Shown piece by piece: positions 1-64,000 of a stretch of 64,000 bases of DNA; positions within the stretch are counted from its first letter, which is position 1, and each line of letters opens with the position of its first letter. Under the pieces are notes generated by a model that did no database searches, was not told the origin of the DNA, and worked only from the letters and a program-made list of their open reading frames with translations. The DNA is from Acetobacter okinawensis (GTDB taxonomy: Bacteria; Pseudomonadota; Alphaproteobacteria; Acetobacterales; Acetobacteraceae), in NCBI RefSeq assembly GCF_002153655.1, contig NZ_JOPJ01000010.1, positions 1 through 64,000 on the forward strand, read 5' to 3'. The translations under genes were made by a program, and so were the position numbers.

Positions 1-70
1 ATTCATGTCCGCAATCCACATCGCAGCAAGCGTCATCTTCTACCTCAAAGAATGAGTCCTGAGCCTAGCG
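1..70 (+). mobile_element. 3' end of an IS5-family insertion sequence (partial)
   Basis: From base 2 the sequence reads FMSAIHIAASVIFYLKE and then a TGA at 53-55, which is the usual C-terminus of IS5-group (IS1031/IS12528-like) transposases. By eye, bases 5-70 are about 80 % identical to the reverse complement of 3696-3757, the 3' end of the second, decayed element at 3696-4324. The rest of this copy lies left of the window, so I cannot tell whether it is intact. It is read on the plus strand, opposite to the copy at 3.7-4.3 kb. Confidence 0.75.
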
Positions 71-163
71 TGAAGAAGTTTGACTGCTTCCGCCTGTGTC
101 AGGTTTTCTGCATATTATAATTTTAGTTATTATATTAATCTTATGGCTTGTTTGGAGTGGAAT

Positions 164-1054
164 ATGGGTTTTCTGGAACGCAGCCATCTGAAAATTATTC
201 AGGAAGTGGCCAGAGAAGGTTCTTTAACCGCCGCGAGCGTGCGCCTTAATCTGACCCAGCCAGCACTCAGTCATGCTATCCGCAAGATAGAAACCCAGTT
301 CGAAGTTAAAATATGGCGGCGGGAGGGACGCTCTCTTGTGCTCACTCAAGCCGGAGAATGGCTGCTAGGGCTGGCTAACCGCCTTCTTCCTCAATTTGAA
401 TTGGCGGAAAAACGTCTTCAGCAGTTTAGTAATGGCGAACGCGGCACACTCCGTATCGGCATGGAATGTCACCCTTGTTATCAATGGCTTCTCAAGGTCG
501 TCTCTCCATATTTGGAGCGATGGCCTAAGGTTGATGTGGACGTGCGACAGAAGTTCCAATTTGGTGGAATTGGTGCATTACTCAGTAATGAGATTGATCT
601 TCTCGTCACCCCAGATCCTCTTTACAAGTCCGGTCTGAAGTTCACTCCGGTTTTTGATTATGAACTTGTTCTGGCTGTTGGCCCCGAACACCCTTTGCAC
701 AAACAAAATTTCATCTTGCCAGAACATCTTGCAGACGAAACCTTGATTACATACCCTGTTCCATCAGAACGTCTTGATATTTATACGCAATTTTTACAAC
801 CAGCCGGAATTGCCCCACGGCAGCAGAAGCAGATCGAAACAACAGATATCATGCTGGTCATGGTTGCACATGGTCGGGGCGTGGCCGCACTCCCGCGCTG
901 GCTTGTTACAGAATATGCCACTCGCTTTGAACTTTATCCTGTCAAATTAGGCAAGAAAGGCATCGCGAAACAGATCTTCCTTGGTCATAGAGAAACTGAT
1001 GAGGATATTCACTACCTGCGAGATTTTATAGAATTTGCAGCTTCGGCTCCCTGA
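164..1054 (+). CDS. metR: LysR-family regulator of methionine metabolism, MetR-like
   Basis: A cytoplasmic LysR-type DNA-binding regulator of 296 residues. The N-terminal winged helix-turn-helix contains SLTAASVRLNLTQPALSH, and the effector domain resembles Escherichia coli MetR along its length. Shared pieces include LRIGMECHPCYQWL, a PMFDYE-like PVFDYELVLA, and LDIYTQFLQPAG. In E. coli MetR senses homocysteine and activates met genes; that role is inferred here. The ATG at 164 is preferred because TTGGAG precedes it; the frame is open from 80 but that part has no family similarity. It sits about 3.3 kb from mesD/mesX, a methionine synthase operon, and the siderophore receptor and an IS lie between them. 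A possible MetR-like site (TGAAGAAGTTTGA, 71-83, one mismatch to TGAA-N5-TTCA) precedes it. Confidence 0.8.
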   Translation: MGFLERSHLKIIQEVAREGSLTAASVRLNLTQPALSHAIRKIETQFEVKIWRREGRSLVLTQAGEWLLGLANRLLPQFELAEKRLQQFSNGERGTLRIGMECHPCYQWLLKVVSPYLERWPKVDVDVRQKFQFGGIGALLSNEIDLLVTPDPLYKSGLKFTPVFDYELVLAVGPEHPLHKQNFILPEHLADETLITYPVPSERLDIYTQFLQPAGIAPRQQKQIETTDIMLVMVAHGRGVAALPRWLVTEYATRFELYPVKLGKKGIAKQIFLGHRETDEDIHYLRDFIEFAASAP

Positions 1055-1120
1055 GCCTGTTTAATCAATAACGGAGTAATCCTGTTTTCCTAAGTAACCC
1101 TAAGAAGCCTCAGCATTACA

Positions 1121-1158
1121 GAAAAACAAAAGCAGGAAAGCTCGTTCTCCTGCTTTTG
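1121..1158. terminator. Bidirectional hairpin terminator between metR and the siderophore receptor
   Basis: Perfect 11-bp inverted repeat CAAAAGCAGGA (1127-1137) and TCCTGCTTTTG (1148-1158) with a 10-nt loop. On the minus strand it is followed by TTTTTC, so it should terminate the siderophore receptor gene that ends at 1166; it also lies downstream of metR. Confidence 0.8.
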
Positions 1159-1165
1159 TAAAAAA

Positions 1166-3550
1166 TCAATAATGGCCGCGCAGAGTAAAGCTGAACGTAC
1201 GGGGTTCTCCGTAAATCATGCCATCATAAAACCCTTCCTGTCTTACATAGGTCCGATCAGTCAGGTTTGTGATATTCCCTGCAATATCGAGCCAGTTAGC
1301 CACCCGGTATCGAGCCATAATATTGATAAGCGTGTACCCTTTAACCCGGAGGTTGGAGGCATCATACTTACCGTTACCAAGAGGTCGTCCCGGATTGGTG
1401 GACCATTCCGTGCTGGATTGACTGGATATACCCCCACCAATGGTCAGGTGCCGCAACTTACCGGGGAACGTGTAACTTGTTGTAAAACGGACCAGATGAT
1501 GTGGGTCCTGACGGTAACTCAAACCTTTTTCGTAAAGATAGCTATAACCGAAGAAGACATTCCAACCTGGCAGCAACTCACCCGAGGCATCAAAGTCGAT
1601 ACCTTCTGTTTTTACACCGTCGACTGAATCGTAAATAGCTTCCCCTGTGCTGGCATTTGTCGCCCCCGTTGCCTGAGCCACATTGCTTTGTCTATTGAGA
1701 TAGAAAGCCAGAGAAGTGTTTAACCGCTTTTTGAAAAACTCTCCCTTCAACCCTGTTTCATAACTTTTACCCATAACAGGATTTAGGGGTTTGTTATCAA
1801 CATCCCGCAGATTGGATTGCGGCGTATAAATGTTTGTGTAACTTCCATAAATCGACATGGTTTTGGTAAAGTCATAGACCATACCGGCATAAGGCGTCAG
1901 AACAGCATTCTGCTGACCCGTGCTGGAAGAGCCCGAATATTGGTTCGCTTTATTATAGGTGCCCGTATAAGCCTGATAACTGCTCATACGCCCCCCCAGA
2001 ATGAGAGACAGACCTTTAGCCAACACAAAATGCCCAGACGCATATGCACCATAATTGCGTGTGACATCGACTTCACGCGCATGGGTACGATACGTTGTAA
2101 AATTGGGGTAAGACCCGTCCCACGTCTGCCAATTCGCAATAGGTAGCCCGGTTGCACGATACTGGCACCCTGAATACGGGCTAACCCCTGCAATAGAACA
2201 GTTCCCCAATGCTTTGCTAAAGGTATACTGGGTCAACTCATCATTATAACCGTTAAACCCAAAAACCAACTGATGCTCGTGGCCCAGAAAATGGACTGGC
2301 CCAGAAACATGAACATCAGCATTGTCACGCGCATCTTCATATTCGGCATGCAGGGCGTTCAGATATGCACCTGTTCCATCCTGATTCCAAAAACCACCAT
2401 AACTGCCGCGTGAAGCATTGTTGACTTTTGCAACCCCAAGATTGTTGTAGGAACTCCCCTGAGTGCGCATATAACCAACCTTCAGGTGCCAGCCAGCGGA
2501 GAAATCATGGTCATAGTTAATAAATGCCGTGTACTGGTCGCGAACCGCCTTGCTCCAGTCGGCTGCTGGGTTGGTGCTGCGCGGCAGGTTTGTTGCCGTT
2601 CCATCCGCATACCAAATCGGGACGTTTGACCCCCAAGAGGCACCATCATTCTGGGTTCTTTCATATTGGAAACCAAAATTGAGGGTATCACGCGCAGAGA
2701 TATCTGCTGTAAAATTTGCCAACGCACCAATGCGATTGACATGCTCGCGCACCCGAAACGTATCCGTGTCATCCCATGAAAAAACATAACGGCTGCGAAT
2801 GGTGCCTGAATGATTCAAGGGCGTATTCAGGTCCGCCATAACCCGATGTTCATTCCAGTTTCCCAGCCTTAAAAGGCCATTGGCTGCGAATTCACGCTGT
2901 GGTGCCTTGCGCTGCATATAAATGGTCGCAGACGGATCTCCCGTCCCGCCCAGCAGACCATTTGCTCCGCGAACAATCTGCACGTTATCATACAGATCCA
3001 TGTTCATGGATGACCCAACACCGCCAAAGCTGGTGGAGGCATCAATCTGCATTCCATCTATTTTGTAGTTGGTAATGTCAAAACCGCGTGCGCGATATGT
3101 TGTTCTACCAGCATTATCATTCGCATACGATGTTACACCGGGCGTGGTGTTCAAAACATCATCAAGGGTATTGATCTGCTGATCATCCATAACCTGCCGG
3201 GTTATGACTGTTACAGTTTGCGGCGTTTCTCGCAGGCTTAACGGTAAACCGGTGGAAGCGCTGGTTTCGGACGCAGTATAACTTCCACGGTCCCATCTAC
3301 GGGCTTTAACCAGAATATGTTCATCGGTCTTGGATGCAACGTTGACGATGGTATTCTGGTTCTTATCCGTTTTGACCGCAGAGTCTTTACGATCATCCGC
3401 TTTTTTTTCCACCACCTCATCAGAAGCAGTTTTATTATTCTTATTATATGCTGTATCCGCAGCCTCTGCAGAAAAAACTCCTCCTAAGGAGAGGAATGTC
3501 GAGGCTAACAGAGCAGTTACGCGAAGAGGTGTTACGGGACGGAGTGTCAC
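1166..3550 (-). CDS. TonB-dependent siderophore receptor (FhuE/FpvA-like)
   Basis: Outer-membrane ferric-siderophore importer of 794 residues, energised by TonB. Residues 1-30 form a signal peptide ending in AEA. A plug domain follows, with ETPQTVTVITRQ, TPGVTSYANDNAGRT, RGFDITNYKIDG and the VQIVRGANGLLGGTGDPSA stretch typical of the FhuE/FpvA/FoxA type. A beta-barrel completes the protein and ends in RTFSFTLRGHY. The start is GTG at 3550, preceded by GGTAGGA about 10 nt upstream. A Fur box lies directly upstream (3571-3589), so iron repression is expected. The ligand cannot be read from the sequence; hydroxamate-type siderophores are usual for this subfamily. The gene lies between two oppositely oriented IS5-type ends. 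Confidence 0.9.
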   Translation of the reverse strand: MTLRPVTPLRVTALLASTFLSLGGVFSAEAADTAYNKNNKTASDEVVEKKADDRKDSAVKTDKNQNTIVNVASKTDEHILVKARRWDRGSYTASETSASTGLPLSLRETPQTVTVITRQVMDDQQINTLDDVLNTTPGVTSYANDNAGRTTYRARGFDITNYKIDGMQIDASTSFGGVGSSMNMDLYDNVQIVRGANGLLGGTGDPSATIYMQRKAPQREFAANGLLRLGNWNEHRVMADLNTPLNHSGTIRSRYVFSWDDTDTFRVREHVNRIGALANFTADISARDTLNFGFQYERTQNDGASWGSNVPIWYADGTATNLPRSTNPAADWSKAVRDQYTAFINYDHDFSAGWHLKVGYMRTQGSSYNNLGVAKVNNASRGSYGGFWNQDGTGAYLNALHAEYEDARDNADVHVSGPVHFLGHEHQLVFGFNGYNDELTQYTFSKALGNCSIAGVSPYSGCQYRATGLPIANWQTWDGSYPNFTTYRTHAREVDVTRNYGAYASGHFVLAKGLSLILGGRMSSYQAYTGTYNKANQYSGSSSTGQQNAVLTPYAGMVYDFTKTMSIYGSYTNIYTPQSNLRDVDNKPLNPVMGKSYETGLKGEFFKKRLNTSLAFYLNRQSNVAQATGATNASTGEAIYDSVDGVKTEGIDFDASGELLPGWNVFFGYSYLYEKGLSYRQDPHHLVRFTTSYTFPGKLRHLTIGGGISSQSSTEWSTNPGRPLGNGKYDASNLRVKGYTLINIMARYRVANWLDIAGNITNLTDRTYVRQEGFYDGMIYGEPRTFSFTLRGHY

Positions 3551-3570
3551 ATCAAAATCCTACCATAGAG

Positions 3571-3589
3571 GTTAATGCGAATCATTCTC
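3571..3589. promoter_or_regulatory. Fur box of the siderophore receptor gene
   Basis: GTTAATGCGAATCATTCTC matches the classical 19-bp Fur consensus GATAATGATAATCATTATC at 15 of 19 positions. It lies 21 bases upstream of the GTG start of the receptor at 3550, where it would overlap the promoter. Confidence 0.75.
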
Positions 3590-3695
3590 ATAGTCATCGC
3601 ATCTAGCAGATTGCATCGCGCCCCTAAAGCAACAATAAATTACATTTTATCCATTTTTTATAATGATCCGCAGGATTGATGATTGTTTTATATAA

Positions 3696-4324
3696 GCTCA
3701 GGATTCATTCCTTGAGATAGAAGATGCAACTCGCTGCAGGGTGGATTGCGGACATGCGCGTATGAGCGCAGCGATCGTATCTGGTCGCAGCACATCTGCG
3801 CCTTTGAAGTCACTGACCTGACCTTGCTGTCAGATGCAGGAGAACAGGCTTGCCCTGACCATCGTACATGGCAGGGGGTTTGGGGGGGGGCAGACCGCCT
3901 TTTGTTCGCCCGATATGGTGGGGAAAAGCCCCTTTTAAAGCGGGGATGCCAATGTCCGGTGGGCTTTGAGGTGCGTCGCATCAATCATCAGGCGCTTCGA
4001 GCGGCCAGATTGTTTTGTTAGGGCGACGCATATCCAGTCCAAGGCACCAGGGCGGCTCTACTGAATGAAGTAATTATATAAAGCCTTGTGAGAACCACAC
4101 GCTTGCGGAGCGTTTTTCCACTGGGGGCCGTTGCGGAACACATAAACGACCCTGCGCAAAACACAGCGGTCATCCACGCGTGGCTCACCGTGTGCCAGAG
4201 GATAAAATGGCTCAATTCGCTCCATCTGGTGTTCAGGCAGCAAAAATACATCACTCACAGTCTCACCTCCATCGGTGAGACTGTGCATGACAACTGCTCG
4301 CTCAGTTCAATAAATGATCCTAGG
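3696..4324 (-). mobile_element. Degenerate IS5-family element (IS1031/IS12528-like)
   Basis: The element is bounded by imperfect inverted ends: AGCTCAGGATTCATTCC starting at 3696 on the plus strand, and GCCTAGGATCATTTATTGAA read inwards on the minus strand from about 4324. It holds a broken transposase gene. At about 630 bp it is clearly shorter than a full IS of this group (roughly 0.85-0.95 kb), which points to an internal deletion. Its outer end overlaps the last codons of mesD and contributes that gene's TAG stop (4320-4322). Its orientation is opposite to the IS end at 1-70. Confidence 0.75.
3705..4258 (-). pseudogene. IS5-family transposase, frameshifted and internally deleted
   Basis: On the minus strand one frame (4058-4258) gives the transposase N-terminus, with LLPEHQMERIEPFYPLAHGE and PRVDDRCVLRRVVYVFRNG. 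Other frames give later parts of the DDE domain: a MIDATHLKAHRT-like DNA-binding/catalytic stretch near 3970-3990, GRTKGG near 3900, and the tail AIHPAASCIFYLKE before TGA at 3705-3707. The pieces lie in different frames, and the part between the GRTKGG region and the tail is shortened. The gene cannot make an active transposase. Confidence 0.8.
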
Positions 4325-5348
4325 CGGAGAGCTCTTTGCGAATAATGTCTGCTCCAGCGCTTAAGGCATTGAGTTTACCTCTGGCAATCTGCCGGGGCAG
4401 GGGAGCCATGCCGCAGTTGGTGCAGGGGTAAAGATTTTTCGCATCCACAAACTGCAAAGCTTTGCGTAAAGTATTGGCAACGTTTTCTGGCGTCTCAATA
4501 GTATGAGTTGCCACATCAATTGCACCGACCATAACTTTTTTGCCACGGATGAGTTCGATAAGGTCCATTGGAACCCGGGAGTTCTGGCATTCGAGAGAAA
4601 TCAGGTCGATGTTAGATTTTTGCAGTTTGGGAAAAATTTCTTCATATTGGCGCCATTCTGACCCCAGAGTATTTTTCCAGTCAATATTAGCTTTAATGCC
4701 ATAACCATAGCAGATATGGACTGCCGTTTCGCATTTTAGACCTTCAAGTGCTTTCTCCAGAGTGGCGATGCCCCAGTCATTCACTTCATCAAAGAAAACA
4801 TTAAAGGCGGGTTCATCAAACTGGATAATATCAACCCCCGCGGCTTCTAGTTCTTTAGCTTCGATGTTGAGGATTTTGGCAAATTCCCATGCCAGTTTTT
4901 CACGGCTTTTGTAATGACCATCATGGAGTGTATCAATCATGGTCATGGGGCCGGGCAATGCCCACTTGATAGGTTTTTTTGTTAAGGTGCGTAAGAATTT
5001 TGCATCTTCAACAAAAACAGATTTTTCGCGTGTGACGGCACCAACAACGGACGGCACACTGGCATTGTAGCGATTGCGAATTTTAACCGTCTGACGGTTT
5101 TCAAAATCAACGCCGCCGAGATGTTCAATAAAGGTTGTTACAAAGTGCTGGCGTGTCTGCTCGCCATCGCTGACAATATCAATGCCAGCACGATCCTGGT
5201 CATCCAGCGTCAGGCGCAGTGCGTCCTGCTTGCCTTCGCGTAGTTCCTCCCCCTGTAGTTTCCAGGGCGACCAGAGTGTCTCGGGTTGAGCGAGCCAGGA
5301 CGGTTTTGGCAAGCTGCCGGCTGTTGCGGTTGGGAGCAATGTTGTCAT
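4320..5348 (-). CDS. mesD: Core (folate-independent) methionine synthase, MesD type
   Basis: A 342-residue protein equal to the catalytic C-terminal barrel of MetE, without the N-terminal folate-binding half (MetE is about 750 residues). It should methylate homocysteine to methionine in the cytoplasm. The zinc/homocysteine ligands of MetE are present: His211 and Cys213 (VHICYGYG), Glu253 (ISLECQ) and Cys312 (CTNCGMAPLPR). In published work on core methionine synthases (families MesA-MesD, as I recall it), the MesD family of aerobic bacteria needs neither methyl-tetrahydrofolate nor cobalamin, but needs oxygen and the DUF1852 protein MesX. MesX is encoded 27 bases upstream here, which supports the MesD assignment. 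The start ATG has TAAGG upstream. The stop codon TAG lies in the end of the decayed IS, so the original C-terminus may have been slightly different. Confidence 0.85.
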   Translation of the reverse strand: MTTLLPTATAGSLPKPSWLAQPETLWSPWKLQGEELREGKQDALRLTLDDQDRAGIDIVSDGEQTRQHFVTTFIEHLGGVDFENRQTVKIRNRYNASVPSVVGAVTREKSVFVEDAKFLRTLTKKPIKWALPGPMTMIDTLHDGHYKSREKLAWEFAKILNIEAKELEAAGVDIIQFDEPAFNVFFDEVNDWGIATLEKALEGLKCETAVHICYGYGIKANIDWKNTLGSEWRQYEEIFPKLQKSNIDLISLECQNSRVPMDLIELIRGKKVMVGAIDVATHTIETPENVANTLRKALQFVDAKNLYPCTNCGMAPLPRQIARGKLNALSAGADIIRKELSA

Positions 5349-5375
5349 CGGATACGGCCTTAGGTTTTGGTTTCA

Positions 5376-6359
5376 TTAAGCAGAATAATTGGCAGACCAC
5401 TGCTCAAGCCTGTCATGGTAGGGCCTGATAAAGCTTTCTTCTGTGTATTTTCCCTGAGCAATGGCCAGTTGGCTACGTTCTTCTCGGTCATAAACAATAC
5501 GAGTCAGCGAGTAGTCCTGATGGCTTAAGCTGGGATGGTAGTCTTTAGGGGCTGACGAATTGGCATTATAAATTTCGGGGCGATAAACTTTTTGAAAAAC
5601 TTCCATCGTGCTGATGGTGCTGATGAGCTCGAGAGTAGAGTAATCAGCAAGAAGATCCCCAAAAAAATAGAATGCCAGAGGTGCTACGCTATTGGGCGGC
5701 ATAAAATAGCGCACTTTCATGCCCATTTTTGCGAAATACTGATCAGTCAATGAAAGTTCATTTTGTTGATATTCAACACCAAGAACCGGGTGCTGGTTAT
5801 CTGTCCGATGATAGGTTTTATTGGTGGAAACACTCAGACAAATGACCGGAAGCTTATGAAAGTTCTTTTGATAAACTGGAGAGTGAATAAGGGATTTGAA
5901 GAGTTTTCCATGTAAATCTCCAAAATTATGGGGGATATTAAAAACGGTCTTATCTTTGTTATAATTTAAAAGTAATACGCTAAAATCATAGTCTCGGACG
6001 TAAGAAGAAAAGTTATTTCCTGCCAGACCAGAAATACGTTTTTCATATTTGTTGTCTATGATTGTCGTATTCAGGATTTCGATAAGTGGGAAAGTGTCGT
6101 TCTTGCCCTCAACGTCGATATTCATATCAAAGGAAATAATTTCCACTTCGATTGAATAGCGACTGCCTTGGGGATTATCCCAATGGGCCAGATCATTAAA
6201 ACGGTTGTTAATCATCCGGATGACGTTGCGCAGGTTTTCCTGACGGTTTTCACCCCTTGCCAGATTGGCAAAGTTGGTTGTGAGGCGCGTGTTGTCTGAT
6301 GGGTGGTAGTGTTCATCAAACACAATTCGTTTAATATTGAAGGATGATGGATGTATCAT
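5376..6359 (-). CDS. mesX: DUF1852 protein MesX, partner of the MesD methionine synthase
   Basis: A 327-residue DUF1852 protein. Recognisable stretches are HYHPSDNTRLTTNFANLARG, GDLHGKLFKSL and FMPPNSVAPLAFYFFGDLLA. There is no signal peptide or membrane segment. The family is reported to be required, together with oxygen, for methionine synthesis by MesD; its own reaction is not known. Supplying or generating the methyl donor is an obvious possibility. I prefer ATG 6359, which has GAAGGAC about 10 nt upstream; the frame is open to a TTG at 6407 without a ribosome binding site. It is the first gene of a mesX-mesD operon. Base composition is strikingly AT-rich (the line from 5941 has 18 G/C in 60), unlike most of the window, which suggests horizontal acquisition. 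Confidence 0.85.
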   Translation of the reverse strand: MIHPSSFNIKRIVFDEHYHPSDNTRLTTNFANLARGENRQENLRNVIRMINNRFNDLAHWDNPQGSRYSIEVEIISFDMNIDVEGKNDTFPLIEILNTTIIDNKYEKRISGLAGNNFSSYVRDYDFSVLLLNYNKDKTVFNIPHNFGDLHGKLFKSLIHSPVYQKNFHKLPVICLSVSTNKTYHRTDNQHPVLGVEYQQNELSLTDQYFAKMGMKVRYFMPPNSVAPLAFYFFGDLLADYSTLELISTISTMEVFQKVYRPEIYNANSSAPKDYHPSLSHQDYSLTRIVYDREERSQLAIAQGKYTEESFIRPYHDRLEQWSANYSA

Positions 6360-6656
6360 TGTTAAATTTTGTCCTTCATTATTATTAAAATCAGATATTT
6401 TGAACAAAGATACAAAAAAGTTTAAGTTTTCTCTGATTTTAACTTTTGTATTTGTTGGTCAGTTTCACTCTCAAGCACGTTGATGATGTTATGCCTGAAT
6501 GATTCGTTGAATAAAAATGATTTGATTTCATTTATCCATAAATATGATTCATGGATTGGAGGCGTCATGGAAAGTTGCATGGCCATAGCCGCCAGCCTGT
6601 GTAAGGCTGCAACAGAAAGAAAAAGATCAATGAATATAAGATTGTTTTGGGAAATT
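6360..6656. other. Intergenic region upstream of mesX
   Basis: About 300 bp of AT-rich DNA between mesX and the 3' end of argP; it must contain the mesX-mesD promoter. TGATTTGATTTCA at 6518-6530 differs by one base from the MetR consensus TGAA-N5-TTCA, which is weak evidence. A 32-codon reading frame from ATG 6567, with GGAGG upstream (6558-6562), runs to the end of argP, but nothing identifies it as a gene. Confidence 0.4.
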
Positions 6657-7571
6657 TCAGTCTGACGTAAAATCAGGGCAGTGCAGTTTTTTCAAGTGTT
6701 GTGTTAATTTTCCCAAAAGCTCGCTCTTGAGCCTCGGAATAATCCAGTAAAGAGCCACATCAATAGCATGTTGTGGTTGAAGCTCTACAAGATTGCCTGT
6801 TGCAAGGTGGTCTTGTGCCAGAGGGAGCGGTTGCAGGCCCCACCCAAGGCCAGCCAGTGCAAAATCCATAAACCCTTGGGGGGAGGGGATGTAATGCACG
6901 TGTAATGGCAGGGGCATGTGATGTACGTCTTGCAGCCAGCGTGTTTGCAGTTTGTCGCGTTTTTCAAAGCACATGCATGGTGCTGTTGCAAATGCAGCAC
7001 GCGTGAATCCGTTGGAAAAGTGACGTTGTATAAAATCGGGACTAGCACAGGCAACATAGCGCAACACACCCAGATGGGTTGTGTGGCAGCCGGGTACCGG
7101 AGTGGCATCTGCCGTAACGGCGGCCATAACATCGCCCGAACGCAGCCGATCTGCCGTATGTGCTTCATCTTCAACAAGAAGGTCGAGAAAGACATGTGTC
7201 TCTTTTGCAAAGTCGGCTATGGCTTTGGGGAACCATGTTGCCAGACTATCCGCGTTTACTGCGATTTTGAGGGGTGGAGAGCGGGAGATTGCCAGAGCCT
7301 CTTGCCCGCAAAGCTCGGGAATTTCGGCCTCAAGCAGGCGCACCTTGTCAATATGCGCGCAAAGCGCTTTGCCCAGAGCGGTGGGCTGGCAAGGTTGACC
7401 TCTGACGATCAGGAGTGCCCCTAATCTTTCCTCGTATCCGCGGACGCGTTGTGAAATTGCTGAGGGGGTGAGGCCAAGAGCGTGAGCGGCTCCTTCAAAA
7501 GACCCTTCACGCACAACGGCACTGACAGCATTCAAGGCGGCGTAATCCAGCATGATTAAGGATTGCTTCAT
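6657..7571 (-). CDS. argP: LysR-family regulator ArgP (LysG/IciA type)
   Basis: LysR-type regulator of 304 residues (298 if it starts at ATG 7553). The N-terminal helix-turn-helix has EGSFEGAAHALGLTPSAISQ. The effector domain contains KIAVNADSLATWFPKAIADF, the signature of ArgP/LysG, which senses lysine and arginine. It is transcribed divergently from argO 55 bp away, the classical arrangement in which ArgP/LysG activates the exporter gene when basic amino acids accumulate. An 18-bp perfect palindrome lies between the two genes (7579-7596). If the first ATG (7571) is used, the palindrome is only 7 bp from the coding region, so ATG 7553 is equally possible. Confidence 0.85.
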   Translation of the reverse strand: MKQSLIMLDYAALNAVSAVVREGSFEGAAHALGLTPSAISQRVRGYEERLGALLIVRGQPCQPTALGKALCAHIDKVRLLEAEIPELCGQEALAISRSPPLKIAVNADSLATWFPKAIADFAKETHVFLDLLVEDEAHTADRLRSGDVMAAVTADATPVPGCHTTHLGVLRYVACASPDFIQRHFSNGFTRAAFATAPCMCFEKRDKLQTRWLQDVHHMPLPLHVHYIPSPQGFMDFALAGLGWGLQPLPLAQDHLATGNLVELQPQHAIDVALYWIIPRLKSELLGKLTQHLKKLHCPDFTSD

Positions 7572-7578
7572 ATCATTT

Positions 7579-7596
7579 AGAAAAACAAGTTTTTCT
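7579..7596. promoter_or_regulatory. 18-bp perfect palindrome in the argP/argO divergent promoter
   Basis: AGAAAAACAAGTTTTTCT: perfect 8-bp arms (AGAAAAAC / GTTTTTCT) around AA. It lies in the only gap between the divergent argP and argO genes, where an ArgP operator is expected. The assignment to ArgP is inferred from position and symmetry. Confidence 0.55.
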
Positions 7597-7625
7597 TATA
7601 TCGCAAACACGACTACCTAGACGTG

Positions 7626-8267
7626 ATGATGTCTTTTCTACTCCCATTTTGTTCTGGTTTTGCTCTGTCTGCATCTTTGATCGTAGCCATTGGCGCACAA
7701 AATCTGTTCGTGCTCCGTCAGGGACTAAGGCAGGAGCATGTTGGTATGATTGTTCTGTTCTGTGGTTTTTCAGATGCCGTGCTGATCATTGCTGGCGTGA
7801 GCGGAATGGGAGCGCTGGTTACAGCCCAACCGATGTTAACAGTGGGGTTTACACTGGCAGGTGCGGCATTTTTGGCATGGTATGGCGCACAGGCGTTACG
7901 TCGTGCGGTCCAACATGACAGCATGTCTGTAGAGGTGGGGCAGAGTGTTTCGTTAAAAAGAGCGATGGCAACTGTTGCGGCTTTTACGTGGCTTAATCCT
8001 CATGTTTATCTCGATACAGTATTGTTGATGGGGGCTGCGGCCACTGCGCAACCTTCATCAGCAAGGCTCATATTTGCGGCAGGGGCGGCATCAGCCAGCT
8101 TTTTGTGGTTTGCTGCTCTGGGGTATGGTGCGCGCTTCTTGCAGCCTGTTTTTGCGCGCCCGCGTGCATGGCAGGTTTTTGACTGTATTATTGGCTGCAT
8201 CATGTTTGCGCTTGCAGGATTCCTGCTCTGGAGTGGTGCGTTTCATCAATTTCTGCAACAGGAATAG
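7626..8267 (+). CDS. argO: LysE/ArgO-family basic amino acid exporter
   Basis: Inner-membrane exporter of 213 residues with the LysE fold of about six hydrophobic segments. The N-terminus has FCSGFALSASLIVAIGAQN followed by FVLRQGLR, the signature of LysE/ArgO, and TWLNPHVYLDTVLLMG lies near residue 125. It probably exports arginine and/or lysine. The regulator argP is divergent; gdx follows 8 bp downstream and is probably co-transcribed. A GTG at 7623 precedes two ATGs (7626, 7629); the exact start is uncertain because no clear ribosome binding site is visible. Confidence 0.88.
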   Translation: MMSFLLPFCSGFALSASLIVAIGAQNLFVLRQGLRQEHVGMIVLFCGFSDAVLIIAGVSGMGALVTAQPMLTVGFTLAGAAFLAWYGAQALRRAVQHDSMSVEVGQSVSLKRAMATVAAFTWLNPHVYLDTVLLMGAAATAQPSSARLIFAAGAASASFLWFAALGYGARFLQPVFARPRAWQVFDCIIGCIMFALAGFLLWSGAFHQFLQQE

Positions 8268-8275
8268 GATATTCC

Positions 8276-8596
8276 ATGCACTGGGTTGCTCTCCTTCTGG
8301 CTGGTGTTTTTGAGGTGGTCTGGGCGACAGCCATGAAGCAGTCTGCCGGTTTTTCCAGATTATGGCCTTCCGTGCTCTGCATTGCCGGAATGCTGATCAG
8401 CATTGGCCTGTTGTCTGCTGCCATGCGGTCTTTGCCGCTTGGAACAGCCTATACGGTCTGGACCGGGGTGGGGGCTGTTGGGGCTTTTGTCGCTGGGATC
8501 GTGTTTTTTGGTGAGGAGGCTACGGCAATACGCTTTGTGGCGGCAGTGCTTATAGTGTCCGGCCTTGTTTTGATGAAAATAGGTGATCAGGCATAA
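8276..8596 (+). CDS. gdx: Small multidrug resistance (SMR) protein, SugE/Gdx subtype
   Basis: A 106-residue four-helix SMR protein. The essential membrane Glu is present (VFEVVWATAMKQS, residue 13), and the context AGVFEVVWATAMKQSAGFSR is that of the SugE/Gdx subgroup. Members of that subgroup export guanidinium with proton antiport rather than broad drugs. It lies 8 bp behind argO, so translation is likely coupled. There is no room for a guanidine riboswitch in this gap. The distinction between Gdx and quaternary-ammonium (Qac/EmrE) types is by sequence impression only. Confidence 0.8.
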   Translation: MHWVALLLAGVFEVVWATAMKQSAGFSRLWPSVLCIAGMLISIGLLSAAMRSLPLGTAYTVWTGVGAVGAFVAGIVFFGEEATAIRFVAAVLIVSGLVLMKIGDQA

Positions 8597-8629
8597 ATGG
8601 CTGTGTTCTGTATTCCCATGTTTGGCAGA

Positions 8630-9595
8630 TCAGTGCCGTTGGCCAAAACGCTTTCTGTACTCAGCAGGTGTTACGCCAAGATGACGTTGGAAGACACGGC
8701 GCAGAACCCTGACAGACCCAAAACCTGCCTCGGCCGCCACAACTTTTGGGGGTTTGCGTCCCTCTTCAAGTAGGCTACGGGCAATGGCAAGGCGTGTCTG
8801 CTCCACCCATCGGGCGGGAGATAAGCCGGTTTCCTGCGCAAAGAGCCGTGATAGCTGGCGGCGTTCCAATGCGACCATACGGGCCATGGCCTCCACACTG
8901 TATTCAGCATCAGGTTGCTGGATGATCTGACGTTGCAGAGACTGTAAGGCAGACCGCCCGGCAGGGGAGAGTTCCCGCTGGCGGCTGTACTGCAATTGAC
9001 CACCCGGTCGTTTGTAAAAAAGGACGAGCTGCCGGGCAACATCGCGGGCAATTTGTTCCCCCATGTCTTCCCGCACCAAAGAGAGCGCCAGATCCAGACC
9101 GGAGGACACACCGGCCGCAGTGCGGAGCGGGCCTTCCTCCCTTACAATAGCGTTTGCATCCACGCTCACAGCGGGGAAGCGCTGGCGAACACAGTCCACA
9201 TCCGCCCAGTGCGTAGCAATGGTGTGGCCATCCAGCAGGCCAGTTTGTGCAAGCGGAAAAACACCTCCACAAATTGACCCAAAACGGCGGGCTTTTGGGG
9301 CTTCCTGAAGCAACCATCTGGTCAAAACCGGATCAGAGGCTCTGTTTGCAGCATCGGGAGCACCTGCGACCAGCAAAGTATCAATGCATGTGTTATGCAT
9401 ATCCTCCAGCAGCAGGTCGGCCCGTAGATTAAAACCACAAGAACTGCGGATGTCCCGCTTTGTGGCCATGATGACAGAGCGGTAAAGCGGGCGACCATAA
9501 AAGGTATTGGCTTCCGCAAATACATCGGCTGGCCCGGCTATATCCATCAACTGGACGCCATCACTAACCATAAAGACAATCAGAAGTTCGGTCAT
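8630..9595 (-). CDS. GlxA-family transcriptional regulator (DJ-1/PfpI domain plus AraC helix-turn-helix)
   Basis: Regulator of about 321 residues. The N-terminal half is a class I glutamine amidotransferase-like DJ-1/PfpI domain, with LMDIAGPADVFAEA and the nucleophile-elbow stretch FGSICGGVFPLAQTG. The C-terminal half has two AraC-type helix-turn-helices, with ALERRQLSRLFAQETGLSPA and AAEAGFGSVRVLRRVFQRH. The start at ATG 9595 is chosen for its CAGGAA site; a TTG at 9610 would overlap the upstream gene. It is the second gene behind the CoA-transferase on the same strand, 11 bp apart, and so may be co-transcribed with it. The effector is unknown. Confidence 0.85.
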   Translation of the reverse strand: MTELLIVFMVSDGVQLMDIAGPADVFAEANTFYGRPLYRSVIMATKRDIRSSCGFNLRADLLLEDMHNTCIDTLLVAGAPDAANRASDPVLTRWLLQEAPKARRFGSICGGVFPLAQTGLLDGHTIATHWADVDCVRQRFPAVSVDANAIVREEGPLRTAAGVSSGLDLALSLVREDMGEQIARDVARQLVLFYKRPGGQLQYSRQRELSPAGRSALQSLQRQIIQQPDAEYSVEAMARMVALERRQLSRLFAQETGLSPARWVEQTRLAIARSLLEEGRKPPKVVAAEAGFGSVRVLRRVFQRHLGVTPAEYRKRFGQRH

Positions 9596-9606
9596 CCGGT
9601 TCCTGC

Positions 9607-11127
<1,521 letters not shown>

Positions 11128-11191
11128 TCATTCGTGTGTTCTGCAAGTCGCTTATGATGAGAGTTGAACAGCACGGACAGCAACGGTCATG

Positions 11192-11221
11192 ATGGTCCGA
11201 CAAAAAGGTATCATGGACCAT
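11192..11221. promoter_or_regulatory. Inverted repeat upstream of the CoA-transferase gene
   Basis: ATGGTCC (11192-11198) and GGACCAT (11215-11221) form a perfect 7-bp inverted repeat with centres 23 bp apart, about 75-100 bp upstream of the CoA-transferase start. It is a candidate regulator site; there is no U-tract, so it is not a terminator. The binding protein is unknown. Confidence 0.3.
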
Positions 11222-11326
11222 ATTGGGACATGTCTCTCCACATGCCTGTGATCCGCAGGAAGAATGGGCTGGCTTGTCAGGATTGCCGCGCAAAAACACA
11301 ATAACCGCATATGAGAGCATCTTCCG

Positions 11327-12751
11327 TTATGAACAGCTCTCCTCATGGGGGAAGTGGACGTTCCTGCCGCTCAACAGTTTTTCCAGAGAGAGGAAAATTC
11401 TTTGATTTTCACATTGCGTCACATTGAAGCGCATGAATGCAGAAGCAGACTGGCTTACACTGAAGACATTGCCGGGGGCATGAATGATTTTATCATGCAG
11501 GCTGTTAAGCGCGATCTTTGTGGAATCCTGCCCATCAGGTAATTGGCACCATAAATAGAAACCTCCTTGGGGCACAATCCAGGGGAGTATTCCAAGTGTT
11601 TCCAGAGTATGCAGCACTGTTTTGCGGGATTTTTCCAAACGTCGGTGAATTTCCAGCATATGTTTGCGATAATTTCCACCTTCGAGCACATCTGCAATGA
11701 CTTCAGTAATCATGGGGCTGGGGCCGCCAAAACTGGTCGCTACCTGTAGGTCAATCAGTCCTTCGATCAGCTCTTGCCCGGCGGCAATATAGCCGCATCT
11801 TACTGACGCAGAGAGCGCTTTGGAAAAACTGCCAATCCTTATCACATGCTCCAGCCCATCCATGACAGCTAGCCGGGGGGAAGGTACTGTTTCAAAATCT
11901 GTAAAAATATCATCTTCAACAATCAGAAGGCCAGAGGCTGCAGCTGTGCTAAGCAGGCGGAAGGCCGTCTGGGGGGAGAGGGTGGCTCCCGTGGGGTTAT
12001 GTAACACCGAGTTGGTGATGTACAGGCGTGGTTTTTCCTGCTGAACAATGCGTTCAAAAGCTTCGGTATCAGGGCCGGTTGCAGTGTATGGTACCCCTAT
12101 AATCCGGATACCATGTGCGCGGAGCAGAGCTTGAAAATTGAAGTAACACGGATCGTCTACCAGCACTGTGTCGCCACGCTGCACCAGCAGGCGGCAGATC
12201 AGATCAACCGCCTGCGTGCCAGACCCCGTCAGCAGAACCTGATCGGGGCTGATGGCAAGACCTTCTGTTGCAAACTGAGATGCCAGAAGGCGGCGCAGGC
12301 GCAGCGCTCCTCTGGTGCCACCATATTCCGACAAAATATGACTCTCCCCACGTGTGACAGCCCGCAAGGCTTTGCGCAGGGTCTCATTGGGCATCCATTC
12401 TGTGGGGATCCAGCCGCAACCGGGTTTTAGAACGCTCGGATCAGAATCAAGGGATTGGCGTGATACCCAGAACGGATCAACGGCCCGAGCGGCAGGCGTG
12501 GAGGCTTCGGCCAGCGAAAGCGGCGGAAGTGCGCGCCCCGTAACATAAAAACCAGACCCCAGACGCGGGGCAATAACACCCTCGGCCGCCAGCCGGTCAT
12601 AAGCCTGCACCACGGTGGAGGGTGAGGCCTGCATGGTTCTGGCAAACTGCCGGATAGATGGCAGACGATCGCCGGGAACAAGGGAGCGGGTGGCAATGCG
12701 CTGCCGGACTGCCTCCATAATGGCGGATGTCCGTGTGGGTGGCTGTTCCAA
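11327..12751 (-). CDS. MocR/PdxR-family regulator (GntR helix-turn-helix fused to an aminotransferase-like domain)
   Basis: A 474-residue fusion. Residues about 10-75 are a GntR winged helix (PGDRLPSIRQFARTMQASPS, then VVQAYDRLAAEGVI). The rest is a fold-type I PLP aminotransferase domain, with LLTGSGTQAVDLICRLLVQ, VEDDIFTDF and the lysine motif IGSFSKALSA. Such proteins use PLP or an amino-acid adduct as effector. It is divergent from an EamA transporter with a 24-bp palindrome between them. The first possible start is TTG 12751, with AGGGG upstream; the next ATG is 12718, which would remove part of the first helix. The downstream ATG choice is less likely. Confidence 0.85.
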   Translation of the reverse strand: MEQPPTRTSAIMEAVRQRIATRSLVPGDRLPSIRQFARTMQASPSTVVQAYDRLAAEGVIAPRLGSGFYVTGRALPPLSLAEASTPAARAVDPFWVSRQSLDSDPSVLKPGCGWIPTEWMPNETLRKALRAVTRGESHILSEYGGTRGALRLRRLLASQFATEGLAISPDQVLLTGSGTQAVDLICRLLVQRGDTVLVDDPCYFNFQALLRAHGIRIIGVPYTATGPDTEAFERIVQQEKPRLYITNSVLHNPTGATLSPQTAFRLLSTAAASGLLIVEDDIFTDFETVPSPRLAVMDGLEHVIRIGSFSKALSASVRCGYIAAGQELIEGLIDLQVATSFGGPSPMITEVIADVLEGGNYRKHMLEIHRRLEKSRKTVLHTLETLGILPWIVPQGGFYLWCQLPDGQDSTKIALNSLHDKIIHAPGNVFSVSQSASAFMRFNVTQCENQRIFLSLEKLLSGRNVHFPHEESCS

Positions 12752-12767
12752 TGCTGGCCCCTATAAT

Positions 12768-12791
12768 TGTGTGGGTCATATGACCCATACA
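12768..12791. promoter_or_regulatory. 24-bp near-perfect palindrome, candidate MocR operator
   Basis: TGTGTGGGTCATATGACCCATACA. The central 16 bp TGGGTCATATGACCCA is a perfect palindrome, and the outer TGT/ACA also pair; only one symmetric position is mismatched. It starts 17 bp upstream of the MocR start and lies about 100 bp upstream of the divergent EamA gene. Position and symmetry suggest the MocR protein or another dimeric regulator binds here. Confidence 0.65.
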
Positions 12792-12889
12792 GTTTTTTAG
12801 AACTGTATCAGATTGTAGCTGGTCCGGGCAATTTCACATCCATACATTCAGGCGCACCAGACATCCCACATTATCAAGGACCCCTGTGT

Positions 12890-13750
12890 ATGAAACGGAC
12901 AACAGAAGGATGGGGCAGTGGTCTGCTGGGGGTTATCATCTTCAGCGGCTCTCTTCCCGCTACGCGCGTTGCAGTCATGGATTTTTCGCCTGTTTTTCTG
13001 ACCTGCGCGCGTGCTGTCATCGCGGCGCTGTTGGGGAGTGTTTTTTTGTTCGTACTCCGTCAGCCCCGGCCCCAACGGAGGGATATTGTTCCGCTCAGCC
13101 TTGTTGCCGCTGGTGGTGTCGTCGGTTTTCCGCTGCTGTCAGCGCTGGCTTTGCAGCATATTACCGCGGCCTACTCCATTGTGTTTATAGGTTTGCTGCC
13201 GTTGGCCACGGCAATTTTTGGCGTGCTGCGTGGGGGAGAGCAGCCCAAGCCCGCCTTCTGGTTATTCTCCACCATTGGTGCTGCTGCTGTGGCCGGGTTT
13301 GCACTCTACGGCAGTCAGGCAGGTAATTTTACCGGTGATCTTCTTATGGTTGCGGCCATTCTTGTCTGCGGCCTGGCGTATGCGGAAGGGGCAACACTTT
13401 CCCGCCGTCTGGGGGGCTGGCAGGTTATCTCATGGTCACTGCTTTTGTCCCTGCCGCTTATGGCGCTCATTGCTCTGGCTTACCTGCCAGCCAGTTGGGG
13501 GCACATCCAGCTTTCTTCATGGATTGGCCTTGGTTATGTTTCGGTTTTTAGCATGCTGGTCGGTTTTATATTCTGGTATCAGGGGCTGGCTCTGGGGGGC
13601 ATTGCCAGTGTTGGGCAGCTTCAGTTGCTGCAACCCTTCTTTGGTTTGCTGCTGGCGGCACTCTTCCTGCATGAGCCGATTGCATGGACCATGCTGGCCT
13701 CCACACTTATTGTCGTTCTATGTGTGGCTGGCGCAAAGCGTTTTGCCTGA
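12890..13750 (+). CDS. EamA/DMT-family transporter
   Basis: 286-residue inner-membrane protein with two EamA repeats of about five helices each. Visible features are SGSLPATRVAVMDFSPVFLT at the N-terminus, QHITAAYSIVFIGLLPLATA in repeat 1, and SVGQLQLLQPFFGLLLAALF with HEPIAWTML in repeat 2. The ATG at 12890 has AAGGA upstream; the frame is open from 12767 but that part is unrelated. The divergent MocR regulator probably controls it. Substrate unknown; EamA proteins next to MocR regulators often export amino acids or related metabolites. Confidence 0.82.
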   Translation: MKRTTEGWGSGLLGVIIFSGSLPATRVAVMDFSPVFLTCARAVIAALLGSVFLFVLRQPRPQRRDIVPLSLVAAGGVVGFPLLSALALQHITAAYSIVFIGLLPLATAIFGVLRGGEQPKPAFWLFSTIGAAAVAGFALYGSQAGNFTGDLLMVAAILVCGLAYAEGATLSRRLGGWQVISWSLLLSLPLMALIALAYLPASWGHIQLSSWIGLGYVSVFSMLVGFIFWYQGLALGGIASVGQLQLLQPFFGLLLAALFLHEPIAWTMLASTLIVVLCVAGAKRFA

Positions 13751-13960
13751 CCCACGCAGTCTTATATTGCCAGTAAATTTATTACGTCATTCATGCGGGT
13801 ATGAGGGCTTTTGTGACCAGCGCCCGCCTTGGTGGTAAACATCAGGAGCATAGTCGCTGCGGGTAGGGAACAAGCTGCCCATCCGGCTGGCAGCCTGTAA
13901 TGTTGCGCGTTATCTGCACGCAATGGGTGTTCATGTTCCGTTTGGGAATTGGGGTCTGAT

Positions 13961-14878
13961 ATGTCGATTTTTCACGGTCTTTCGGCTTTTCCCATTACGC
14001 CTGCCAATGCGGAGGGTGTGGTCGATACAGAGGCGGTCATGCATTTGGCGCGCCATTTGTCGGTGAATGGTGTGGATTCCATTGGTTTGCTGGGTAGCAC
14101 CGGAACCTATGCTTATCTGAGCAGCACCGAGCGGTGCCGTGTGCTGCGTGCTGCTGTTAAAGCTGTTGGGGGTACTACACCCCTTATTGTGGGCATTGGC
14201 GCGCTCCGCACTGACGATGCACAAAACCTTGCGCGCGATGCCGCAGCCGCGGGGGCCGACGGGTTGCTAATGGCTCCTGTGTCCTACACACCGCTGACTC
14301 AGGAGGAAGCATTCCAGCATTATGCGGCTGTGGCGGCGGTAACGTCTCTGCCGCTCTGTATCTACAATAATCCGACTACGACCCATTTCTGCTTCGGGCG
14401 TGAATTGCTTGCCAGACTGGCAGATGTCCCCAACATTGCCGCCATAAAAATGCCAGCTCCCGCCGAAGGCAAGGTCGCGCAGGAACTGGCGGAGCTACGG
14501 GCCAGCCCCATTGGCAAGCTCAGTATTGGCTACAGCGGAGACTGGATTGCGGCGGAAGCCCTGCTGGCTGGGTGCGACGGCTGGTTTAGTGTGTTGGGCG
14601 GGTTTTTGCCACAACTGGCCAAGGCCATGGTTACGGCTGCGCGCGCGGGCCATGTGCATGCTGTACGTCAATACCAGCAGGCGCTGCTCCCTGTATGGCA
14701 GCTTTTTCGGGAGTTTGGCAGCCTGCGCGTTGCCTATGCCGCCACCAATTTTTTGGGGCTTGCACACGCCCAGCCCCCTCTGCCTCTCCAGCCGCTACCA
14801 CCACAAGACCAGCAAAGAGTTGTTGAAGCGCTGCGCGCATGCATGGAAGAGTGCGCCAAAAACCATACGCTGCCATGA
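13961..14878 (+). CDS. Dihydrodipicolinate synthase/N-acetylneuraminate lyase family protein
   Basis: 305-residue (beta/alpha)8 aldolase of the DapA superfamily. The Schiff-base lysine is Lys163 (AAIKMPAPAEG), the proton-relay tyrosine Tyr135 (CIYNNPTTT), and the substrate loop GSTGTYAYL (45-53) is conserved, so it should be active. It is unlikely to be the housekeeping DapA, because the GSTGE motif and the tail differ. Its neighbours (EamA transporter upstream on the same strand, secreted peptidase downstream) do not fix the substrate. The start ATG 13961 follows GGGGT; a TTG 12 bases upstream is in frame. Confidence 0.8.
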   Translation: MSIFHGLSAFPITPANAEGVVDTEAVMHLARHLSVNGVDSIGLLGSTGTYAYLSSTERCRVLRAAVKAVGGTTPLIVGIGALRTDDAQNLARDAAAAGADGLLMAPVSYTPLTQEEAFQHYAAVAAVTSLPLCIYNNPTTTHFCFGRELLARLADVPNIAAIKMPAPAEGKVAQELAELRASPIGKLSIGYSGDWIAAEALLAGCDGWFSVLGGFLPQLAKAMVTAARAGHVHAVRQYQQALLPVWQLFREFGSLRVAYAATNFLGLAHAQPPLPLQPLPPQDQQRVVEALRACMEECAKNHTLP

Positions 14879-14934
14879 TGGCTGTCTAACTGGCGCAGGG
14901 GGGCTTTGGCGCATGCCAACAGGGTAAACGGGGC

Positions 14935-17037
14935 TTATCGGTGTCCTTTTATCAGCTCTTCAGCCAGTGCCTGTTCGTCATAGACGATGCGTAGTGCGGC
15001 GATGATGGCGCTGGTGTCGGTGGAAACAGCACGGTTGGAGGTGATGTCATAATAGAGGTCACCAGCAAGGCTTGGCAGGTTGCCGTCAAAAATCAGCCCT
15101 ACGGCATGGCCCTCCCGGTTCAGCACTGGTGAGCCGGAGTTGCCGCCGACAATGTCGTTCGTTGAAACAAAGTCCAGATGTGTGGAGAGATCGAGCCTGC
15201 TTTTTGCATCCAGCCACCGTTGAGGGAGCTGGAAAGGCGCACTGCCTGTAGCGTGGCGGTACATGCCGGCAAAGTCGGTAAAGGCAGGAATGTTTTTGCC
15301 ATCCTGCGTCCAGCCGCGCACCGTACCGTAGGACAGACGGGGCGAGAATGTTGCATCCGGGTAAAGTGCATCAAGCCGTCCCTCAGCCTTGGCCTGTGCA
15401 AATCGCGCACGGGCAATTGTTCCTTCTGCCTGATGCAGGGGAGCCGATACCTCATCACGCATACGATCGCGCAGGGCGGTCAATGCCGGGTGAAGGCGGC
15501 GTGCAAAGGCAATCATCGGGTCTGATGATGCGTGAATGGCTGCATCCCCGCCTTTCCACAGCGCAAGGCGTACGGCGGGGTCTGCCAGCTTTGTCTCACG
15601 CACAAGGCGCGCGGCAAGGGTGTCCGGGCTGTCATTACCCAGAGCATCGCGCACCAGTGGGTCATCCGCGCCAAGTATCTGGCGTAGTGTGGTCAGCCCA
15701 AGGGCAAGGGATGTGGTTTCCAGCTCTGGGTAGACGGGTGTTTTTGCACCGAGTGCGGCTTCAATCTCGCCCAGTTGTGCGTCATGGTAGCCTGCGTTGC
15801 GTTTTGCATCCGGTTTCTGGCGTTCGGCTGCACCGTTCACAAGTGTCATGGCTTCACCGGCAAGCCCATCAAGCGCCATATGCAGGCCAACATTCCGTGC
15901 GAACAGTTCGCGCTGCACGGCTATTGCTTTGTCCACCATGGCAAATGGAGTGCCAAACTCCTGCTTGCGGGCAGGGTCGGCATCAATCCATTTCTGGAGT
16001 GCGGCATCTTCCTTGGCGCGGCGGGCAACAATGTCGCTCGTGCGCAGTGCGCTTTGTGTGCCGGAATAGGATTTCAGGCTGTTTTGAGTGCTGAAAAGTT
16101 CGTCTTCTGCCTGTTTTTCGTGCTCGGCACTTTCACGCGCATATTGCCATAACATACCCTCTCGCACACTCAGCAGGGCAATAACCGTGGGGTTGATCAC
16201 GTCGCGCTGGAAGGCAAGCGCGGCTGCGGGCAGGCCACGTTCTGTCCGGCCCGGATTGCCGGAGGTAAAAACAAGTTCGTTCTCACGTGGGCCGTTGATA
16301 TCGAACTGAAGATACGGCGTGTGAACAGGCTTGCCGTTTTCGTAAACACGCAGCATGGAAAGGTCGATATCGTAGCGTGGATAATTGAAGTTATCCGGGT
16401 CTCCCCCAAAAAACGCAATTCCCTGCTCTGGCGCCATGACAATGCGCACATCCTGATAACGGCGATAACGGTAAAGTGCGGTTTGTCCTCCATGGTAGAG
16501 CGGTACCATATCGCACCGCCAATGAGCGGCATCGCCTTGCAGGCAGTCCTTTGTCAGGCGGCTTTCAATGTCCTGCAGGGCAGCGGAGTATGCCCCGGCG
16601 GTTTTCCCTTTTGTCTGCGCGTCAACCTGAGCAGACACATCCGAGATGGAATCCAGCCGGTCCAGTTCCATTCCGGGGCATTGTCGCTCCTCGGCCAGTG
16701 ATTTTGTATAAAAACCATTGCGAAAATAATCGTGCTGCTTGTCCGATAATGCAGCAAGGCAGGAATTCGCACAGTGGTGGTTGGTCATGACCAGCCCATC
16801 GCCGGATACGAACGAGGCAGAGCACCCTTCCGCCAGACGGGCAGATGACTGGATAACATGCTTGATCCAGTCCGGTGTGGGGGTAAAGTGATAGGCAGAT
16901 TGCATTGCGGCAACGGGAAGGTGGTCAAAGGTCCACATTCCTTCTTCCGCACGAGCACTATACGGCACGACAAGCGCTGTGGTGACAAGAGCCAGAAACG
17001 CAGTCCGAAAAGAGCGTTTACCCAAAGAGCGTTCCAT
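14935..17037 (-). CDS. S46-family dipeptidyl-peptidase, DPP7-like
   Basis: Exported serine exopeptidase of 700 residues; residues 1-30 are a signal peptide ending YSARA. The catalytic histidine lies in VMTNHHCA (87-88) and the serine in GGNSGSPVL near the C-terminus, both hallmarks of S46. In this family the residue after FD in the region behind the serine sets P1 preference: DPP11 has Arg (acidic P1), DPP7 has Gly (hydrophobic P1). Here it is LIFDGNL, so the enzyme is expected to be DPP7-like. Such enzymes release dipeptides in the periplasm. The start at ATG 17037 is chosen because AAGGA precedes it and the signal peptide then begins normally; 15 extra codons upstream are open. Confidence 0.88.
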   Translation of the reverse strand: MERSLGKRSFRTAFLALVTTALVVPYSARAEEGMWTFDHLPVAAMQSAYHFTPTPDWIKHVIQSSARLAEGCSASFVSGDGLVMTNHHCANSCLAALSDKQHDYFRNGFYTKSLAEERQCPGMELDRLDSISDVSAQVDAQTKGKTAGAYSAALQDIESRLTKDCLQGDAAHWRCDMVPLYHGGQTALYRYRRYQDVRIVMAPEQGIAFFGGDPDNFNYPRYDIDLSMLRVYENGKPVHTPYLQFDINGPRENELVFTSGNPGRTERGLPAAALAFQRDVINPTVIALLSVREGMLWQYARESAEHEKQAEDELFSTQNSLKSYSGTQSALRTSDIVARRAKEDAALQKWIDADPARKQEFGTPFAMVDKAIAVQRELFARNVGLHMALDGLAGEAMTLVNGAAERQKPDAKRNAGYHDAQLGEIEAALGAKTPVYPELETTSLALGLTTLRQILGADDPLVRDALGNDSPDTLAARLVRETKLADPAVRLALWKGGDAAIHASSDPMIAFARRLHPALTALRDRMRDEVSAPLHQAEGTIARARFAQAKAEGRLDALYPDATFSPRLSYGTVRGWTQDGKNIPAFTDFAGMYRHATGSAPFQLPQRWLDAKSRLDLSTHLDFVSTNDIVGGNSGSPVLNREGHAVGLIFDGNLPSLAGDLYYDITSNRAVSTDTSAIIAALRIVYDEQALAEELIKGHR

Positions 17038-17200
17038 GGCGCGTATGTCCTTAAGTGTTATAGTGTAACTTTTCCATCCCATATGTAGCAGCTTTATCTG
17101 TCAAAGAAAATGCAGGCTCACACTCAGGGCCCATGCTTGGGGGGCAGGTAACAGAATGCGCAGTCAGGGTGCTCAGAAGATACCCGACAAGGACGCAAAC

Positions 17201-17821
17201 CTACTGCTGGGTCATAGCTGTCGCTTCATGTTCTGCGCCACACAGGCAGGCATCTGCTGTGTCGATTGTCAGGAGCAGTCGCACACGTTGTGCCGCAGGC
17301 AGAGACGATAGAGGGGGAGAGCGGTGCAAAATGCCCAGATTTTCGCACCAGTTGGGAAATTTGCGTCCTTTGAGGAAGACAATATCGCCGGGTGCGGCAT
17401 TATGGACCTGCTCACTACCAGCCGATTTCCATTGCACACCGGGGCCCTGATACGTGCGCAGGAGGCGCAGGGTGACATAATCCACGTGGAATTTACGGCA
17501 ACTGTCCCCTGTAATGCGCTCCAGCCTTATGCGGAGGGAGGCTTGCCCGGAAATTGAGGCATAAACCTCTGCCAGATTCAGGACATCTGCCAACAGAGGG
17601 AGTGTTGCGGCGGCAAAAGCGGGACGCAGGGCGGCGGAAATCATGGGGATTGTGCCGCGTGCTTGTAAAAGGCGTGCCCCGTTTTCAAGATATGTTTGTG
17701 ATGCAAGGTTTAAGGCGTTGCTTAAAGGGCTTGGGGTAAGAGTGATTGCGCAGTCCGGTTCAAGAATTGTGCGGCTTGCGGAGAGAAGGTGCACTTTTTC
17801 CCCGGTCTGGCAGGCTGGCAT
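17201..17821 (-). CDS. DUF1826 protein, probably zinc-regulated
   Basis: 206-residue soluble protein of family DUF1826. The diagnostic core is present: CRKFHVDYVTLRLLRTYQGP in the middle, then GDIVFLKGRKFPNW and LGILHRSPPL, and RLLLTIDTADACL at the end. HVD followed about 50 residues later by HRS recalls the HxD...H metal triad of 2-oxoglutarate/Fe(II)-type folds; this is only a suggestion. The function is unknown. ATG 17821 is preferred, with TGGAG about 10 nt upstream; a GTG at 17836 lacks a site. A Zur-like box 28 bp upstream of the ATG suggests expression under zinc starvation. Confidence 0.75.
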   Translation of the reverse strand: MPACQTGEKVHLLSASRTILEPDCAITLTPSPLSNALNLASQTYLENGARLLQARGTIPMISAALRPAFAAATLPLLADVLNLAEVYASISGQASLRIRLERITGDSCRKFHVDYVTLRLLRTYQGPGVQWKSAGSEQVHNAAPGDIVFLKGRKFPNWCENLGILHRSPPLSSLPAAQRVRLLLTIDTADACLCGAEHEATAMTQQ

Positions 17822-17848
17822 ATCAGGAAGCTCCACGGCTGAAAAAGA

Positions 17849-17861
17849 GTTATATTATAAC
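17849..17861. promoter_or_regulatory. Zur-like operator upstream of the DUF1826 gene
   Basis: GTTATATTATAAC: perfect arms GTTATA and TATAAC around one base, the core of the proteobacterial Zur consensus (TGTTATA-N-TATAACA). The next outer bases (A and G) do not match. It is 28-40 bases upstream of the DUF1826 ATG at 17821, a typical operator position. Confidence 0.6.
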
Positions 17862-18078
17862 GTATCAATTGTGGGGCCGCAACACGCCTGTTCCAAAGGC
17901 TTCTGATGCTTTCAAGAACTTGGGGCAGGCAGTCTGAGCATGCTGTTGAGTTGCGTGGTGCGTGGGGTTTATTGATTGTGATGGGGCGCTGACAGGTATA
18001 AAAATGGCCACGGCAGAGCCTGTTTGCACGGTGTGTCTTGCCGGGGAAATACTGAGCCAAAGGCAGTAAGGCGTTACA

Positions 18079-18969
18079 ATGTTCCGAGAAAATTTTAACG
18101 AACTTCTGTCTTTTCTAGCTGTTGCTCAGGAACGCAGTTTTACCCGTGCGGCGGCCCGGCGTGGCGTAACGCCTTCTGCCTTAAGCCACAGCATGCGCCT
18201 TTTGGAAGAGCGGTTGGGTGTCACCTTGCTGACCAGAACAACACGCAAGGTTGTTCCCACAAGTTCTGGTGAATATATTCTGCAAAATATTCAGCCGTTA
18301 TTTGATGAGATGGAAACACGACTGTCATATCTGGAGGAGTTCAGGAGCAGCCCCAGAGGTAAGCTGCGGATTACCGTAACGGACGAGGCGCTATTGTATT
18401 TCCTGCGTCCCAGAATTGCAGATTTTCTTAAAAAATACCCTGAAATCAACTTGGAAATATCAACAGACATGCGGCTTGTTGATATTGTGGAGGAAGCATT
18501 TGATGCAGGCGTAAGGTTGGGGGAAATGGTCACGCAAGGTATGGTCTCCGTGCCGATTTCTCCCCCGATTGAATTTGTTGTTGTCGGTGCACCATCGTAT
18601 TTTGCCACGCATTTACCGCCTAAAGTGCCTGATGCACTGACTGAGCATAGTTGTATAGGTGTCCGGCTTCCAACTTACGGCACACTCTACAAATGGCGTT
18701 TCAGGCAGAATGGGAAAGATATAAAATTCCAGCCAACAGGGCAGTTTATCTGTAACAACGTATTTGCTACGCGGGATGCCTGTTTGGATGGAATAGGTCT
18801 TGCCTATATTCCAAAAATTATTGCTCAGCCCCATATTGCGTCAGGTGAGCTTGTGATGGCTTTGGAAAAATTCTGCCCGACCCATGCAGGTTTCCATCTT
18901 TTTTACCCAAGACATAACCAGAACGCCATGCCGCTTGCTCTTTTTATTGAGGAGGTCAGGGTAAAATAA
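18079..18969 (+). CDS. LysR-family transcriptional regulator (YafC/PecT-like group)
   Basis: 296 residues. The helix-turn-helix contains RSFTRAAARRGVTPSALSH near residues 22-40, and the LysR effector domain follows, with SPRGKLRITVTDEALLYFL and VDIVEEAFDAGVRLGEM. This layout is typical of the large group that controls oxidoreductases or efflux. ATG 18079 has AAGG upstream. It is convergent with the arginase-fold gene, and the two share the terminator at 18974-19017. No divergent target gene is visible: the DUF1826 gene lies about 260 bp upstream and points away. Confidence 0.85.
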   Translation: MFRENFNELLSFLAVAQERSFTRAAARRGVTPSALSHSMRLLEERLGVTLLTRTTRKVVPTSSGEYILQNIQPLFDEMETRLSYLEEFRSSPRGKLRITVTDEALLYFLRPRIADFLKKYPEINLEISTDMRLVDIVEEAFDAGVRLGEMVTQGMVSVPISPPIEFVVVGAPSYFATHLPPKVPDALTEHSCIGVRLPTYGTLYKWRFRQNGKDIKFQPTGQFICNNVFATRDACLDGIGLAYIPKIIAQPHIASGELVMALEKFCPTHAGFHLFYPRHNQNAMPLALFIEEVRVK

Positions 18970-18973
18970 TACT

Positions 18974-19017
18974 CCCGTAAGAGCATGCCAAAAATGGCAT
19001 GCTCTTACGGGGTTTTT
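18974..19017. terminator. Strong hairpin terminator between convergent genes
   Basis: CCCGTAAGAGCATGCCA (18974-18990), AAAA loop, then the exact complement TGGCATGCTCTTACGGG (18995-19011), followed by GTTTTT. A perfect 17-bp stem. It terminates the LysR gene and, read on the other strand, can serve the gene ending at 19021. Confidence 0.92.
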
Positions 19018-19020
19018 CCA

Positions 19021-19896
19021 TCAACCACCCAGAAGGGGGAGTTGCTTCAGCATTTCCTGCAAATGCAGGGCGTCCCACGGCATATGTTCGGCAATGGTCA
19101 GGCCAACGACCTGCTTTTCTGTCGAGACTTCCCCGACCAGTTTTAAAACATCTGCAATATTCAGCTTGCCTTCGGCAACATCTCCAAAGTCGTGCTTTCC
19201 ACGTCCCGGTTTTGCAAAAAGAAGGGAGCGGAAGTTATGGGGGTCAAGCACGTCCAGGTCCAGATGGATTGCCAGAACCTCTATGTTGCTCTCACTGAGC
19301 CATTGCATAACGGGTTGAGCACCATTGCGCACCTCCTGTGGGGAGCAGGTGCGGATACCATGCTCGGCAATAAACTGCGTTTCGTAAGGGAGTGGGTCAT
19401 GAATACCCGCGATCATGACCTTGTCTGCCTTCACTGGTTTTTTGACTTCATGAGTCAGGTCCGGGTCTCCGTGCCCCATTAGCGCGCCCAGCACATGGGC
19501 ATGCGCATTTTTGTACTGTTCGGGTGTTTGAACATCGGGGTGGGTATCAATCCATAGGATGCCCAGCTTGTCCCCATAATGTTCTGACAACCATGCAAAT
19601 GGAGAGAGGGAGACCAGACAGTCGCCCCCCAGAACGGCAATTGATTGGGGCTGGTGGCGTTCAATAATGCTGCGGGCTGCTTTGGCCTGCTTAACCAGCA
19701 CGCTGCGCCCATGCATATTGTTCTCAAGGGGGAGGGGAGCACCACTTGGTGCATCAACCGGAACCTCCTCAACCGGGCCGTGGGCGGGCGGTGCCAGCCA
19801 TGCCAGCAATCTGGAGCCCAGATAATAGGGCGGGTTATCACCCCCCTGCCATTGGGGGAAAATCAGGCGCAATGTGTTCTTGTCCTGCTTTGACAC
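19021..19896 (-). CDS. Arginase/agmatinase-family (ureohydrolase) protein with a Cys metal ligand
   Basis: 291-residue arginase-fold protein. Metal-binding motifs are GGDC (90-93), DTHPD (117-121) and HLDLDVLD near residue 225. In arginase and agmatinase the first motif is GGDH and its His binds Mn; here it is Cys93. The D-cycloserine enzyme DcsB (hydroxy-arginine hydrolase) is, as I recall, a known case with Cys at this place, so a non-standard ureohydrolase is plausible. The start is GTG 19896, preceded by CAGGAGA at good spacing; the frame runs on to an ATG at 20025, but without family similarity. The gene is divergent from an AraC regulator. Substrate unknown. Confidence 0.78.
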   Translation of the reverse strand: MSKQDKNTLRLIFPQWQGGDNPPYYLGSRLLAWLAPPAHGPVEEVPVDAPSGAPLPLENNMHGRSVLVKQAKAARSIIERHQPQSIAVLGGDCLVSLSPFAWLSEHYGDKLGILWIDTHPDVQTPEQYKNAHAHVLGALMGHGDPDLTHEVKKPVKADKVMIAGIHDPLPYETQFIAEHGIRTCSPQEVRNGAQPVMQWLSESNIEVLAIHLDLDVLDPHNFRSLLFAKPGRGKHDFGDVAEGKLNIADVLKLVGEVSTEKQVVGLTIAEHMPWDALHLQEMLKQLPLLGG

Positions 19897-20271
19897 GATA
19901 AATCTCCTGCAACGGGCAATACATAAGAGCTTGTGCTCCGCACCGGGGATGCGTGCATCGTCCGGACCATTTTTGCGGGCGCTGTTGTCTATAGTTCTGC
20001 CCCTTATTTCATGAATATTATGCATTTCATAGAGTATTATTGCTGAAATATATTCACAAATATAGTGAGCGGGCAGGGTATAGTCATGCAGTATGTTCCT
20101 ATCATAATAGATAGTTTTTTGTCTGTTTCTCCGGTGGTGTGGCGAGGTCTGTGCTCGGGCTAGTTAGAACAGACTTGATATGACAGTCCTGTTTCTGAGA
20201 TAATCGGGCTGTAATAAGCCTGAGGCAGTCCATTGGGTGAGTTTTACAGAAATGGGCTGGATATAAACACC

Positions 20272-21054
20272 ATGAAGCGTACTGCGGATTTTCCGCGTCA
20301 TCCTCCCCCCGTGGTGGGGTTTGCGGATTGTTATACTGGCGGATTTGTGGACGCATTCCATACGCATGAGCGGGCGCAACTGTCTATTTTTCTGGCGGGG
20401 AGTGTAACGGTCAACACTCAGGACGAAAGCTTTGTGCTGGGGCCGGGGCAGGGGATGTGGCTACCTGCGCACGTCATGCATCAGGCAACCTGCCGCACTG
20501 ATCTGGTTTTTCAGGTCGTTTATGTCGATCCCAGTTTTACAGGGGCAGAGTTGCCTCCTTGCAAAATGTTCGATGTGTCCTCCCTCATGCGCGGGCTTGT
20601 GGACGAAATTATTGCAATGACCTTCAACTTTGCAATGGACGACCGTATGTCGGCCATTGCCCGGCTCCTTATGGAAGAAATTAACCGGGCGCCCCGCATA
20701 GCAGACAGGCTGCTTTTTCCAACAGACCTGCGGTTGCGGCGTGTGTGTGAGGCGATTATTGCCCAGCCCGGAGATTGCCACGATATTGACTACTGGGCGC
20801 GTGAGGCTGGTATGGCGCGCCGCACGTTTACCCGCCTTTTTCAGCAGGAAATGGGCATGGGCTTTGCCACATGGCGGCGTAGGGTCAGGGTTGTGGAGGC
20901 CGCTGCCAGACTGGCCACTGGCCAGTCCATTGCCGAGGTCGCGTTTGATCTTGGTTATGACAATGCAGGTAGCTTCAGTACCATGTTTCATCGCACGTTT
21001 GGTGCAGTGCCCAGCACGTTACGCACCACTGCGTCGCAGACGTCCCGTTCGTAA
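20272..21054 (+). CDS. AraC-family regulator with N-terminal cupin domain
   Basis: 260 residues. The N-terminal cupin sensor has HTHERAQLSIFLAGSVTV and PGQGMWLPAHVMHQ. Two C-terminal helix-turn-helices follow, with AGMARRTFTRLFQQEMGM and AEVAFDLGYDNAGSFSTMFH. The ATG at 20272 is preferred over an in-frame TTG at 20233. It lies between the divergent arginase-fold gene and the downstream siderophore receptor gene on the same strand; either could be its target. The effector is unknown. Confidence 0.85.
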   Translation: MKRTADFPRHPPPVVGFADCYTGGFVDAFHTHERAQLSIFLAGSVTVNTQDESFVLGPGQGMWLPAHVMHQATCRTDLVFQVVYVDPSFTGAELPPCKMFDVSSLMRGLVDEIIAMTFNFAMDDRMSAIARLLMEEINRAPRIADRLLFPTDLRLRRVCEAIIAQPGDCHDIDYWAREAGMARRTFTRLFQQEMGMGFATWRRRVRVVEAAARLATGQSIAEVAFDLGYDNAGSFSTMFHRTFGAVPSTLRTTASQTSRS

Positions 21055-21248
21055 AAAACGGGCAGAGTGCCGCACTCTCACGGATTGAGTGTTTTTTCTT
21101 TTTTAACAGCATAGCTTTGAACAGCCACCATAAAGCTCGGTTTGCCGGTAACGGCAGCCGGGCATTTTGGCGTTCAGGCGGAACTTTGTAGCGTTTGGGC
21201 CAATATCGGGCTCCTTGCTTGCTGCGGGTTGTGAATATGGATAGGAGC

Positions 21249-21267
21249 GCAATTGAGTATCATTATT
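21249..21267. promoter_or_regulatory. Probable Fur box upstream of the second siderophore receptor
   Basis: GCAATTGAGTATCATTATT matches the 19-bp Fur consensus at 13 of 19 positions, including an exact ATCATTAT half. It lies about 60 bp upstream of the receptor ATG at 21329. Confidence 0.5.
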
Positions 21268-21328
21268 AACAAATAAGCCGGTAGCAGCCCTCCTACGCAG
21301 GAGAGGCCGGTAACAGAACGAGTTGGGT

Positions 21329-23545
21329 ATGAAGCGCAGCAAAATTTTCTATACGGTTTTTTGCTCGTTTGTTCTGAGTGATGCGGCTTTTGCGGCCGAT
21401 CAGGAGGTACAGACGGATCAATTCCAGCACGCCAAGGCCGCGACAACTGCGCAGGTCGCCGCCAAAAAGGCCAATGCAGAAGCCCTCCAGAACGAAATGG
21501 TTGAGGTGCGTGGGCATGGCAGGTCCTCTGTCGTGGCGTCTTCTGCCACAAAAACCAACACGCCACTGGTAGAGACAGCGCAGTCTGTTACCGTCATCAC
21601 ACGGGATGAAATGGATACGCGCGGTGTTCTCACTCTCAATCAGGCCGTACGCTATGCTGCTGGCATAACGGCTGATACGCGGGGTGGGGAGGGCACGCGT
21701 TATGACCTGTTCGACCTACGCGGATTTACTGTTCCTACGTTTCTTGATGGGTTGAAGGTGCAGGACAGCCCGACCGGCTTTGCCGTGGCCCAGACTGACA
21801 CGTTCCGTCTGGACCGGGTTGAGTTGTTGAAAGGCCCCGCCTCCGCGTTGTATGGCCAGTCGAGCCCCGGTGGGTTGACGGCCCTGTCGAGCAAGCTGCC
21901 CACTGATCAGAAGTTTTACGGGTCTGTCGGTACAACCGGGGGCATGTTTGACCTGTACCGTGTGGATGCCGATGTCGGTGGCTTTGCTACGGATGATGGC
22001 CTTGTGCGCTACCGTATTTACGGTACGGCCAATGGGCAGCATACACAACTCAGCAAAACAGGGAGCAGGCGCTTTAGCATAAGCCCGGCCTTTACATTTG
22101 GTGGGGATGGCCCAACAACCCTGACCCTGCTGGGCAATTACCAGTATGACCCCGAGAACGGCTCTTATGGCGGTGCACCACTTGTGGGTTCATACAAGGC
22201 TGGAACATTTGGCTATCTGCCCCGTAATTTTTATGATGGCGATGCCTCGTTTGAAAAATTCAACCGCAGGCAGGGCGGAATTACCTATATTCTGAACCAT
22301 CGTTTTAATGACGACTGGAGCTTTAGCACCCGTGGTCGCTACGATGATATCATGACCAATTATCGCAGTGTGCTGAACACCGGGGATTATGACAGCCCGG
22401 ACATGACAAGCGGCACCATGCTTGGCCGGTACTCCTATGGAGCACGCGAACATAACCACAATCTGGCATTTGACAGCCAGTTCAAGGGGCATGTTCGCAC
22501 CGGGGCGTTGCAGCATGCGCTTATGTTTGGCTTTGACTACATGCAGCAACACTCGCGTGATAATGAGAGCATGGGTACGGCCCCCGATCTGGATGTGGTC
22601 AATCCGGATTATAATATGGCCATTCCCGACATGGACCCGGCGGAAAATTACCGGACAACCTCGCAGCAGATCGGGGTTTATGCTCAGGATGAAATACGCT
22701 GGCGGCGTTTTATCCTGACCGGTAGCCTGCGAAATGACTGGTACCACGCACACCGGGTTACTTACCTGACTCCTTCGGATGAGACACAGAATTCCAGCAA
22801 AATTACGTGGCGTGCCTCTGGTCTTTACCACTTCGATTTTGGCCTTGCGCCTTATATCAGCTATTCAACCTCCTTTCAGCCGCAGGTTGGTAATGTGGTG
22901 AGCGCAGATGGGCTCAGCACGCGGCAGGCAACCCCGTCCATGGGCAAGCAGCTTGAAGGTGGGGTGAAGTACCAGTTGCCCGGCACCACGTTGTTACTGA
23001 CTGCGGCGGGCTTTCACATCGAGCAGAGCAACGTGCTTGTCTCTGTTCCGGGGACGGGGAATTACACGCAGAGTGGGCTTGTGCATTCCGATGGCTTTGA
23101 GTTTGAAGCGCATGCCGAGCCGTTCCACAATCTGATGCTGACAGCCGCCGTGAGTGTGCAGAAGATCAAGGATGATTCCACACAAAAACCGCTGGTTCAG
23201 TCTGGCCGTGGGAATGCCTCGCTGTTTGCATTCTACACGATGCCATCGGGTAAACTCAAAGGATTCGGCTTTGGGGGCGGTATGCGTTACACCGCCAGAA
23301 CCTATGGTGGAGAACTGGCCGATGGCAGCGTGTGGCTTCCACAATATGCGCTGTTTGATGCGTCAGTCTCGTATGACATGTCCAACCTTTCCCACGCGCT
23401 CAAAGGGTGGAAAGTGTCGGCCAATGTTCGTAACCTGTTTGACAAGAACTACGTTGCCAACTGCTACGCGGATGGGGCCGTTGGTGGATATTGCTTCTAT
23501 GGTGAGCGCCGCAATGCACAGGCCAGCATAGGTTATAGCTGGTAA
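21329..23545 (+). CDS. TonB-dependent siderophore receptor (FhuA/FoxA-like)
   Basis: Outer-membrane receptor of 738 residues. It has a signal peptide of about 23 residues ending AAFA and a plug with ETAQSVTVITRDEMDTRG and FDLRGFTVPTFLDGLKV. LDRVELLKGPASALYGQSSP is typical of ferrichrome/ferrioxamine-type receptors. A beta-barrel with a C-terminal aromatic (GYSW) completes it. A probable Fur box lies upstream (21249-21267) and a terminator follows (23553-23586). The AraC regulator just upstream on the same strand may add ligand-dependent control. It differs from the receptor at 1.2-3.5 kb both in the plug sequence and in its higher GC content, so the two are not recent duplicates. Confidence 0.9.
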   Translation: MKRSKIFYTVFCSFVLSDAAFAADQEVQTDQFQHAKAATTAQVAAKKANAEALQNEMVEVRGHGRSSVVASSATKTNTPLVETAQSVTVITRDEMDTRGVLTLNQAVRYAAGITADTRGGEGTRYDLFDLRGFTVPTFLDGLKVQDSPTGFAVAQTDTFRLDRVELLKGPASALYGQSSPGGLTALSSKLPTDQKFYGSVGTTGGMFDLYRVDADVGGFATDDGLVRYRIYGTANGQHTQLSKTGSRRFSISPAFTFGGDGPTTLTLLGNYQYDPENGSYGGAPLVGSYKAGTFGYLPRNFYDGDASFEKFNRRQGGITYILNHRFNDDWSFSTRGRYDDIMTNYRSVLNTGDYDSPDMTSGTMLGRYSYGAREHNHNLAFDSQFKGHVRTGALQHALMFGFDYMQQHSRDNESMGTAPDLDVVNPDYNMAIPDMDPAENYRTTSQQIGVYAQDEIRWRRFILTGSLRNDWYHAHRVTYLTPSDETQNSSKITWRASGLYHFDFGLAPYISYSTSFQPQVGNVVSADGLSTRQATPSMGKQLEGGVKYQLPGTTLLLTAAGFHIEQSNVLVSVPGTGNYTQSGLVHSDGFEFEAHAEPFHNLMLTAAVSVQKIKDDSTQKPLVQSGRGNASLFAFYTMPSGKLKGFGFGGGMRYTARTYGGELADGSVWLPQYALFDASVSYDMSNLSHALKGWKVSANVRNLFDKNYVANCYADGAVGGYCFYGERRNAQASIGYSW

Positions 23546-23552
23546 AAAGGGG

Positions 23553-23586
23553 GCGGGCAGTAGCCTGGAGCTACTGCCTGCTTTTT
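23553..23586 (+). terminator. Rho-independent terminator of the siderophore receptor gene
   Basis: GGCAGTAGC (23556-23564), CTGGA loop, GCTACTGCC (23570-23578), extended by further pairs, then TTTTT at 23582-23586. It lies just after the receptor stop at 23545. Confidence 0.88.
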
Positions 23587-23601
23587 ATAGTGATCATCAG
23601 G

Positions 23602-24375
23602 TTAAAAAATATCTGCTGCCGCTTTTTGTTCTGTGGTGCAGGTGGTGGCATCGGGTTGTGTCGGGTGGGCCTGTAGAGCCTGAAGCTCCGCACGGACAGC
23701 TGTCATTTTTTCCACAAACCAGGGTTGAGCCTGTAGTGCGGCAAACATGGCGGCGCCGTTCATGTATCCTGCCTGCACATCGCTCTTCCAGTGCACACCG
23801 CAGACAATGCGGCTTTCGCCAAAAATGCGGGCACGCTGCATAATCTCGCTAGCCCGCTCAGGCAGGGCGCTGGCCAGAATGGACGCGGTCATCCAGCCCC
23901 ACGTGGTATGTCCCGATGGGTAGGAAAAACTGGTCTGTAATTTGCTGCGCGCGTCTGGCGTGCAGATGTCCTGCTGATTCCCCACAAACGGGCGCGGCCT
24001 GTGCCAGAAGTTTTTTTCTTCCGTTACGCGCTGTTCGGTTGGTTGTGCCAAGGTCTTTAGCAGGTCAAGTAGGGCGGGTAACCTGTCCGCGCGAAGGGTG
24101 AACCCGGCGGCACAGGAAAAATCACTGATAACGTGTTGCGGTGTAAGGTCTGCATCATTATGCGCCAGTTGCCAGCGACTGCTGCCAATGAGCGCGCGCG
24201 TGTTTTCAAAGGCCTGCACATCGGCTTCCTGCGCATGCGAGCCAGCGGGCGGCGGTGGGGGCAGAAAGTTGCGGCCATCTGGTAGCAGGGCTGTTTGGGC
24301 CGCACAGGGCTGGGGCAGGGCAGGTAGGGCCAGACAGAGCGTTGCGGCACAAAAAGCAAAAAGACCATGGCGCAT
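23602..24375 (-). CDS. Class A non-specific acid phosphatase (PAP2 superfamily, PhoN-like)
   Basis: Exported phosphomonoesterase of 257 residues; the signal peptide ends PCAAQ near residue 27. The three PAP2 signature motifs are complete: KNFWHRPRP (K-x6-RP), YPSGHTTWG (PSGH) and ESRIVCGVHWKSD (SR-x5-H-x3-D). It should hydrolyse organic phosphate esters in the periplasm. ATG 24375 with AAGG upstream is chosen; the frame is open further but lacks a signal sequence there. Confidence 0.9.
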   Translation of the reverse strand: MRHGLFAFCAATLCLALPALPQPCAAQTALLPDGRNFLPPPPPAGSHAQEADVQAFENTRALIGSSRWQLAHNDADLTPQHVISDFSCAAGFTLRADRLPALLDLLKTLAQPTEQRVTEEKNFWHRPRPFVGNQQDICTPDARSKLQTSFSYPSGHTTWGWMTASILASALPERASEIMQRARIFGESRIVCGVHWKSDVQAGYMNGAAMFAALQAQPWFVEKMTAVRAELQALQAHPTQPDATTCTTEQKAAADIF

Positions 24376-24621
24376 GGTGCGGACCTTACATATGGACATG
24401 AGCAGGGATTGTCCCATACGCCAAACAGAGCCAGAGCGCGTGTGACGCTTTGATGATGAATACACTATTCGGGGTTGCTGGGGCACGCGCCTTGTGCATG
24501 CTATGTCTCCTCCACGGCCATTGTACCGGGTTTTGCACTTGCTTGCGCAAGTGTTGTAGGCTGGGTCTGCTGGCAGGCGGGCACGTTCTCCCGCATGGTT
24601 GTGCCCACAAGGATATCTCGG

Positions 24622-25413
24622 ATGAAAATCGCCCTAGGACAGTTTGCCGTCGCTCCGGAATGGCGCGCTAATCTTGCTCAATGCGCCTCCCTGATCGAGC
24701 GTGCCGTAGCCGAGGGGGCCAAGCTGCTTGTGCTGCCGGAGAGTTTGATTGCGGCCGATATGCATGATCCGGGCATTACCGTGCGCACGGCCCAGCCACT
24801 TGATGGACCATTTGTAAGTGGTCTGGTGAGTGCGCTGGCGGGTACGGACCTGAGCCTGATCTGCTGTATTGCCACACCAGCACACCCGGCCCTGACCCAT
24901 AACTGCCAGATTGTGCTGAATGCGAACGGGCTTGTTGCGTGTTACCGTAAACTACACCTGTATGATGCCTTCAGCATGAAGGAATCAAACGATTATGTCC
25001 CCGGCACGGAACTGCCCCCCATTGTGCAGGTGGGGGATATTCGTGTGGGGTTGATGACCTGTTATGATGTGCGCTTCCCCGAGGTTGCGCGCTCTCTTGC
25101 CGTGCGCGGAGCAGATCTGCTGAGCGTGCCGGCGGCATGGGTGCGTGGGCCGGGCAAGGAATGGCACTGGGAGGTCATGGTAACGGCCAGAGCGTTGGAA
25201 AATACCTGCTATGTTGCCGCAGTGGGTGAGTGTGGGCCACGCAACATAGGGTGCAGCATGCTGGTGGACCCATTAGGGGTTGCCGTGACCCGTGCGGGAA
25301 GTGGGCCCGACCTGTTGTTTGCTACTGTGGATAAGGAGCGCATCCGCACGGCGCGCGAAGCACTGCCCGTGCTGGCCAACCGCCGTTTTTGCGATCCTGA
25401 CCTAAAGCGTTAA
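24622..25413 (+). CDS. Nitrilase-superfamily amidase, YbeM/deaminated glutathione amidase-like
   Basis: 263 residues. The Glu-Lys-Cys triad is visible in LVLPESLIA, YRKLHLYDAF and GLMTCYDVRFPE. Resemblance to E. coli YbeM runs along the whole protein, including LPAAWVRGP-like VPAAWVRGPGKEWHWEV, GECGPRNIG and LPVLANRRF. YbeM-type enzymes repair deaminated glutathione, formed by transaminase side reactions, to alpha-ketoglutarate plus Cys-Gly. ATG 24622 has AAGGA upstream; the longer frame from 24475 lacks similarity. An MFS gene follows 54 bp downstream. Confidence 0.82.
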   Translation: MKIALGQFAVAPEWRANLAQCASLIERAVAEGAKLLVLPESLIAADMHDPGITVRTAQPLDGPFVSGLVSALAGTDLSLICCIATPAHPALTHNCQIVLNANGLVACYRKLHLYDAFSMKESNDYVPGTELPPIVQVGDIRVGLMTCYDVRFPEVARSLAVRGADLLSVPAAWVRGPGKEWHWEVMVTARALENTCYVAAVGECGPRNIGCSMLVDPLGVAVTRAGSGPDLLFATVDKERIRTAREALPVLANRRFCDPDLKR

Positions 25414-25467
25414 CCGCATATCCGAGCCGCGATCGGTCTGTCTTTCTGTGTTTTTAATCAGGTAGCC

Positions 25468-26664
25468 ATGCTTTTTAAAAATCTTTCGACCGAAGCCATT
25501 ATTGGGCTTTGGGCTTTGTTTGCCTGCACCTTTACAGCGCTGACCAGTGAGGTCGCACCCGTGGGCATTCTGATTGAAATGGCGCGGAGCTTCCATATCC
25601 CCGAAGGTAAAGCGGGTTTGGCTGTTAGTGCGTTTGCGCTCATGGTTACGCTGGGTGCCGTGCCTTTAACAATCCTGACTGCGCATGTTGACCGCAAACG
25701 GCTGATGCTGCTTTCCCTCTCCGGGTATGTCGTGTCCAATCTGGTGGTGGCCATGGCCCCGACCTTTGGCCTTTTATGTGTGGGGCGGCTGATTGGTGGG
25801 GTGGCCCATGCGCTGCTTATGTCCATTGTCTCGGCCTATGCGGCACGTCTGGTACCACCGAGCATGACGGGGCGGGCCATTTCCTTTGTGTATGGCGGCA
25901 CATCGTTGGGCGCCATACTGGGGGTGCCGGGTACAGCCGCTGTGGGGCATCTGGCAAGCTGGCGCGTGGCCATGTACATCATGACTGGCCTTGCCGTTGT
26001 GCTGACACTCTGTATTGCGTTTTTTCTTCCCCCCGTATCATCGACTGTGCATGTCAAGGAGAGCCTGCCCAACATTGTCTCCCGTAAGGTCATGCGCACC
26101 TTTCTGATTGTTGTTGCAGTGGATGCTGTCTTCTTTTTTGCACATAATCTGCTGTACACTTATGTGACGCCGCTCCTGCTGGCACATGGGCTGCCGGATG
26201 GAGCGCTGAGTATTGCCCTGTTACTGACAGGTGCCTTGAGCATTCTGGGGCTGTGGGGTGCTGGGCAGATTGTGGACCGTCGGCCCGCAGCGGGCATGCT
26301 GGCCAGTGGCATGGCCATGCTGGTTGGTATGGGGCTGATGTACGGCCATATTCTGCCGGGATGGTCGTCCGTAGGTGCTGTGGGGCTGTGGTGCATTGGC
26401 TACTCAGCCATTATTCCGTTTGTTATGTCTGGCGCCATCCGTGCCCGTGCAACACGGGCGGACGTGGCGGGGGCTGCCATTAATGCCGCCAGTAATGCGG
26501 GTATTCTACTTGGCTCAGCCGCCGGGGGTGTGGTGTTGACCCATTATGGTTTTGCGGTGCTGACCCCCATGGCCATTGTGGTGGCGTTGTGTGGTATTCT
26601 CATCGCGTTTTTCAGCACGTCCGCTTTTCCGCACGTCCTGCATCCGTCCGAGCATGACACATAA
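25468..26664 (+). CDS. MFS transporter, DHA1/AraJ-like (sugar or drug efflux group)
   Basis: 398 residues with about twelve hydrophobic segments. The motif A region between helices 2 and 3 reads LTAHVDRKRLMLLSL, a degenerate form, and GRLIGGVAHALLMSIVSAYA is helix 4. The layout matches the AraJ/NepI/SotB efflux group. It is probably co-transcribed with the upstream amidase gene, which fits an efflux function. Substrate unknown. Confidence 0.8.
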   Translation: MLFKNLSTEAIIGLWALFACTFTALTSEVAPVGILIEMARSFHIPEGKAGLAVSAFALMVTLGAVPLTILTAHVDRKRLMLLSLSGYVVSNLVVAMAPTFGLLCVGRLIGGVAHALLMSIVSAYAARLVPPSMTGRAISFVYGGTSLGAILGVPGTAAVGHLASWRVAMYIMTGLAVVLTLCIAFFLPPVSSTVHVKESLPNIVSRKVMRTFLIVVAVDAVFFFAHNLLYTYVTPLLLAHGLPDGALSIALLLTGALSILGLWGAGQIVDRRPAAGMLASGMAMLVGMGLMYGHILPGWSSVGAVGLWCIGYSAIIPFVMSGAIRARATRADVAGAAINAASNAGILLGSAAGGVVLTHYGFAVLTPMAIVVALCGILIAFFSTSAFPHVLHPSEHDT

Positions 26665-26682
26665 TGCTGCTCTGCCTGCTCC

Positions 26683-26704
26683 GCCCCTTACGGGGCAGGT
26701 TCTT
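26683..26704. terminator. Possible shared terminator of the MFS and GGDEF genes
   Basis: GCCCC (26683-26687) and GGGGC (26692-26696) form a short GC stem followed by AGGTTCTTT. It lies between the convergent MFS (stop 26664) and GGDEF genes and overlaps the last codons of the latter. The stem is short, so this is tentative. Confidence 0.35.
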
Positions 26705-27644
26705 TGTTGATTGCTGAGGCTTTTGCGGCGCGTTTTCTGGCGGGAGTGCTCTTTTTGGTGCTGTACATTGAATGATCAGCATGGACCATGATTGCGGCAA
26801 GGTCCTTACCATCCTCAGGGTACAGCCCCCCACCAATACTGCCTGAGAGAGTGAGCTTGATGGCGTTGACAACAACAGGGCGGCGGAGGGTGGCAAGCAG
26901 CTTGTTGCGTATTGTATCCAGCATCGCTCTGCTCTCAATATCAGGGAGCAGGACACCAAATTCATCTCCACCCAGACGAACGACATAGTCAGATTTACGT
27001 ATGTTTTTGCGCAGCCGGGTCGCAAGTGCGCGCAACACGTTATCTCCGGTTGCGTGGCCGTAGGTGTCGTTGATCGGTTTAAAACGGTCCAGATCAATCA
27101 TCAGGAAGCCTATGGTCTGGGTGGGGTCATCTTCAATTTCCTCACTCCACCGCTCCATCAGGCCGCGTCTGTTGCCCACTCCTGTCAATTCGTCTGTAAA
27201 AGCGTCTTTCTGGAGAGCACGATATTTACGTTTTATGTCCGAAATGTCGTGAAAAATGCCAATAGCAATCCCTGTTTTATGGAATATCAGTGCATAGTGC
27301 TGCACAATACGTACTTTGCCGTCAGCGCCTTTGATGTCCAGAACAAGGCCGGATAGCTCGCTTGTTTCCTCCAGATCAGCCCGGCTGTGTGCATGTTCAA
27401 TCTGTGCGCGGAACTGTTCTTGCTGTTTTTGGTCAACGCAACTGCGGTCTATAAGGTCCGCTATGGTTTCGATCCTATCGTCCGCAATAAGGCTGAACGC
27501 AGGGTTGCGCAGAATAATCCGATGGTCAGACAGGCGGACAACAACCGTCCCGATTGGCACCTTACTGAACAGTGTCTGCCCTAAAATACCCAGATCGGGG
27601 AGGGAGTTGAAGTCGATCTCACCAAGCTGGGGAGCGGTGTTCAT
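26688..27644 (-). CDS. Diguanylate cyclase with N-terminal PAS domain
   Basis: 318 residues, soluble. Residues about 25-140 are PAS-like (VRLSDHRIILRNPAFSLIAD, then GIAIGIFHDISDIKRKYRAL). A GGDEF domain follows, with DELTGVGNRRGL, DLDRFKPINDTYGHATGD and an intact RLGGDEFG active site. The inhibitory I-site RxxD is also present five residues upstream (RKSD), so product inhibition is expected. It makes the second messenger c-di-GMP. A basic tail follows (KKSTPARKRAAKASA). No EAL domain. It stands alone. Confidence 0.9.
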   Translation of the reverse strand: MNTAPQLGEIDFNSLPDLGILGQTLFSKVPIGTVVVRLSDHRIILRNPAFSLIADDRIETIADLIDRSCVDQKQQEQFRAQIEHAHSRADLEETSELSGLVLDIKGADGKVRIVQHYALIFHKTGIAIGIFHDISDIKRKYRALQKDAFTDELTGVGNRRGLMERWSEEIEDDPTQTIGFLMIDLDRFKPINDTYGHATGDNVLRALATRLRKNIRKSDYVVRLGGDEFGVLLPDIESRAMLDTIRNKLLATLRRPVVVNAIKLTLSGSIGGGLYPEDGKDLAAIMVHADHSMYSTKKSTPARKRAAKASAINKEPAP

Positions 27645-28031
27645 GGAGGGCTGTTATCCTGCTTCAGCTGTTCAGGCTGGTCTGGTGCCTCCGTCATGAG
27701 GCCATTCATCTGTGGCTATAAGCCAGAATGAATGAGGTCTTAAAACTCTTTTTTGGCTATGACCATTATGTCTTAGCGTTGTTCTGATATGAATCTACGT
27801 TAAATACAGCATAAGCAATGACATATATCAATCATACTACATTATTAGTATCCCCTATGTGTGGGACAGATGTCGCTTTTGTCTTGCTGTAAGGATATGA
27901 GGCAGGATTTTTTTGCGTCAAAGGGGAGTAGTCGGCGCTCTGGCGGAAGGCTGGTGTTTGCTTTTGGTCGGAAGGACAAAACCCCCAGCCACGACTGCTC
28001 TCTGGCATGCCATGGCTGGGGGACGCTCTCG
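27645..28031. other. Intergenic region between the diguanylate cyclase and yceI genes
   Basis: About 390 bp. It contains the upstream region of the GGDEF gene (AT-rich at 27720-27850) and the terminator of the yceI gene. I see no convincing gene, tRNA or known RNA motif. Confidence 0.5.
27975..28022 (-). terminator. Terminator of the yceI gene
   Basis: CCCCCAGCCA (27982-27991) and TGGCTGGGGG (28013-28022) are exact complements. On the minus strand the stem is followed by TTTTGTCC. The loop contains a second palindrome, TGGCATGCCA. It lies 10 bp after the yceI stop. Confidence 0.75.
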
Positions 28032-28649
28032 TTAGTCCTGCTTTTCAAAGGCGCCGGCAATGCGCAGGGTCACGGTATCGCTGACGTAGGGCACATACAT
28101 TTTTATGCCAAAATCACTGCGGTTCAGGGTGCCTGTGGCTTCAAACCCGGTTGTATATTTTTTGTCCATAGGGTTCACGCCCGCGCCAATAAAATGCACG
28201 GCCAGCGTGAGGGGCTTTGTCACGCCGTGGAGTGTCAGGTTGCCATTGACGGTTGCGTTGTTCTGGCCGGTCAGCTTGACGCTGGTTGAAACAAATGTTG
28301 CATCCGCGAACTTGGCGGCATCAAACCACTGTGCGCTCTTGAGTTCATCTGTCAGCTTTGTGCTGGTGGTCTGGACCGAGGCAACAGGAATAGTGACGGA
28401 CAGCTTGGATGCGCTGGGGTTTTTTGCATTAAGTTCCAGAGTGCCAGAGGCATTGGAGAAAGCGCCAAAATAATTGGTAAATCCAAAATGCAGGACAGAA
28501 AAACCAACCTGAGTGTGTCCAGGCTCAACGGCATAATTGCCAGACTGAACCTGCGCTGCGTTGCTGACTGTCTGGGCGGAAACGGGTGTTACTGTGCTTA
28601 AAGCGAGAACGGCAGAGGCGGCAGTCAGTAAAGAGGAAAAGCGGGTCAT
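28032..28649 (-). CDS. YceI-family periplasmic protein
   Basis: 205 residues with a signal peptide of about 25 residues (VTPVSAQT). The YceI lipocalin-like barrel shows YAVEPGHTQVGFSVLHFGFT, LSVTIPVASVQTTSTKLTDE, FDAAKFADATFVST and LTLHGVTKPLTL. The family binds isoprenoid or other lipophilic ligands in the periplasm; the ligand here is unknown. Single gene with its own terminator. Length is normal for the family. Confidence 0.9.
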   Translation of the reverse strand: MTRFSSLLTAASAVLALSTVTPVSAQTVSNAAQVQSGNYAVEPGHTQVGFSVLHFGFTNYFGAFSNASGTLELNAKNPSASKLSVTIPVASVQTTSTKLTDELKSAQWFDAAKFADATFVSTSVKLTGQNNATVNGNLTLHGVTKPLTLAVHFIGAGVNPMDKKYTTGFEATGTLNRSDFGIKMYVPYVSDTVTLRIAGAFEKQD

Positions 28650-28911
28650 GCTGAAAAGTCTCCAAAAATAGAATGAGCAACCGGGCTGGAGCAGATTTTG
28701 CGGGTAAAAACCTTGTTTTATCGGGTTATCCAGCCGTGCCGTGAATTGTCCCCACCTGAATAGCAGCCTTAAAGTGGATGAATAAACAACAATAATATAA
28801 ATGCTTTGTTTCTGGTTTTTACGTACACGCTGTTGGGATGTGACGCGTTTCTACCATGGAGCGCCAGGCCGTACGCGTCGGAGTGCTACCAGTGGTTGCA
28901 TGGTTGGAGTG

Positions 28912-29931
28912 CTATAAAACCGGGTAATGGCAGGCGACCTCATGGCCGGGGGATATCTGCCTTAAAAGAGGAATGTCACTCTGGCAGCGTGGTTGCATGG
29001 CCGGGCAGCGGGTATGGAAGCGACACCCTGATGGTTTATGCACCGGGCTGGGAATTTCCCCGCGTAGCGGAGCATGCCGAGACGCCCCGACCACAGGTTG
29101 GGGGACCGCACGGGTCAATGCGATGGTGTAAGGGTGTGCGGCATTGTGTAACACCGTATCGGTATCGCCCAGTTCCACAATGGCACCAAGGTACATGACG
29201 GCGACACGGGTGGAAATCTGGCGTACGACGGCAAGGTCGTGTGCAATAAAAACATAGGTCAGGCCAAGCTGTTTTTGCAAGTCGGCAAACAGGTTCACAA
29301 TCTGTGCCTGCACGGATACATCCAGTGCAGAAACCGGTTCGTCCGCAACGACAAGGCGGGGCGCAAGGGCTAGCGCGCGCGCAATGTTGATACGTTGGCG
29401 CTGGCCGCCAGAAAATTCATGCGGATAACGCTCCAGAGCACTTTGGGGCAGGCTTACCAGATCCATAAGCTCGGTCAGCCGGTGCGTTATGGATGACGCG
29501 GTGCGTCTGCTGCCATCGGGGGCGCGGTGCACCCGCAGGGGTTCGGCCAGCAGGTCACCTATTCGCCTGCGGGGGTTGAGGGAGGCATACGAGTCCTGGA
29601 ACACCATCTGCATACGCTGGCGTAGCGGGCGCAGCGTGCGCTCGGGCAGATGTGTAATGTCCTGCCCCTCAAACAAAATCTGACCGGATGACACATCGTG
29701 CAGGCGCAGCAGGCAGCGCCCCAGTGTGGATTTGCCACAGCCGGATTCCCCAACAAGACCGAGCACTTCTCCGGGCATGACGGAGAAAGAAACACCATCT
29801 ACCGCCTTGAGTGATTGCCCGCGTTTGAGCGCGTAGGTTTTGTAAACATCCCTGACCGCCAGAAGGGGGAGGGGGGCATGGGGGGGCTGTCTCATGTTGG
29901 TGGCCTGTGGTGTGGAGTGGGGCGAGCGCAT
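28912..29931 (-). CDS. Peptide/nickel-type ABC transporter ATP-binding protein (DppF/OppF-like)
   Basis: 339-residue cytoplasmic ATPase of the peptide/nickel (Dpp/Opp) uptake family. It has Walker [10 protein letters not shown], signature [19 protein letters not shown] and Walker [13 protein letters not shown]. The C-terminal oligopeptide/dipeptide domain has four cysteines ([15 protein letters not shown], then VAC) typical of DppF/OppF ATPases. ATG 29931 has a strong GAGGAG just inside the end of the preceding ATPase gene, so translation is coupled. Last gene of a four-gene transporter operon. Confidence 0.9.
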
Positions 29932-29940
29932 GGTGGCTCC

Positions 29941-30978
29941 TCACACGGCAAAGGATGTGGTGCTGCAAGCCTGCCGGGGCAATGGCGTGCCTTCTGTGGG
30001 CAGAACGCAGGCGACCCGCTGGTCCGGCCCAACAACATGGAGTGGCGGAGGTGGAGCAGGCAGGCAGGTAGCATGTGTATAGGTGCAGCGTGGGGCAAAA
30101 GCACAGCCCACGGGGCGCTCTGCTGGCTGGGGTGGTCCACCGGGTATGGCAGGCAGGCGCTCGGGGCGTGGCCCGCTCATGGGGGGGATGGAGGCCAGAA
30201 GGGCTGCTGTGTAGGGGTGTTGCGGGTGGGCGAACAGGTCCTGCGTTGTTCCCTCTTCCGCCACTCTGCCAGAATACAGGACCAGCGTGCGGTCGCATGT
30301 CTCGGCTACTACGCCCATGTCATGGGTTATCAGCAGAATGGATGATCCATGGGTTGTGCGCAACTTGCGCATCAGGTCCAGAATCTGGGCCTGAACGGTC
30401 ACATCCAGCGCTGTGGTGGGTTCATCCGCAATGAGCAGTGACGGATTGCATGATAGAGCCATGGCGATCATCGCGCGCTGGCGCAAACCGCCAGAGAGTT
30501 GATATGGGTAGCGGTTGGCCGTGTTTGCCGGGTCTGGAACGCCCATTTCCGCCAGCAGTTCAATCGTGCGCGTGCGCGCCTGTTTGCGTGAGAGGCTGTT
30601 GTGCACGCGCAGTTGTTCATCAATCTGCCAGCCGATGGTGTAAACCGGCGTAAAAGCGGTCATGGGGTCTTGAAAGATCATGGCAATTTCCCGCCCACGC
30701 AAGGCGCGGAACTGCCGGGCGGATAGGCCAAGAATTTCCTGCCCCTTAAAACGGACAGAGCCGGTTATGGTCACGCCGGGTGCGTCAATCAGGCCCATAA
30801 GAGCCATGGCGGTGACGGATTTGCCAGAACCGGATTCCCCCACCAGCCCCAGAATTTCCCGCCCCGCCATGCTGAAGGATATGTTCTCGACAATGGGAAT
30901 ATTCTGCCCGCGTGAGGTAAAGCTGATCGACAGGTCGCGCACATCCAGCAGGGGAGGGGAGTGTGTGTCAGTGGACAT
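29941..30978 (-). CDS. Peptide/nickel-type ABC transporter ATP-binding protein (DppD/OppD-like)
   Basis: 345-residue ATPase, partner of the DppF-like protein. It has Walker [12 protein letters not shown], signature [17 protein letters not shown] and Walker [13 protein letters not shown]. Its C-terminus carries the cysteine cluster [18 protein letters not shown] 30978, with GAGG upstream, lies within the last codons of the permease gene (11-bp overlap); a longer frame from 31014 is open but less likely. Confidence 0.88.
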
Positions 30979-31942
30979 CGCGCACCCTCGGGTCGAGAAA
31001 AAGATAGGCGGCATCGACTACCGCGTTGGCCAGTACCACAAACACGGCGGAATACATGACCGTGGCCATAATAAGGGGCAGGTCAAGGCTGTTCAGTGCC
31101 TGATAGGTCAGGCGGCCAACACCGGGTAGGCCAAAAACAACTTCGGTGAGCAATGCCCCCCCACCGACAAGCTGGGCAAAATCCATACCAAAGAGCGAGA
31201 CAAAGGTGATGAGTGCTGTGCGCAGCCCATGGCGGAGCAGCACACGGCTGGGGGAAAGCCCCTTGGCGCGGGCCGTCCGCATGAAGTCTTCCCCCATAAT
31301 CGCCACCAGATCGGCCCGGAGGATACGGCTGTAAATCCCAACAAACATGACGGCCAGCACACACCACGGAATAACCAGTGCACGGAACCACGCCAACGGG
31401 TTTTGGCTAAAAGGCACGTACCCTAGCCCCGGCACCCATGAGAACAGCCATGTGTCATGGTAACGGTTTTGGGTAATCAGGTTGACCACCTGCCCCAGCC
31501 AGAACACGGGGATGGAAATGCCAACCAGCCCCGCCATCATGAGCAGTCTGTCTATCCACGATCCTTTGCATGCGGCGGCCAGAACACCCATGCCAATGGA
31601 CAGTACCACCCAGATGATGGCCGCACCCGTAACAAGCGAGAGGGTTACAGGCGCTGCGCGCATGATTTCGGGCACCACCAGTTCACCACGGTTGGCGTAG
31701 CTTGCCAGATCACGCGTGATGAACAGTTTTTTCATCATAATCGCGTATTGCACGGGCAGGGGGCGGTCAAAGCCATATTCCTTACGGACTTTTTCCATGG
31801 TCTGCGGGGCGGCATTGCGCCCTGCAATACGGGCCGTAGGGTCTGCGCCGGGCGTTGCAAAAAACACGGCAAACACAAGAGCGGAAATGCCAAACAGAAC
31901 AAAAACCGTCTGTCCCATACGGCGCAGGAGAGGGAGGATCAT
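30968..31942 (-). CDS. Peptide/nickel-type ABC transporter permease (DppB-like)
   Basis: 324-residue inner-membrane permease with about six helices. The DppB signature is visible: an N-terminal helix with GISALVFAVFFATPGADP, then EKVRKEYGFDRPLPVQYA. The coupling loop is EDFMRTARAKGLSPSRVLLR, and GALLTEVVFGLPGVGRLTYQ lies near the C-terminus. It lies behind the DppC-like gene, 15 bp apart, which is the reverse of the common B-C order. Confidence 0.9.
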   Translation of the reverse strand: MILPLLRRMGQTVFVLFGISALVFAVFFATPGADPTARIAGRNAAPQTMEKVRKEYGFDRPLPVQYAIMMKKLFITRDLASYANRGELVVPEIMRAAPVTLSLVTGAAIIWVVLSIGMGVLAAACKGSWIDRLLMMAGLVGISIPVFWLGQVVNLITQNRYHDTWLFSWVPGLGYVPFSQNPLAWFRALVIPWCVLAVMFVGIYSRILRADLVAIMGEDFMRTARAKGLSPSRVLLRHGLRTALITFVSLFGMDFAQLVGGGALLTEVVFGLPGVGRLTYQALNSLDLPLIMATVMYSAVFVVLANAVVDAAYLFLDPRVRDVH

Positions 31943-31957
31943 GCGGTGCTTTTCCTC

Positions 31958-32968
31958 TCATTCACGCCGGGAGGTGTCGCGCACATCAAGCGCATCGCGC
32001 AGCCCATCGCCCAGAATGTTCAGCGCGAGCACTACGGCCACAATGGCAAGGCCCGGAGCAATGGCCACCATCGGGCGGGTATAAATCAACCCTTCGCCAT
32101 CAAGAATAATTGTTCCCCATGACGCAGCGGGGGCCTGCACCCCAATGGACAGGAAAGAGAGCGCACTTTCTGCCAGCAGCGCCATGGCCATAAGCAGTGG
32201 CCCCATAACAACCAGCGTTGTGCTGACATTGGGCAGAATGTCATGCAGCACAATGCGCCAGCGTGGCACGCCAAGGCAGCGGGCCGCAGTAACAAACTCG
32301 GCCTGACGCAGGGCAATGACCCGCCCGCGCACGGGCCGCGCGGCATAGGGAACATAGACCAGAGCAATAATAACAATGGGAATGAGCAGGTTGTCTGCCT
32401 CGATCACAAACGGACCAATGTGCAGGCTGGATGTAATGGTGACAATGGAGAGCGAAATGGCAAACAGGTAAACAGGCACCGCCCACATAATATCCATGAG
32501 CCGGCATAAAACCATGTCCGTTATGCCACCAAAAAAACCGGCGACAATGCCCACCGTCCCAGCCATGACAAGGCACAGAACTGCGGCCGAGAAGGAAATC
32601 AGCAGCGAGTTGCGGCCCCCGTAAAGCAGGCGGGCCATAATGTCACGGCCCTGACTGTCCGCTCCCAGCAGGTATGTGGCGTGGCCTGTTGGGCCAATGG
32701 GACTCAGGCCCAGATGCAGCGGGTTGTCATTGGGCTGCATAATATCCGTTTCCTGCCCGTTGAGCACAATGGTCCCCGCGACATTGGAGACAAACGGGTC
32801 CACATGGGCAATGTGGCGGGCATAAAACGGGGCACACAGGCAGGCCAGCACAATCAGGCCAAGAACCGCAAGGGAGGCAAGGGCAGAGCGGTTGCGCAGT
32901 AACGAGCGCAGGGCACTTTGCCATGGTCCGGCGGAGGTTCGGGGCGTGTCGGACGGCTTGGTCATCAT
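31958..32968 (-). CDS. Peptide/nickel-type ABC transporter permease (DppC-like)
   Basis: 336-residue permease. It has a short cytoplasmic N-terminus, a first helix (LASLAVLGLIVLACLCAPF), a periplasmic domain, and then LLGADSQGRDIMARLLYGGR, the DppC hallmark. The coupling loop is EFVTAARCLGVPRWRIVLHD. It is the first gene of the transporter operon; the ABC-F gene ends 14 bp upstream on the same strand, so read-through is possible. No substrate-binding protein gene is found in the cluster or within 4 kb. Confidence 0.9.
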   Translation of the reverse strand: MMTKPSDTPRTSAGPWQSALRSLLRNRSALASLAVLGLIVLACLCAPFYARHIAHVDPFVSNVAGTIVLNGQETDIMQPNDNPLHLGLSPIGPTGHATYLLGADSQGRDIMARLLYGGRNSLLISFSAAVLCLVMAGTVGIVAGFFGGITDMVLCRLMDIMWAVPVYLFAISLSIVTITSSLHIGPFVIEADNLLIPIVIIALVYVPYAARPVRGRVIALRQAEFVTAARCLGVPRWRIVLHDILPNVSTTLVVMGPLLMAMALLAESALSFLSIGVQAPAASWGTIILDGEGLIYTRPMVAIAPGLAIVAVVLALNILGDGLRDALDVRDTSRRE

Positions 32969-32981
32969 GCTGGATGCGTTT

Positions 32982-34790
32982 CTATTCAGCCAGCAGGGCT
33001 TCGCGCTTCATTTCCAGTTCAAGCCACTGCTCCTCACACTCGGCCAGTCTGGCCTCTATTTTGCCAAGTTCAACCATATGGCGGTCAAAGGCCTTGGGGT
33101 TTTTGGCGTACAGGTCGGGGTCGGCCATGCCTGTGCGGTGGATGTGGGCTTGGGCTTCCAGTTTTTCCATCTCCAGTGGCAGATTGTCCAGCGCGTACTG
33201 GTCCTTGTAACTCAGCTTGCGCGTTGCCTGTCTGGTGGGCTGTTCGCGTGGTTTGGCAGGCTCGGCATTGGGGATGGTCGGGGTGTTTTCCAGCGGTTGC
33301 AGGTTCCGCTGCACCAGCATGTCGCTGTAGCCCCCTGCGTATTCAACCCATGCGCCTGTGCCATCGGCTGCCAGCACGGAGGTTGCAATACGGTCGAGAA
33401 AATCGCGGTCATGGCTGACCAGCAGAACCGTGCCGCTGTAGGTGCAGAGCATGTCCTGCAAAATATCCAGTGTTTCCAAGTCCAGATCGTTGGTGGGTTC
33501 GTCCAGAATCAGCAGGTTGGAGGGCTTGGCCAGTGCGCAGGCCAGCATCAGTCTGCCACGCTCCCCGCCAGACAGGGCGCTTACAGGTGTTCTGGCCTGT
33601 TCGGGGCGGAAGAGGAAGTCCTTCATATACCCGATAACATGCCGTTTTTCGTCCCCGATCTGTACCATGTCGCCCCCGCCATCGGTCAGGGTTTCGGCCA
33701 GTGTGCGTTCGGGGTTGAGGGTACGGCGCTGCTGGTCCAGCGTGACCATGCTGAGTGATGGGCCAAGGGCTACGGTGCCACTATCGGGCTGGTCGCCCCC
33801 GGTCAGCAGCCGCAGCAGGGTTGTTTTGCCCGCACCATTGGCCCCGACAACGCCCAGCCTGTCCCCGCGCAGCACGCGCAGGTTCAGGTTATTGATGACG
33901 CGTTTGTCACCCCATGATTTGCACACATTTTCTGCTACCGCCACAAGACGGCTGGAGGTAGAGGCCGACTGGGCGTTCAGTGTGACCGTACCCGGTGCGC
34001 GCACGGCCTCCCGTCGGGCGGTGCGCAGGGCGGCCAGTTCGCGCACACGGCGGACGTTGCGTTTACGCCGGGCGGTCACGCCGTAGCGCATCCAGTCTTC
34101 CTCGCGCGCAATCTGGCGGTCCAGTTTGTGGGCGTCGCGCTCCTCCTGCTCCAGCACCTCCTCACGCCAGGCTTCAAAGCGGTCGAAGCCTTCATCAAGC
34201 CTGCGGGTAATCCCCCGGTCCAGCCATACCACCGAGCGTGACAGGGTAGAGAGCAGGCGCCTGTCATGGCTGATCATGACCATGGCGCAGCCAAGGCTGA
34301 GCAGTTCACGCTCCAGCCATTCAATGGTTGGCATGTCCAGATGGTTGGTTGGTTCGTCCAGCAGCAGCACATCGGGGGCGGCAGCCAGCACACCAGCAAT
34401 GGCGCAGCGTCGTGTTTCCCCGCCCGAGAGGTGGGATGTGCTCTCCTGACCTGTCAGGCCAAGGGCGTCCAGCATGGGGCCGGTGCGCCATTCCATGTTG
34501 GGGTCATCAATCTGGGCGGCAACGTAATCTGCTGTCGTGGGGTATGCACTCAGGTCCGGCTCTTGCGGGAGGTAGCGCAGGGATGCACCGGGCTGGAGGA
34601 ACACGCTGCCTGCATCTGGCTGGATGAGCCCTGCCGCAATTTTGAGCAAGGTGGACTTGCCCGAACCGTTACGCCCGACAAGGCAGAGGCGCTCGCCTTT
34701 GCCAACAGCAAACCCCGCACCATCAAGGAGCGGTTTGCCGCCAAGGGTCAGGGTAATGTCTTGCAGGTGCAGGAGGGGAGGTAGCGCCAT
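32982..34790 (-). CDS. uup: ABC-F family ATPase, Uup-like
   Basis: 602-residue soluble protein with two ABC domains and no membrane part. Domain 1 has GRNGSGKST and HLSGGETRRCAIAGVLAAAP; domain 2 has GANGAGKTT and LSGGERGRLMLACALA. Linker and C-terminal helices are charged coiled coil (residues about 230-270 and 530-602). Size and C-terminal coiled coil fit Uup, which acts on ribosomes or branched DNA in E. coli. Other ABC-F subtypes cannot be excluded. It shares strand and close spacing with the transporter operon but has no obvious functional link to it. Confidence 0.85.
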   Translation of the reverse strand: MALPPLLHLQDITLTLGGKPLLDGAGFAVGKGERLCLVGRNGSGKSTLLKIAAGLIQPDAGSVFLQPGASLRYLPQEPDLSAYPTTADYVAAQIDDPNMEWRTGPMLDALGLTGQESTSHLSGGETRRCAIAGVLAAAPDVLLLDEPTNHLDMPTIEWLERELLSLGCAMVMISHDRRLLSTLSRSVVWLDRGITRRLDEGFDRFEAWREEVLEQEERDAHKLDRQIAREEDWMRYGVTARRKRNVRRVRELAALRTARREAVRAPGTVTLNAQSASTSSRLVAVAENVCKSWGDKRVINNLNLRVLRGDRLGVVGANGAGKTTLLRLLTGGDQPDSGTVALGPSLSMVTLDQQRRTLNPERTLAETLTDGGGDMVQIGDEKRHVIGYMKDFLFRPEQARTPVSALSGGERGRLMLACALAKPSNLLILDEPTNDLDLETLDILQDMLCTYSGTVLLVSHDRDFLDRIATSVLAADGTGAWVEYAGGYSDMLVQRNLQPLENTPTIPNAEPAKPREQPTRQATRKLSYKDQYALDNLPLEMEKLEAQAHIHRTGMADPDLYAKNPKAFDRHMVELGKIEARLAECEEQWLELEMKREALLAE

Positions 34791-34858
34791 AACAGATAGC
34801 CAGCCGTTCCAGAATGAAGGTCGATAGAGGGTTCTGGCAGCTTTTTACCCAAAACAGA

Positions 34859-35608
34859 TCAGGTCTGAGCCACACCCACACTGCTTACGGCCTGATAGGT
34901 GGCAACGGCAAGGGTTAAGGGGTCAAACGGTTTGGTAATCACAAAACAGGGCTCCAGTTTTTCCCCCGTCAGCAGCCTCTCCGGGTATGCGGTCACATAG
35001 ATGACCGGCACCTTGAAGTTTGCCGTAATTTCGGCCACCGCAGCCATGCCATCCCCGCCCGGGCCCAAATTGATGTCGGCCAGAATAAGGCCGGGCCGGG
35101 TCTGGGCGGCAAGCTGTATGGCATCGGCCTGCGTGTGGGCAATGCCTGCCACCTTATGGCCGCACTGCATGACCAGAAGTTCTATATCCATGGCGATGAT
35201 CGGCTCATCTTCAATAATCAGGACCGATGTCTGCACACCTTTGTGGAGCTGCTTTTGTGCGCTTTCCAGCTCCTGCAATGCCACCTCATGGGGGAGGCCA
35301 ATAATGCGGGCTGCAATATCCACATTGATTTCTTCAAGTGTCGTCAGCAGCAGCAACTGCCGCTGGGAGGGGGAGAGGCCAGACCCCTGCGTGCTCCTGC
35401 GTGCCTCATCCACAGTATAAAGGCGCGAGATCGCCTGATACAGCTGGAGCAGGGGCGTTAACCCTTCTGTCGGGAGCTGGGAGGTCATGCTCCTCAGGCT
35501 TTGCGCGACCAGCAGGTCGCCTTCAGGCTGGTTGCCAGTCAGGGCGCGTGCGTAACGTCTGCCATAAGGGAGAGCCCGTATCAGCCCGTCACGCACTGAC
35601 TCTGACAT
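34859..35608 (-). CDS. phyR: General stress response regulator PhyR
   Basis: 249 residues. Residues 1-120 are a sigma-factor-like domain (RALPYGRRYARALTGN, LLLLTTLEEINVDIAARI) and residues 125-245 a receiver domain. The phospho-acceptor is Asp178 (LILADINLG), with Glu133/Asp134 and Lys226 completing the acidic pocket. When phosphorylated, PhyR sequesters the anti-sigma factor NepR and frees the ECF sigma factor. ATG 35608 has a strong AAGGAG; the frame is open to 35707 but that part is unrelated. It is divergent from the sigma-nepR-kinase genes, the usual alphaproteobacterial layout. Confidence 0.93.
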   Translation of the reverse strand: MSESVRDGLIRALPYGRRYARALTGNQPEGDLLVAQSLRSMTSQLPTEGLTPLLQLYQAISRLYTVDEARRSTQGSGLSPSQRQLLLLTTLEEINVDIAARIIGLPHEVALQELESAQKQLHKGVQTSVLIIEDEPIIAMDIELLVMQCGHKVAGIAHTQADAIQLAAQTRPGLILADINLGPGGDGMAAVAEITANFKVPVIYVTAYPERLLTGEKLEPCFVITKPFDPLTLAVATYQAVSSVGVAQT

Positions 35609-35753
35609 GACAAATCTCCTTATGATTAGGTCATGGTAAAAACATACGATAAAGCAATGATGCCACGGAGCGGCGTTTGCCGAAAGGGGATGAATCCTGA
35701 TTAACACACCAAAACCCGATCAGAGCGACGCGCGTCCGGGGTTCAGGGCGGAA

Positions 35754-36239
35754 TTGCTGGCAATTTTACCCTCCCTGCGCGGCTTTGCCCGTTTTTTGGC
35801 GCGCGACCCCGCTTTGGCGGATGATCTGGTGCAGGAGACCGTTTTGCGCGCGCTGGATCGTATGGTGCAGTTTGAGGCAGGCAGTAGCCTGAAGGCGTGG
35901 TGCTTTACCATTTTGCGCAATCTTTTTCTCGAACAGAAGCGGCGCGGTAAAAAAGAGCGTGAGGTGCTGGCCCATTACGAGCAGCAGCCGCCTTCACGGG
36001 TTGCCAGCCCGGCGGACGGACGGCAGGAAGTGCAGGAGCTTGAGGTGATGCTCTGGCAGCTCACCCCCCTATTGCGCGAAGCGCTGGTGCTGATCGGTGC
36101 GCATGGCATGACTTATGCCGAGGCAGCCGCCATCTGCGAGGTGGACGTTGGTACCATCAAGGCCCGCGTCTCCCGCGCCAGAACCATGCTGCACAGGCTG
36201 GCCCGCCAGCAGGCGGGGGAGGATGGGCCTGAGGAATAA
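35754..36239 (+). CDS. ecfG: ECF sigma factor, EcfG-type (general stress response)
   Basis: 161 residues. Region 2 has LPSLRGFARFLARDPALADD, LVQETVLRAL and KAWCFTILRN; region 4 has EALVLIGAHGMTYAEAAAIC and VGTIKARVSRARTML. Both agree well with EcfG of alphaproteobacteria. The start is uncertain: TTG 35754 (AGGGCGG upstream) is the first standard start. The frame is open from 35694 and the extra residues would extend the N-terminus as in other EcfG proteins, so CTG 35697 or ATT 35700 is possible. It is the first of two sigma genes followed by nepR. It directs transcription of stress genes when NepR is removed by PhyR. Confidence 0.85.
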   Translation: MLAILPSLRGFARFLARDPALADDLVQETVLRALDRMVQFEAGSSLKAWCFTILRNLFLEQKRRGKKEREVLAHYEQQPPSRVASPADGRQEVQELEVMLWQLTPLLREALVLIGAHGMTYAEAAAICEVDVGTIKARVSRARTMLHRLARQQAGEDGPEE

Positions 36240-36343
36240 CGCCTCTCTTTTTCGTGAAAATAAAAATTGTCGTTGGATGTAACCTTGGCCCTGCGCCGTT
36301 CATTGCTCCGTTAAATGATGGAAGAAGAAGCGGAGTAAAAACA

Positions 36344-36940
36344 ATGACAGCCTCATCATTCCACGATCAGGTCATCGCCATTCTGCCCAAGCTGCGTGTG
36401 CAGGCGCTGGCCCTGACCCGTAACCGCACCACGGCCGAAGATCTGGTGCAGGACGCCGTGTGCAATGCTCTGGCCGCTCAGGCAAGCTTTATTCCGGGTA
36501 CCAATTTTGGGGCATGGATGCACCGTATCCTGCGCAACCGCTTTATTTCCGACCTGCGTAAAAAGCGCGAAACCACAGATATTGATGACGCTCCCCAGTC
36601 CATGCTTGCGGTTGCTGCCCGCCATGATGACCGGCTGTCCCTCATGGAGTTGGATGCAGCGCTTGCACGGCTGCCAGATGACCAGCGGGAAGCTTTGGTG
36701 CTGGGGGTTCTTGAAGGAATGAGCTATCAGGAACTGGCAGAAATGTCTGGTTGCGCGGTAGGTACGGCCAAAAGCCGCGTTTTCCGCGCCCGGCGTCAGC
36801 TGGAAGTCTGGTTAACAGGAGAAGAATCCGTGTCCGATGCGGGTGGTCGCAGGCACAGCGAGCGTGTGCAGGCAAAGGCGGCAAAAAAAACGGGCCATGC
36901 GCGACCGGGTTCTTCGCACATGAGTGTTGCTACAGTCTGA
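36344..36940 (+). CDS. Second ECF sigma factor of the general stress response locus
   Basis: 198 residues. Region 2 has LPKLRVQALALTRNRTTAED, LVQDAVCNALAAQ and GTNFGAWMHRILRNRFISDL; region 4 has LPDDQREALVLGVLEGMSYQ and VGTAKSRVFRARRQL. It belongs to the same broad group as the preceding EcfG but is clearly divergent from it. It has a basic 35-residue tail (ERVQAKAAKKTGHARPG). ATG 36344 has GGAG upstream. A weak GSR-type promoter (GGATG, 17 nt, CGTT; 36275-36300) precedes it. nepR starts 2 bp after its stop, so it is translationally coupled to the anti-sigma gene and may be the direct NepR partner. Confidence 0.85.
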   Translation: MTASSFHDQVIAILPKLRVQALALTRNRTTAEDLVQDAVCNALAAQASFIPGTNFGAWMHRILRNRFISDLRKKRETTDIDDAPQSMLAVAARHDDRLSLMELDAALARLPDDQREALVLGVLEGMSYQELAEMSGCAVGTAKSRVFRARRQLEVWLTGEESVSDAGGRRHSERVQAKAAKKTGHARPGSSHMSVATV

Positions 36941-36942
36941 GC

Positions 36943-37218
36943 ATGGTGCAGGCTGAGCTTGAAAGATGCAGGTCGGGCACGGATGACATGCCCGCCCCGC
37001 AGGTTGCCGCGCCACAGACACAACGGCAGGACCCTAGGTTTGGAATGGGAAAGAGTATGGACGGCGCTCCCCCCCGCAAAGGCAGGCAGTCTCGGGATCA
37101 GGCTTTTGATGTCTGGCTGAAGCGCGGCCTGCACCAGCTTTTTGATGACGTTGTCAATGAACCCGTGCCCGAAGAGCTGCTGAAGCTGATAGAGGAAGAC
37201 CGGAGCAGGCAGGACTGA
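36943..37218 (+). CDS. nepR: Anti-sigma factor NepR
   Basis: 91 residues from the first ATG, of which the last 45 are the NepR domain: WLKRGLHQLFDDVVNEPVPE followed by ELLKLIEEDRSRQD, matching the two-helix FDxVVxEPVP core. The first half is low-complexity and Pro/Gln-rich. ATG 37057 would give a 53-residue protein of more usual length. NepR binds the ECF sigma factor and is displaced by phosphorylated PhyR. It lies between the second sigma gene (2 bp) and the kinase gene (5 bp), clearly in one operon. Confidence 0.88.
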   Translation: MVQAELERCRSGTDDMPAPQVAAPQTQRQDPRFGMGKSMDGAPPRKGRQSRDQAFDVWLKRGLHQLFDDVVNEPVPEELLKLIEEDRSRQD

Positions 37219-37223
37219 GCCGT

Positions 37224-38993
37224 TTGTCTGTCTTTTCCTTGCTGGGGCAGGGGGCGCGGCGTGTGGGCGCTCTGCTCATGTCCGGCCTGGGGCGGGTGTT
37301 TATCACCACCAGTGCGCGCATGCGTGTGCTTATCTGCCTTTCGGGTATTCCTGTGCTGAGCATTGGCGCAGTCCTTGCTCTACGCAATTATCAGGAAGTC
37401 AGGGTTGGCAGCGCGCAGCGTGCGGTTGCGGCCATCATGCGGCTGGACCAGCAGTTCCGGCATGATACGGACCGCCTGCGCAGCGCGCTGGAAACGATTG
37501 GCAATATGGATCTGACCAATGATCAGATCGTGCATGCCCTTAGGCTGGCGGAAACCATTAGCGGGCAGCGCTACTGTTTTCTGGCCGTTCTGAATGAACG
37601 TGGGCAGAAACTCGATTCCGTTTTGCCTTCTGGTCGCTCCTGCGCGGAGGTGGGGACTCTTACGCCCCCCGCACGTATTAACGCGACGGTCATGGAAGCC
37701 GTGCAAAAAAGTGGTGGGGGGGAAGATAACGGCGCGTTCTTGCGCATAACCGTTCCCGCCGCTTTTCTGGCTGAACCGGAAGCGCACGGTTATCTGGTAG
37801 GAATCCTGCAAATATCGCGCACGCGTGCGTATTTGGGTGGCGCCTCGGGGTGGGAGGCTTTTTCGGACGACACAAACCCTGTTCAGGCATGGTTGCTCAT
37901 GCATGACGGGGAGCTTTTTCCGGTCTGTACCAACTGTAACTGGGAACCACCACCGCCCGAACTGGTGTCCCGACTGAAGGAAAAACTGGAAAAAAGCGAC
38001 CGCTCGGTTGTCTCCTTGCCCTCCATGCAGGGTGGGTACGCTCTGGGGGGCATTGCTGGTGGGGCTGATATATTTGTCTCCACCCAGCGCACCCCCATGG
38101 AGGCAGACGCCCTGCGGGCCATGGTGTTCCAGATCGCTGCGTTGCTGTTCCTGCTGGCCGCAGGGTTGGTGGGGGTAACGCTCGCGGCCAACATTGTGCT
38201 GGTGTGGCCTCTGCGGCGGCTGACCCACTCCGTACGGAAATGGCAGATGGAAGGGGTGTTTGACGGCCGGGTCACACGCTCCATGCCCCTTGAACTGCAA
38301 AGGCTGGGGCAGGCCTTTACGCGGGCAACGCAGCGCCTCTCCCGCCATGAGGCGAGGTTGCAGAAGGCTATGGCGCATCAGGAACTCCTGATGAAGGAAA
38401 TCCACCACCGGGTGAAAAATAACCTGCAAATTGTGGCGTCCCTGCTCAACCTTCAGGCCAACCAGATTGCTCATCCGGAGGTCAAGGCCGAGTTTGCTCT
38501 GGCCCGTGACCGAATCCGCGCACTGGCAACGCTGCACCGCACACTCTACGCCGAAGATACGCTGACCAGCCTGAACATGGCTGTTTTTCTCAAGGACCTG
38601 TGTGAGCAGACCTTCCATGTGGCGGGCGAGGCAGATGCAGGGCGTATCCAGCTACAGGTGGAGTCAGACAGTTTCTGGATGGACCCGGATCAGGCCGTGC
38701 CTCTGGCGTTGATTGTTACCGAGGTCGTTACCAATTCGATCAAATATGCTTTTCCCGATGGTCGGGAGGGCGTTATTCACGTGCGTCTGACAAAAAATGG
38801 CAGTCTGGTCACATTGAGTGTCGGGGATAACGGCATAGGCTGCACGTTCGACCCGGCATCTGGCACACCGGGCATCGGGCTCAAGCTCATTCACGGTTTT
38901 GCCAGACAGCTCAAGGCATCTTTGAGCTATAGCGGAAAAGAGGGCGTGCTGTTCACGCTGGTCATGCATCTGGATAAAGCACAAAACCCCTGA
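37224..38993 (+). CDS. Membrane sensor histidine kinase of the HisKA_2 type (PhyK-like)
   Basis: 589 residues from TTG 37224, which has AGGA upstream; ATG 37278 is an alternative. Two membrane helices (about 34-54 and 302-328) bracket a periplasmic sensor domain of about 245 residues. A HAMP-like linker and the HisKA_2 box KEIHHRVKNNLQ (phospho-accepting His probably 395) follow. The HATPase domain has EVVTNSIKYAFP, VGDNGIG and GIGLKLIHGF. It is the probable PhyR kinase that starts the stress response. The sensor domain has a CTNCNW pair of cysteines (about 235-238); the signal is unknown. Confidence 0.88.
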   Translation: MSVFSLLGQGARRVGALLMSGLGRVFITTSARMRVLICLSGIPVLSIGAVLALRNYQEVRVGSAQRAVAAIMRLDQQFRHDTDRLRSALETIGNMDLTNDQIVHALRLAETISGQRYCFLAVLNERGQKLDSVLPSGRSCAEVGTLTPPARINATVMEAVQKSGGGEDNGAFLRITVPAAFLAEPEAHGYLVGILQISRTRAYLGGASGWEAFSDDTNPVQAWLLMHDGELFPVCTNCNWEPPPPELVSRLKEKLEKSDRSVVSLPSMQGGYALGGIAGGADIFVSTQRTPMEADALRAMVFQIAALLFLLAAGLVGVTLAANIVLVWPLRRLTHSVRKWQMEGVFDGRVTRSMPLELQRLGQAFTRATQRLSRHEARLQKAMAHQELLMKEIHHRVKNNLQIVASLLNLQANQIAHPEVKAEFALARDRIRALATLHRTLYAEDTLTSLNMAVFLKDLCEQTFHVAGEADAGRIQLQVESDSFWMDPDQAVPLALIVTEVVTNSIKYAFPDGREGVIHVRLTKNGSLVTLSVGDNGIGCTFDPASGTPGIGLKLIHGFARQLKASLSYSGKEGVLFTLVMHLDKAQNP

Positions 38994-39093
38994 AAAATGT
39001 GCCACTACGGGACGCTGGCATGCCATGAGCGCAGCCGGGACTGGCGATCTAAACTGTTGCGTCCTTGGCAGAGCAGTATAAACGCTGTCTGTC

Positions 39094-40815
39094 ATGAGGA
39101 ACGAGAAAGCAGCAATACGTAACTGGACGCGCCTCCAGTCGCGTCTTGGTCGTCAGGCAGCGCGATCAGTGGTGGGGTCCGGGCTGCTCTCCAGTCTTGC
39201 CGGTATTGGGCAGGCGTGGTGTGTGGCTGTTGTTCTTGGGCATGCCCTTGTGGGGTGGCAGGGAGCGGCGGAGGGAAGCATCTTTCCTGCATGGCCTTTC
39301 CTGCTCTTTCCAGCATTGGCCATTCTGCGTGCATTGTGCATGATTCAGGCGGACATAGCTGCCGCACGTGCTGGCATTGTGGCCCGCAGGCGTCTGCGGG
39401 GCGAGGTCATGGCCGCTATTCTGGCTGGTGGCCCTGCATTGCTGCGCCGCACGCATAGCGGTGTGCTGGCATCGCTCGTGGTGGACCGGATAGAAGCGCT
39501 GGACGGTTTTTTTGGCCGGTGGGTGCCTGCATCCGTGTTGTGGATGGCAGCACCTGTGGCCATTCTGGTGCCCGTTGGCATTATGCAGCCCCGCGCGGCC
39601 CTGATTCTGGGGTTGTGTGGCGTGGCCGTACCAGTCGGGCAGGCTGTCTTTGGTATTGGGGCTGCAGTGGCCTCCCGCAATCAGTTTTTGGCCATGACGC
39701 GGCTTCAGGCCCGCTTTCTTGACCGCATCAAGGGTATTGCCACCATTGTTCTGGCTGGCCGTACAGAGGATGAGACCCGGCGTCTGGCGGACGCTGCGGA
39801 TGAACTGCGTGTGCGGACCATGAAGGTGCTGCGCGTGGCCTTTCTGTCTTCCGCTTCCATCGATTGCGCCATGGTGGGGGCTTTTATTCTGCTTGCCGTG
39901 CTGGACGGCCGACAGGCACTGGTCATGCAGGCCAATGGGCCATCCCCGGCTTTACAGCATGTTGTTGTTGCCAGCCTTTTTGCCCTGCTGGCTGTACCGG
40001 AATTTTTTGCTCCCCTGCGTAGCTTTGCCCTTGCCTATCAGGACCGCGCTCACGCGCAGGGTGCCGCGACAGCAATACTGGACCTGCCGGAAGTGACTGA
40101 ACGCCCGGTGCTGGACGGAGCCAGAACGGTTAACGCCAATGGCGTGATGGTCGCGTTTGATGATGTGGGTTTTACGTGGGACCCAGCACGTGGTCCAGCG
40201 CTGGAACACGTGACCTTTACCGTGCCTGCGGGGGAAACGCTGGTGCTGGCCGGACCGTCCGGTGCAGGCAAGTCTACCATCATGGAACTGCTGCTGGGCT
40301 TTATTGCTCCGCAGAGCGGGCGGGTGCTGTTTAATGGGGCACCCTTGCAGACAATCGTCCCGGATGCGCTTTCCCGCGTTGTCTCATGGATCGGGCAGAA
40401 GCCTGTCTTGTTTGCTGGTACTTTGCGGGACAATATCCTGTTCGCCAAGCCAGATGCAGATGAGCGTGAACTGGCAAGTGCTCTGCGCTCTGCCGCAGTG
40501 GACGAATTTTTGCCCACTCTGCCCGATGGGCTGGACACGCATATAGGCGAGGGTGGGTTTGGCCTTTCCGGCGGTCAGGCGCAACGCGTGGCCATTGCAC
40601 GTGCGTATCTTAAAAATGCTCCGGTTCTGCTGCTGGATGAGCCAACGGCCCATCTGGACCCGGTAACCGAAAAAAGTGTTTTTGAAAGTCTGCAACGCCT
40701 TGCCGTTGGCCGAACGGTTATTCTGGCCACGCATTCGGCTGCCGCGCATATGTTCAAGGGGCGGCGGATAGACCTGCAGAACGGGCGGGTCGTCAACCGG
40801 CAGGGGGCTGCATAA
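39094..40815 (+). CDS. cydD: Cysteine/glutathione exporter subunit CydD
   Basis: 573 residues, ABC half-transporter. About six N-terminal membrane helices (to residue 300) precede an ATPase domain with Walker A GPSGAGKST, signature LSGGQAQRVAIARAYL and Walker B VLLLDEPTAHLD. Together with CydC it exports cysteine/glutathione to the periplasm, which is needed for cytochrome bd assembly. cydC follows 1 bp after the stop. The cytochrome bd structural genes are not in the window. ATG 39094 has no strong ribosome binding site. Confidence 0.88.
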   Translation: MRNEKAAIRNWTRLQSRLGRQAARSVVGSGLLSSLAGIGQAWCVAVVLGHALVGWQGAAEGSIFPAWPFLLFPALAILRALCMIQADIAAARAGIVARRRLRGEVMAAILAGGPALLRRTHSGVLASLVVDRIEALDGFFGRWVPASVLWMAAPVAILVPVGIMQPRAALILGLCGVAVPVGQAVFGIGAAVASRNQFLAMTRLQARFLDRIKGIATIVLAGRTEDETRRLADAADELRVRTMKVLRVAFLSSASIDCAMVGAFILLAVLDGRQALVMQANGPSPALQHVVVASLFALLAVPEFFAPLRSFALAYQDRAHAQGAATAILDLPEVTERPVLDGARTVNANGVMVAFDDVGFTWDPARGPALEHVTFTVPAGETLVLAGPSGAGKSTIMELLLGFIAPQSGRVLFNGAPLQTIVPDALSRVVSWIGQKPVLFAGTLRDNILFAKPDADERELASALRSAAVDEFLPTLPDGLDTHIGEGGFGLSGGQAQRVAIARAYLKNAPVLLLDEPTAHLDPVTEKSVFESLQRLAVGRTVILATHSAAAHMFKGRRIDLQNGRVVNRQGAA

Positions 40816-40816
40816 C

Positions 40817-42550
40817 ATGGCAATGCACGATCAGAGCGCAACCAGCCCGGCAAATACACAGGCTCGGGCCGCGGGTGGGCAAAACCTGCCCCGTTATACA
40901 GACTGGCAGGCCATATGCGTTATTTTCCGCCTGTGGCGCAGGCAGGGGGCGCGGTTGCTGGTAGGGGCGCTGCTGGCGCTGGCCGCACTGGCCTGCGGGC
41001 TTGCCCTTATGCAGGTGTCCGGCGTGCGGTTGGCTGGCTGTGTGCTGGGGGAAATTATCGTCACCACAGCCCTGCTGCGCTGGGTTGGGGCAGGGCGTGT
41101 GACCCTGCGTTACGCGGAGCGTCTGTTTGCGCATGACGCCATGTTCCGTGCTCTGGCTGATCTGCGTGTCTGGTTCTTCCACTCTCTTGCCCGTGGGGCG
41201 GCTGCGGGGCTTGGGTTCCGCAGGGCGGGGGACATGCTCTCCCGTCTGGTGTCGGACATTGGTGCGCTGGATGGGCTGTACCTGCGGATTGTGCTGCCGC
41301 TGCTGTGTGCCTGCCTGACGTTTCCGGCCCTGTTGATTATTGTGGGGCGGCAGAGCCTGCTGCTGGGGCTGGGCGTTGGGGTTTTGTTTGCCTGTTCCTC
41401 TTTTCTGGTGCCATGGCTGATTGCGCGTTCTGGCCGCAAATCGGCCGAGCAGACGGCGCACCTGTTGGCGCATCTGCGTATTTCCGTTCTGGATCTGGTC
41501 GGTGGCCTGCGAGAAATCCGGGCTTTCGGGGCCGAGGGACGGATGCTTGCGCGTGTGCAGGCGGCAGACGCAGCCCTGTTGCACGGGCAGATGGGTATGG
41601 CGCGGCGCGCGGCATTTGCCAATGCACTGGCTTTTCTGTTCGGGCAGATTGCCATATTTCTGGTGTTGCTGGCCATTGGCGGTGTTGTGCTGCCAAGGTT
41701 GGGTGCGCTGGAAGGCGTTAGCCTGCTGTTCCTGACGGTTGCTGCGTTTGAGAGTGCTGTGCTGCTTACGCGTGCAGGTTTGCAGGCGGGTATCATGGGT
41801 GCCTCCGCCCGTAGGGTGGTGGAAATGGCAGTGCAGCCCGGTGCCGCCCGCTCGCAGGTAGCGCTGCATGACGCACCGGAAAATACACATATCCGTCTGG
41901 AGGCTGTGCGCTTCCGCTGGGCGGAAGATCGGCCATGGGTGCTCAAAGGGCTGACACTGGATATTCCGCCGGGGAGCAGGGTCGCCATTCTGGGGCCTTC
42001 AGGCGTTGGCAAGTCCAGCCTTGCAGCCCTGCTGCTGCGCGCTGCAACGCAGCAGGAAGGGCATATTTTTCTGGGTGGGGAGGATATAACCACCCTTCGC
42101 CCTGAATCCGTACGCAGCAAAATGGCTTGGCTATCGCAGGCGACACATCTGTTTGATGATACCATCCGGGCCAATCTGTTGCTGGGGCGGCCTGATGCAT
42201 CTGAGCAGGATTTGTGGCAGGCGCTGGATCAGGCTGCTGTATCCGATGTGGTGCGCAGCCTGCCAGAGGGGCTGGATACCTGGGTGGGTGAAGGTGGGGT
42301 CCGTCTGTCTGGTGGGCAGGGGCGGCGTATTGCTCTGGCCCGCACGCTGCTTGCCCGCGCTCCTGTGCTTATTCTGGACGAACCGGCAACCGGGCTGGAT
42401 GCACAGACGGAGCAGGAGTTCCTGCGCACATTGAATACAGTCAGCGAGGGGCGCACGGTTATCCTTATTGCCCATCGCCTGACCGGGGTAGAGAAGCTCG
42501 ACCGGATATGGCGTCTGTCAGACGGGGTGGCCAGAGCTGCGGCACTCTAG
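40817..42550 (+). CDS. cydC: Cysteine/glutathione exporter subunit CydC
   Basis: 577 residues, partner of CydD. The transmembrane domain has the CydC-type stretch GRVTLRYAERLFAHDAMFRA. The ATPase domain has Walker A GPSGVGKSS, signature RLSGGQGRRIALARTLLA and Walker B VLILDEPATGLD. Its stop at 42550 is followed by a lipoprotein gene with 85 bp between. The cydD-cydC order is standard. Confidence 0.88.
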   Translation: MAMHDQSATSPANTQARAAGGQNLPRYTDWQAICVIFRLWRRQGARLLVGALLALAALACGLALMQVSGVRLAGCVLGEIIVTTALLRWVGAGRVTLRYAERLFAHDAMFRALADLRVWFFHSLARGAAAGLGFRRAGDMLSRLVSDIGALDGLYLRIVLPLLCACLTFPALLIIVGRQSLLLGLGVGVLFACSSFLVPWLIARSGRKSAEQTAHLLAHLRISVLDLVGGLREIRAFGAEGRMLARVQAADAALLHGQMGMARRAAFANALAFLFGQIAIFLVLLAIGGVVLPRLGALEGVSLLFLTVAAFESAVLLTRAGLQAGIMGASARRVVEMAVQPGAARSQVALHDAPENTHIRLEAVRFRWAEDRPWVLKGLTLDIPPGSRVAILGPSGVGKSSLAALLLRAATQQEGHIFLGGEDITTLRPESVRSKMAWLSQATHLFDDTIRANLLLGRPDASEQDLWQALDQAAVSDVVRSLPEGLDTWVGEGGVRLSGGQGRRIALARTLLARAPVLILDEPATGLDAQTEQEFLRTLNTVSEGRTVILIAHRLTGVEKLDRIWRLSDGVARAAAL

Positions 42551-42635
42551 CGCTGCGGTAATGGTTATTGACGCGCACGCGCGGGCAAGGCACCAAACAA
42601 GATGGTTTTGTTTTGACAATTCAGGAATGACCATT

Positions 42636-43013
42636 ATGCGCCGCCTTATTTCAGTTGCTTGCCTGAGCCTTCTGGCCGCCTGCGCCACACAGGCTCCACG
42701 TAAATATGTTGTGTTTTTTTCCAACCAGTCTGCTGAGCTTGATTCGGCGGGGCTGGATGTGGTGGCGCAGGTTGCGCAGGAGGCGGACAAGCACCCCTCC
42801 CGCATCGTGCGGGTGGAAGGCTATGCCAGCGCGGGCAAGGACCTTTCGGCTGATGCGCTGCTGGCTATCCAGCGCGCCAAGGCTGTCACGGCAAAGTTGC
42901 AGCAAGATGGTGTGCGTAGCGACCGTATTGTGGAAACGCCCCGCGCGCCATCCAATATGGAAGGCATGGTTGTCGGTTCCCGCCGGGTGGAAATCGAGCT
43001 GACAAGTCCCTGA
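42636..43013 (+). CDS. Small OmpA-like lipoprotein
   Basis: 125 residues from ATG 42636, which has AGGA at proper distance; ATG 42627 is also in frame. The signal peptide ends in a lipobox LLAAC (LSLLAACATQ), so the cysteine is lipidated. The rest resembles half of an OmpA/Pal peptidoglycan-binding domain (VFFSNQSAELDSAGLDVV, VEGYASAGKDLSADALLAIQ, RRVEIEL). It probably tethers to or senses peptidoglycan. recQ starts 5 bp after the stop, so it may be co-transcribed with recQ and glpR. Confidence 0.75.
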   Translation: MRRLISVACLSLLAACATQAPRKYVVFFSNQSAELDSAGLDVVAQVAQEADKHPSRIVRVEGYASAGKDLSADALLAIQRAKAVTAKLQQDGVRSDRIVETPRAPSNMEGMVVGSRRVEIELTSP

Positions 43014-43018
43014 TAAGC

Positions 43019-44950
43019 ATGGAGCAAAGAGAGCCTGCTCTGGAGGATATGGCGCCGTATGAGCCGCCTCTGGAACCACCAGAAGGGTGGGGGGAGGTGC
43101 CGTCCCTGTCATCAGCCCCACTCCCGCGTGATCGGTTCTGTAACCGCTCCGTGGAGGAGGTCTTGCAGGCTGTCTTTGGGTTCCCGGGGTTTCGGAGCCT
43201 GCAGGCGCAGGCGGTCGCGTGCGCCATGCACGGGCAGGATGCTCTTGTGCTCATGCCCACGGGGGGCGGCAAAAGCGTCTGTTACCAGATTCCTGCTTTG
43301 TGCCGTCCGGGCATGGGGCTGGTTATCTCCCCCCTTATTGCGCTTATGGACGATCAGGTTGCAGGGTTGCGCCAGCTTGGGGTTAATGCTGCCGCCCTGC
43401 ATTCCGAGCTGGATGAAAACGAATCTGCGCAGATTCGCTCTGATCTGGCAAATGGTCGGGTGGACCTGCTCTATATCTCGCCCGAGCGGCTGCTGTCTTC
43501 AGGTACACTGGACCGGCTGACCCGTATTCCACTGTCCATTATTGCTATAGACGAGGCGCATTGTATCTCGGCCTGGGGGCATGAGTTCCGGCCGGAATAT
43601 CGGGCGCTGACCGCTCTGCCCCGCCATTTTCCCAATGTGCCGCGTCTGGCCCTGACCGCAACAGCGGATGAGCGCACGCGTGATGACATTCTGGCCGCGC
43701 TGGATATGCCTCATGCGCATGTTCTGGTTTCCAGCTTCCATCGCCCCAACCTGAACATTGCAGTGCAGCCCAAAGGCTCGGAACTGAAGCAGTTACTGAG
43801 TGTTCTGGAGCGGTATAGGGAAGATGCGGCCATTGTCTATTGTGGCAGCCGTGCCAGAACCGAGCGGATTGCCGCATCCCTGCGCGAGCGTGGGTGGCCA
43901 GCCCTTGCCTACCACGCCGGTTTGTCCCCCGTGGAAAAACGGGCGGCATTGCTGCGCTTTCGCTCTGGTGAGCCGCTGGTCATTGTGGCTACGGTGGCTT
44001 TTGGTATGGGCATAGACCGCCCGGATGTGCGTGCGGTTGTGCATCTGGATATGCCCTCCTCGCCCGAGGCATACTACCAGCAGATCGGCAGGGCAGGGCG
44101 CGATGGCCTGCCGTCCGATACCGTGTTGCTGTATGGGGGGGAAGATATTGCCCGTGCGCGCTACTGGCTGGACCAGTCCGCAGCCCCGGATAACGAAAAA
44201 CGGATCATGCGCAGCCGGCTGGAGGCCATGATTGCGTTTACGGAAACAACGGGGTGCCGCACGCAGGCTCTGTTGCACTGTTTTGGCGAGGAGCTGGAGC
44301 AGGCCTGCGGGCATTGTGATAATTGTCGCCACCCTGTTCTGACATTCGATGGCACAGAAGCTGCCCGTAAACTGCTGTCTGCAGTGTACCGTACGGGGGA
44401 AAGTTTTGGGGCCTTGCATGTTATTGCTGTGCTGCGCGCCAAAAAAACAGATGGCATCAGCCGGAATGGGCACGACAAACTTTCGGTCTGGGGTATCGGG
44501 CAGGACAGGAGCGAACAGTTCTGGCGTGGTGTTGTGCGCCAGCTTATTGCCCGTGGCGCTTTGCGCATAGAAGGGCAATATGGCGGCCTGCGCCTGAACC
44601 CCGATATTGCCCGCCCCATCTTGCGCGGCGAGCAGAGTATTGCTTTGCGGGCCGATCCGGTTGTGGAGCATGCAGGCAATGCCGGAACGGGCCGGGAGGC
44701 GCGGCAGTCTGTGGCCCTTGATCTGCCGGAAGATCGGCTGGCCCTGTTTGAAGCCCTGCGCAAATGGCGGCGTGAGGAGGCCAAGGAGCAGGAAATACCT
44801 CCCTATGTCATTTTCCATGATTCGGTTCTGAAAGACATAGCTCTTGAAAAACCGGAAGATATGGAAACGCTGGGAGACATAAAAGGGGTGGGTCGCTCCA
44901 AGCTTGAGCGTTATGGCGAGGCTGTTCTGGCGGTGCTGGAGGCAGTATGA
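43019..44950 (+). CDS. recQ: ATP-dependent DNA helicase RecQ
   Basis: 643 residues, 3'-5' helicase in DNA recombination and repair. Walker A is MPTGGGKSVCYQIP, motif II DEAHCISAWGHEFRPEY, motif VI GRAGRDGLPS. The zinc-binding cysteines are GCRTQALLHCF and ACGHCDNC, then an RQC domain. The final 70 residues are an HRDC domain (ends GDIKGVGRSKLERYGEAVLA). An N-terminal extension of about 45 acidic residues (EPALEDMAPYEPP) precedes the helicase core. Its stop overlaps the ATG of glpR by four bases. Confidence 0.93.
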   Translation: MEQREPALEDMAPYEPPLEPPEGWGEVPSLSSAPLPRDRFCNRSVEEVLQAVFGFPGFRSLQAQAVACAMHGQDALVLMPTGGGKSVCYQIPALCRPGMGLVISPLIALMDDQVAGLRQLGVNAAALHSELDENESAQIRSDLANGRVDLLYISPERLLSSGTLDRLTRIPLSIIAIDEAHCISAWGHEFRPEYRALTALPRHFPNVPRLALTATADERTRDDILAALDMPHAHVLVSSFHRPNLNIAVQPKGSELKQLLSVLERYREDAAIVYCGSRARTERIAASLRERGWPALAYHAGLSPVEKRAALLRFRSGEPLVIVATVAFGMGIDRPDVRAVVHLDMPSSPEAYYQQIGRAGRDGLPSDTVLLYGGEDIARARYWLDQSAAPDNEKRIMRSRLEAMIAFTETTGCRTQALLHCFGEELEQACGHCDNCRHPVLTFDGTEAARKLLSAVYRTGESFGALHVIAVLRAKKTDGISRNGHDKLSVWGIGQDRSEQFWRGVVRQLIARGALRIEGQYGGLRLNPDIARPILRGEQSIALRADPVVEHAGNAGTGREARQSVALDLPEDRLALFEALRKWRREEAKEQEIPPYVIFHDSVLKDIALEKPEDMETLGDIKGVGRSKLERYGEAVLAVLEAV

Positions 44951-45729
44951 GCAATGCTCTGGAGCGGCGACGCAGACATATTCTGCAGTTGGTCAACCAG
45001 CATGGCTATGTTGCAAGCGAGGAACTTGCGCGGGAACTGGGCGTAACCGTGCAAACGGTGCGGCGGGATGTGAACATCATGGCAGGGCAGGGGCTTCTGG
45101 CCCGCCACCATGGAGGAGCCAGTACACTTTCCCCCGCCGAGAACATTGCCTACTCCGACCGGCAGATCCTGCATTTGCAGGAAAAGGAGGCGATCGGGCG
45201 TGACGCAGCCAGTGCCATCCCCGATGGGGCTTCCCTGTTCATCAATATAGGCACAACAACGGAGGCTTTTGCCCGCTCATTACGCACCCACCGTGCCTTG
45301 CGGGTCATTACCAACAATATCCATGTGGCCACTTTGCTGGCTCCGGCGCCGCAATGCAGCCTGATTATTACCGGCGGCAGTGTGCGGCTGCGCGATGGCG
45401 GCATTGTTGGCCCTGCTGCGGCAGCCATGATCGAGCAGTACAGGGCGGATTTTGGCGTTATTGGTATTTCCGGCATTGATGCGGATGGGACGCTGCTGGA
45501 TTTTGATGCGGACGAAATTAACGCGGCGCAGGCTATTATGCGCAACGCCAGAACCGTTTTTTTGTTAGCGGATCATACCAAGTTCTTGCGCAGACCTATG
45601 GCGCGCGTTGGTCACATTTCGCAGGTGAATGCGTTTTTTACCGATCAGGCCCCCCCGCCGGGCATTCGGGCCATTCTGCGTGAGCATGACGTGCAGCTAC
45701 ACGTTATTGGGACACAGGAATGTTCGTAA
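44947..45729 (+). CDS. glpR: DeoR-family glycerol-3-phosphate regulon repressor GlpR
   Basis: 260 residues. The N-terminal DeoR helix-turn-helix has RRRHILQLVNQHGYVASEEL and VTVQTVRRDVNIM. The sugar-phosphate-binding domain has FINIGTTTEAFARSL and LIITGGSVRLRDGGIVGPAA. The gene directly precedes glpD-glpF-glpK, so it should repress that set until glycerol-3-phosphate accumulates. ATGA overlap with recQ means it may also be read from the upstream promoter. Confidence 0.9.
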   Translation: MSNALERRRRHILQLVNQHGYVASEELARELGVTVQTVRRDVNIMAGQGLLARHHGGASTLSPAENIAYSDRQILHLQEKEAIGRDAASAIPDGASLFINIGTTTEAFARSLRTHRALRVITNNIHVATLLAPAPQCSLIITGGSVRLRDGGIVGPAAAAMIEQYRADFGVIGISGIDADGTLLDFDADEINAAQAIMRNARTVFLLADHTKFLRRPMARVGHISQVNAFFTDQAPPPGIRAILREHDVQLHVIGTQECS

Positions 45730-45832
45730 AAGAACCATGATGGTTCAAAAAAACGCATAGCAGGGGGACGATCAGCATTGTTCTTGCGTTCTGTTTTCGA
45801 ATTCGAATAAAACAGGCAAAGCCTTCGTATAG

Positions 45833-47368
45833 ATGGAACCGATAAAAACCATGTCAGCATCTGCATCACCCGAACGTATCTACGATCTCCTTGTTGTTGG
45901 GGGGGGCGTTAACGGTACCGGCATTGCGCGCGACGCCTGCGGGCGTGGGGCATCGGTCCTGCTGGTCGAGCAGGATGACCTGGCCAGTTATACATCTTCC
46001 TCCAGCACCAAGCTGATCCATGGCGGGCTACGTTACCTTGAGTATTACGAGTTCCGCCTTGTGCGTGAAGCGCTTATGGAGCGTGAACGTCTGTTGAGCA
46101 TGGCGCCGCATATCATGTGGCCGCTGCGCTTTGTGCTGCCCCATTCCAAACTGGTGCGCCCGGCATGGATGCTCAGGCTCGGGCTGTTCCTGTACGACCA
46201 TCTTGCTTCGAACATGACGTTGCCTAAATCCATCGGGGTTGATTTTCGCAAGCACTCTTCCGGTCGTGCGCTCAAACCCGAATACACAAAAGGGTTCATT
46301 TATTCCGACGGATGGGTGCAGGACAGCCGCCTTGTCGTGCTGAACGCCATGGATGCAGCCGAGCGTGGGTGTGATGTGCGTGTGCGTACACGCCTGATTG
46401 CCGCCCAGCGTGTAAACGGCCAGTGGCTGGCAACGCTGGAAGACCGGATTACGGGGCAGACCCAGACGGTCCGTGCCAAAGCCATGGTCAATGCAGCAGG
46501 CCCATGGGTTGCGCGCCTGCTGGCAGATACGCTTAAAATCCCCAATTCCAAATCCGTGCGTCTGGTCAAGGGCAGCCATATTATTGTTCCGCGTGTCTAT
46601 GAGGGGCCGCAGGCTTACATCTTCCAGAACCCGGACAAGCGGATTGTGTTCGCTATTCCTTATGAACAGAAGTTCACCCTGATCGGCACCACGGATATTC
46701 CGTGGAAGGAAGAGCCGGGCAAGGTGGGTATTGCCCCGGACGAAATTGCCTATCTGTGCGAGAGCGTGAACCGCTACCTGAATGTGCAGGTCAAAGAAAG
46801 CGATGTGGTCTGGAGCTACGCGGGCCTGCGCCCCCTGTATGATGATGCCTCGGCCAACGCATCTGCTGTAACCCGTGATTATGTGCTGGATCTGGACACG
46901 CAGGACGGAGCGCCTTTGCTGTCCATTTTTGGTGGTAAAATTACGACCTACCGCAAGCTGGCCGAACATGCGCTGGAAAAGCTGGCCCCTGTGCTGCCCG
47001 CAGTTGGTGGTCAGAGCTGGACAGCCGCAGAAGTGCTGCCCGGTGGGGATATTGGGGAAGGTGGCTTTGACGGAGCCCTTGCCCGCCTGCGCCGTGCGGC
47101 TCCGTGGCTGCCCGAAGGGCTGGCATGGCGGCTTATGCGTAACTATGGCAGCCGGACATACGAAATTATCGGGCAGGCCACTTCCATGGCGGATATGGGA
47201 GAACTGCTTGGTGGGGACCTGAGCGCGCGTGAGGTGGATTACCTGATGGAGCGGGAGTGGGCACGCACGGCAGAGGATGTGCTCTGGCGGCGTAGCAAAC
47301 TGGGTCTGCACCTTGATGATGCGGAAAAAACCCGTGTTGAAGCTTATGTTCAGAAGAAAGCCGTCTGA
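45833..47368 (+). CDS. glpD: Glycerol-3-phosphate dehydrogenase (respiratory, FAD-dependent)
   Basis: 511 residues, peripheral inner-membrane flavoprotein that passes electrons from glycerol-3-phosphate to quinone. The FAD fold VVGGGVNGTGIARDACGRG lies near residue 20, and SSSTKLIHGGLRYLEYYEF follows. The substrate/FAD regions IPYEQKFTLIGTTD and SIFGGKITTYRKLAEH are present, and a C-terminal helical domain completes it. Length is normal. An internal ATG (45851) is an alternative start. 103 bp behind glpR, 50 bp before glpF. Confidence 0.93.
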   Translation: MEPIKTMSASASPERIYDLLVVGGGVNGTGIARDACGRGASVLLVEQDDLASYTSSSSTKLIHGGLRYLEYYEFRLVREALMERERLLSMAPHIMWPLRFVLPHSKLVRPAWMLRLGLFLYDHLASNMTLPKSIGVDFRKHSSGRALKPEYTKGFIYSDGWVQDSRLVVLNAMDAAERGCDVRVRTRLIAAQRVNGQWLATLEDRITGQTQTVRAKAMVNAAGPWVARLLADTLKIPNSKSVRLVKGSHIIVPRVYEGPQAYIFQNPDKRIVFAIPYEQKFTLIGTTDIPWKEEPGKVGIAPDEIAYLCESVNRYLNVQVKESDVVWSYAGLRPLYDDASANASAVTRDYVLDLDTQDGAPLLSIFGGKITTYRKLAEHALEKLAPVLPAVGGQSWTAAEVLPGGDIGEGGFDGALARLRRAAPWLPEGLAWRLMRNYGSRTYEIIGQATSMADMGELLGGDLSAREVDYLMEREWARTAEDVLWRRSKLGLHLDDAEKTRVEAYVQKKAV

Positions 47369-47418
47369 ATCTGTAAAACACTGCTTTCCGAACAAAAAAA
47401 ACAAAAAGAGGAAAGACC

Positions 47419-48237
47419 ATGGACAAGGTAAAAAATACGCTTTGGGGTGAGCTGATAGCCGAGTGTCTGGCTGTGCTGATTATCATTCTGGTGGGTGATT
47501 CAGTGGCGGCCATGTACTCTCTGTACGACCCGAGCCCCTACCAGCTTTCCTACTGGGGGGTGGCCATAACCTGGGGGCTGGGGGTGACCCTTGCCATTTA
47601 CGTTACCGGGGCAGTCTCTGGCACGCACGCCAACCCGGCCGTTACGCTGGCGCTGGCGTGCTACCGTGGTTTTGCATGGCGTAAAGTGCTGCCCTACTGC
47701 GCGGCTCAGGTTCTGGGCGGCTTTTTGGGCGCGTGTCTGGTTTATGCCCTGTATGGGTCAGTCATTGCGCATTATGCGCAGGTGCATCATCTGGACTTCG
47801 CGCATGATGGTGCTGCGGCTGGTGTGTTTTTTACCCATCCGGGGGATTTTGTAACGCCACTGCATGCCTTGCTGAATGAGACAATTCTGACTGCCTTCCT
47901 CGTCCTTGGTATTTTTGCTGTAACCTGCCAGTACAATACGGCAGCGCCACAGGCCAATTCAGGGGCGTTGATCATAGGCCTGCTGGTCGCCATTATCGGT
48001 GCGTCCTCAGGTTATCTGGAAGGTTGGGCCATTAACCCCGCGCGGGACTTTGGTCCCCGTCTGTTCTGCTTTGTCGCAGGGTGGGGGGAAACAGCCCTGC
48101 CATCTCCCCAGAATTATTGGTGGGTGCCTGTTGTTGGTCCGCTTGCTGGCGGGTTGATCGGTGCCACAATTTATCAGACGCTGCTGCGTCCGTTCATGCC
48201 CGCTCTGGGCCGTCAATCCACTCCTGCGGCAGACTGA
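47419..48237 (+). CDS. glpF: Glycerol uptake facilitator (aquaglyceroporin)
   Basis: 272 residues with six membrane helices and both NPA half-helices: [18 protein letters not shown] and [16 protein letters not shown]. The Asp in NPARDFGPR is the GlpF-type marker for glycerol. It transports glycerol into the cytoplasm for GlpK. It has AGAGGAAAG upstream of the ATG. Confidence 0.93.
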
Positions 48238-48266
48238 CTGCTCAGAATAAGAAGGGATACCCCCAC

Positions 48267-49766
48267 ATGACCAAAAAAGATTGTGTTCTGGCGATCGATC
48301 AGGGAACGACCTCAACCCGCAGCATTGTTTTTGACCGAGATGCCAACGAACTGGCTGCGGCCCGTCAGGAGTTCCCCCAGCATTACCCCAACGCAGGTTG
48401 GGTTGAGCATTGCCCCGAGGATATCTGGACCGATGTGCTGAACACTGCCAGAGCCGCACTGGAACAGAGCGGAGCTCTGGACCGGATTGCGGGTATTGGC
48501 ATTACCAACCAGCGTGAGACTATTGTGGTGTGGGAGCGCAGCACGGGCAAGCCGATCCACCGCGCCATTGTCTGGCAGGACCGGCGTACCGCTGCCGTCT
48601 GCCAGAAACTGCGCGACGAAGGTGCTGAAACACTGGTGCGTGAGCGCACCGGCCTGCTGCTGGACCCCTATTTTTCGGCTACAAAGCTGGCCTGGCTGCT
48701 GGATAATGTGGACGGTGCACGAGCACGTGCGGAAAAAGGTGAACTGGCGTTTGGCACCATTGATTCGTTCATTCTGTGGCGTCTGACAGGCGGCAGGGTC
48801 CATGCGACTGATGCCACCAATGCATCGCGGACCATGCTGTTTGATATTCATCGCCAGCAGTGGGATCAGGACCTGCTGACGCTGTTCCGCGTGCCAGCTG
48901 CCTTGCTGCCTGAAGTCAAGGACAGCAGCACCCTGTATGGAGAGACAGATCCAGAGCTGTTTGGCCGGGCCATTCCCATTGCCGGTATTGCCGGGGACCA
49001 GCAGGCAGCGGTTGTCGGGCAGGCCTGCTTTACGCCGGGTATGGCAAAGGCCACCTACGGTACGGGCTGCTTTTTGCTGCTGAATACCGGTGACAAGCCT
49101 GTGGAATCCCGCAATCGGATGTTGACCACGGTTGCCTATCGCCTGAACGGCAAGCCAACATATGCGCTTGAAGGCTCCATTTTTGTGGCCGGTGCGGCCA
49201 TCAAGTGGCTGCGTGATGGCTTGCACCTGATTACGCATGCCTCCCAGACGGATGATATGGCAACCCGTGTACCGCATAGCCACGGTGTGTATATGGTGCC
49301 GGGTTTTGTCGGTCTGGGGGCCCCGCACTGGGACCCGGATGCCCGAGGCCTGATTTGCGGGCTGACGCTGGACGCAACCGCTGCTCATATTGCGCGTGCG
49401 GCTCTTGAGTCTGTAGCCTATCAGACGCTCGACCTTGTAAGCGCTATGGTGCAGGACGGTGGTGGCACCACAGAAAGCATTCGTGTGGATGGGGGGATGT
49501 CTGCCAATGACTGGTACTGCCAGTTCCTTGCCGACATGCTGCAAGCCAAGGTTGAACGCCCACGGAATGTGGAAACAACGGCCCTTGGCGCAGGGTTCCT
49601 TGCCGGGATGGCCACAGGTGTTTGGGAAAATGAGGAAACTGTTGCCGCCGAATGGGCGCGTGGTTCCCTGTTTGAGCCCAAAATGGACAGCACCCAGCGC
49701 CGGACCATGATTGCGGGCTGGCATCAGGCAGTCAAGCGCACACTCAGCACCTATACAGGCGGCTAG
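48267..49766 (+). CDS. glpK: Glycerol kinase
   Basis: 499 residues, FGGY kinase that phosphorylates glycerol and traps it in the cell. N-terminal [38 protein letters not shown], and the ATP-binding [16 protein letters not shown] and [12 protein letters not shown]. The C-terminal [20 protein letters not shown] is complete. ATG 48267 follows AGAAGGGA; the frame is open further upstream but overlaps glpF. Last gene of the glp set; a strong terminator follows. Confidence 0.95.
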
Positions 49767-49774
49767 GCGCATAC

Positions 49775-49819
49775 GGCGTTACAGAAAAACCGGGGTATTA
49801 CCGGGTTTTCTGTAACGCC
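49775..49819. terminator. Terminator of the glp gene set
   Basis: GGCGTTACAGAAAA (49775-49788) and TTTTCTGTAACGCC (49806-49819) are exact 14-bp complements. It lies between glpK (stop 49766) and the convergent gene ending at 49827, so it serves both strands. Confidence 0.9.
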
Positions 49820-49826
49820 AGACCAC

Positions 49827-50324
49827 TCAGGGTGAAGCTGGGGTCACGGGGACAGCAACACTTTTGCTTGAACCGCCCAGAAACTGGAATGTAACCTGCA
49901 CCCTGTGCTGGGCCAGCTCCTGGGCCACAGGGCCAACGCAGAGCATGTGATAACCTGCATTGGCAAAAACCAGTGTTGTGGTTTCGGGCAGTGCCAGATG
50001 CTGGAACAGGTGGTATGTGCCAGGCGTGTTCTCCTGATCGGTATGGTAGCCAATCAGCTTGCTACATGCGGGTGTGGTGACATCGGTCAGAAGATGGGTG
50101 GTGTGGCCAGTGTTGGTGAGCGTAAAATATAGTTGGGGTTGCCTGCGTTCCTGTCCCTGTGTGGTGGGGAGGTGGAACGAGATGTCGGAGATGGTAATAT
50201 CTTTCTGGGCATCGGCCTGACCGGGAATGGGGTGCTCCGGCTGGTGTTCCTCTGCATGGGCAGGGGGGAGCAGCATCAGGCCAAGCAGGGTGCCGGCCAG
50301 TATTGCCTGATAACGAGGTTTCAT
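49827..50324 (-). CDS. Exported PCu(A)C-like (copper chaperone family) protein, ligand set altered
   Basis: 165 residues with a signal peptide of about 24 residues (LLPPAHAEE). The domain resembles periplasmic PCu(A)C copper chaperones: QLYFTLTNTGHTTHLLTD, then LPETTTLVFANAGYHMLCVG matching their (G)GYHxM end. The consensus H(M)-x10-M-x21-H-x-M is changed: the sequence shows H-x10-H-x20-H-M, so the first Met position is His. Copper binding is therefore uncertain. ATG 50324 with GGAG is chosen. It is divergent from nrdR. Confidence 0.5.
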   Translation of the reverse strand: MKPRYQAILAGTLLGLMLLPPAHAEEHQPEHPIPGQADAQKDITISDISFHLPTTQGQERRQPQLYFTLTNTGHTTHLLTDVTTPACSKLIGYHTDQENTPGTYHLFQHLALPETTTLVFANAGYHMLCVGPVAQELAQHRVQVTFQFLGGSSKSVAVPVTPASP

Positions 50325-50456
50325 GGTCACTCCGTGGGCCTTGGGGCATGGGCAGTATGGACGAACCCGGTTAAAACACATATCTGATTGTCAGCTGGCG
50401 CTCTTTGAATGGCATAACACAGTCGGATACGCGCCTGAGGGAAGGTTGGTACCATC

Positions 50457-50933
50457 ATGCGTTGCCCTTTTTGCGGGAACCCGGACAGTCAGGTCAAGGA
50501 CAGTCGACCAAATGAAGAGGGGTCGGCCATACGCCGCCGCAGGGCGTGCCTGTCCTGTGGGCAGCGCTTTACCACGGTAGAGCGTGTGCAACTGCGCGAA
50601 CTGGTGGTGGTCAAGCAGGACGGACGGCGCGCACCGTTTGATCGGGACAAGATTTCCCGCTCCATACGTATTGCCCTGCGCAAGCGCCCGGTGTCGGATG
50701 AGCAGATGGAGCAGATCGTCACCGGGGTAGTGCGCCAGCTTGAAGCATCGGGGGATACCGAAGTTGCCTCAGCCCGTATCGGCGAGCTGGCAATGGATGC
50801 GCTCAAGGAAGTGGATGGAGTAGGGTATGTCCGTTTTGCCAGCGTATATCGTGACTTTACCGAAGCGCGTGATTTTTCTGAAATTCTGACGCTGATGGAA
50901 AGCAAAACCCAGCAGACCGAACAAAAAGACTAG
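50457..50933 (+). CDS. nrdR: Transcriptional repressor NrdR
   Basis: 158 residues. The N-terminal zinc ribbon is MRCPFCGN plus [11 protein letters not shown] (CxxC-26-CxxC), followed by an ATP-cone domain with [20 protein letters not shown]. It represses ribonucleotide reductase genes when dATP binds the cone. It heads a cluster with nusB and thiL. GGGAAGG precedes the ATG. Confidence 0.95.
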
Positions 50934-50995
50934 ACCTTTATGGATAAAAACGCCACAAAACGCGGCTTCGCATCCATGCGGAGCAGGAGAAAACG

Positions 50996-51523
50996 ATGAC
51001 AGGACTACAGGACCAACCCAAGCTAAAAGCCGCGCAGCGGCCACGCACCGCCGCGCGCGTTGCAGCTGTTCAGGCGCTGTTCCAGATTGAACAGAATGGG
51101 GATCGTCCGGATTCTGTTATCGAACAGTTTCTGATCCACCGGTTCGGCACGACCCTGAGTGGGGAATCCTATGAAGATGGGCGCATCCCCGAGGCCGATG
51201 TGGCGCTGTTCACATCCATTGTCAAAGGTGCTGTAGCCAACCGCAGCGCCATTGAGCAGGACATTGTCAAAACCCTGCCATCCACCTGGCCGATAGAGCG
51301 GCTTGACCCGGTTTTGCGTGCGCTCTTTTTTGCAGCCATAGCAGAAGCCCGTCACGCGGAAGTGCCTGCCGCTGTGCTGATTAATGAGTATATGGATGTG
51401 GCGCACGGTTTCTTCTTCGGGGATGAGCCGCGTCTGGTGAATGGTGTGCTGGACACATTGTTCAAAAATCCGACACCGGTTGAGGATCATGACAGCACCA
51501 CAGGCACCCCAGCCGAAGAGTGA
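50996..51523 (+). CDS. nusB: Transcription antitermination factor NusB
   Basis: 175 residues, all-helical RNA-binding protein acting with NusE in rRNA antitermination. Signature stretches are RTAARVAAVQALFQIEQN near residue 20, RLDPVLRALFFAAIAE and VLINEYMDVAHGFFFGDEPR. It is slightly long because of an N-terminal and a C-terminal extension. ATG 50996 follows GGAGAAA. thiL overlaps its 3' end by 35 bp. Confidence 0.93.
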   Translation: MTGLQDQPKLKAAQRPRTAARVAAVQALFQIEQNGDRPDSVIEQFLIHRFGTTLSGESYEDGRIPEADVALFTSIVKGAVANRSAIEQDIVKTLPSTWPIERLDPVLRALFFAAIAEARHAEVPAAVLINEYMDVAHGFFFGDEPRLVNGVLDTLFKNPTPVEDHDSTTGTPAEE

Positions 51524-52487
51524 TCTGCCGCGCGAGTTCGCATTTATACGGCGGCATTTTGCTGCGCTGGCAGGCCCGGCAGCCCTGAATTTGCGCGACG
51601 ACGCCGCCGTTTTCCTGCCCCCAGCGGGACGGGAAATGGTGATGGCGGTCGATGCAATGGTGGAAAATGTTCATTTTCTGCCTACCGACCCACCTGATCT
51701 GATTGGCCGCAAGCTATTGCGGTGCAATTTGTCCGATCTTGCCGCCATGGGGGCTGCGCCAGAGGGATGGCTGCTTGCCTTTGCCCGTCCGCCCCATATT
51801 ACGGAGGATTGGGTAGCGCAGTTTTGCACAGGTCTGGCGCAGGATCAGGCAGTGTTCGGCCTGAGCCTGATGGGGGGGGATACGACCTCCACCTCAGGGC
51901 CTCTGGTGCTGTCCCTGACCATTGTTGGTTCTGTTACCCCCGGTCAGGCCATCAGGCGTTGTGGTGCTCGGGCCGGGGATGGGTTGTGGGTTACGGGCAC
52001 CATAGGAGATGGCGCACTGGGGTTGCGGGCGTTGCAAGGGCCTGCGCCGCTGCCGGACCCTACGGGCTATCTGGCGCAGCGCTACCGCCTGCCACAACCA
52101 CGTGTGGGCCTGCCACTGTATGGCATGGCGTCTGCCGCAATGGATGTGTCGGATGGTCTGGTGCAGGATGCCGGGCATCTGGCACGGGAAAATGCCCTGC
52201 ATGTGCGCATTTGTGCAGACAGGGTTCCACTCTCCGCACCAGCGCGCGCAGCAGGCGAGGAATGGCTGCAAACCTGCCTGACTGGCGGAGATGATTACGA
52301 GATATTGTTCGCGGTTCCACCGGAGCAGGAGCATCAGCTCCTGTCACACCCGTATCTGCCAACCCGGTGTGGAGATGTGCCGGTAACACGCATAGGGCAC
52401 TTTGAGAAAGGCCCGCCCTGCGTGTCCGTTGTGGATGGTGCGGGCAGAGCATTGCACTTTAAAACATCCGGGTGGAGCCACCTTTAA
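51489..52487 (+). CDS. thiL: Thiamine-monophosphate kinase
   Basis: 332 residues; phosphorylates thiamine phosphate to thiamine diphosphate. It has the ThiL/PurM fold: REFAFIRRHFAALAGP, LRDDAAVFLPPAG (metal-binding aspartates), RKLLRCNLSDLAAMGAAP, GLSLMGGDTTS and AAMDVSDGLVQDAGHLA. Catalytic aspartates are present. ATG 51489, with GAGG upstream, lies inside the end of nusB, a frequent arrangement in alphaproteobacteria. Confidence 0.93.
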   Translation: MTAPQAPQPKSDLPREFAFIRRHFAALAGPAALNLRDDAAVFLPPAGREMVMAVDAMVENVHFLPTDPPDLIGRKLLRCNLSDLAAMGAAPEGWLLAFARPPHITEDWVAQFCTGLAQDQAVFGLSLMGGDTTSTSGPLVLSLTIVGSVTPGQAIRRCGARAGDGLWVTGTIGDGALGLRALQGPAPLPDPTGYLAQRYRLPQPRVGLPLYGMASAAMDVSDGLVQDAGHLARENALHVRICADRVPLSAPARAAGEEWLQTCLTGGDDYEILFAVPPEQEHQLLSHPYLPTRCGDVPVTRIGHFEKGPPCVSVVDGAGRALHFKTSGWSHL

Positions 52488-52519
52488 CGCCTGCCCACGC
52501 ATAGATGCAAAGGACGGCG

Positions 52520-53665
52520 TTACGGCAGAATTTTTTCAAACATCCGGTGGCGCTTGTATGGGGTGGGAGAAATACGCTCGATAAGGTTGCGCAGTCCCTG
52601 ATGCGTTTCCAGCACCCATCCCAGTTCAATGGTGCGGTAGGGCAGAACATGCCCACGATGCATCAATTCATCAATAATCAGAACAGGCAGCATGGCGCGC
52701 AGGGCAGTGCCCATATATTTTTTGCGCACACCTAACAGAACCACCCGCGCGGAATGAAAATCATGCTTGAGAATGCGTGACCCCAGCTTGAGCCAGCCAA
52801 GGGGAGAGGGTGCTCCCCCCAGGTCACCGCTAATGTCAAACATATTGGGTATGACCAGTGCTATGGCTGCGGGTTCGCCTTCCACTTCAGCCAGAACATA
52901 TTGTTCGGGTCGCAGCACGGGTTTGAGTGCCTTGAGTAGCGATGCCACTTCGTTGGAGGTCAGGGGCACATTTCCCCATGTGTCGGCCCAGGCATCATTG
53001 TAAATTTCACGCAGGATTTCCGCGTCTTCAGCAATATGTGTCAGGCGCAGGCCACGCATGGTAATTTTGCCCAGACGCTCGCGCAGGTTGGCGGGAATCT
53101 GGTTGGCCTGCTCGGCCTTTGGTCCGGTTTCCATCCGGTAGGACAGCAGGTCCATAGCCTTGCTAAAACCTGCCTGTTCAATGGCTGGAGCAAGGGTTGC
53201 AGGGTGCCAAGGTGTGCCGATCATGGACATTTCAGTCTGTCCTTCGATCATCACCCCCGACTGGCCATTGCTGTTAAGCGTCCATGGTCCACGGATACGC
53301 TCAATGCCGCGTGTTTTCAGCCATGCGGTTGCGGCTTCCAGCAGCAGGGGAACGCAGGCGGGTTCAGCCGTGTCCAGCGCTCCAAAAAAACCTGTTCTGG
53401 GGCCACCCTGCTGGAGCACCAGAGCATCAATCTGGGCAGATATGCGGCCAATGGGTTTGCCATTGCGCCATGCCAGAAAGTAACACGCAAAGCCATGCTC
53501 GAAAAAAGGAGCCTTGCGGGGGGAGAGCATGCTGCGCTCTTCCATGTCGAGGGGAGGAAGATATCCGGGCAAGCCATCGTAAAGCTTGCGCGGAAGCTTT
53601 ATAAAGAGAGAAAGCTGACGTGAGCCCGAAACAGGGGAAACGGTAATCTGAGTCGGGAAAGACAT
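52520..53665 (-). CDS. GNAT-like acyltransferase family protein (YghO-like, sometimes misnamed dATP pyrophosphohydrolase)
   Basis: 381 residues, cytoplasmic. The N-terminal half resembles the GNAT fold (LPRKLYDGLPGYLPPLDMEE, then ACYFLAWRNGKPIGRISAQI); ERIRGPWTLNSNGQSGVMIEG and AMDLLSYRMETG are family hallmarks. As I recall, a protein of this family acts as bacterial ceramide synthase (bCerS) in Caulobacter, and acetic acid bacteria are known to make ceramides. The adjacent divergent SDR gene would fit, but serine palmitoyltransferase is not in the window. The function is therefore a hypothesis. Confidence 0.6.
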   Translation of the reverse strand: MSFPTQITVSPVSGSRQLSLFIKLPRKLYDGLPGYLPPLDMEERSMLSPRKAPFFEHGFACYFLAWRNGKPIGRISAQIDALVLQQGGPRTGFFGALDTAEPACVPLLLEAATAWLKTRGIERIRGPWTLNSNGQSGVMIEGQTEMSMIGTPWHPATLAPAIEQAGFSKAMDLLSYRMETGPKAEQANQIPANLRERLGKITMRGLRLTHIAEDAEILREIYNDAWADTWGNVPLTSNEVASLLKALKPVLRPEQYVLAEVEGEPAAIALVIPNMFDISGDLGGAPSPLGWLKLGSRILKHDFHSARVVLLGVRKKYMGTALRAMLPVLIIDELMHRGHVLPYRTIELGWVLETHQGLRNLIERISPTPYKRHRMFEKILP

Positions 53666-53740
53666 TGCCCCTCCATGGAACGGAACATAAAAAACTCCCC
53701 GGGTGATGCCTTATTCTCTCTCAATGGGAAAGGAAAAAAT

Positions 53741-54538
53741 GTGAGATATGCTGCATCCGGGGCGGACGTTTTGCGTTCTGTGCTGATTACGGGGGCAACC
53801 GGCGGCATTGGTGCCGAGCTTGCGCACCATTATGCAGCGCCCGGCCGAACCCTGATTTTGTGGGGCAGAAACGCCCAGAGGCTGGCCCAACTGGCTACGG
53901 AATGCTGTGCCAGAGGGGCCGTGGTGCATACGCGCCAGATTGACCTGTGCGATGGCGCGAGTGCTCTGGCGGCCTTTGTAGAGGACGATGCCGCCCACAC
54001 ACCGGATTGCGTGGTGCTCGGGGCAGGTTTGTCAGATATTCAGTCCTTAGACGAAAAAACCGAAGACCCGCAGAAGGTGCTCCAACTCGGCTTGGTGAAC
54101 TATGCAACACCCGCAGCGCTGGCTACGGCTGCGGCGCGGAGCATGGTTGGACGGCAGGGGGGGCATATTGCGCTCATCGGGTCTGTTGCCGGTTTTTATG
54201 AAATGCCATTTTCCGCTGCCTATAGCAGCTCCAAGTCCGGTTTGGCCTTTTTTGCCAAATCCGCAGGGCTTGCATGGCAGCAATACGGTGTGAAGCTGAC
54301 GCTGATCGTCCCCGGCTTTGTGGATACCCCCATGAGTCAGCGGCTTGATGGCCCCCGCCCATTTCTGGTGCCAGCAAAAAAGGCCGCGCGGGTCATAGCC
54401 CGTGCCATTGCGCAGGGACGGCGTGAATATGTTTTTCCGTGGCCATTCCGTGTGTTGCGGGTGGTAGAGCGGTTGCTGCCCCAAAAACTGCGCGAATATA
54501 TTCTGCTGCGGCTGGCTGTGGGGCAGACCGAGCGATAA
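53741..54538 (+). CDS. Short-chain dehydrogenase/reductase (SDR)
   Basis: 265 residues from GTG 53741, which has AAAGGA just upstream; an ATG 66 bases earlier is in frame without a site. It has the NAD(P)-binding TGATGGIGAELA, the YxxxK catalytic pair in AAYSSSKSGLA, a preceding IALIGSVAG serine, and a downstream PGFVDTPMS loop. The C-terminal 40 residues are basic/hydrophobic (VFPWPFRVLRVVERLLPQKL) and may touch the membrane. It is divergent from the GNAT-like gene; a keto-sphinganine reductase role is possible but unproven. Confidence 0.75.
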   Translation: MRYAASGADVLRSVLITGATGGIGAELAHHYAAPGRTLILWGRNAQRLAQLATECCARGAVVHTRQIDLCDGASALAAFVEDDAAHTPDCVVLGAGLSDIQSLDEKTEDPQKVLQLGLVNYATPAALATAAARSMVGRQGGHIALIGSVAGFYEMPFSAAYSSSKSGLAFFAKSAGLAWQQYGVKLTLIVPGFVDTPMSQRLDGPRPFLVPAKKAARVIARAIAQGRREYVFPWPFRVLRVVERLLPQKLREYILLRLAVGQTER

Positions 54539-54912
54539 ACCCAGAGCCATGCGCCTGCACCTAAGGCAGGCGCAGTTGCCCCTAAAAAGGGGCTATATGC
54601 CGTGCATAAAAAATCAGGTTGTGGAGAGTTTGATTGTTATATGCGCAGCAATCGGGCGGATTTATTTTTCGCGGCGCTGCTGCGTAGCCAAGCAGCCGTG
54701 GCGCATGCATTTGCGGTGCTCGAACGTGCCGTGCCCGTCCCAGGACTGCTGCTGCGTCCACGCTCCCCAATTATGGCCAAGGAGGCGGCAGATCATGCTG
54801 GTTGCAAACCATCTCATGGTTGTCCTCTTACCCGCATCGGGGCGGGCAGGTCCAGTGTGCTGCCAGCAGGTCCGCCCTGAATACCAGTGAGTACGTGGAT
54901 GCTGCCGTAGGG
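54539..54912. other. Intergenic region with two stacked hairpins after the SDR gene
   Basis: 374 bp. GCGCCTGC (54551-54558) pairs with GCAGGCGC (54566-54573); immediately after, GCCCCT (54578-54583) pairs with AGGGGC (54588-54593). They probably terminate the SDR gene, though there is no clear T-tract. The remainder has a 92-codon open frame (54602-54880) without recognisable similarity or good codon character. No tRNA or known RNA motif was found. Confidence 0.45.
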
Positions 54913-56040
54913 TTAATGATCCTGAAAATCGGCATAAACTTTCAGGGTTTCCGCATTGATTTTTTCCTGTGAGAATTCGGTTTCAGCCAGTGTCCTGCTC
55001 GCTTTGCCCATTGCCAGACGGAGCGGCCGGTTGTTGAGCAGCTTTTGCAAGGCATCTGCCAGTCTGCCCGGGTTGCGTGGAGGGACCAGCAGACCGTTGA
55101 CATCGGGCAGAACAGTCTCCCGGCAGCCTTCCACATCAGTGGTCACAACGGGGCGGCCTGTGGCCAGTGCCTCCAGCAGCACTTTGGGTAGCCCCTCCCG
55201 GTAGGTTGAGGGCAGGCAGACGATTGCACTACGGGCCAGCAGCGCTGGCATGTCGGAGCAAAAACCAAGGTAATCTACCGCGCCGCTTTGCGCCCATGCG
55301 TGGAGTGTATCTTCCGGAATAGCTGCAAAGCTTGATGAATCCGACGCTCCTGCGAGCAGAAAGCGGGCCTGAACACCCTGAGCTTTGAGGTGCTGTGCAG
55401 CGGTTACAAAATCTCCCACACCCTTGTCCCATAGCATGCGCGCAGGCAGCACTACCGCTGGCACCTGATCGGGCTCAGGCGTGGCAGCAAAAACTGACAG
55501 GTCTATCCCGGCACCACGGATCAGCCGTGCCGCCTGAGCATGCACGGTGCCATTTGTCGTGAGATGGCGGAGGTCATCGGGGTTTTCAAAAATAACCAGA
55601 CTACGGCGGGGGTTGAGCAGGAGGCGCAATGCCAGACTGACCGGCCCGCGTAGGAGGCGGGCGCGCCAGTCGCTGGACGAAAAAATATACCCCATGCCCA
55701 CAGGGGCGTTAACGATATGGCGTATGTTTGCAAGCAGGGCGGCAATTGTCCCGTGGAGTATGGGCTTTATGGCAATGTGGTGGACAATGTCCGGGCGTTC
55801 CTGGCGGTAAATACGCAGGACGTTGGCAATACTTTTTAACTCATGCAGTGGATTGAGGCTTTTGCGGTCATGCGGCCATGCAATGACCCGTATGCCACGT
55901 TCGCGGATTGTGTGCGCGTGCGTGCCAACCCGTGTGAGCACCACAACATCAAACCCCGCCTCCTTGGCCGCCAAAGCGCGGGCCATAAAGTGCGAGCAGA
56001 AAAACCAGTCCTCGGAAATCAGGTAAAGTAGCTTGGGCAT
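54913..56040 (-). CDS. Family 4 glycosyltransferase
   Basis: 375 residues, GT-B fold. N-terminal KLLYLISEDWFFCSHFMARA, then VVVLTRVGTHAHTIRERGIR. C-terminal nucleotide-sugar part with PARMLWDKGVGDFVTAAQHL and LPSTYREGLPKVLLEALATG (the E-x7-E motif of GT4), then PVVTTDVEGCRE. It probably transfers sugars to a lipid or polysaccharide precursor. ATG 56040 is chosen, with GGA about 10 nt upstream. No neighbouring polysaccharide genes are seen. Confidence 0.85.
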   Translation of the reverse strand: MPKLLYLISEDWFFCSHFMARALAAKEAGFDVVVLTRVGTHAHTIRERGIRVIAWPHDRKSLNPLHELKSIANVLRIYRQERPDIVHHIAIKPILHGTIAALLANIRHIVNAPVGMGYIFSSSDWRARLLRGPVSLALRLLLNPRRSLVIFENPDDLRHLTTNGTVHAQAARLIRGAGIDLSVFAATPEPDQVPAVVLPARMLWDKGVGDFVTAAQHLKAQGVQARFLLAGASDSSSFAAIPEDTLHAWAQSGAVDYLGFCSDMPALLARSAIVCLPSTYREGLPKVLLEALATGRPVVTTDVEGCRETVLPDVNGLLVPPRNPGRLADALQKLLNNRPLRLAMGKASRTLAETEFSQEKINAETLKVYADFQDH

Positions 56041-56221
56041 TTGGTTTTTCCATGGGGTGGTGGATGCTGGCAGCATACCGGTTCGGCAGGGAGCGGGGTA
56101 TTCCCTTACGCTTTGGGTGCAACACGGTTAGTTTAACAGACGACAGGACTGCTTTTTCAGGCCGCGTGTGGGCTGTCAAGCCAAGGGCCTGAGCCTGATC
56201 CCATGGTAAAGCCATAACGAC

Positions 56222-56292
56222 ATAAAAAACCTGCCCAGCCCGAGTGCCGCCCGGATAGAATCTTTTGCTTTGATTCTGTCCGGGCAGGTTCA
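56222..56292 (-). terminator. Nested hairpin terminator after the succinate-semialdehyde dehydrogenase gene
   Basis: On the minus strand CCTGCCCGGACAGAATC (complement of 56273-56289) pairs with GATTCTATCCGGGCGG (complement of 56248-56263) with G-T wobbles. An alternative outer pairing AACCTGCCC with GGGCAGGTT is directly followed by TTTTTT. Two exclusive folds are possible, one of them ending in a U-tract. Confidence 0.55.
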
Positions 56293-56348
56293 GGCTGCGC
56301 AGGGTCTCTCTACACAGAGTGTAGGTAAATCGCGGCTCTAAAAGAGTT

Positions 56349-57737
56349 TTAGAACGGCGCGTCGATGTCCACCACGTCAATCAGCTTGTGGTTGACGAAT
56401 TCCTTGATGCCAAGCCCGATGAGTTCGCGGCCAAAACCGGAACGGGCGACACCACCAAACGGCAGATCGGCTTTTACCATTGTCGGATGGTTGATGTAGA
56501 CCATGCCGGTGTAAATGCGGCGTGCCACTTCTACCCCACGTTTGGTGTCCTGTGTAAACACGGAACCACCCAGACCATAAGGCGAATCATTGGCAATGCG
56601 GATTGCATCTTCAGTGTCTTTTGCACGGTAAAGCTGGGTCACCGGACCAAAGAACTCCCACAGGCGCGCTTCATTGTTTTCCAGATTTGTCAGCAGGACA
56701 GGCTGGAAAAAAGCGCCTTTTTCGGGCACAGGCGCACCAATAACCTCGGCTTTTGCACCCAGTTTGCAGGCTTCTTCCACCTGTGCGCGCAGGTCGTCTG
56801 CTGCTTTCTGGGAGGAGAGGGGGGCAAGTGTTGTGGCCGGGTCCATCGGGTCGCCCGCTTTGAGTTCGGCCACACCTTTTTTGTACAGCTCTACAAAGCG
56901 GTCATAAATGGCATCAGCCACAATCAGGCGCTTGGAAGAGACGCAAACCTGTCCGGCATTCCAGTGGCGGCCAAACACGGCCCATTTGACGGCTTTTTCC
57001 AGATCGGCGTCATCAAGCACGATAAACGCGTCAGAACCACCGAGTTCCATGGTTGCTTTTTTGAGCGCCTTACCTGCGACCGAGGCCACAATGGCACCAG
57101 CACCTTCGGAGCCGGTCAGGGCAACGCCGCATACGCGCGGGTCGTTCAGCACGGTTTCGGTGTGGTGGCGGGCCAGATACAGGTTGCGGAATGCACCGTC
57201 TGGCAGGCCAGCCTTGCGCATCAGATCGTCAAAGGCTGCGGCACACTGCGGCACGTTGGATGCGTGCTTGAGAATGACCGTGTTCCCTGCCGAAAGCTGG
57301 GGCGCAATGATGCGTGCGATCTGGTAGTAGGGGAAGTTCCACGGCTCAATGGCGAACACGATACCCTGCGGTTCGTGCACCAGTATGGCCTGACCTTCTT
57401 CGGGGTTCTTGACCGGCAGGGGTTCGGCGGCCAGCAGGCGCTCGGCGTGTTCGGCGTAGTATTCAAAAATTTCGGCCGAAAGTGTGACTTCTGCGCGGGC
57501 TTCAGCAAAAACTTTGCCCATTTCCAGCGTCAGCAGGGCTGCGTAGTCATCCATGTTGTCACGCAGGATTTTTGCTGCGGCAGTCATGACCTTGGCGCGC
57601 TCGGCAAAGGAGACATCGCGCCAGGACTGGAATGCGCCGTAGGCCTTGTCCAGAGCGTTCTGTACGTCCTGATCCGTTGCGTCTGCAAAGGTTTTAACGA
57701 CTTCGCCCGTATAGGGGTTGGTTGTAGCGTAGGCCAT
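56349..57737 (-). CDS. NAD(P)-dependent succinate-semialdehyde dehydrogenase family protein
   Basis: 462 residues, cytoplasmic aldehyde dehydrogenase. Catalytic Cys in NAGQVCVSSKRLIV, general-base Glu in TMELGGSDAFIV, cofactor site EPWNFPYYQ and GVALTGSEGAGAIVA. PFGGVARSGFGRELIGLGIK is close to the end. It resembles the Sad/GabD group that oxidises succinate semialdehyde (gamma-aminobutyrate degradation); the exact substrate is inferred. It stands alone and is divergent from an AraC regulator with 251 bp between. Confidence 0.85.
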   Translation of the reverse strand: MAYATTNPYTGEVVKTFADATDQDVQNALDKAYGAFQSWRDVSFAERAKVMTAAAKILRDNMDDYAALLTLEMGKVFAEARAEVTLSAEIFEYYAEHAERLLAAEPLPVKNPEEGQAILVHEPQGIVFAIEPWNFPYYQIARIIAPQLSAGNTVILKHASNVPQCAAAFDDLMRKAGLPDGAFRNLYLARHHTETVLNDPRVCGVALTGSEGAGAIVASVAGKALKKATMELGGSDAFIVLDDADLEKAVKWAVFGRHWNAGQVCVSSKRLIVADAIYDRFVELYKKGVAELKAGDPMDPATTLAPLSSQKAADDLRAQVEEACKLGAKAEVIGAPVPEKGAFFQPVLLTNLENNEARLWEFFGPVTQLYRAKDTEDAIRIANDSPYGLGGSVFTQDTKRGVEVARRIYTGMVYINHPTMVKADLPFGGVARSGFGRELIGLGIKEFVNHKLIDVVDIDAPF

Positions 57738-57988
57738 GAGCGTGCTCTTCCTTGGCTGTTTGGTCAGTCATGCCAAGATGGGCCGTAAGGGGAGGGGGGC
57801 GGTAGAGCAATTCTGCTCACTTCTTGCCTTATCCTCTCTTGTGGGGGGTGTTTATACCGCTTTGGGCAAGATGCTTGCCGTGCTGATTGCCTTATTCTGC
57901 CATATCTGGAATGGTGGCATGCCGTATGGTTCGGTTTTTTCCGCAGTTGGCGGGCAGAGAGGGTGATGTGGCGGAACAGGAGGAATGC

Positions 57989-58930
57989 ATGGCCGGGACT
58001 CTGGCCGAGCTGCAAAATCTGGTGCTCAGGCATTGCACCCAGCCTACGGTTACAACCGCCATAAAAGAACTGACCCTCTACCGTGCGGAGGTCGTGAGCG
58101 AGCCGATCCCGTTTGTGTTTGAACCGCGCGTGTATGTTATTGTGCAAGGCAGCAAACAGGTCATGCTACGTGACCGTGTGTTTGATTATGACGCCAGCCA
58201 TTATCTGGTCACCGCAGTCGATTTGCCCGTGGCAGGCTGCATTACACAGGCCTCCCCCGAACGGCCGTATCTGGCGCTGTGTCTGGCGCTTGACCCGGCG
58301 CTGATCGCGGAGTTGCTGCTGGTTGTGAATGACACGCAGGTGGACCCCAATCAGGCCTGCATCATGGGCATGGGGCTTAGCCCGCTGAATTCGGACATTA
58401 CGGGGCCGTTGCTCCGGCTGATGCGGTTGCTGGACCAGCCGGAGGATATTCCCATTATCAAACCCCTGATTGTGCGGGAGCTGCTCTATCGGCTCTTACA
58501 GGGGGATCAGGGGTGCGCGCTCCGGCAGATTGCTACGGCTGGCAGCAACCTCTCCCACATTAACCGGGCCATTCACTGGATTTCCCTGCATTATGCGGAA
58601 CCGTTTGATGTGGCGCGCGCAGCCAGTGTTGCCGGTATGGGCCTGTCCACATTCCACAGGCATTTTCGTGCAGCGACCAATATGAGCCCCCTGCAATACC
58701 GTACGCAACTACGGCTGCAGGAGGCGCGTCGGCGCATGGTGAGCGAAAATGTGGATGCGGCAGAAGCTGCCTTTGCAGTGGGGTATGAAAGCCCATCCCA
58801 GTTCAGTCGGGAGTACCGGCGTATGTTCGGGCGGCCACCGGCACGCGATGCCCTGTGTGTACGTGCCGACCAGCTTGCCGAGCGGGGGGCTGCCAAAGCT
58901 GTTTATGCGCACGAGGCGCATTGCAGTTGA
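57989..58930 (+). CDS. AraC-family regulator with AraC_N-type (cupin-like) sensor domain
   Basis: 313 residues from ATG 57989, which has a strong AGGAGGA (57978-57984). Sensor domain: VSEPIPFVFEPRVYVIVQGS and YLVTAVDLPVAGCITQASPE. DNA-binding part: ASVAGMGLSTFHRHFRAATN and AAFAVGYESPSQFSREYRRM. Such proteins often regulate a divergent oxidoreductase; here the divergent neighbour is the succinate-semialdehyde dehydrogenase, a plausible target. Downstream it converges with cysG at 19 bp. Confidence 0.88.
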   Translation: MAGTLAELQNLVLRHCTQPTVTTAIKELTLYRAEVVSEPIPFVFEPRVYVIVQGSKQVMLRDRVFDYDASHYLVTAVDLPVAGCITQASPERPYLALCLALDPALIAELLLVVNDTQVDPNQACIMGMGLSPLNSDITGPLLRLMRLLDQPEDIPIIKPLIVRELLYRLLQGDQGCALRQIATAGSNLSHINRAIHWISLHYAEPFDVARAASVAGMGLSTFHRHFRAATNMSPLQYRTQLRLQEARRRMVSENVDAAEAAFAVGYESPSQFSREYRRMFGRPPARDALCVRADQLAERGAAKAVYAHEAHCS

Positions 58931-58949
58931 AAGCCCGACATCCTCCCCC

Positions 58950-60356
58950 TCAGAGTGGGGAAGATATGACCCGGTGCCGCACAACTTCCCCCACAATGAC
59001 CAGTGCCGGACTGCTCACCTTGTTGTCCGCAACCTGCTGAGGCAGGGTGGAGAGTGTGCCGCAGAACACGCGCTGCTGTGGCAATGTGCCCCGTTCCACC
59101 ACAGCAGCGGGCCAGTCTGCTGGCAAGCCATGTTCGACCAGTCTGGCGCAGAGTTGGTGGATGAGCGTTAGCCCCATGTAAATAACAATGGTCTGGCTGC
59201 GGAGGGCTATGGTCTCCCACGCCAGATTCAGGGTGCCATCAGCCCGGGCATGCCCCGTAATAAACAGGCAGGCCTGTGCACAGTCGCGGTGCGTGAGCGG
59301 TATGCCCGCATAGGCCGCGCAGCCATTGGCGGCAGAAATGCCGGGAATAATGCGAAAAGGGATACCCGCATCTACCAGCGCTTCTATTTCCTCCCCTCCG
59401 CGACCAAAAATAAAGGGATCGCCGCCTTTAAGCCGCAGTACGCGTTCCCCGTCTCTGGCGCGGCGGATCAGTTCGGCGTTAATGCCGTCCTGCGGCAGGG
59501 TGTGGTTGTTGGTCTGTTTGCCAACAAAGACACGCTCGGCATCACGGCGTACAAAATTGAGGATATCCGGCCCCACCAGATTGTCGTACAGAACGCTATC
59601 CGCATCCTGCATCAGTCTCAGGGCTGCCAGTGTCAGCAGGTCGGGGTCGCCCGGGCCTGCGCCAACCAGCCAGACTTCCCCCGTTCTGCGCTGGTCTTCG
59701 CGCACAATACGGTCAAGTTCGAGTTGGGCGGCCTGTGTATCGCCCGACATGGCCAAAGGGCCGCCCGTACCGTCCAGAAAATGCTCCCATATGCGCCGGC
59801 GCAAGGCGGAATCGGGCACCTGTGTGCGCAGGGCCGTGCGGCTGTGCTGCATAAATGCGGCTAGCCTGTGTAGGCCTGCGGGCATGATTTCTTCTATTTT
59901 TGCACGCAATCTGCGTGCCAGAACCGGGGCGGCCCCACCGGTGGAGACCGCAATCTGCACAGCGCCCCGTGTGCTCATGGCGGGGGTAATAAAGCTGGAC
60001 ACTTCCGGGTCATCTACCGCGCAGACAGGAATGTTCATGCTCTGGCACAGCGCGCTCAGTTCAGCATTGAGTGCGCGGTTGCTGGTGGCCAGATAAACCA
60101 TGCGGCAGCCGGGCAACAGAGATGTCAGCGTTTTGACCGAGGCATCCTCGCGGATCGCGCGTGCCTTGCCGTCTGTTACAAGACGTTCAAGCTCGGGGGA
60201 GAGTGTGGGGGCGAGGATGTCCACCAATGCACCCGTCGGTACAAGAAGCTGCACCTTGTTGGCCGCGACATTGCCGCCGCCAGCCACAAGAACACGCGCC
60301 CCTTCCAGCCGGAGCATGATGGGAAACCAACTGGTTCGCTCGAATGAAGCCTTCAT
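58950..60356 (-). CDS. cysG: Siroheme synthase CysG (uroporphyrinogen-III methyltransferase / precorrin-2 dehydrogenase / ferrochelatase)
   Basis: 468 residues, trifunctional. The N-terminal third is the NAD-dependent precorrin-2 dehydrogenase/chelatase domain (RVLVAGGGNVAANKVQLLVP, YLATSNRALN). The C-terminal part is the SAM-dependent methyltransferase with WLVGAGPGDPDLLTLAALR, ERVLRLKGGDPFIFGRGGEE and IPGISAANGCAAYAGIPLTH. It makes precorrin-2 and siroheme from uroporphyrinogen III. Precorrin-2 is the substrate of CobI, encoded in the divergent cob operon, so the locus links siroheme and cobalamin synthesis. Confidence 0.93.
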   Translation of the reverse strand: MKASFERTSWFPIMLRLEGARVLVAGGGNVAANKVQLLVPTGALVDILAPTLSPELERLVTDGKARAIREDASVKTLTSLLPGCRMVYLATSNRALNAELSALCQSMNIPVCAVDDPEVSSFITPAMSTRGAVQIAVSTGGAAPVLARRLRAKIEEIMPAGLHRLAAFMQHSRTALRTQVPDSALRRRIWEHFLDGTGGPLAMSGDTQAAQLELDRIVREDQRRTGEVWLVGAGPGDPDLLTLAALRLMQDADSVLYDNLVGPDILNFVRRDAERVFVGKQTNNHTLPQDGINAELIRRARDGERVLRLKGGDPFIFGRGGEEIEALVDAGIPFRIIPGISAANGCAAYAGIPLTHRDCAQACLFITGHARADGTLNLAWETIALRSQTIVIYMGLTLIHQLCARLVEHGLPADWPAAVVERGTLPQQRVFCGTLSTLPQQVADNKVSSPALVIVGEVVRHRVISSPL

Positions 60357-60688
60357 GGTTCATGCTGCAAGCAGGATTTTGTCTTGGATGCAAGAGGAAG
60401 CTGAGCGAAACCGCATAAAAGTGGATGTCTGCTGTGCCATTGCCTGCTTTGACAAGTCTGCTCGCACCGGCCTAACACGGTCGCAGGTCAGCCCCGGCCC
60501 GGTGTGCTATGGGGTGGAGCAGGGCAGCTTGCCCGTATTTTTCTGGCACATGCTCCTGTTCCATCATGTTGTTGGCATGCGGTGTGTCTGTCGCTTTTGT
60601 CGTTTTTTGTGGAGCACCACAAAGTCCGGGCAGGCGTTCGGGGGCAGCCCACGGGCCAGAGGTGGCCAAGCAGACGGGAGTAACCGGG
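60357..60688. other. Intergenic region between cysG and cobG
   Basis: 332 bp between divergent cysG and the cob operon; it must hold both promoters. I looked for a cobalamin riboswitch. A piece like CACAAAGTCCGGGCAGGCG (60621-60639) recalls part of one, but the conserved GGGAA/GGTG core and the B12 box (GCCMGGAGACCTGCC-like) are missing on both strands. Confidence 0.4.
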
Positions 60689-61921
60689 ATGTATGGCAGT
60701 TTTGCACAGCCGGAAGTCAAAGGGTGGTGCCCTGGTCTTTTTGCGCCCATGGAGGCAGCGGATGGCTGGCTGGTGCGCGTAAGGCCCAGACTGGGGCGGC
60801 TGGAGGCCGCTCAGGCTTTTTTGTTGGCTGATGTCGCGCAACAGCAGGGTAATGGCCGCATCGGGCTGACCAACAGAGCCAGTCTGCAACTGCGCGGGTT
60901 TGGGGCCGCTGCTGCCCGCCGGTTCCCCGATATTGCGGTTGCGGCAGGTCTTGGCCTGTCCGATGCGGGTATGGAGCGGCGGCAGGCCATGCTCGTATCA
61001 CCTCTGGCGGGGGATGACCCCGCGTGTGCGCCAGACACACATGCCTGTGCAGAGGCCCTGCGTAATGCTCTGATTGGCGCTGCGGCCCTGTCGGCCCTAC
61101 CGGGCAAATTTGGTTTTGCTGTGGATGGTGGTGGGCTTTATGCATCAGGCCTGTTGCAGGCGGATATCACAGTACGCGCGAGGGAAGGCGGGCAGTGGTC
61201 CGTTATCTGTGGTGCCTCGTGCACGCAACCCGCTCCTTATGCTGTGGCGGTCAGGCAGGCAGTCGGGCTGGCAGAGGCGTTTGTAACCTCTCATCAAAGT
61301 GCGCGGCCACAACGCGACCCAGACGTTGGGGAGAGGTTATTCCACATTCTGGGGCTGCAAGGTCACGCGGCCCCCATGAGTGCAGGCCCTGAGCTGGGTG
61401 GTTATAGCCTTGTCGGGTCACTCGGGCATGGACTGGTTGCCCTGTCCGTTCCGCTGGGTTGCATGACCGCTGCCATGCTGCGTGACTGCGCACAGGTTGC
61501 TGCAACACAGGGTGATGGCATTCTACGCCTGACGCCTTGGCATAGCATTGTTCTGGGCGGCATGGCGGAGGTGCCTGCGGTGGCTGGCATGGTCACGGAC
61601 CCGGCCTCCGCCCTGTTACGGACATGGGCCTGTAGTGGGGCTGGAGCCTGTGCGCAGGCCGGGGGGGAGACTGAGGGGCTGGCGCGCAATCTGGCTCCTT
61701 TGTTGCCGCATGGGGGCACCTTGCATGTTTCAGGCTGCCGCAAGGGATGCGCGCATCCTACTGCTGCCGATTTTACTGTTGTCGCCGGCGCTCAGGGGTA
61801 CGGGCTTGTGCGTAATGGTACGGCCTCAGGGCGTGTGGAAAGCCTGTTCGCCAACGAACAGGCTGTTTATAAAGCATTTGAGTCATTCAAACACGAAGGA
61901 GCGGTGGATGCCGGCCTATGA
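60689..61921 (+). CDS. cobG: Precorrin-3B synthase CobG
   Basis: 410 residues, member of the nitrite/sulfite reductase superfamily. It catalyses the oxygen-dependent hydroxylation of precorrin-3A to precorrin-3B in aerobic cobalamin synthesis. N-terminal VKGWCPGLFAPMEAADGWLV and GRIGLTNRASLQLRG; the iron-sulfur cysteines are CSGAGAC (C-x5-C) and SGCRKGCAHP (C-x3-C). ATG 60689 has GGGAG upstream; the frame is open from 60509. First gene of the cobG-H-I-J operon; its end overlaps cobH by 14 bp. Confidence 0.9.
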   Translation: MYGSFAQPEVKGWCPGLFAPMEAADGWLVRVRPRLGRLEAAQAFLLADVAQQQGNGRIGLTNRASLQLRGFGAAAARRFPDIAVAAGLGLSDAGMERRQAMLVSPLAGDDPACAPDTHACAEALRNALIGAAALSALPGKFGFAVDGGGLYASGLLQADITVRAREGGQWSVICGASCTQPAPYAVAVRQAVGLAEAFVTSHQSARPQRDPDVGERLFHILGLQGHAAPMSAGPELGGYSLVGSLGHGLVALSVPLGCMTAAMLRDCAQVAATQGDGILRLTPWHSIVLGGMAEVPAVAGMVTDPASALLRTWACSGAGACAQAGGETEGLARNLAPLLPHGGTLHVSGCRKGCAHPTAADFTVVAGAQGYGLVRNGTASGRVESLFANEQAVYKAFESFKHEGAVDAGL

Positions 61922-62537
61922 GTATATTCGGGATGGGGCGGCCATCTATCAGCGGTCTTTTGCCACAATCCGGGCAGAGGCAGACCTGAGCGCCTTTACT
62001 CTGGAACAGGCTGCCGTGGTTGTGCGGATTATTCATGCCTGCGGCATGGTTGGTGTTGCCCAGTCCGTGGCCATGACGGACGATCTGGTGCCGCGCGCGC
62101 GGCAGGCCCTGCGCGGTGGATGCGCCATTCTGTGTGATGCGGAAATGGTGGCCCGTGGCGTAACCCGGACGCGCCTGCCAGCTGATAACGATGTGATCTG
62201 TACTCTGCGTGACCCGCGCACGCCGGAGCAGGCTCTGGCTATTGGGAACACACGCTCGGCGGCTGCGCTTGATTTTTGGGGGGACAGGCTTGGAGGGGCT
62301 GTTGTGGCCATAGGCAATGCGCCCACAGCTCTGTTCCATCTGCTGGAAATGCTGGATGCGGGGGCACCTCGCCCGGCAGCCGTAGTGGGGGTGCCGGTCG
62401 GTTTTGTGGGGGCCGCAGAATCCAAGGAGGCACTCACCAAAAGGCATGATGTGCCTTGGCTGGTTGTTCATGGTCGTTTGGGAGGCAGCGCCATGGCCGC
62501 CGCGGCCCTGAACGCCCTTGCGACCGAGGTCGAATAA
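61908..62537 (+). CDS. cobH: Precorrin-8X methylmutase CobH
   Basis: 209 residues, converts precorrin-8X to hydrogenobyrinate. It has YEYIRDGAAIYQRSFATIRA, the active-site region VVRIIHACGMVGVAQS with the catalytic His, GGCAILCDAEMVARGV and VVGVPVGFVGAAESKEAL. ATG 61908 lies inside the end of cobG, with AAGGAG upstream. Its TAA stop overlaps the ATG of cobI (TAATG). Confidence 0.93.
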   Translation: MPAYEYIRDGAAIYQRSFATIRAEADLSAFTLEQAAVVVRIIHACGMVGVAQSVAMTDDLVPRARQALRGGCAILCDAEMVARGVTRTRLPADNDVICTLRDPRTPEQALAIGNTRSAAALDFWGDRLGGAVVAIGNAPTALFHLLEMLDAGAPRPAAVVGVPVGFVGAAESKEALTKRHDVPWLVVHGRLGGSAMAAAALNALATEVE

Positions 62538-63259
62538 TGGCGGGAACACTCAGTATAGTTGGCGTGGGGCCGGGCGACCCGGAATTGCTGACCCTGCGGG
62601 GCGCACGCCTGATCGGGGCGGCGCCGGTGGTGGCATATTTCTGCCGTGAAAAACACCCCAGTCAGGCTCGGACCATAGCGCAGGCCCATATTGGCCCCGG
62701 TGCCGAGGAGTTGCCGCTTGTCTACCCGTTCACCACGGAGGTTTCGGTCAATAACCCGGCCTACCACCAGAACATGTCGGCTTTTTATGACCAGAGTGCC
62801 GAGCGCATAGCCGCCGAGCTGACGGTCGGGCGCGATGTTGTGCTGCTGTGTGAGGGCGACCCGTTCTTGTATGGCTCTGCCATGTATGTGTTTGACCGCC
62901 TGCACGCACGCTGTCACACGCAGGTGGTCCCCGGCATTATGGCCATGAATGGATGCTGGAGTCAGGCCCTGACCCCCATGACTCATGGAGATGACGTGCT
63001 GTGTGTGCTCCCGGCGACCTTGCCTGAGGCTGAACTGGCAGGTTGGCTGGACCGGGCTGATGCCGCTGTGATCATGAAGATCGGGCGTAACATGCCGCAT
63101 GTGCGCAAGGCAGTGGCCCAAAGCGGGCGTATGGAGGATGCCATGTATGTTGAGCGTGGCACACAGGGGGCGCAGGCCATAACCCCGCTGGCTGAGCAGG
63201 AGGGAACAGCGCCCTATTTTTCCCTTGTGCTCCTGCCCGGAAGGAAGCGCGTACGATGA
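62537..63259 (+). CDS. cobI: Precorrin-2 C20-methyltransferase CobI
   Basis: 240 residues, SAM-dependent methyltransferase that makes precorrin-3A from precorrin-2. N-terminal SIVGVGPGDPELLTLRGARL, VVLLCEGDPFLYGSAMYVFD, and the TQVVPGIMAMNGCWSQAL loop. The precorrin-2 comes from CysG, encoded next to the operon. It overlaps cobH by one base and cobJ by four (ATGA). Confidence 0.93.
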   Translation: MAGTLSIVGVGPGDPELLTLRGARLIGAAPVVAYFCREKHPSQARTIAQAHIGPGAEELPLVYPFTTEVSVNNPAYHQNMSAFYDQSAERIAAELTVGRDVVLLCEGDPFLYGSAMYVFDRLHARCHTQVVPGIMAMNGCWSQALTPMTHGDDVLCVLPATLPEAELAGWLDRADAAVIMKIGRNMPHVRKAVAQSGRMEDAMYVERGTQGAQAITPLAEQEGTAPYFSLVLLPGRKRVR

Positions 63260-64000
63260 GTAGTGGCTCTGTTGTTATTGTGGGCCTTGGGCCGGGTAAC
63301 CCCCAGCAGTTGACCCCACAGGCGCAGGAGGCACTGGCCCGTGCGACCGATCTTGTCGGGTATGCGCCATATGTCAGGCGGGTGGAGGCAGGCCCGGAAG
63401 TGGTGCGCCACATATCGGATAACCGGGAGGAAATAGCGCGCGCACGCCATGCGCTGGAACTGGCCCTGAACGGGCGGCATGTTGCTGTGGTTTCGGGCGG
63501 GGATGCCGGGGTGTTTGGCATGGCGAGCGCTGTGTTCGAGGCAGTAGAGAACGGCCCGCAGATATGGCGAACGCTGGATATTCAGGTTATTCCCGGCGTC
63601 AGCGCAGTGCTCGCAGCATCCGCGCGGCTTGGTGCGCCGCTCGGGGGTGATTTTTGTGTGATCTCCCTGTCCGATAACCTCAAACCCTGGCCGGTTGTGC
63701 TGGAGCGTTTGCGGCTGGCGGCACAGGCGGGTTTTGTAATCGCCTTATACAACCCGCGCTCGCATGCGCGGCCATGGCAGCTAGGAGCTGCCTTTGAGCA
63801 TTTACGCCAGACCATGCGCGGGGACGAGCCTGTAGCCTTTGCCCGTGCCATAGGCCGGCCGGATGAGGCTGTCCGGCTCTCCACCATAGCGCAGGCCAAT
63901 GCTGAGTGGGCGGACATGAGCACGCTTGTGCTGATTGGTTGCCCAGCAACCCGCGTGCTCACCCGCCCCACAGGCGAAGAGCCGTGGCTTTACACCGCAC
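63256..64000 (+). CDS. cobJ: Precorrin-3B C17-methyltransferase CobJ (cut by window end)
   Basis: 248 codons visible without a stop. N-terminal VVIVGLGPGNPQQLTPQAQE, then VGYAPYVRRV and HVAVVSGGDAGVFGMASAV, and IPGVSAVLAASARLGAPLGG. The tail ALYNPRSHARPWQLGAAFEH completes nearly all of the usual CobJ domain of about 250 residues. It performs the methylation and ring contraction after CobG. ATG 63256 overlaps the cobI stop. The end lies beyond the window, so further cob genes may follow. Confidence 0.9.
   Translation, partial: MSSGSVVIVGLGPGNPQQLTPQAQEALARATDLVGYAPYVRRVEAGPEVVRHISDNREEIARARHALELALNGRHVAVVSGGDAGVFGMASAVFEAVENGPQIWRTLDIQVIPGVSAVLAASARLGAPLGGDFCVISLSDNLKPWPVVLERLRLAAQAGFVIALYNPRSHARPWQLGAAFEHLRQTMRGDEPVAFARAIGRPDEAVRLSTIAQANAEWADMSTLVLIGCPATRVLTRPTGEEPWLYTA

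Follow-up and report, generated by a model that had tools for sequence, protein, structure and literature searches.

The closest described relatives of the locus analysed here are the MesD/MesX pairs of Acinetobacter baylyi and Sphingomonas koreensis. According to Price et al. (2021; PMC7857596), both MesX and oxygen are required for MesD activity, and methyl-tetrahydrofolate (methyl-THF) and cobalamin are not; a flavin-assisted MesX was suggested in the same report, in which the methyl donor was left open. Growth under N2O, an inactivator of MetH, is reported for two MesD-containing strains (PMC13059711). The gene pair PF08908-metE2 was placed in the MetR regulon by Leyn et al. (2014; PMC4239095), who gave the MetR motif as ATGAA-N5-TTCAT. 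In later literature, as covered by open-licence papers in PMC, we found neither a methyl donor nor any biochemistry of MesX. On the requirements of MesD, the preliminary description of this DNA agrees with these sources.

The pair in the window (the whole stretch of 64,000 bp of Acetobacter okinawensis DNA that was analysed) has the same families, gene order and ligands as the pairs of A. baylyi and S. koreensis (PMC7857596), with 71% (MesX) and 82% (MesD) identity to the A. baylyi copy (locus L095). Unlike those pairs, it has no flavin reductase gene directly downstream, where an IS5-type remnant is found, and the window copy is known from sequence. As in the system of Leyn et al., a MetR-type box precedes mesX and a MetR-like gene lies nearby; the window differs from what is described there in its host, an acetic acid bacterium, and in a tandem of boxes 21 bp apart. 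The system itself is already published, together with its oxygen requirement and its lack of need for methyl-THF and cobalamin, and the window copy is one of many. The additions made here are the tandem boxes, counts of MesD, MetE and MetF across the genus, the linkage to genes of the methylenetetrahydrofolate reductase (MTHFR) type, a fold search with MesX and the absence of a flavin reductase gene from the acetic-acid-bacterial loci.

Identity and anatomy of the mesX-mesD pair

mesX (5376..6359, minus strand; 327 aa) lies upstream of mesD (4320..5348, minus strand; 342 aa) on the same strand, with a gap of 27 bp and both frames intact; an alternative TTG start of mesX at 6407 would add 16 residues. 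MesX matched PF08908, the DUF1852 family to which it had been assigned, with 586.9 bits against a cut-off of 25 and over nearly the full profile (positions 5-323 of 323); the present Pfam name of the family is "Putative oxygenase MesX". MesD scored 686.3 bits with NF006589 (cut-off 392) and 126.9 bits with PF01717. Eight further NCBIfam models that matched it all remained under their own cut-offs, the next best being NF003317 (223.8 against 406), and the MetE models TIGR01371 (101.1 against 929.95) and NF003556 (105.3 against 541) do not admit it to MetE. Thus, the identification of the 342-residue protein as MesD holds, and no model of another MetE-like family exceeded its cut-off, in a set of models not all of which carry the labels MesA, MesB or MesC. 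The host label, that of an acetic acid bacterium, is backed by the relatives of the locus and by a genome of the same family (G618) that shares 12,001 bp of identical sequence with a Novacetimonas hansenii record.

MesD aligned with positions 419-748 of the 750 of the MetE profile, as expected for the MetE-like core without the folate-binding half that had been proposed. Its best solved relative is PDB 3RPD (652.6 bits), described by Price et al. as MesD with bound selenomethionine (PMC7857596). The four zinc ligands listed in the preliminary description (H211, C213, E253 and C312) are present and, together with the homocysteine ligands S12, E63 and D178, invariant in 31 MesD proteins; the ligand identities (zinc H, C, E, C; homocysteine S, E, D) were taken from PMC7857596. 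MesD thus shares the PF01717 catalytic domain and ligands with MetE, but lacks the N-terminal folate half and is 22% identical to the MetE of a genus-mate (G427). S12, E63, D178, H211, E253 and C312 align with that protein, while the automatic alignment sets the H-x-C pair two columns off. MesD also has a specific insertion of about 16 residues within residues 214-236 (4641..4709, minus strand), right after the zinc ligand C213; it lengthens the C213-E253 interval relative to MetE. The alignments show 18 of these 23 residues to be invariant in the 31 MesD proteins, a 16-column gap in the G427 MetE, and a version shorter by 9 columns in three MesD-like proteins (about 37% identity) whose genomes gave no MesX match. 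We infer that residues 214-236 could be a docking surface for MesX or for a carrier.

The pairing of the two genes is kept in relatives. In our first searches mesD followed mesX on the same strand at all 31 loci examined (the window's own and those of 30 of the 44 matching genomes). Of 80 named loci, 77 have an intact mesD within 150 bp after mesX; two of the others (L097 and L098) have shortened frames, and the third (L111) has none in the available stretch. At 11 of the 80 loci the sequence covers less than 4 kb before or less than 4.5 kb after the mesX start. Taken together, the profile matches, ligands and gene order confirm the predicted pair as the MesX-MesD system described in PMC7857596, and support reading it as a putative oxygen-dependent methionine synthase that is independent of methyl-THF and cobalamin.

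MetR-type boxes and the MetR-like regulator

Two MetR-type boxes are predicted upstream of mesX, at 6538..6552 (box 1) and 6517..6531 (box 2), both on the minus strand; each has one mismatch in the eight core bases, and they form a conserved tandem. To set them against a background, we searched for TGAA-N5-TTCA in the 250 bp before mesX and in dinucleotide shuffles of the same sequences. The exact box was found at 38 of 111 loci (shuffle mean 1.2, maximum 4) and a box with at most one mismatch at 90 (shuffle mean 19.9, maximum 29), counts that are not independent because the loci are related. As a control, the sequence downstream of mesD gave an exact box at 1 of 109 loci and a box with at most one mismatch at 7. 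The 21-bp tandem was present at 22 of the 111 loci versus 0.02 in shuffles. It is shared by 13 of the 15 acetic-acid-bacterial loci (the window and 14 named loci, with L037 and L041 lacking it), and shuffling the window's own stretch produced it in 3 of 5000 cases. Over the whole window boxes with at most one mismatch were not enriched (18 versus 21.9 expected). Two exact boxes occur elsewhere in the window: one at 189-201, inside the metR-like frame and left out of the count, and a second at 20044-20056.

The MetR gene noted earlier near the pair is a real gene, but a TonB receptor gene and the IS5-type remnant separate it from mesD, 3.3 kb away, and it falls short of the MetR family model. 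It encodes a LysR regulator (164..1054, plus strand; the frame is open from 80 and the start at 164 was set by comparison with relatives). Its best NCBIfam model, NF011950 MetR, gave 210.6 bits against a cut-off of 382, and we therefore call it MetR-like. At 11 of the 14 named acetic-acid-bacterial loci, a regulator encoded close to mesXD shares 83-91% identity with it. Within the Alphaproteobacteria, the 2014 survey reports MetR from the Rhodobacterales only, and it gives no MetR ortholog for the Moraxellaceae (PMC4239095). In Acinetobacter baumannii supplied with B12, the DUF1852 transcript is reported to fall by log2 8.3 and that of a flavin reductase by 2.5 (PMC12892962), a response that would be expected with homocysteine as the signal; in view of the missing Moraxellaceae ortholog, another regulator may act in that organism. 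For the window, the boxes argue well for a predicted control of mesX-mesD by MetR. Control by a riboswitch was dropped, as Rfam gave no match at gathering level within the window. Promoter and terminator scans of the window came out near shuffle expectation and were not used.

Methionine genes of the host and its relatives

The host genome (2.72 Mb in 147 contigs, rated 100% complete) has no MetE, since its single PF01717 protein is MesD itself. It encodes a full MetH (1228 bits), and mesX-mesD is therefore not its sole methionine synthase. Canonical MetF was not found; the sole match of the MTHFR type is a frame of 249 aa that overlaps folD and scored 22.9 bits when the genome was searched and 24.0 bits (cut-off 24) when its protein was. 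The complete MetH raises the question of whether methionine is made by MetH alone, the window copy being a decaying or silent transferred operon. Directly after mesD, outside the enzyme system, lies the remnant of an IS5-type insertion sequence (3693..4315, minus strand). An open segment of 66 residues in it gave 43.7 bits with DUF4096, and the remnant resembles IS5 transposase genes on Acetobacter plasmids; moreover, in another genome of the genus (G562) a second copy of mesX is split into two parts that lie apart. Against such decay stand two open frames with all invariant residues, tandem boxes at the conserved spacing and the lack of a canonical MTHFR to feed MetH. We regard decay as very improbable; the mesX-mesD copy looks intact, with predicted control sites that are conserved.

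The base composition of mesX (41% G+C; window, 56%) was considered as proof of transfer and rejected: at each of 17 loci checked, those of Acinetobacter and Pseudomonas included, mesX has a higher A+T content than the locus around it, and low G+C therefore seems to belong to the gene itself. Mobility is better indicated by the presence of MesX in 21 of 249 genomes of the family, by matches in 209 of 72,556 plasmid records (some of chromosome size), and by a run of 8,770 identical bases around mesX that is shared by a record labelled Komagataeibacter rhaeticus and one labelled Gluconobacter potus, for which contamination is possible.

Within the family, canonical MetF (above 150 bits) was found in 7 of the 21 genomes with MesX versus 15 of 21 MesX-free genomes, MetE in 1 versus 9, and MetH over its cut-off in 19 versus 18. 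Because the two groups differ in lineage, we also compared genomes within the genus. Across 49 species we found a MesD-type protein in 31 and MetE in 4, with one species counted in both groups; 3 more gave fragments only and 12 no match. The MesD-type calls were made by score alone (115-135 bits), and one match starts at profile position 34. Canonical MetF occurs in 18 of the 49 genomes, in all 4 with MetE and in 12 of the 30 with MesD and no MetE (Fisher p 0.04), and is missing from 18 of the 31 MesD genomes. An exclusion between MesD and MetE was not significant (MetE in 1 of 31 MesD genomes versus 3 of 18 others; Fisher p 0.13); both tests ignore the relatedness of the species. One genome, G511, has MesXD and no match for MetH, MetE or MTHFR; its assembly comprises 190 contigs, so that a gap is possible.

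At 13 of the 80 named loci a gene of the MTHFR type starts no more than 3.6 kb from mesX, and Pfam searches run on representatives divide these genes into three kinds: canonical MetF (L036, L037, L043 and L049), MTHFR with DUF5981 (L060, L069, L078 and L089) and a short divergent MTHFR (L061, L075, L100, L110 and L113). QueH-type genes are near mesX at 9 of the 80 loci, and an A. variabilis plasmid carries mesXD with both MTHFR-type and QueH-type genes. Across the genus, 13 genomes have MetF as well as mesD, and in 10 of them the two genes are no more than about 1.5 kb apart. This linkage partly opposes a simple folate-free reading and is our best hint that folate may matter. Possibly, the carbon used by MesX comes from a one-carbon unit carried on folate, though not from the methyl-THF made by MetF, and an MTHFR-type flavoprotein assists where its gene adjoins; the short MTHFR-like frame that the host keeps, overlapping folD, could fit such a tie. 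However, mesD and mesX rescue Escherichia coli lacking metF, and S. koreensis needs no metF (PMC7857596); more than half of the MesD genomes of the genus do without canonical MetF, and G511 does without any MTHFR match. Shared control by MetR is also the simplest reason for the linkage, and we consider a folate tie unlikely. Equally improbable, in our estimate, is a repeated recruitment of three kinds of MTHFR-type flavoprotein to help MesX, which would amount to a new oxygen- and flavin-dependent methyl route from a folate-borne unit; if true, the system would be independent of methyl-THF and not of folate.

MesX chemistry and the proposed mechanism

In 121 MesX sequences, reaching as far as Rhodococcus (56% identity), 85 positions are invariant; among these are only two His (150 and 190), one Cys (174) and eight Asp or Glu. 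An AlphaFold2 model of MesX built from 81 sequences reached a pLDDT of 82.6 and a pTM of 0.84, with residues 265-286 unreliable. Foldseek searches with the model returned nothing convincing from the PDB (best E 0.12, TM near 0.1) or from BFVD, a set of predicted viral proteins (best E 0.045, TM near 0.1), and a fold clue to the chemistry was dropped on these values. A search of PDB sequences likewise found no convincing relative; its profile version gave one match (E 0.15), which we took as chance.

Two chemistries were weighed for MesX. A step using reduced flavin is the more likely of the two, and we lean slightly towards it. A flavin reductase gene, a common though not a defining neighbour of the pair, directly follows mesD at 34 of the 80 named loci, the host genome has one Flavin_Reduct protein that is 52% identical to the protein beside mesD in A. 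baylyi, and the transcripts of both a flavin reductase and the DUF1852 protein drop with B12 in A. baumannii (PMC12892962). A bound metal, MesX then being an oxygenase of the non-heme iron type and the neighbouring reductase incidental, seems doubtful, although the two invariant His and eight invariant Asp or Glu could form a facial triad and no flavin reductase gene adjoins mesXD in the window or in any of the 14 named acetic-acid-bacterial loci. The model has no fold match to any metal oxygenase, and the frequent downstream reductase speaks against an incidental role.

As a whole, the locus is best explained as a MetR-controlled, oxygen-dependent MesD/MesX methionine synthase, to which we assign a probability of about 0.9. 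Accumulating homocysteine, as might be expected when a shortage of B12 leaves MetH idle, would act through MetR at the two boxes to switch the operon on. MesD, with its intact ligands, would hold homocysteine as a zinc thiolate. MesX may draw a one-carbon unit from some metabolite in a step that uses O2, and would pass a methyl group to MesD through a side chain of its own or a small methylated product, received perhaps at the insertion beside C213. In the host, the pair would work beside MetH and replace MetE. Counted against this explanation are the missing reductase in the acetic-acid-bacterial loci, the folate tie hinted at by neighbouring MTHFR-type and MetF genes (13 of 80 loci; 10 of 13 genus genomes), the score of the regulator below the NF011950 cut-off, the window-wide box count and a MesX model for which Foldseek confirmed no chemistry.

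The enzymological interest of the pair lies in how the methyl group reaches MesD, in a process that depends on O2 and on a MesX for which neither sequence searches nor Foldseek gave a solved relative. The host genus offers natural comparisons for this, with a MesD-type protein in 31 of 49 species, MetE in 4 and canonical MetF missing from 18 of the 31, and in G511 the independence from folate would be testable without engineering.

Genes neighbouring mesX and mesD

Between the metR-like gene and mesD, the window carries a gene for a TonB-dependent siderophore receptor (1166-3550, - strand), which shares 80% identity across 2.1 kb with its counterpart on an Acetobacter vaccinii plasmid. Just upstream of mesX, a regulator of the ArgP/LysG type (- strand) and an exporter of the LysE type (+ strand) form a divergent pair (6657-8267); this pair is ordinary. 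We also found genes of the QueH type (epoxyqueuosine reductase), an assignment confirmed with Pfam for two representatives, at up to about 3 kb from mesX in 9 of the 80 named mesX loci. These 9 loci belong to several lineages, and an A. variabilis plasmid likewise has a QueH-type gene close to mesX. The loci concerned in this recurrence are L036, L037, L043, L062, L069, L070, L084, L096, L113 and L153.

Additional copies of mesX

Genome G562, of the same genus, has an intact mesXD on contig C1 (locus L148) and a second copy on contig C2 (locus L147), in which mesX is split into two separated pieces. A repeated frame of 461 residues sits between the pieces and is perhaps a transposase. A mesX gene was also detected in two records labelled Acinetobacter phage MD-2021a (CAKLQH020000007.1 and CAKLQF020000011.1; 134 and 139 kb); both genes show 72% identity to mesX of the window and may lie either on genuine phage genomes or in host DNA.

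An MTHFR-like frame overlapping folD

On contig C65 of the A. okinawensis genome itself, a frame of 249 residues (locus L034, 1282-2031, + strand) overlaps folD by 4 bp and gave a borderline match to MTHFR. This frame could encode an MTHFR that supplies MetH. Weak matches of the same sort were found in many genomes of the genus, including some that lack MesD.

MesD relatives and the search for MesX

A second MesD-like group, with about 37% identity to MesD of the window, is represented by loci L138, L139 and L140 (genomes G400, G402 and G415). Its members have intact zinc ligands and a shorter insertion, and searches of the three genomes for MesX gave no match. Locus L137, in genome G412, had a score similar to that of this group.

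Locus L156, also in this genome (G412:C74:46000-60000), has a MesD-like frame at about 6594-7619 (+ strand). Its product, in which the zinc ligands are present together with the insertion typical of MesD, is 56% identical to MesD of the window and 73-75% identical to the divergent MesD proteins of loci L059 and L021, each of which has mesX as a neighbour. No match to MesX was found in G412, and the L156 protein may have a partner other than MesX.
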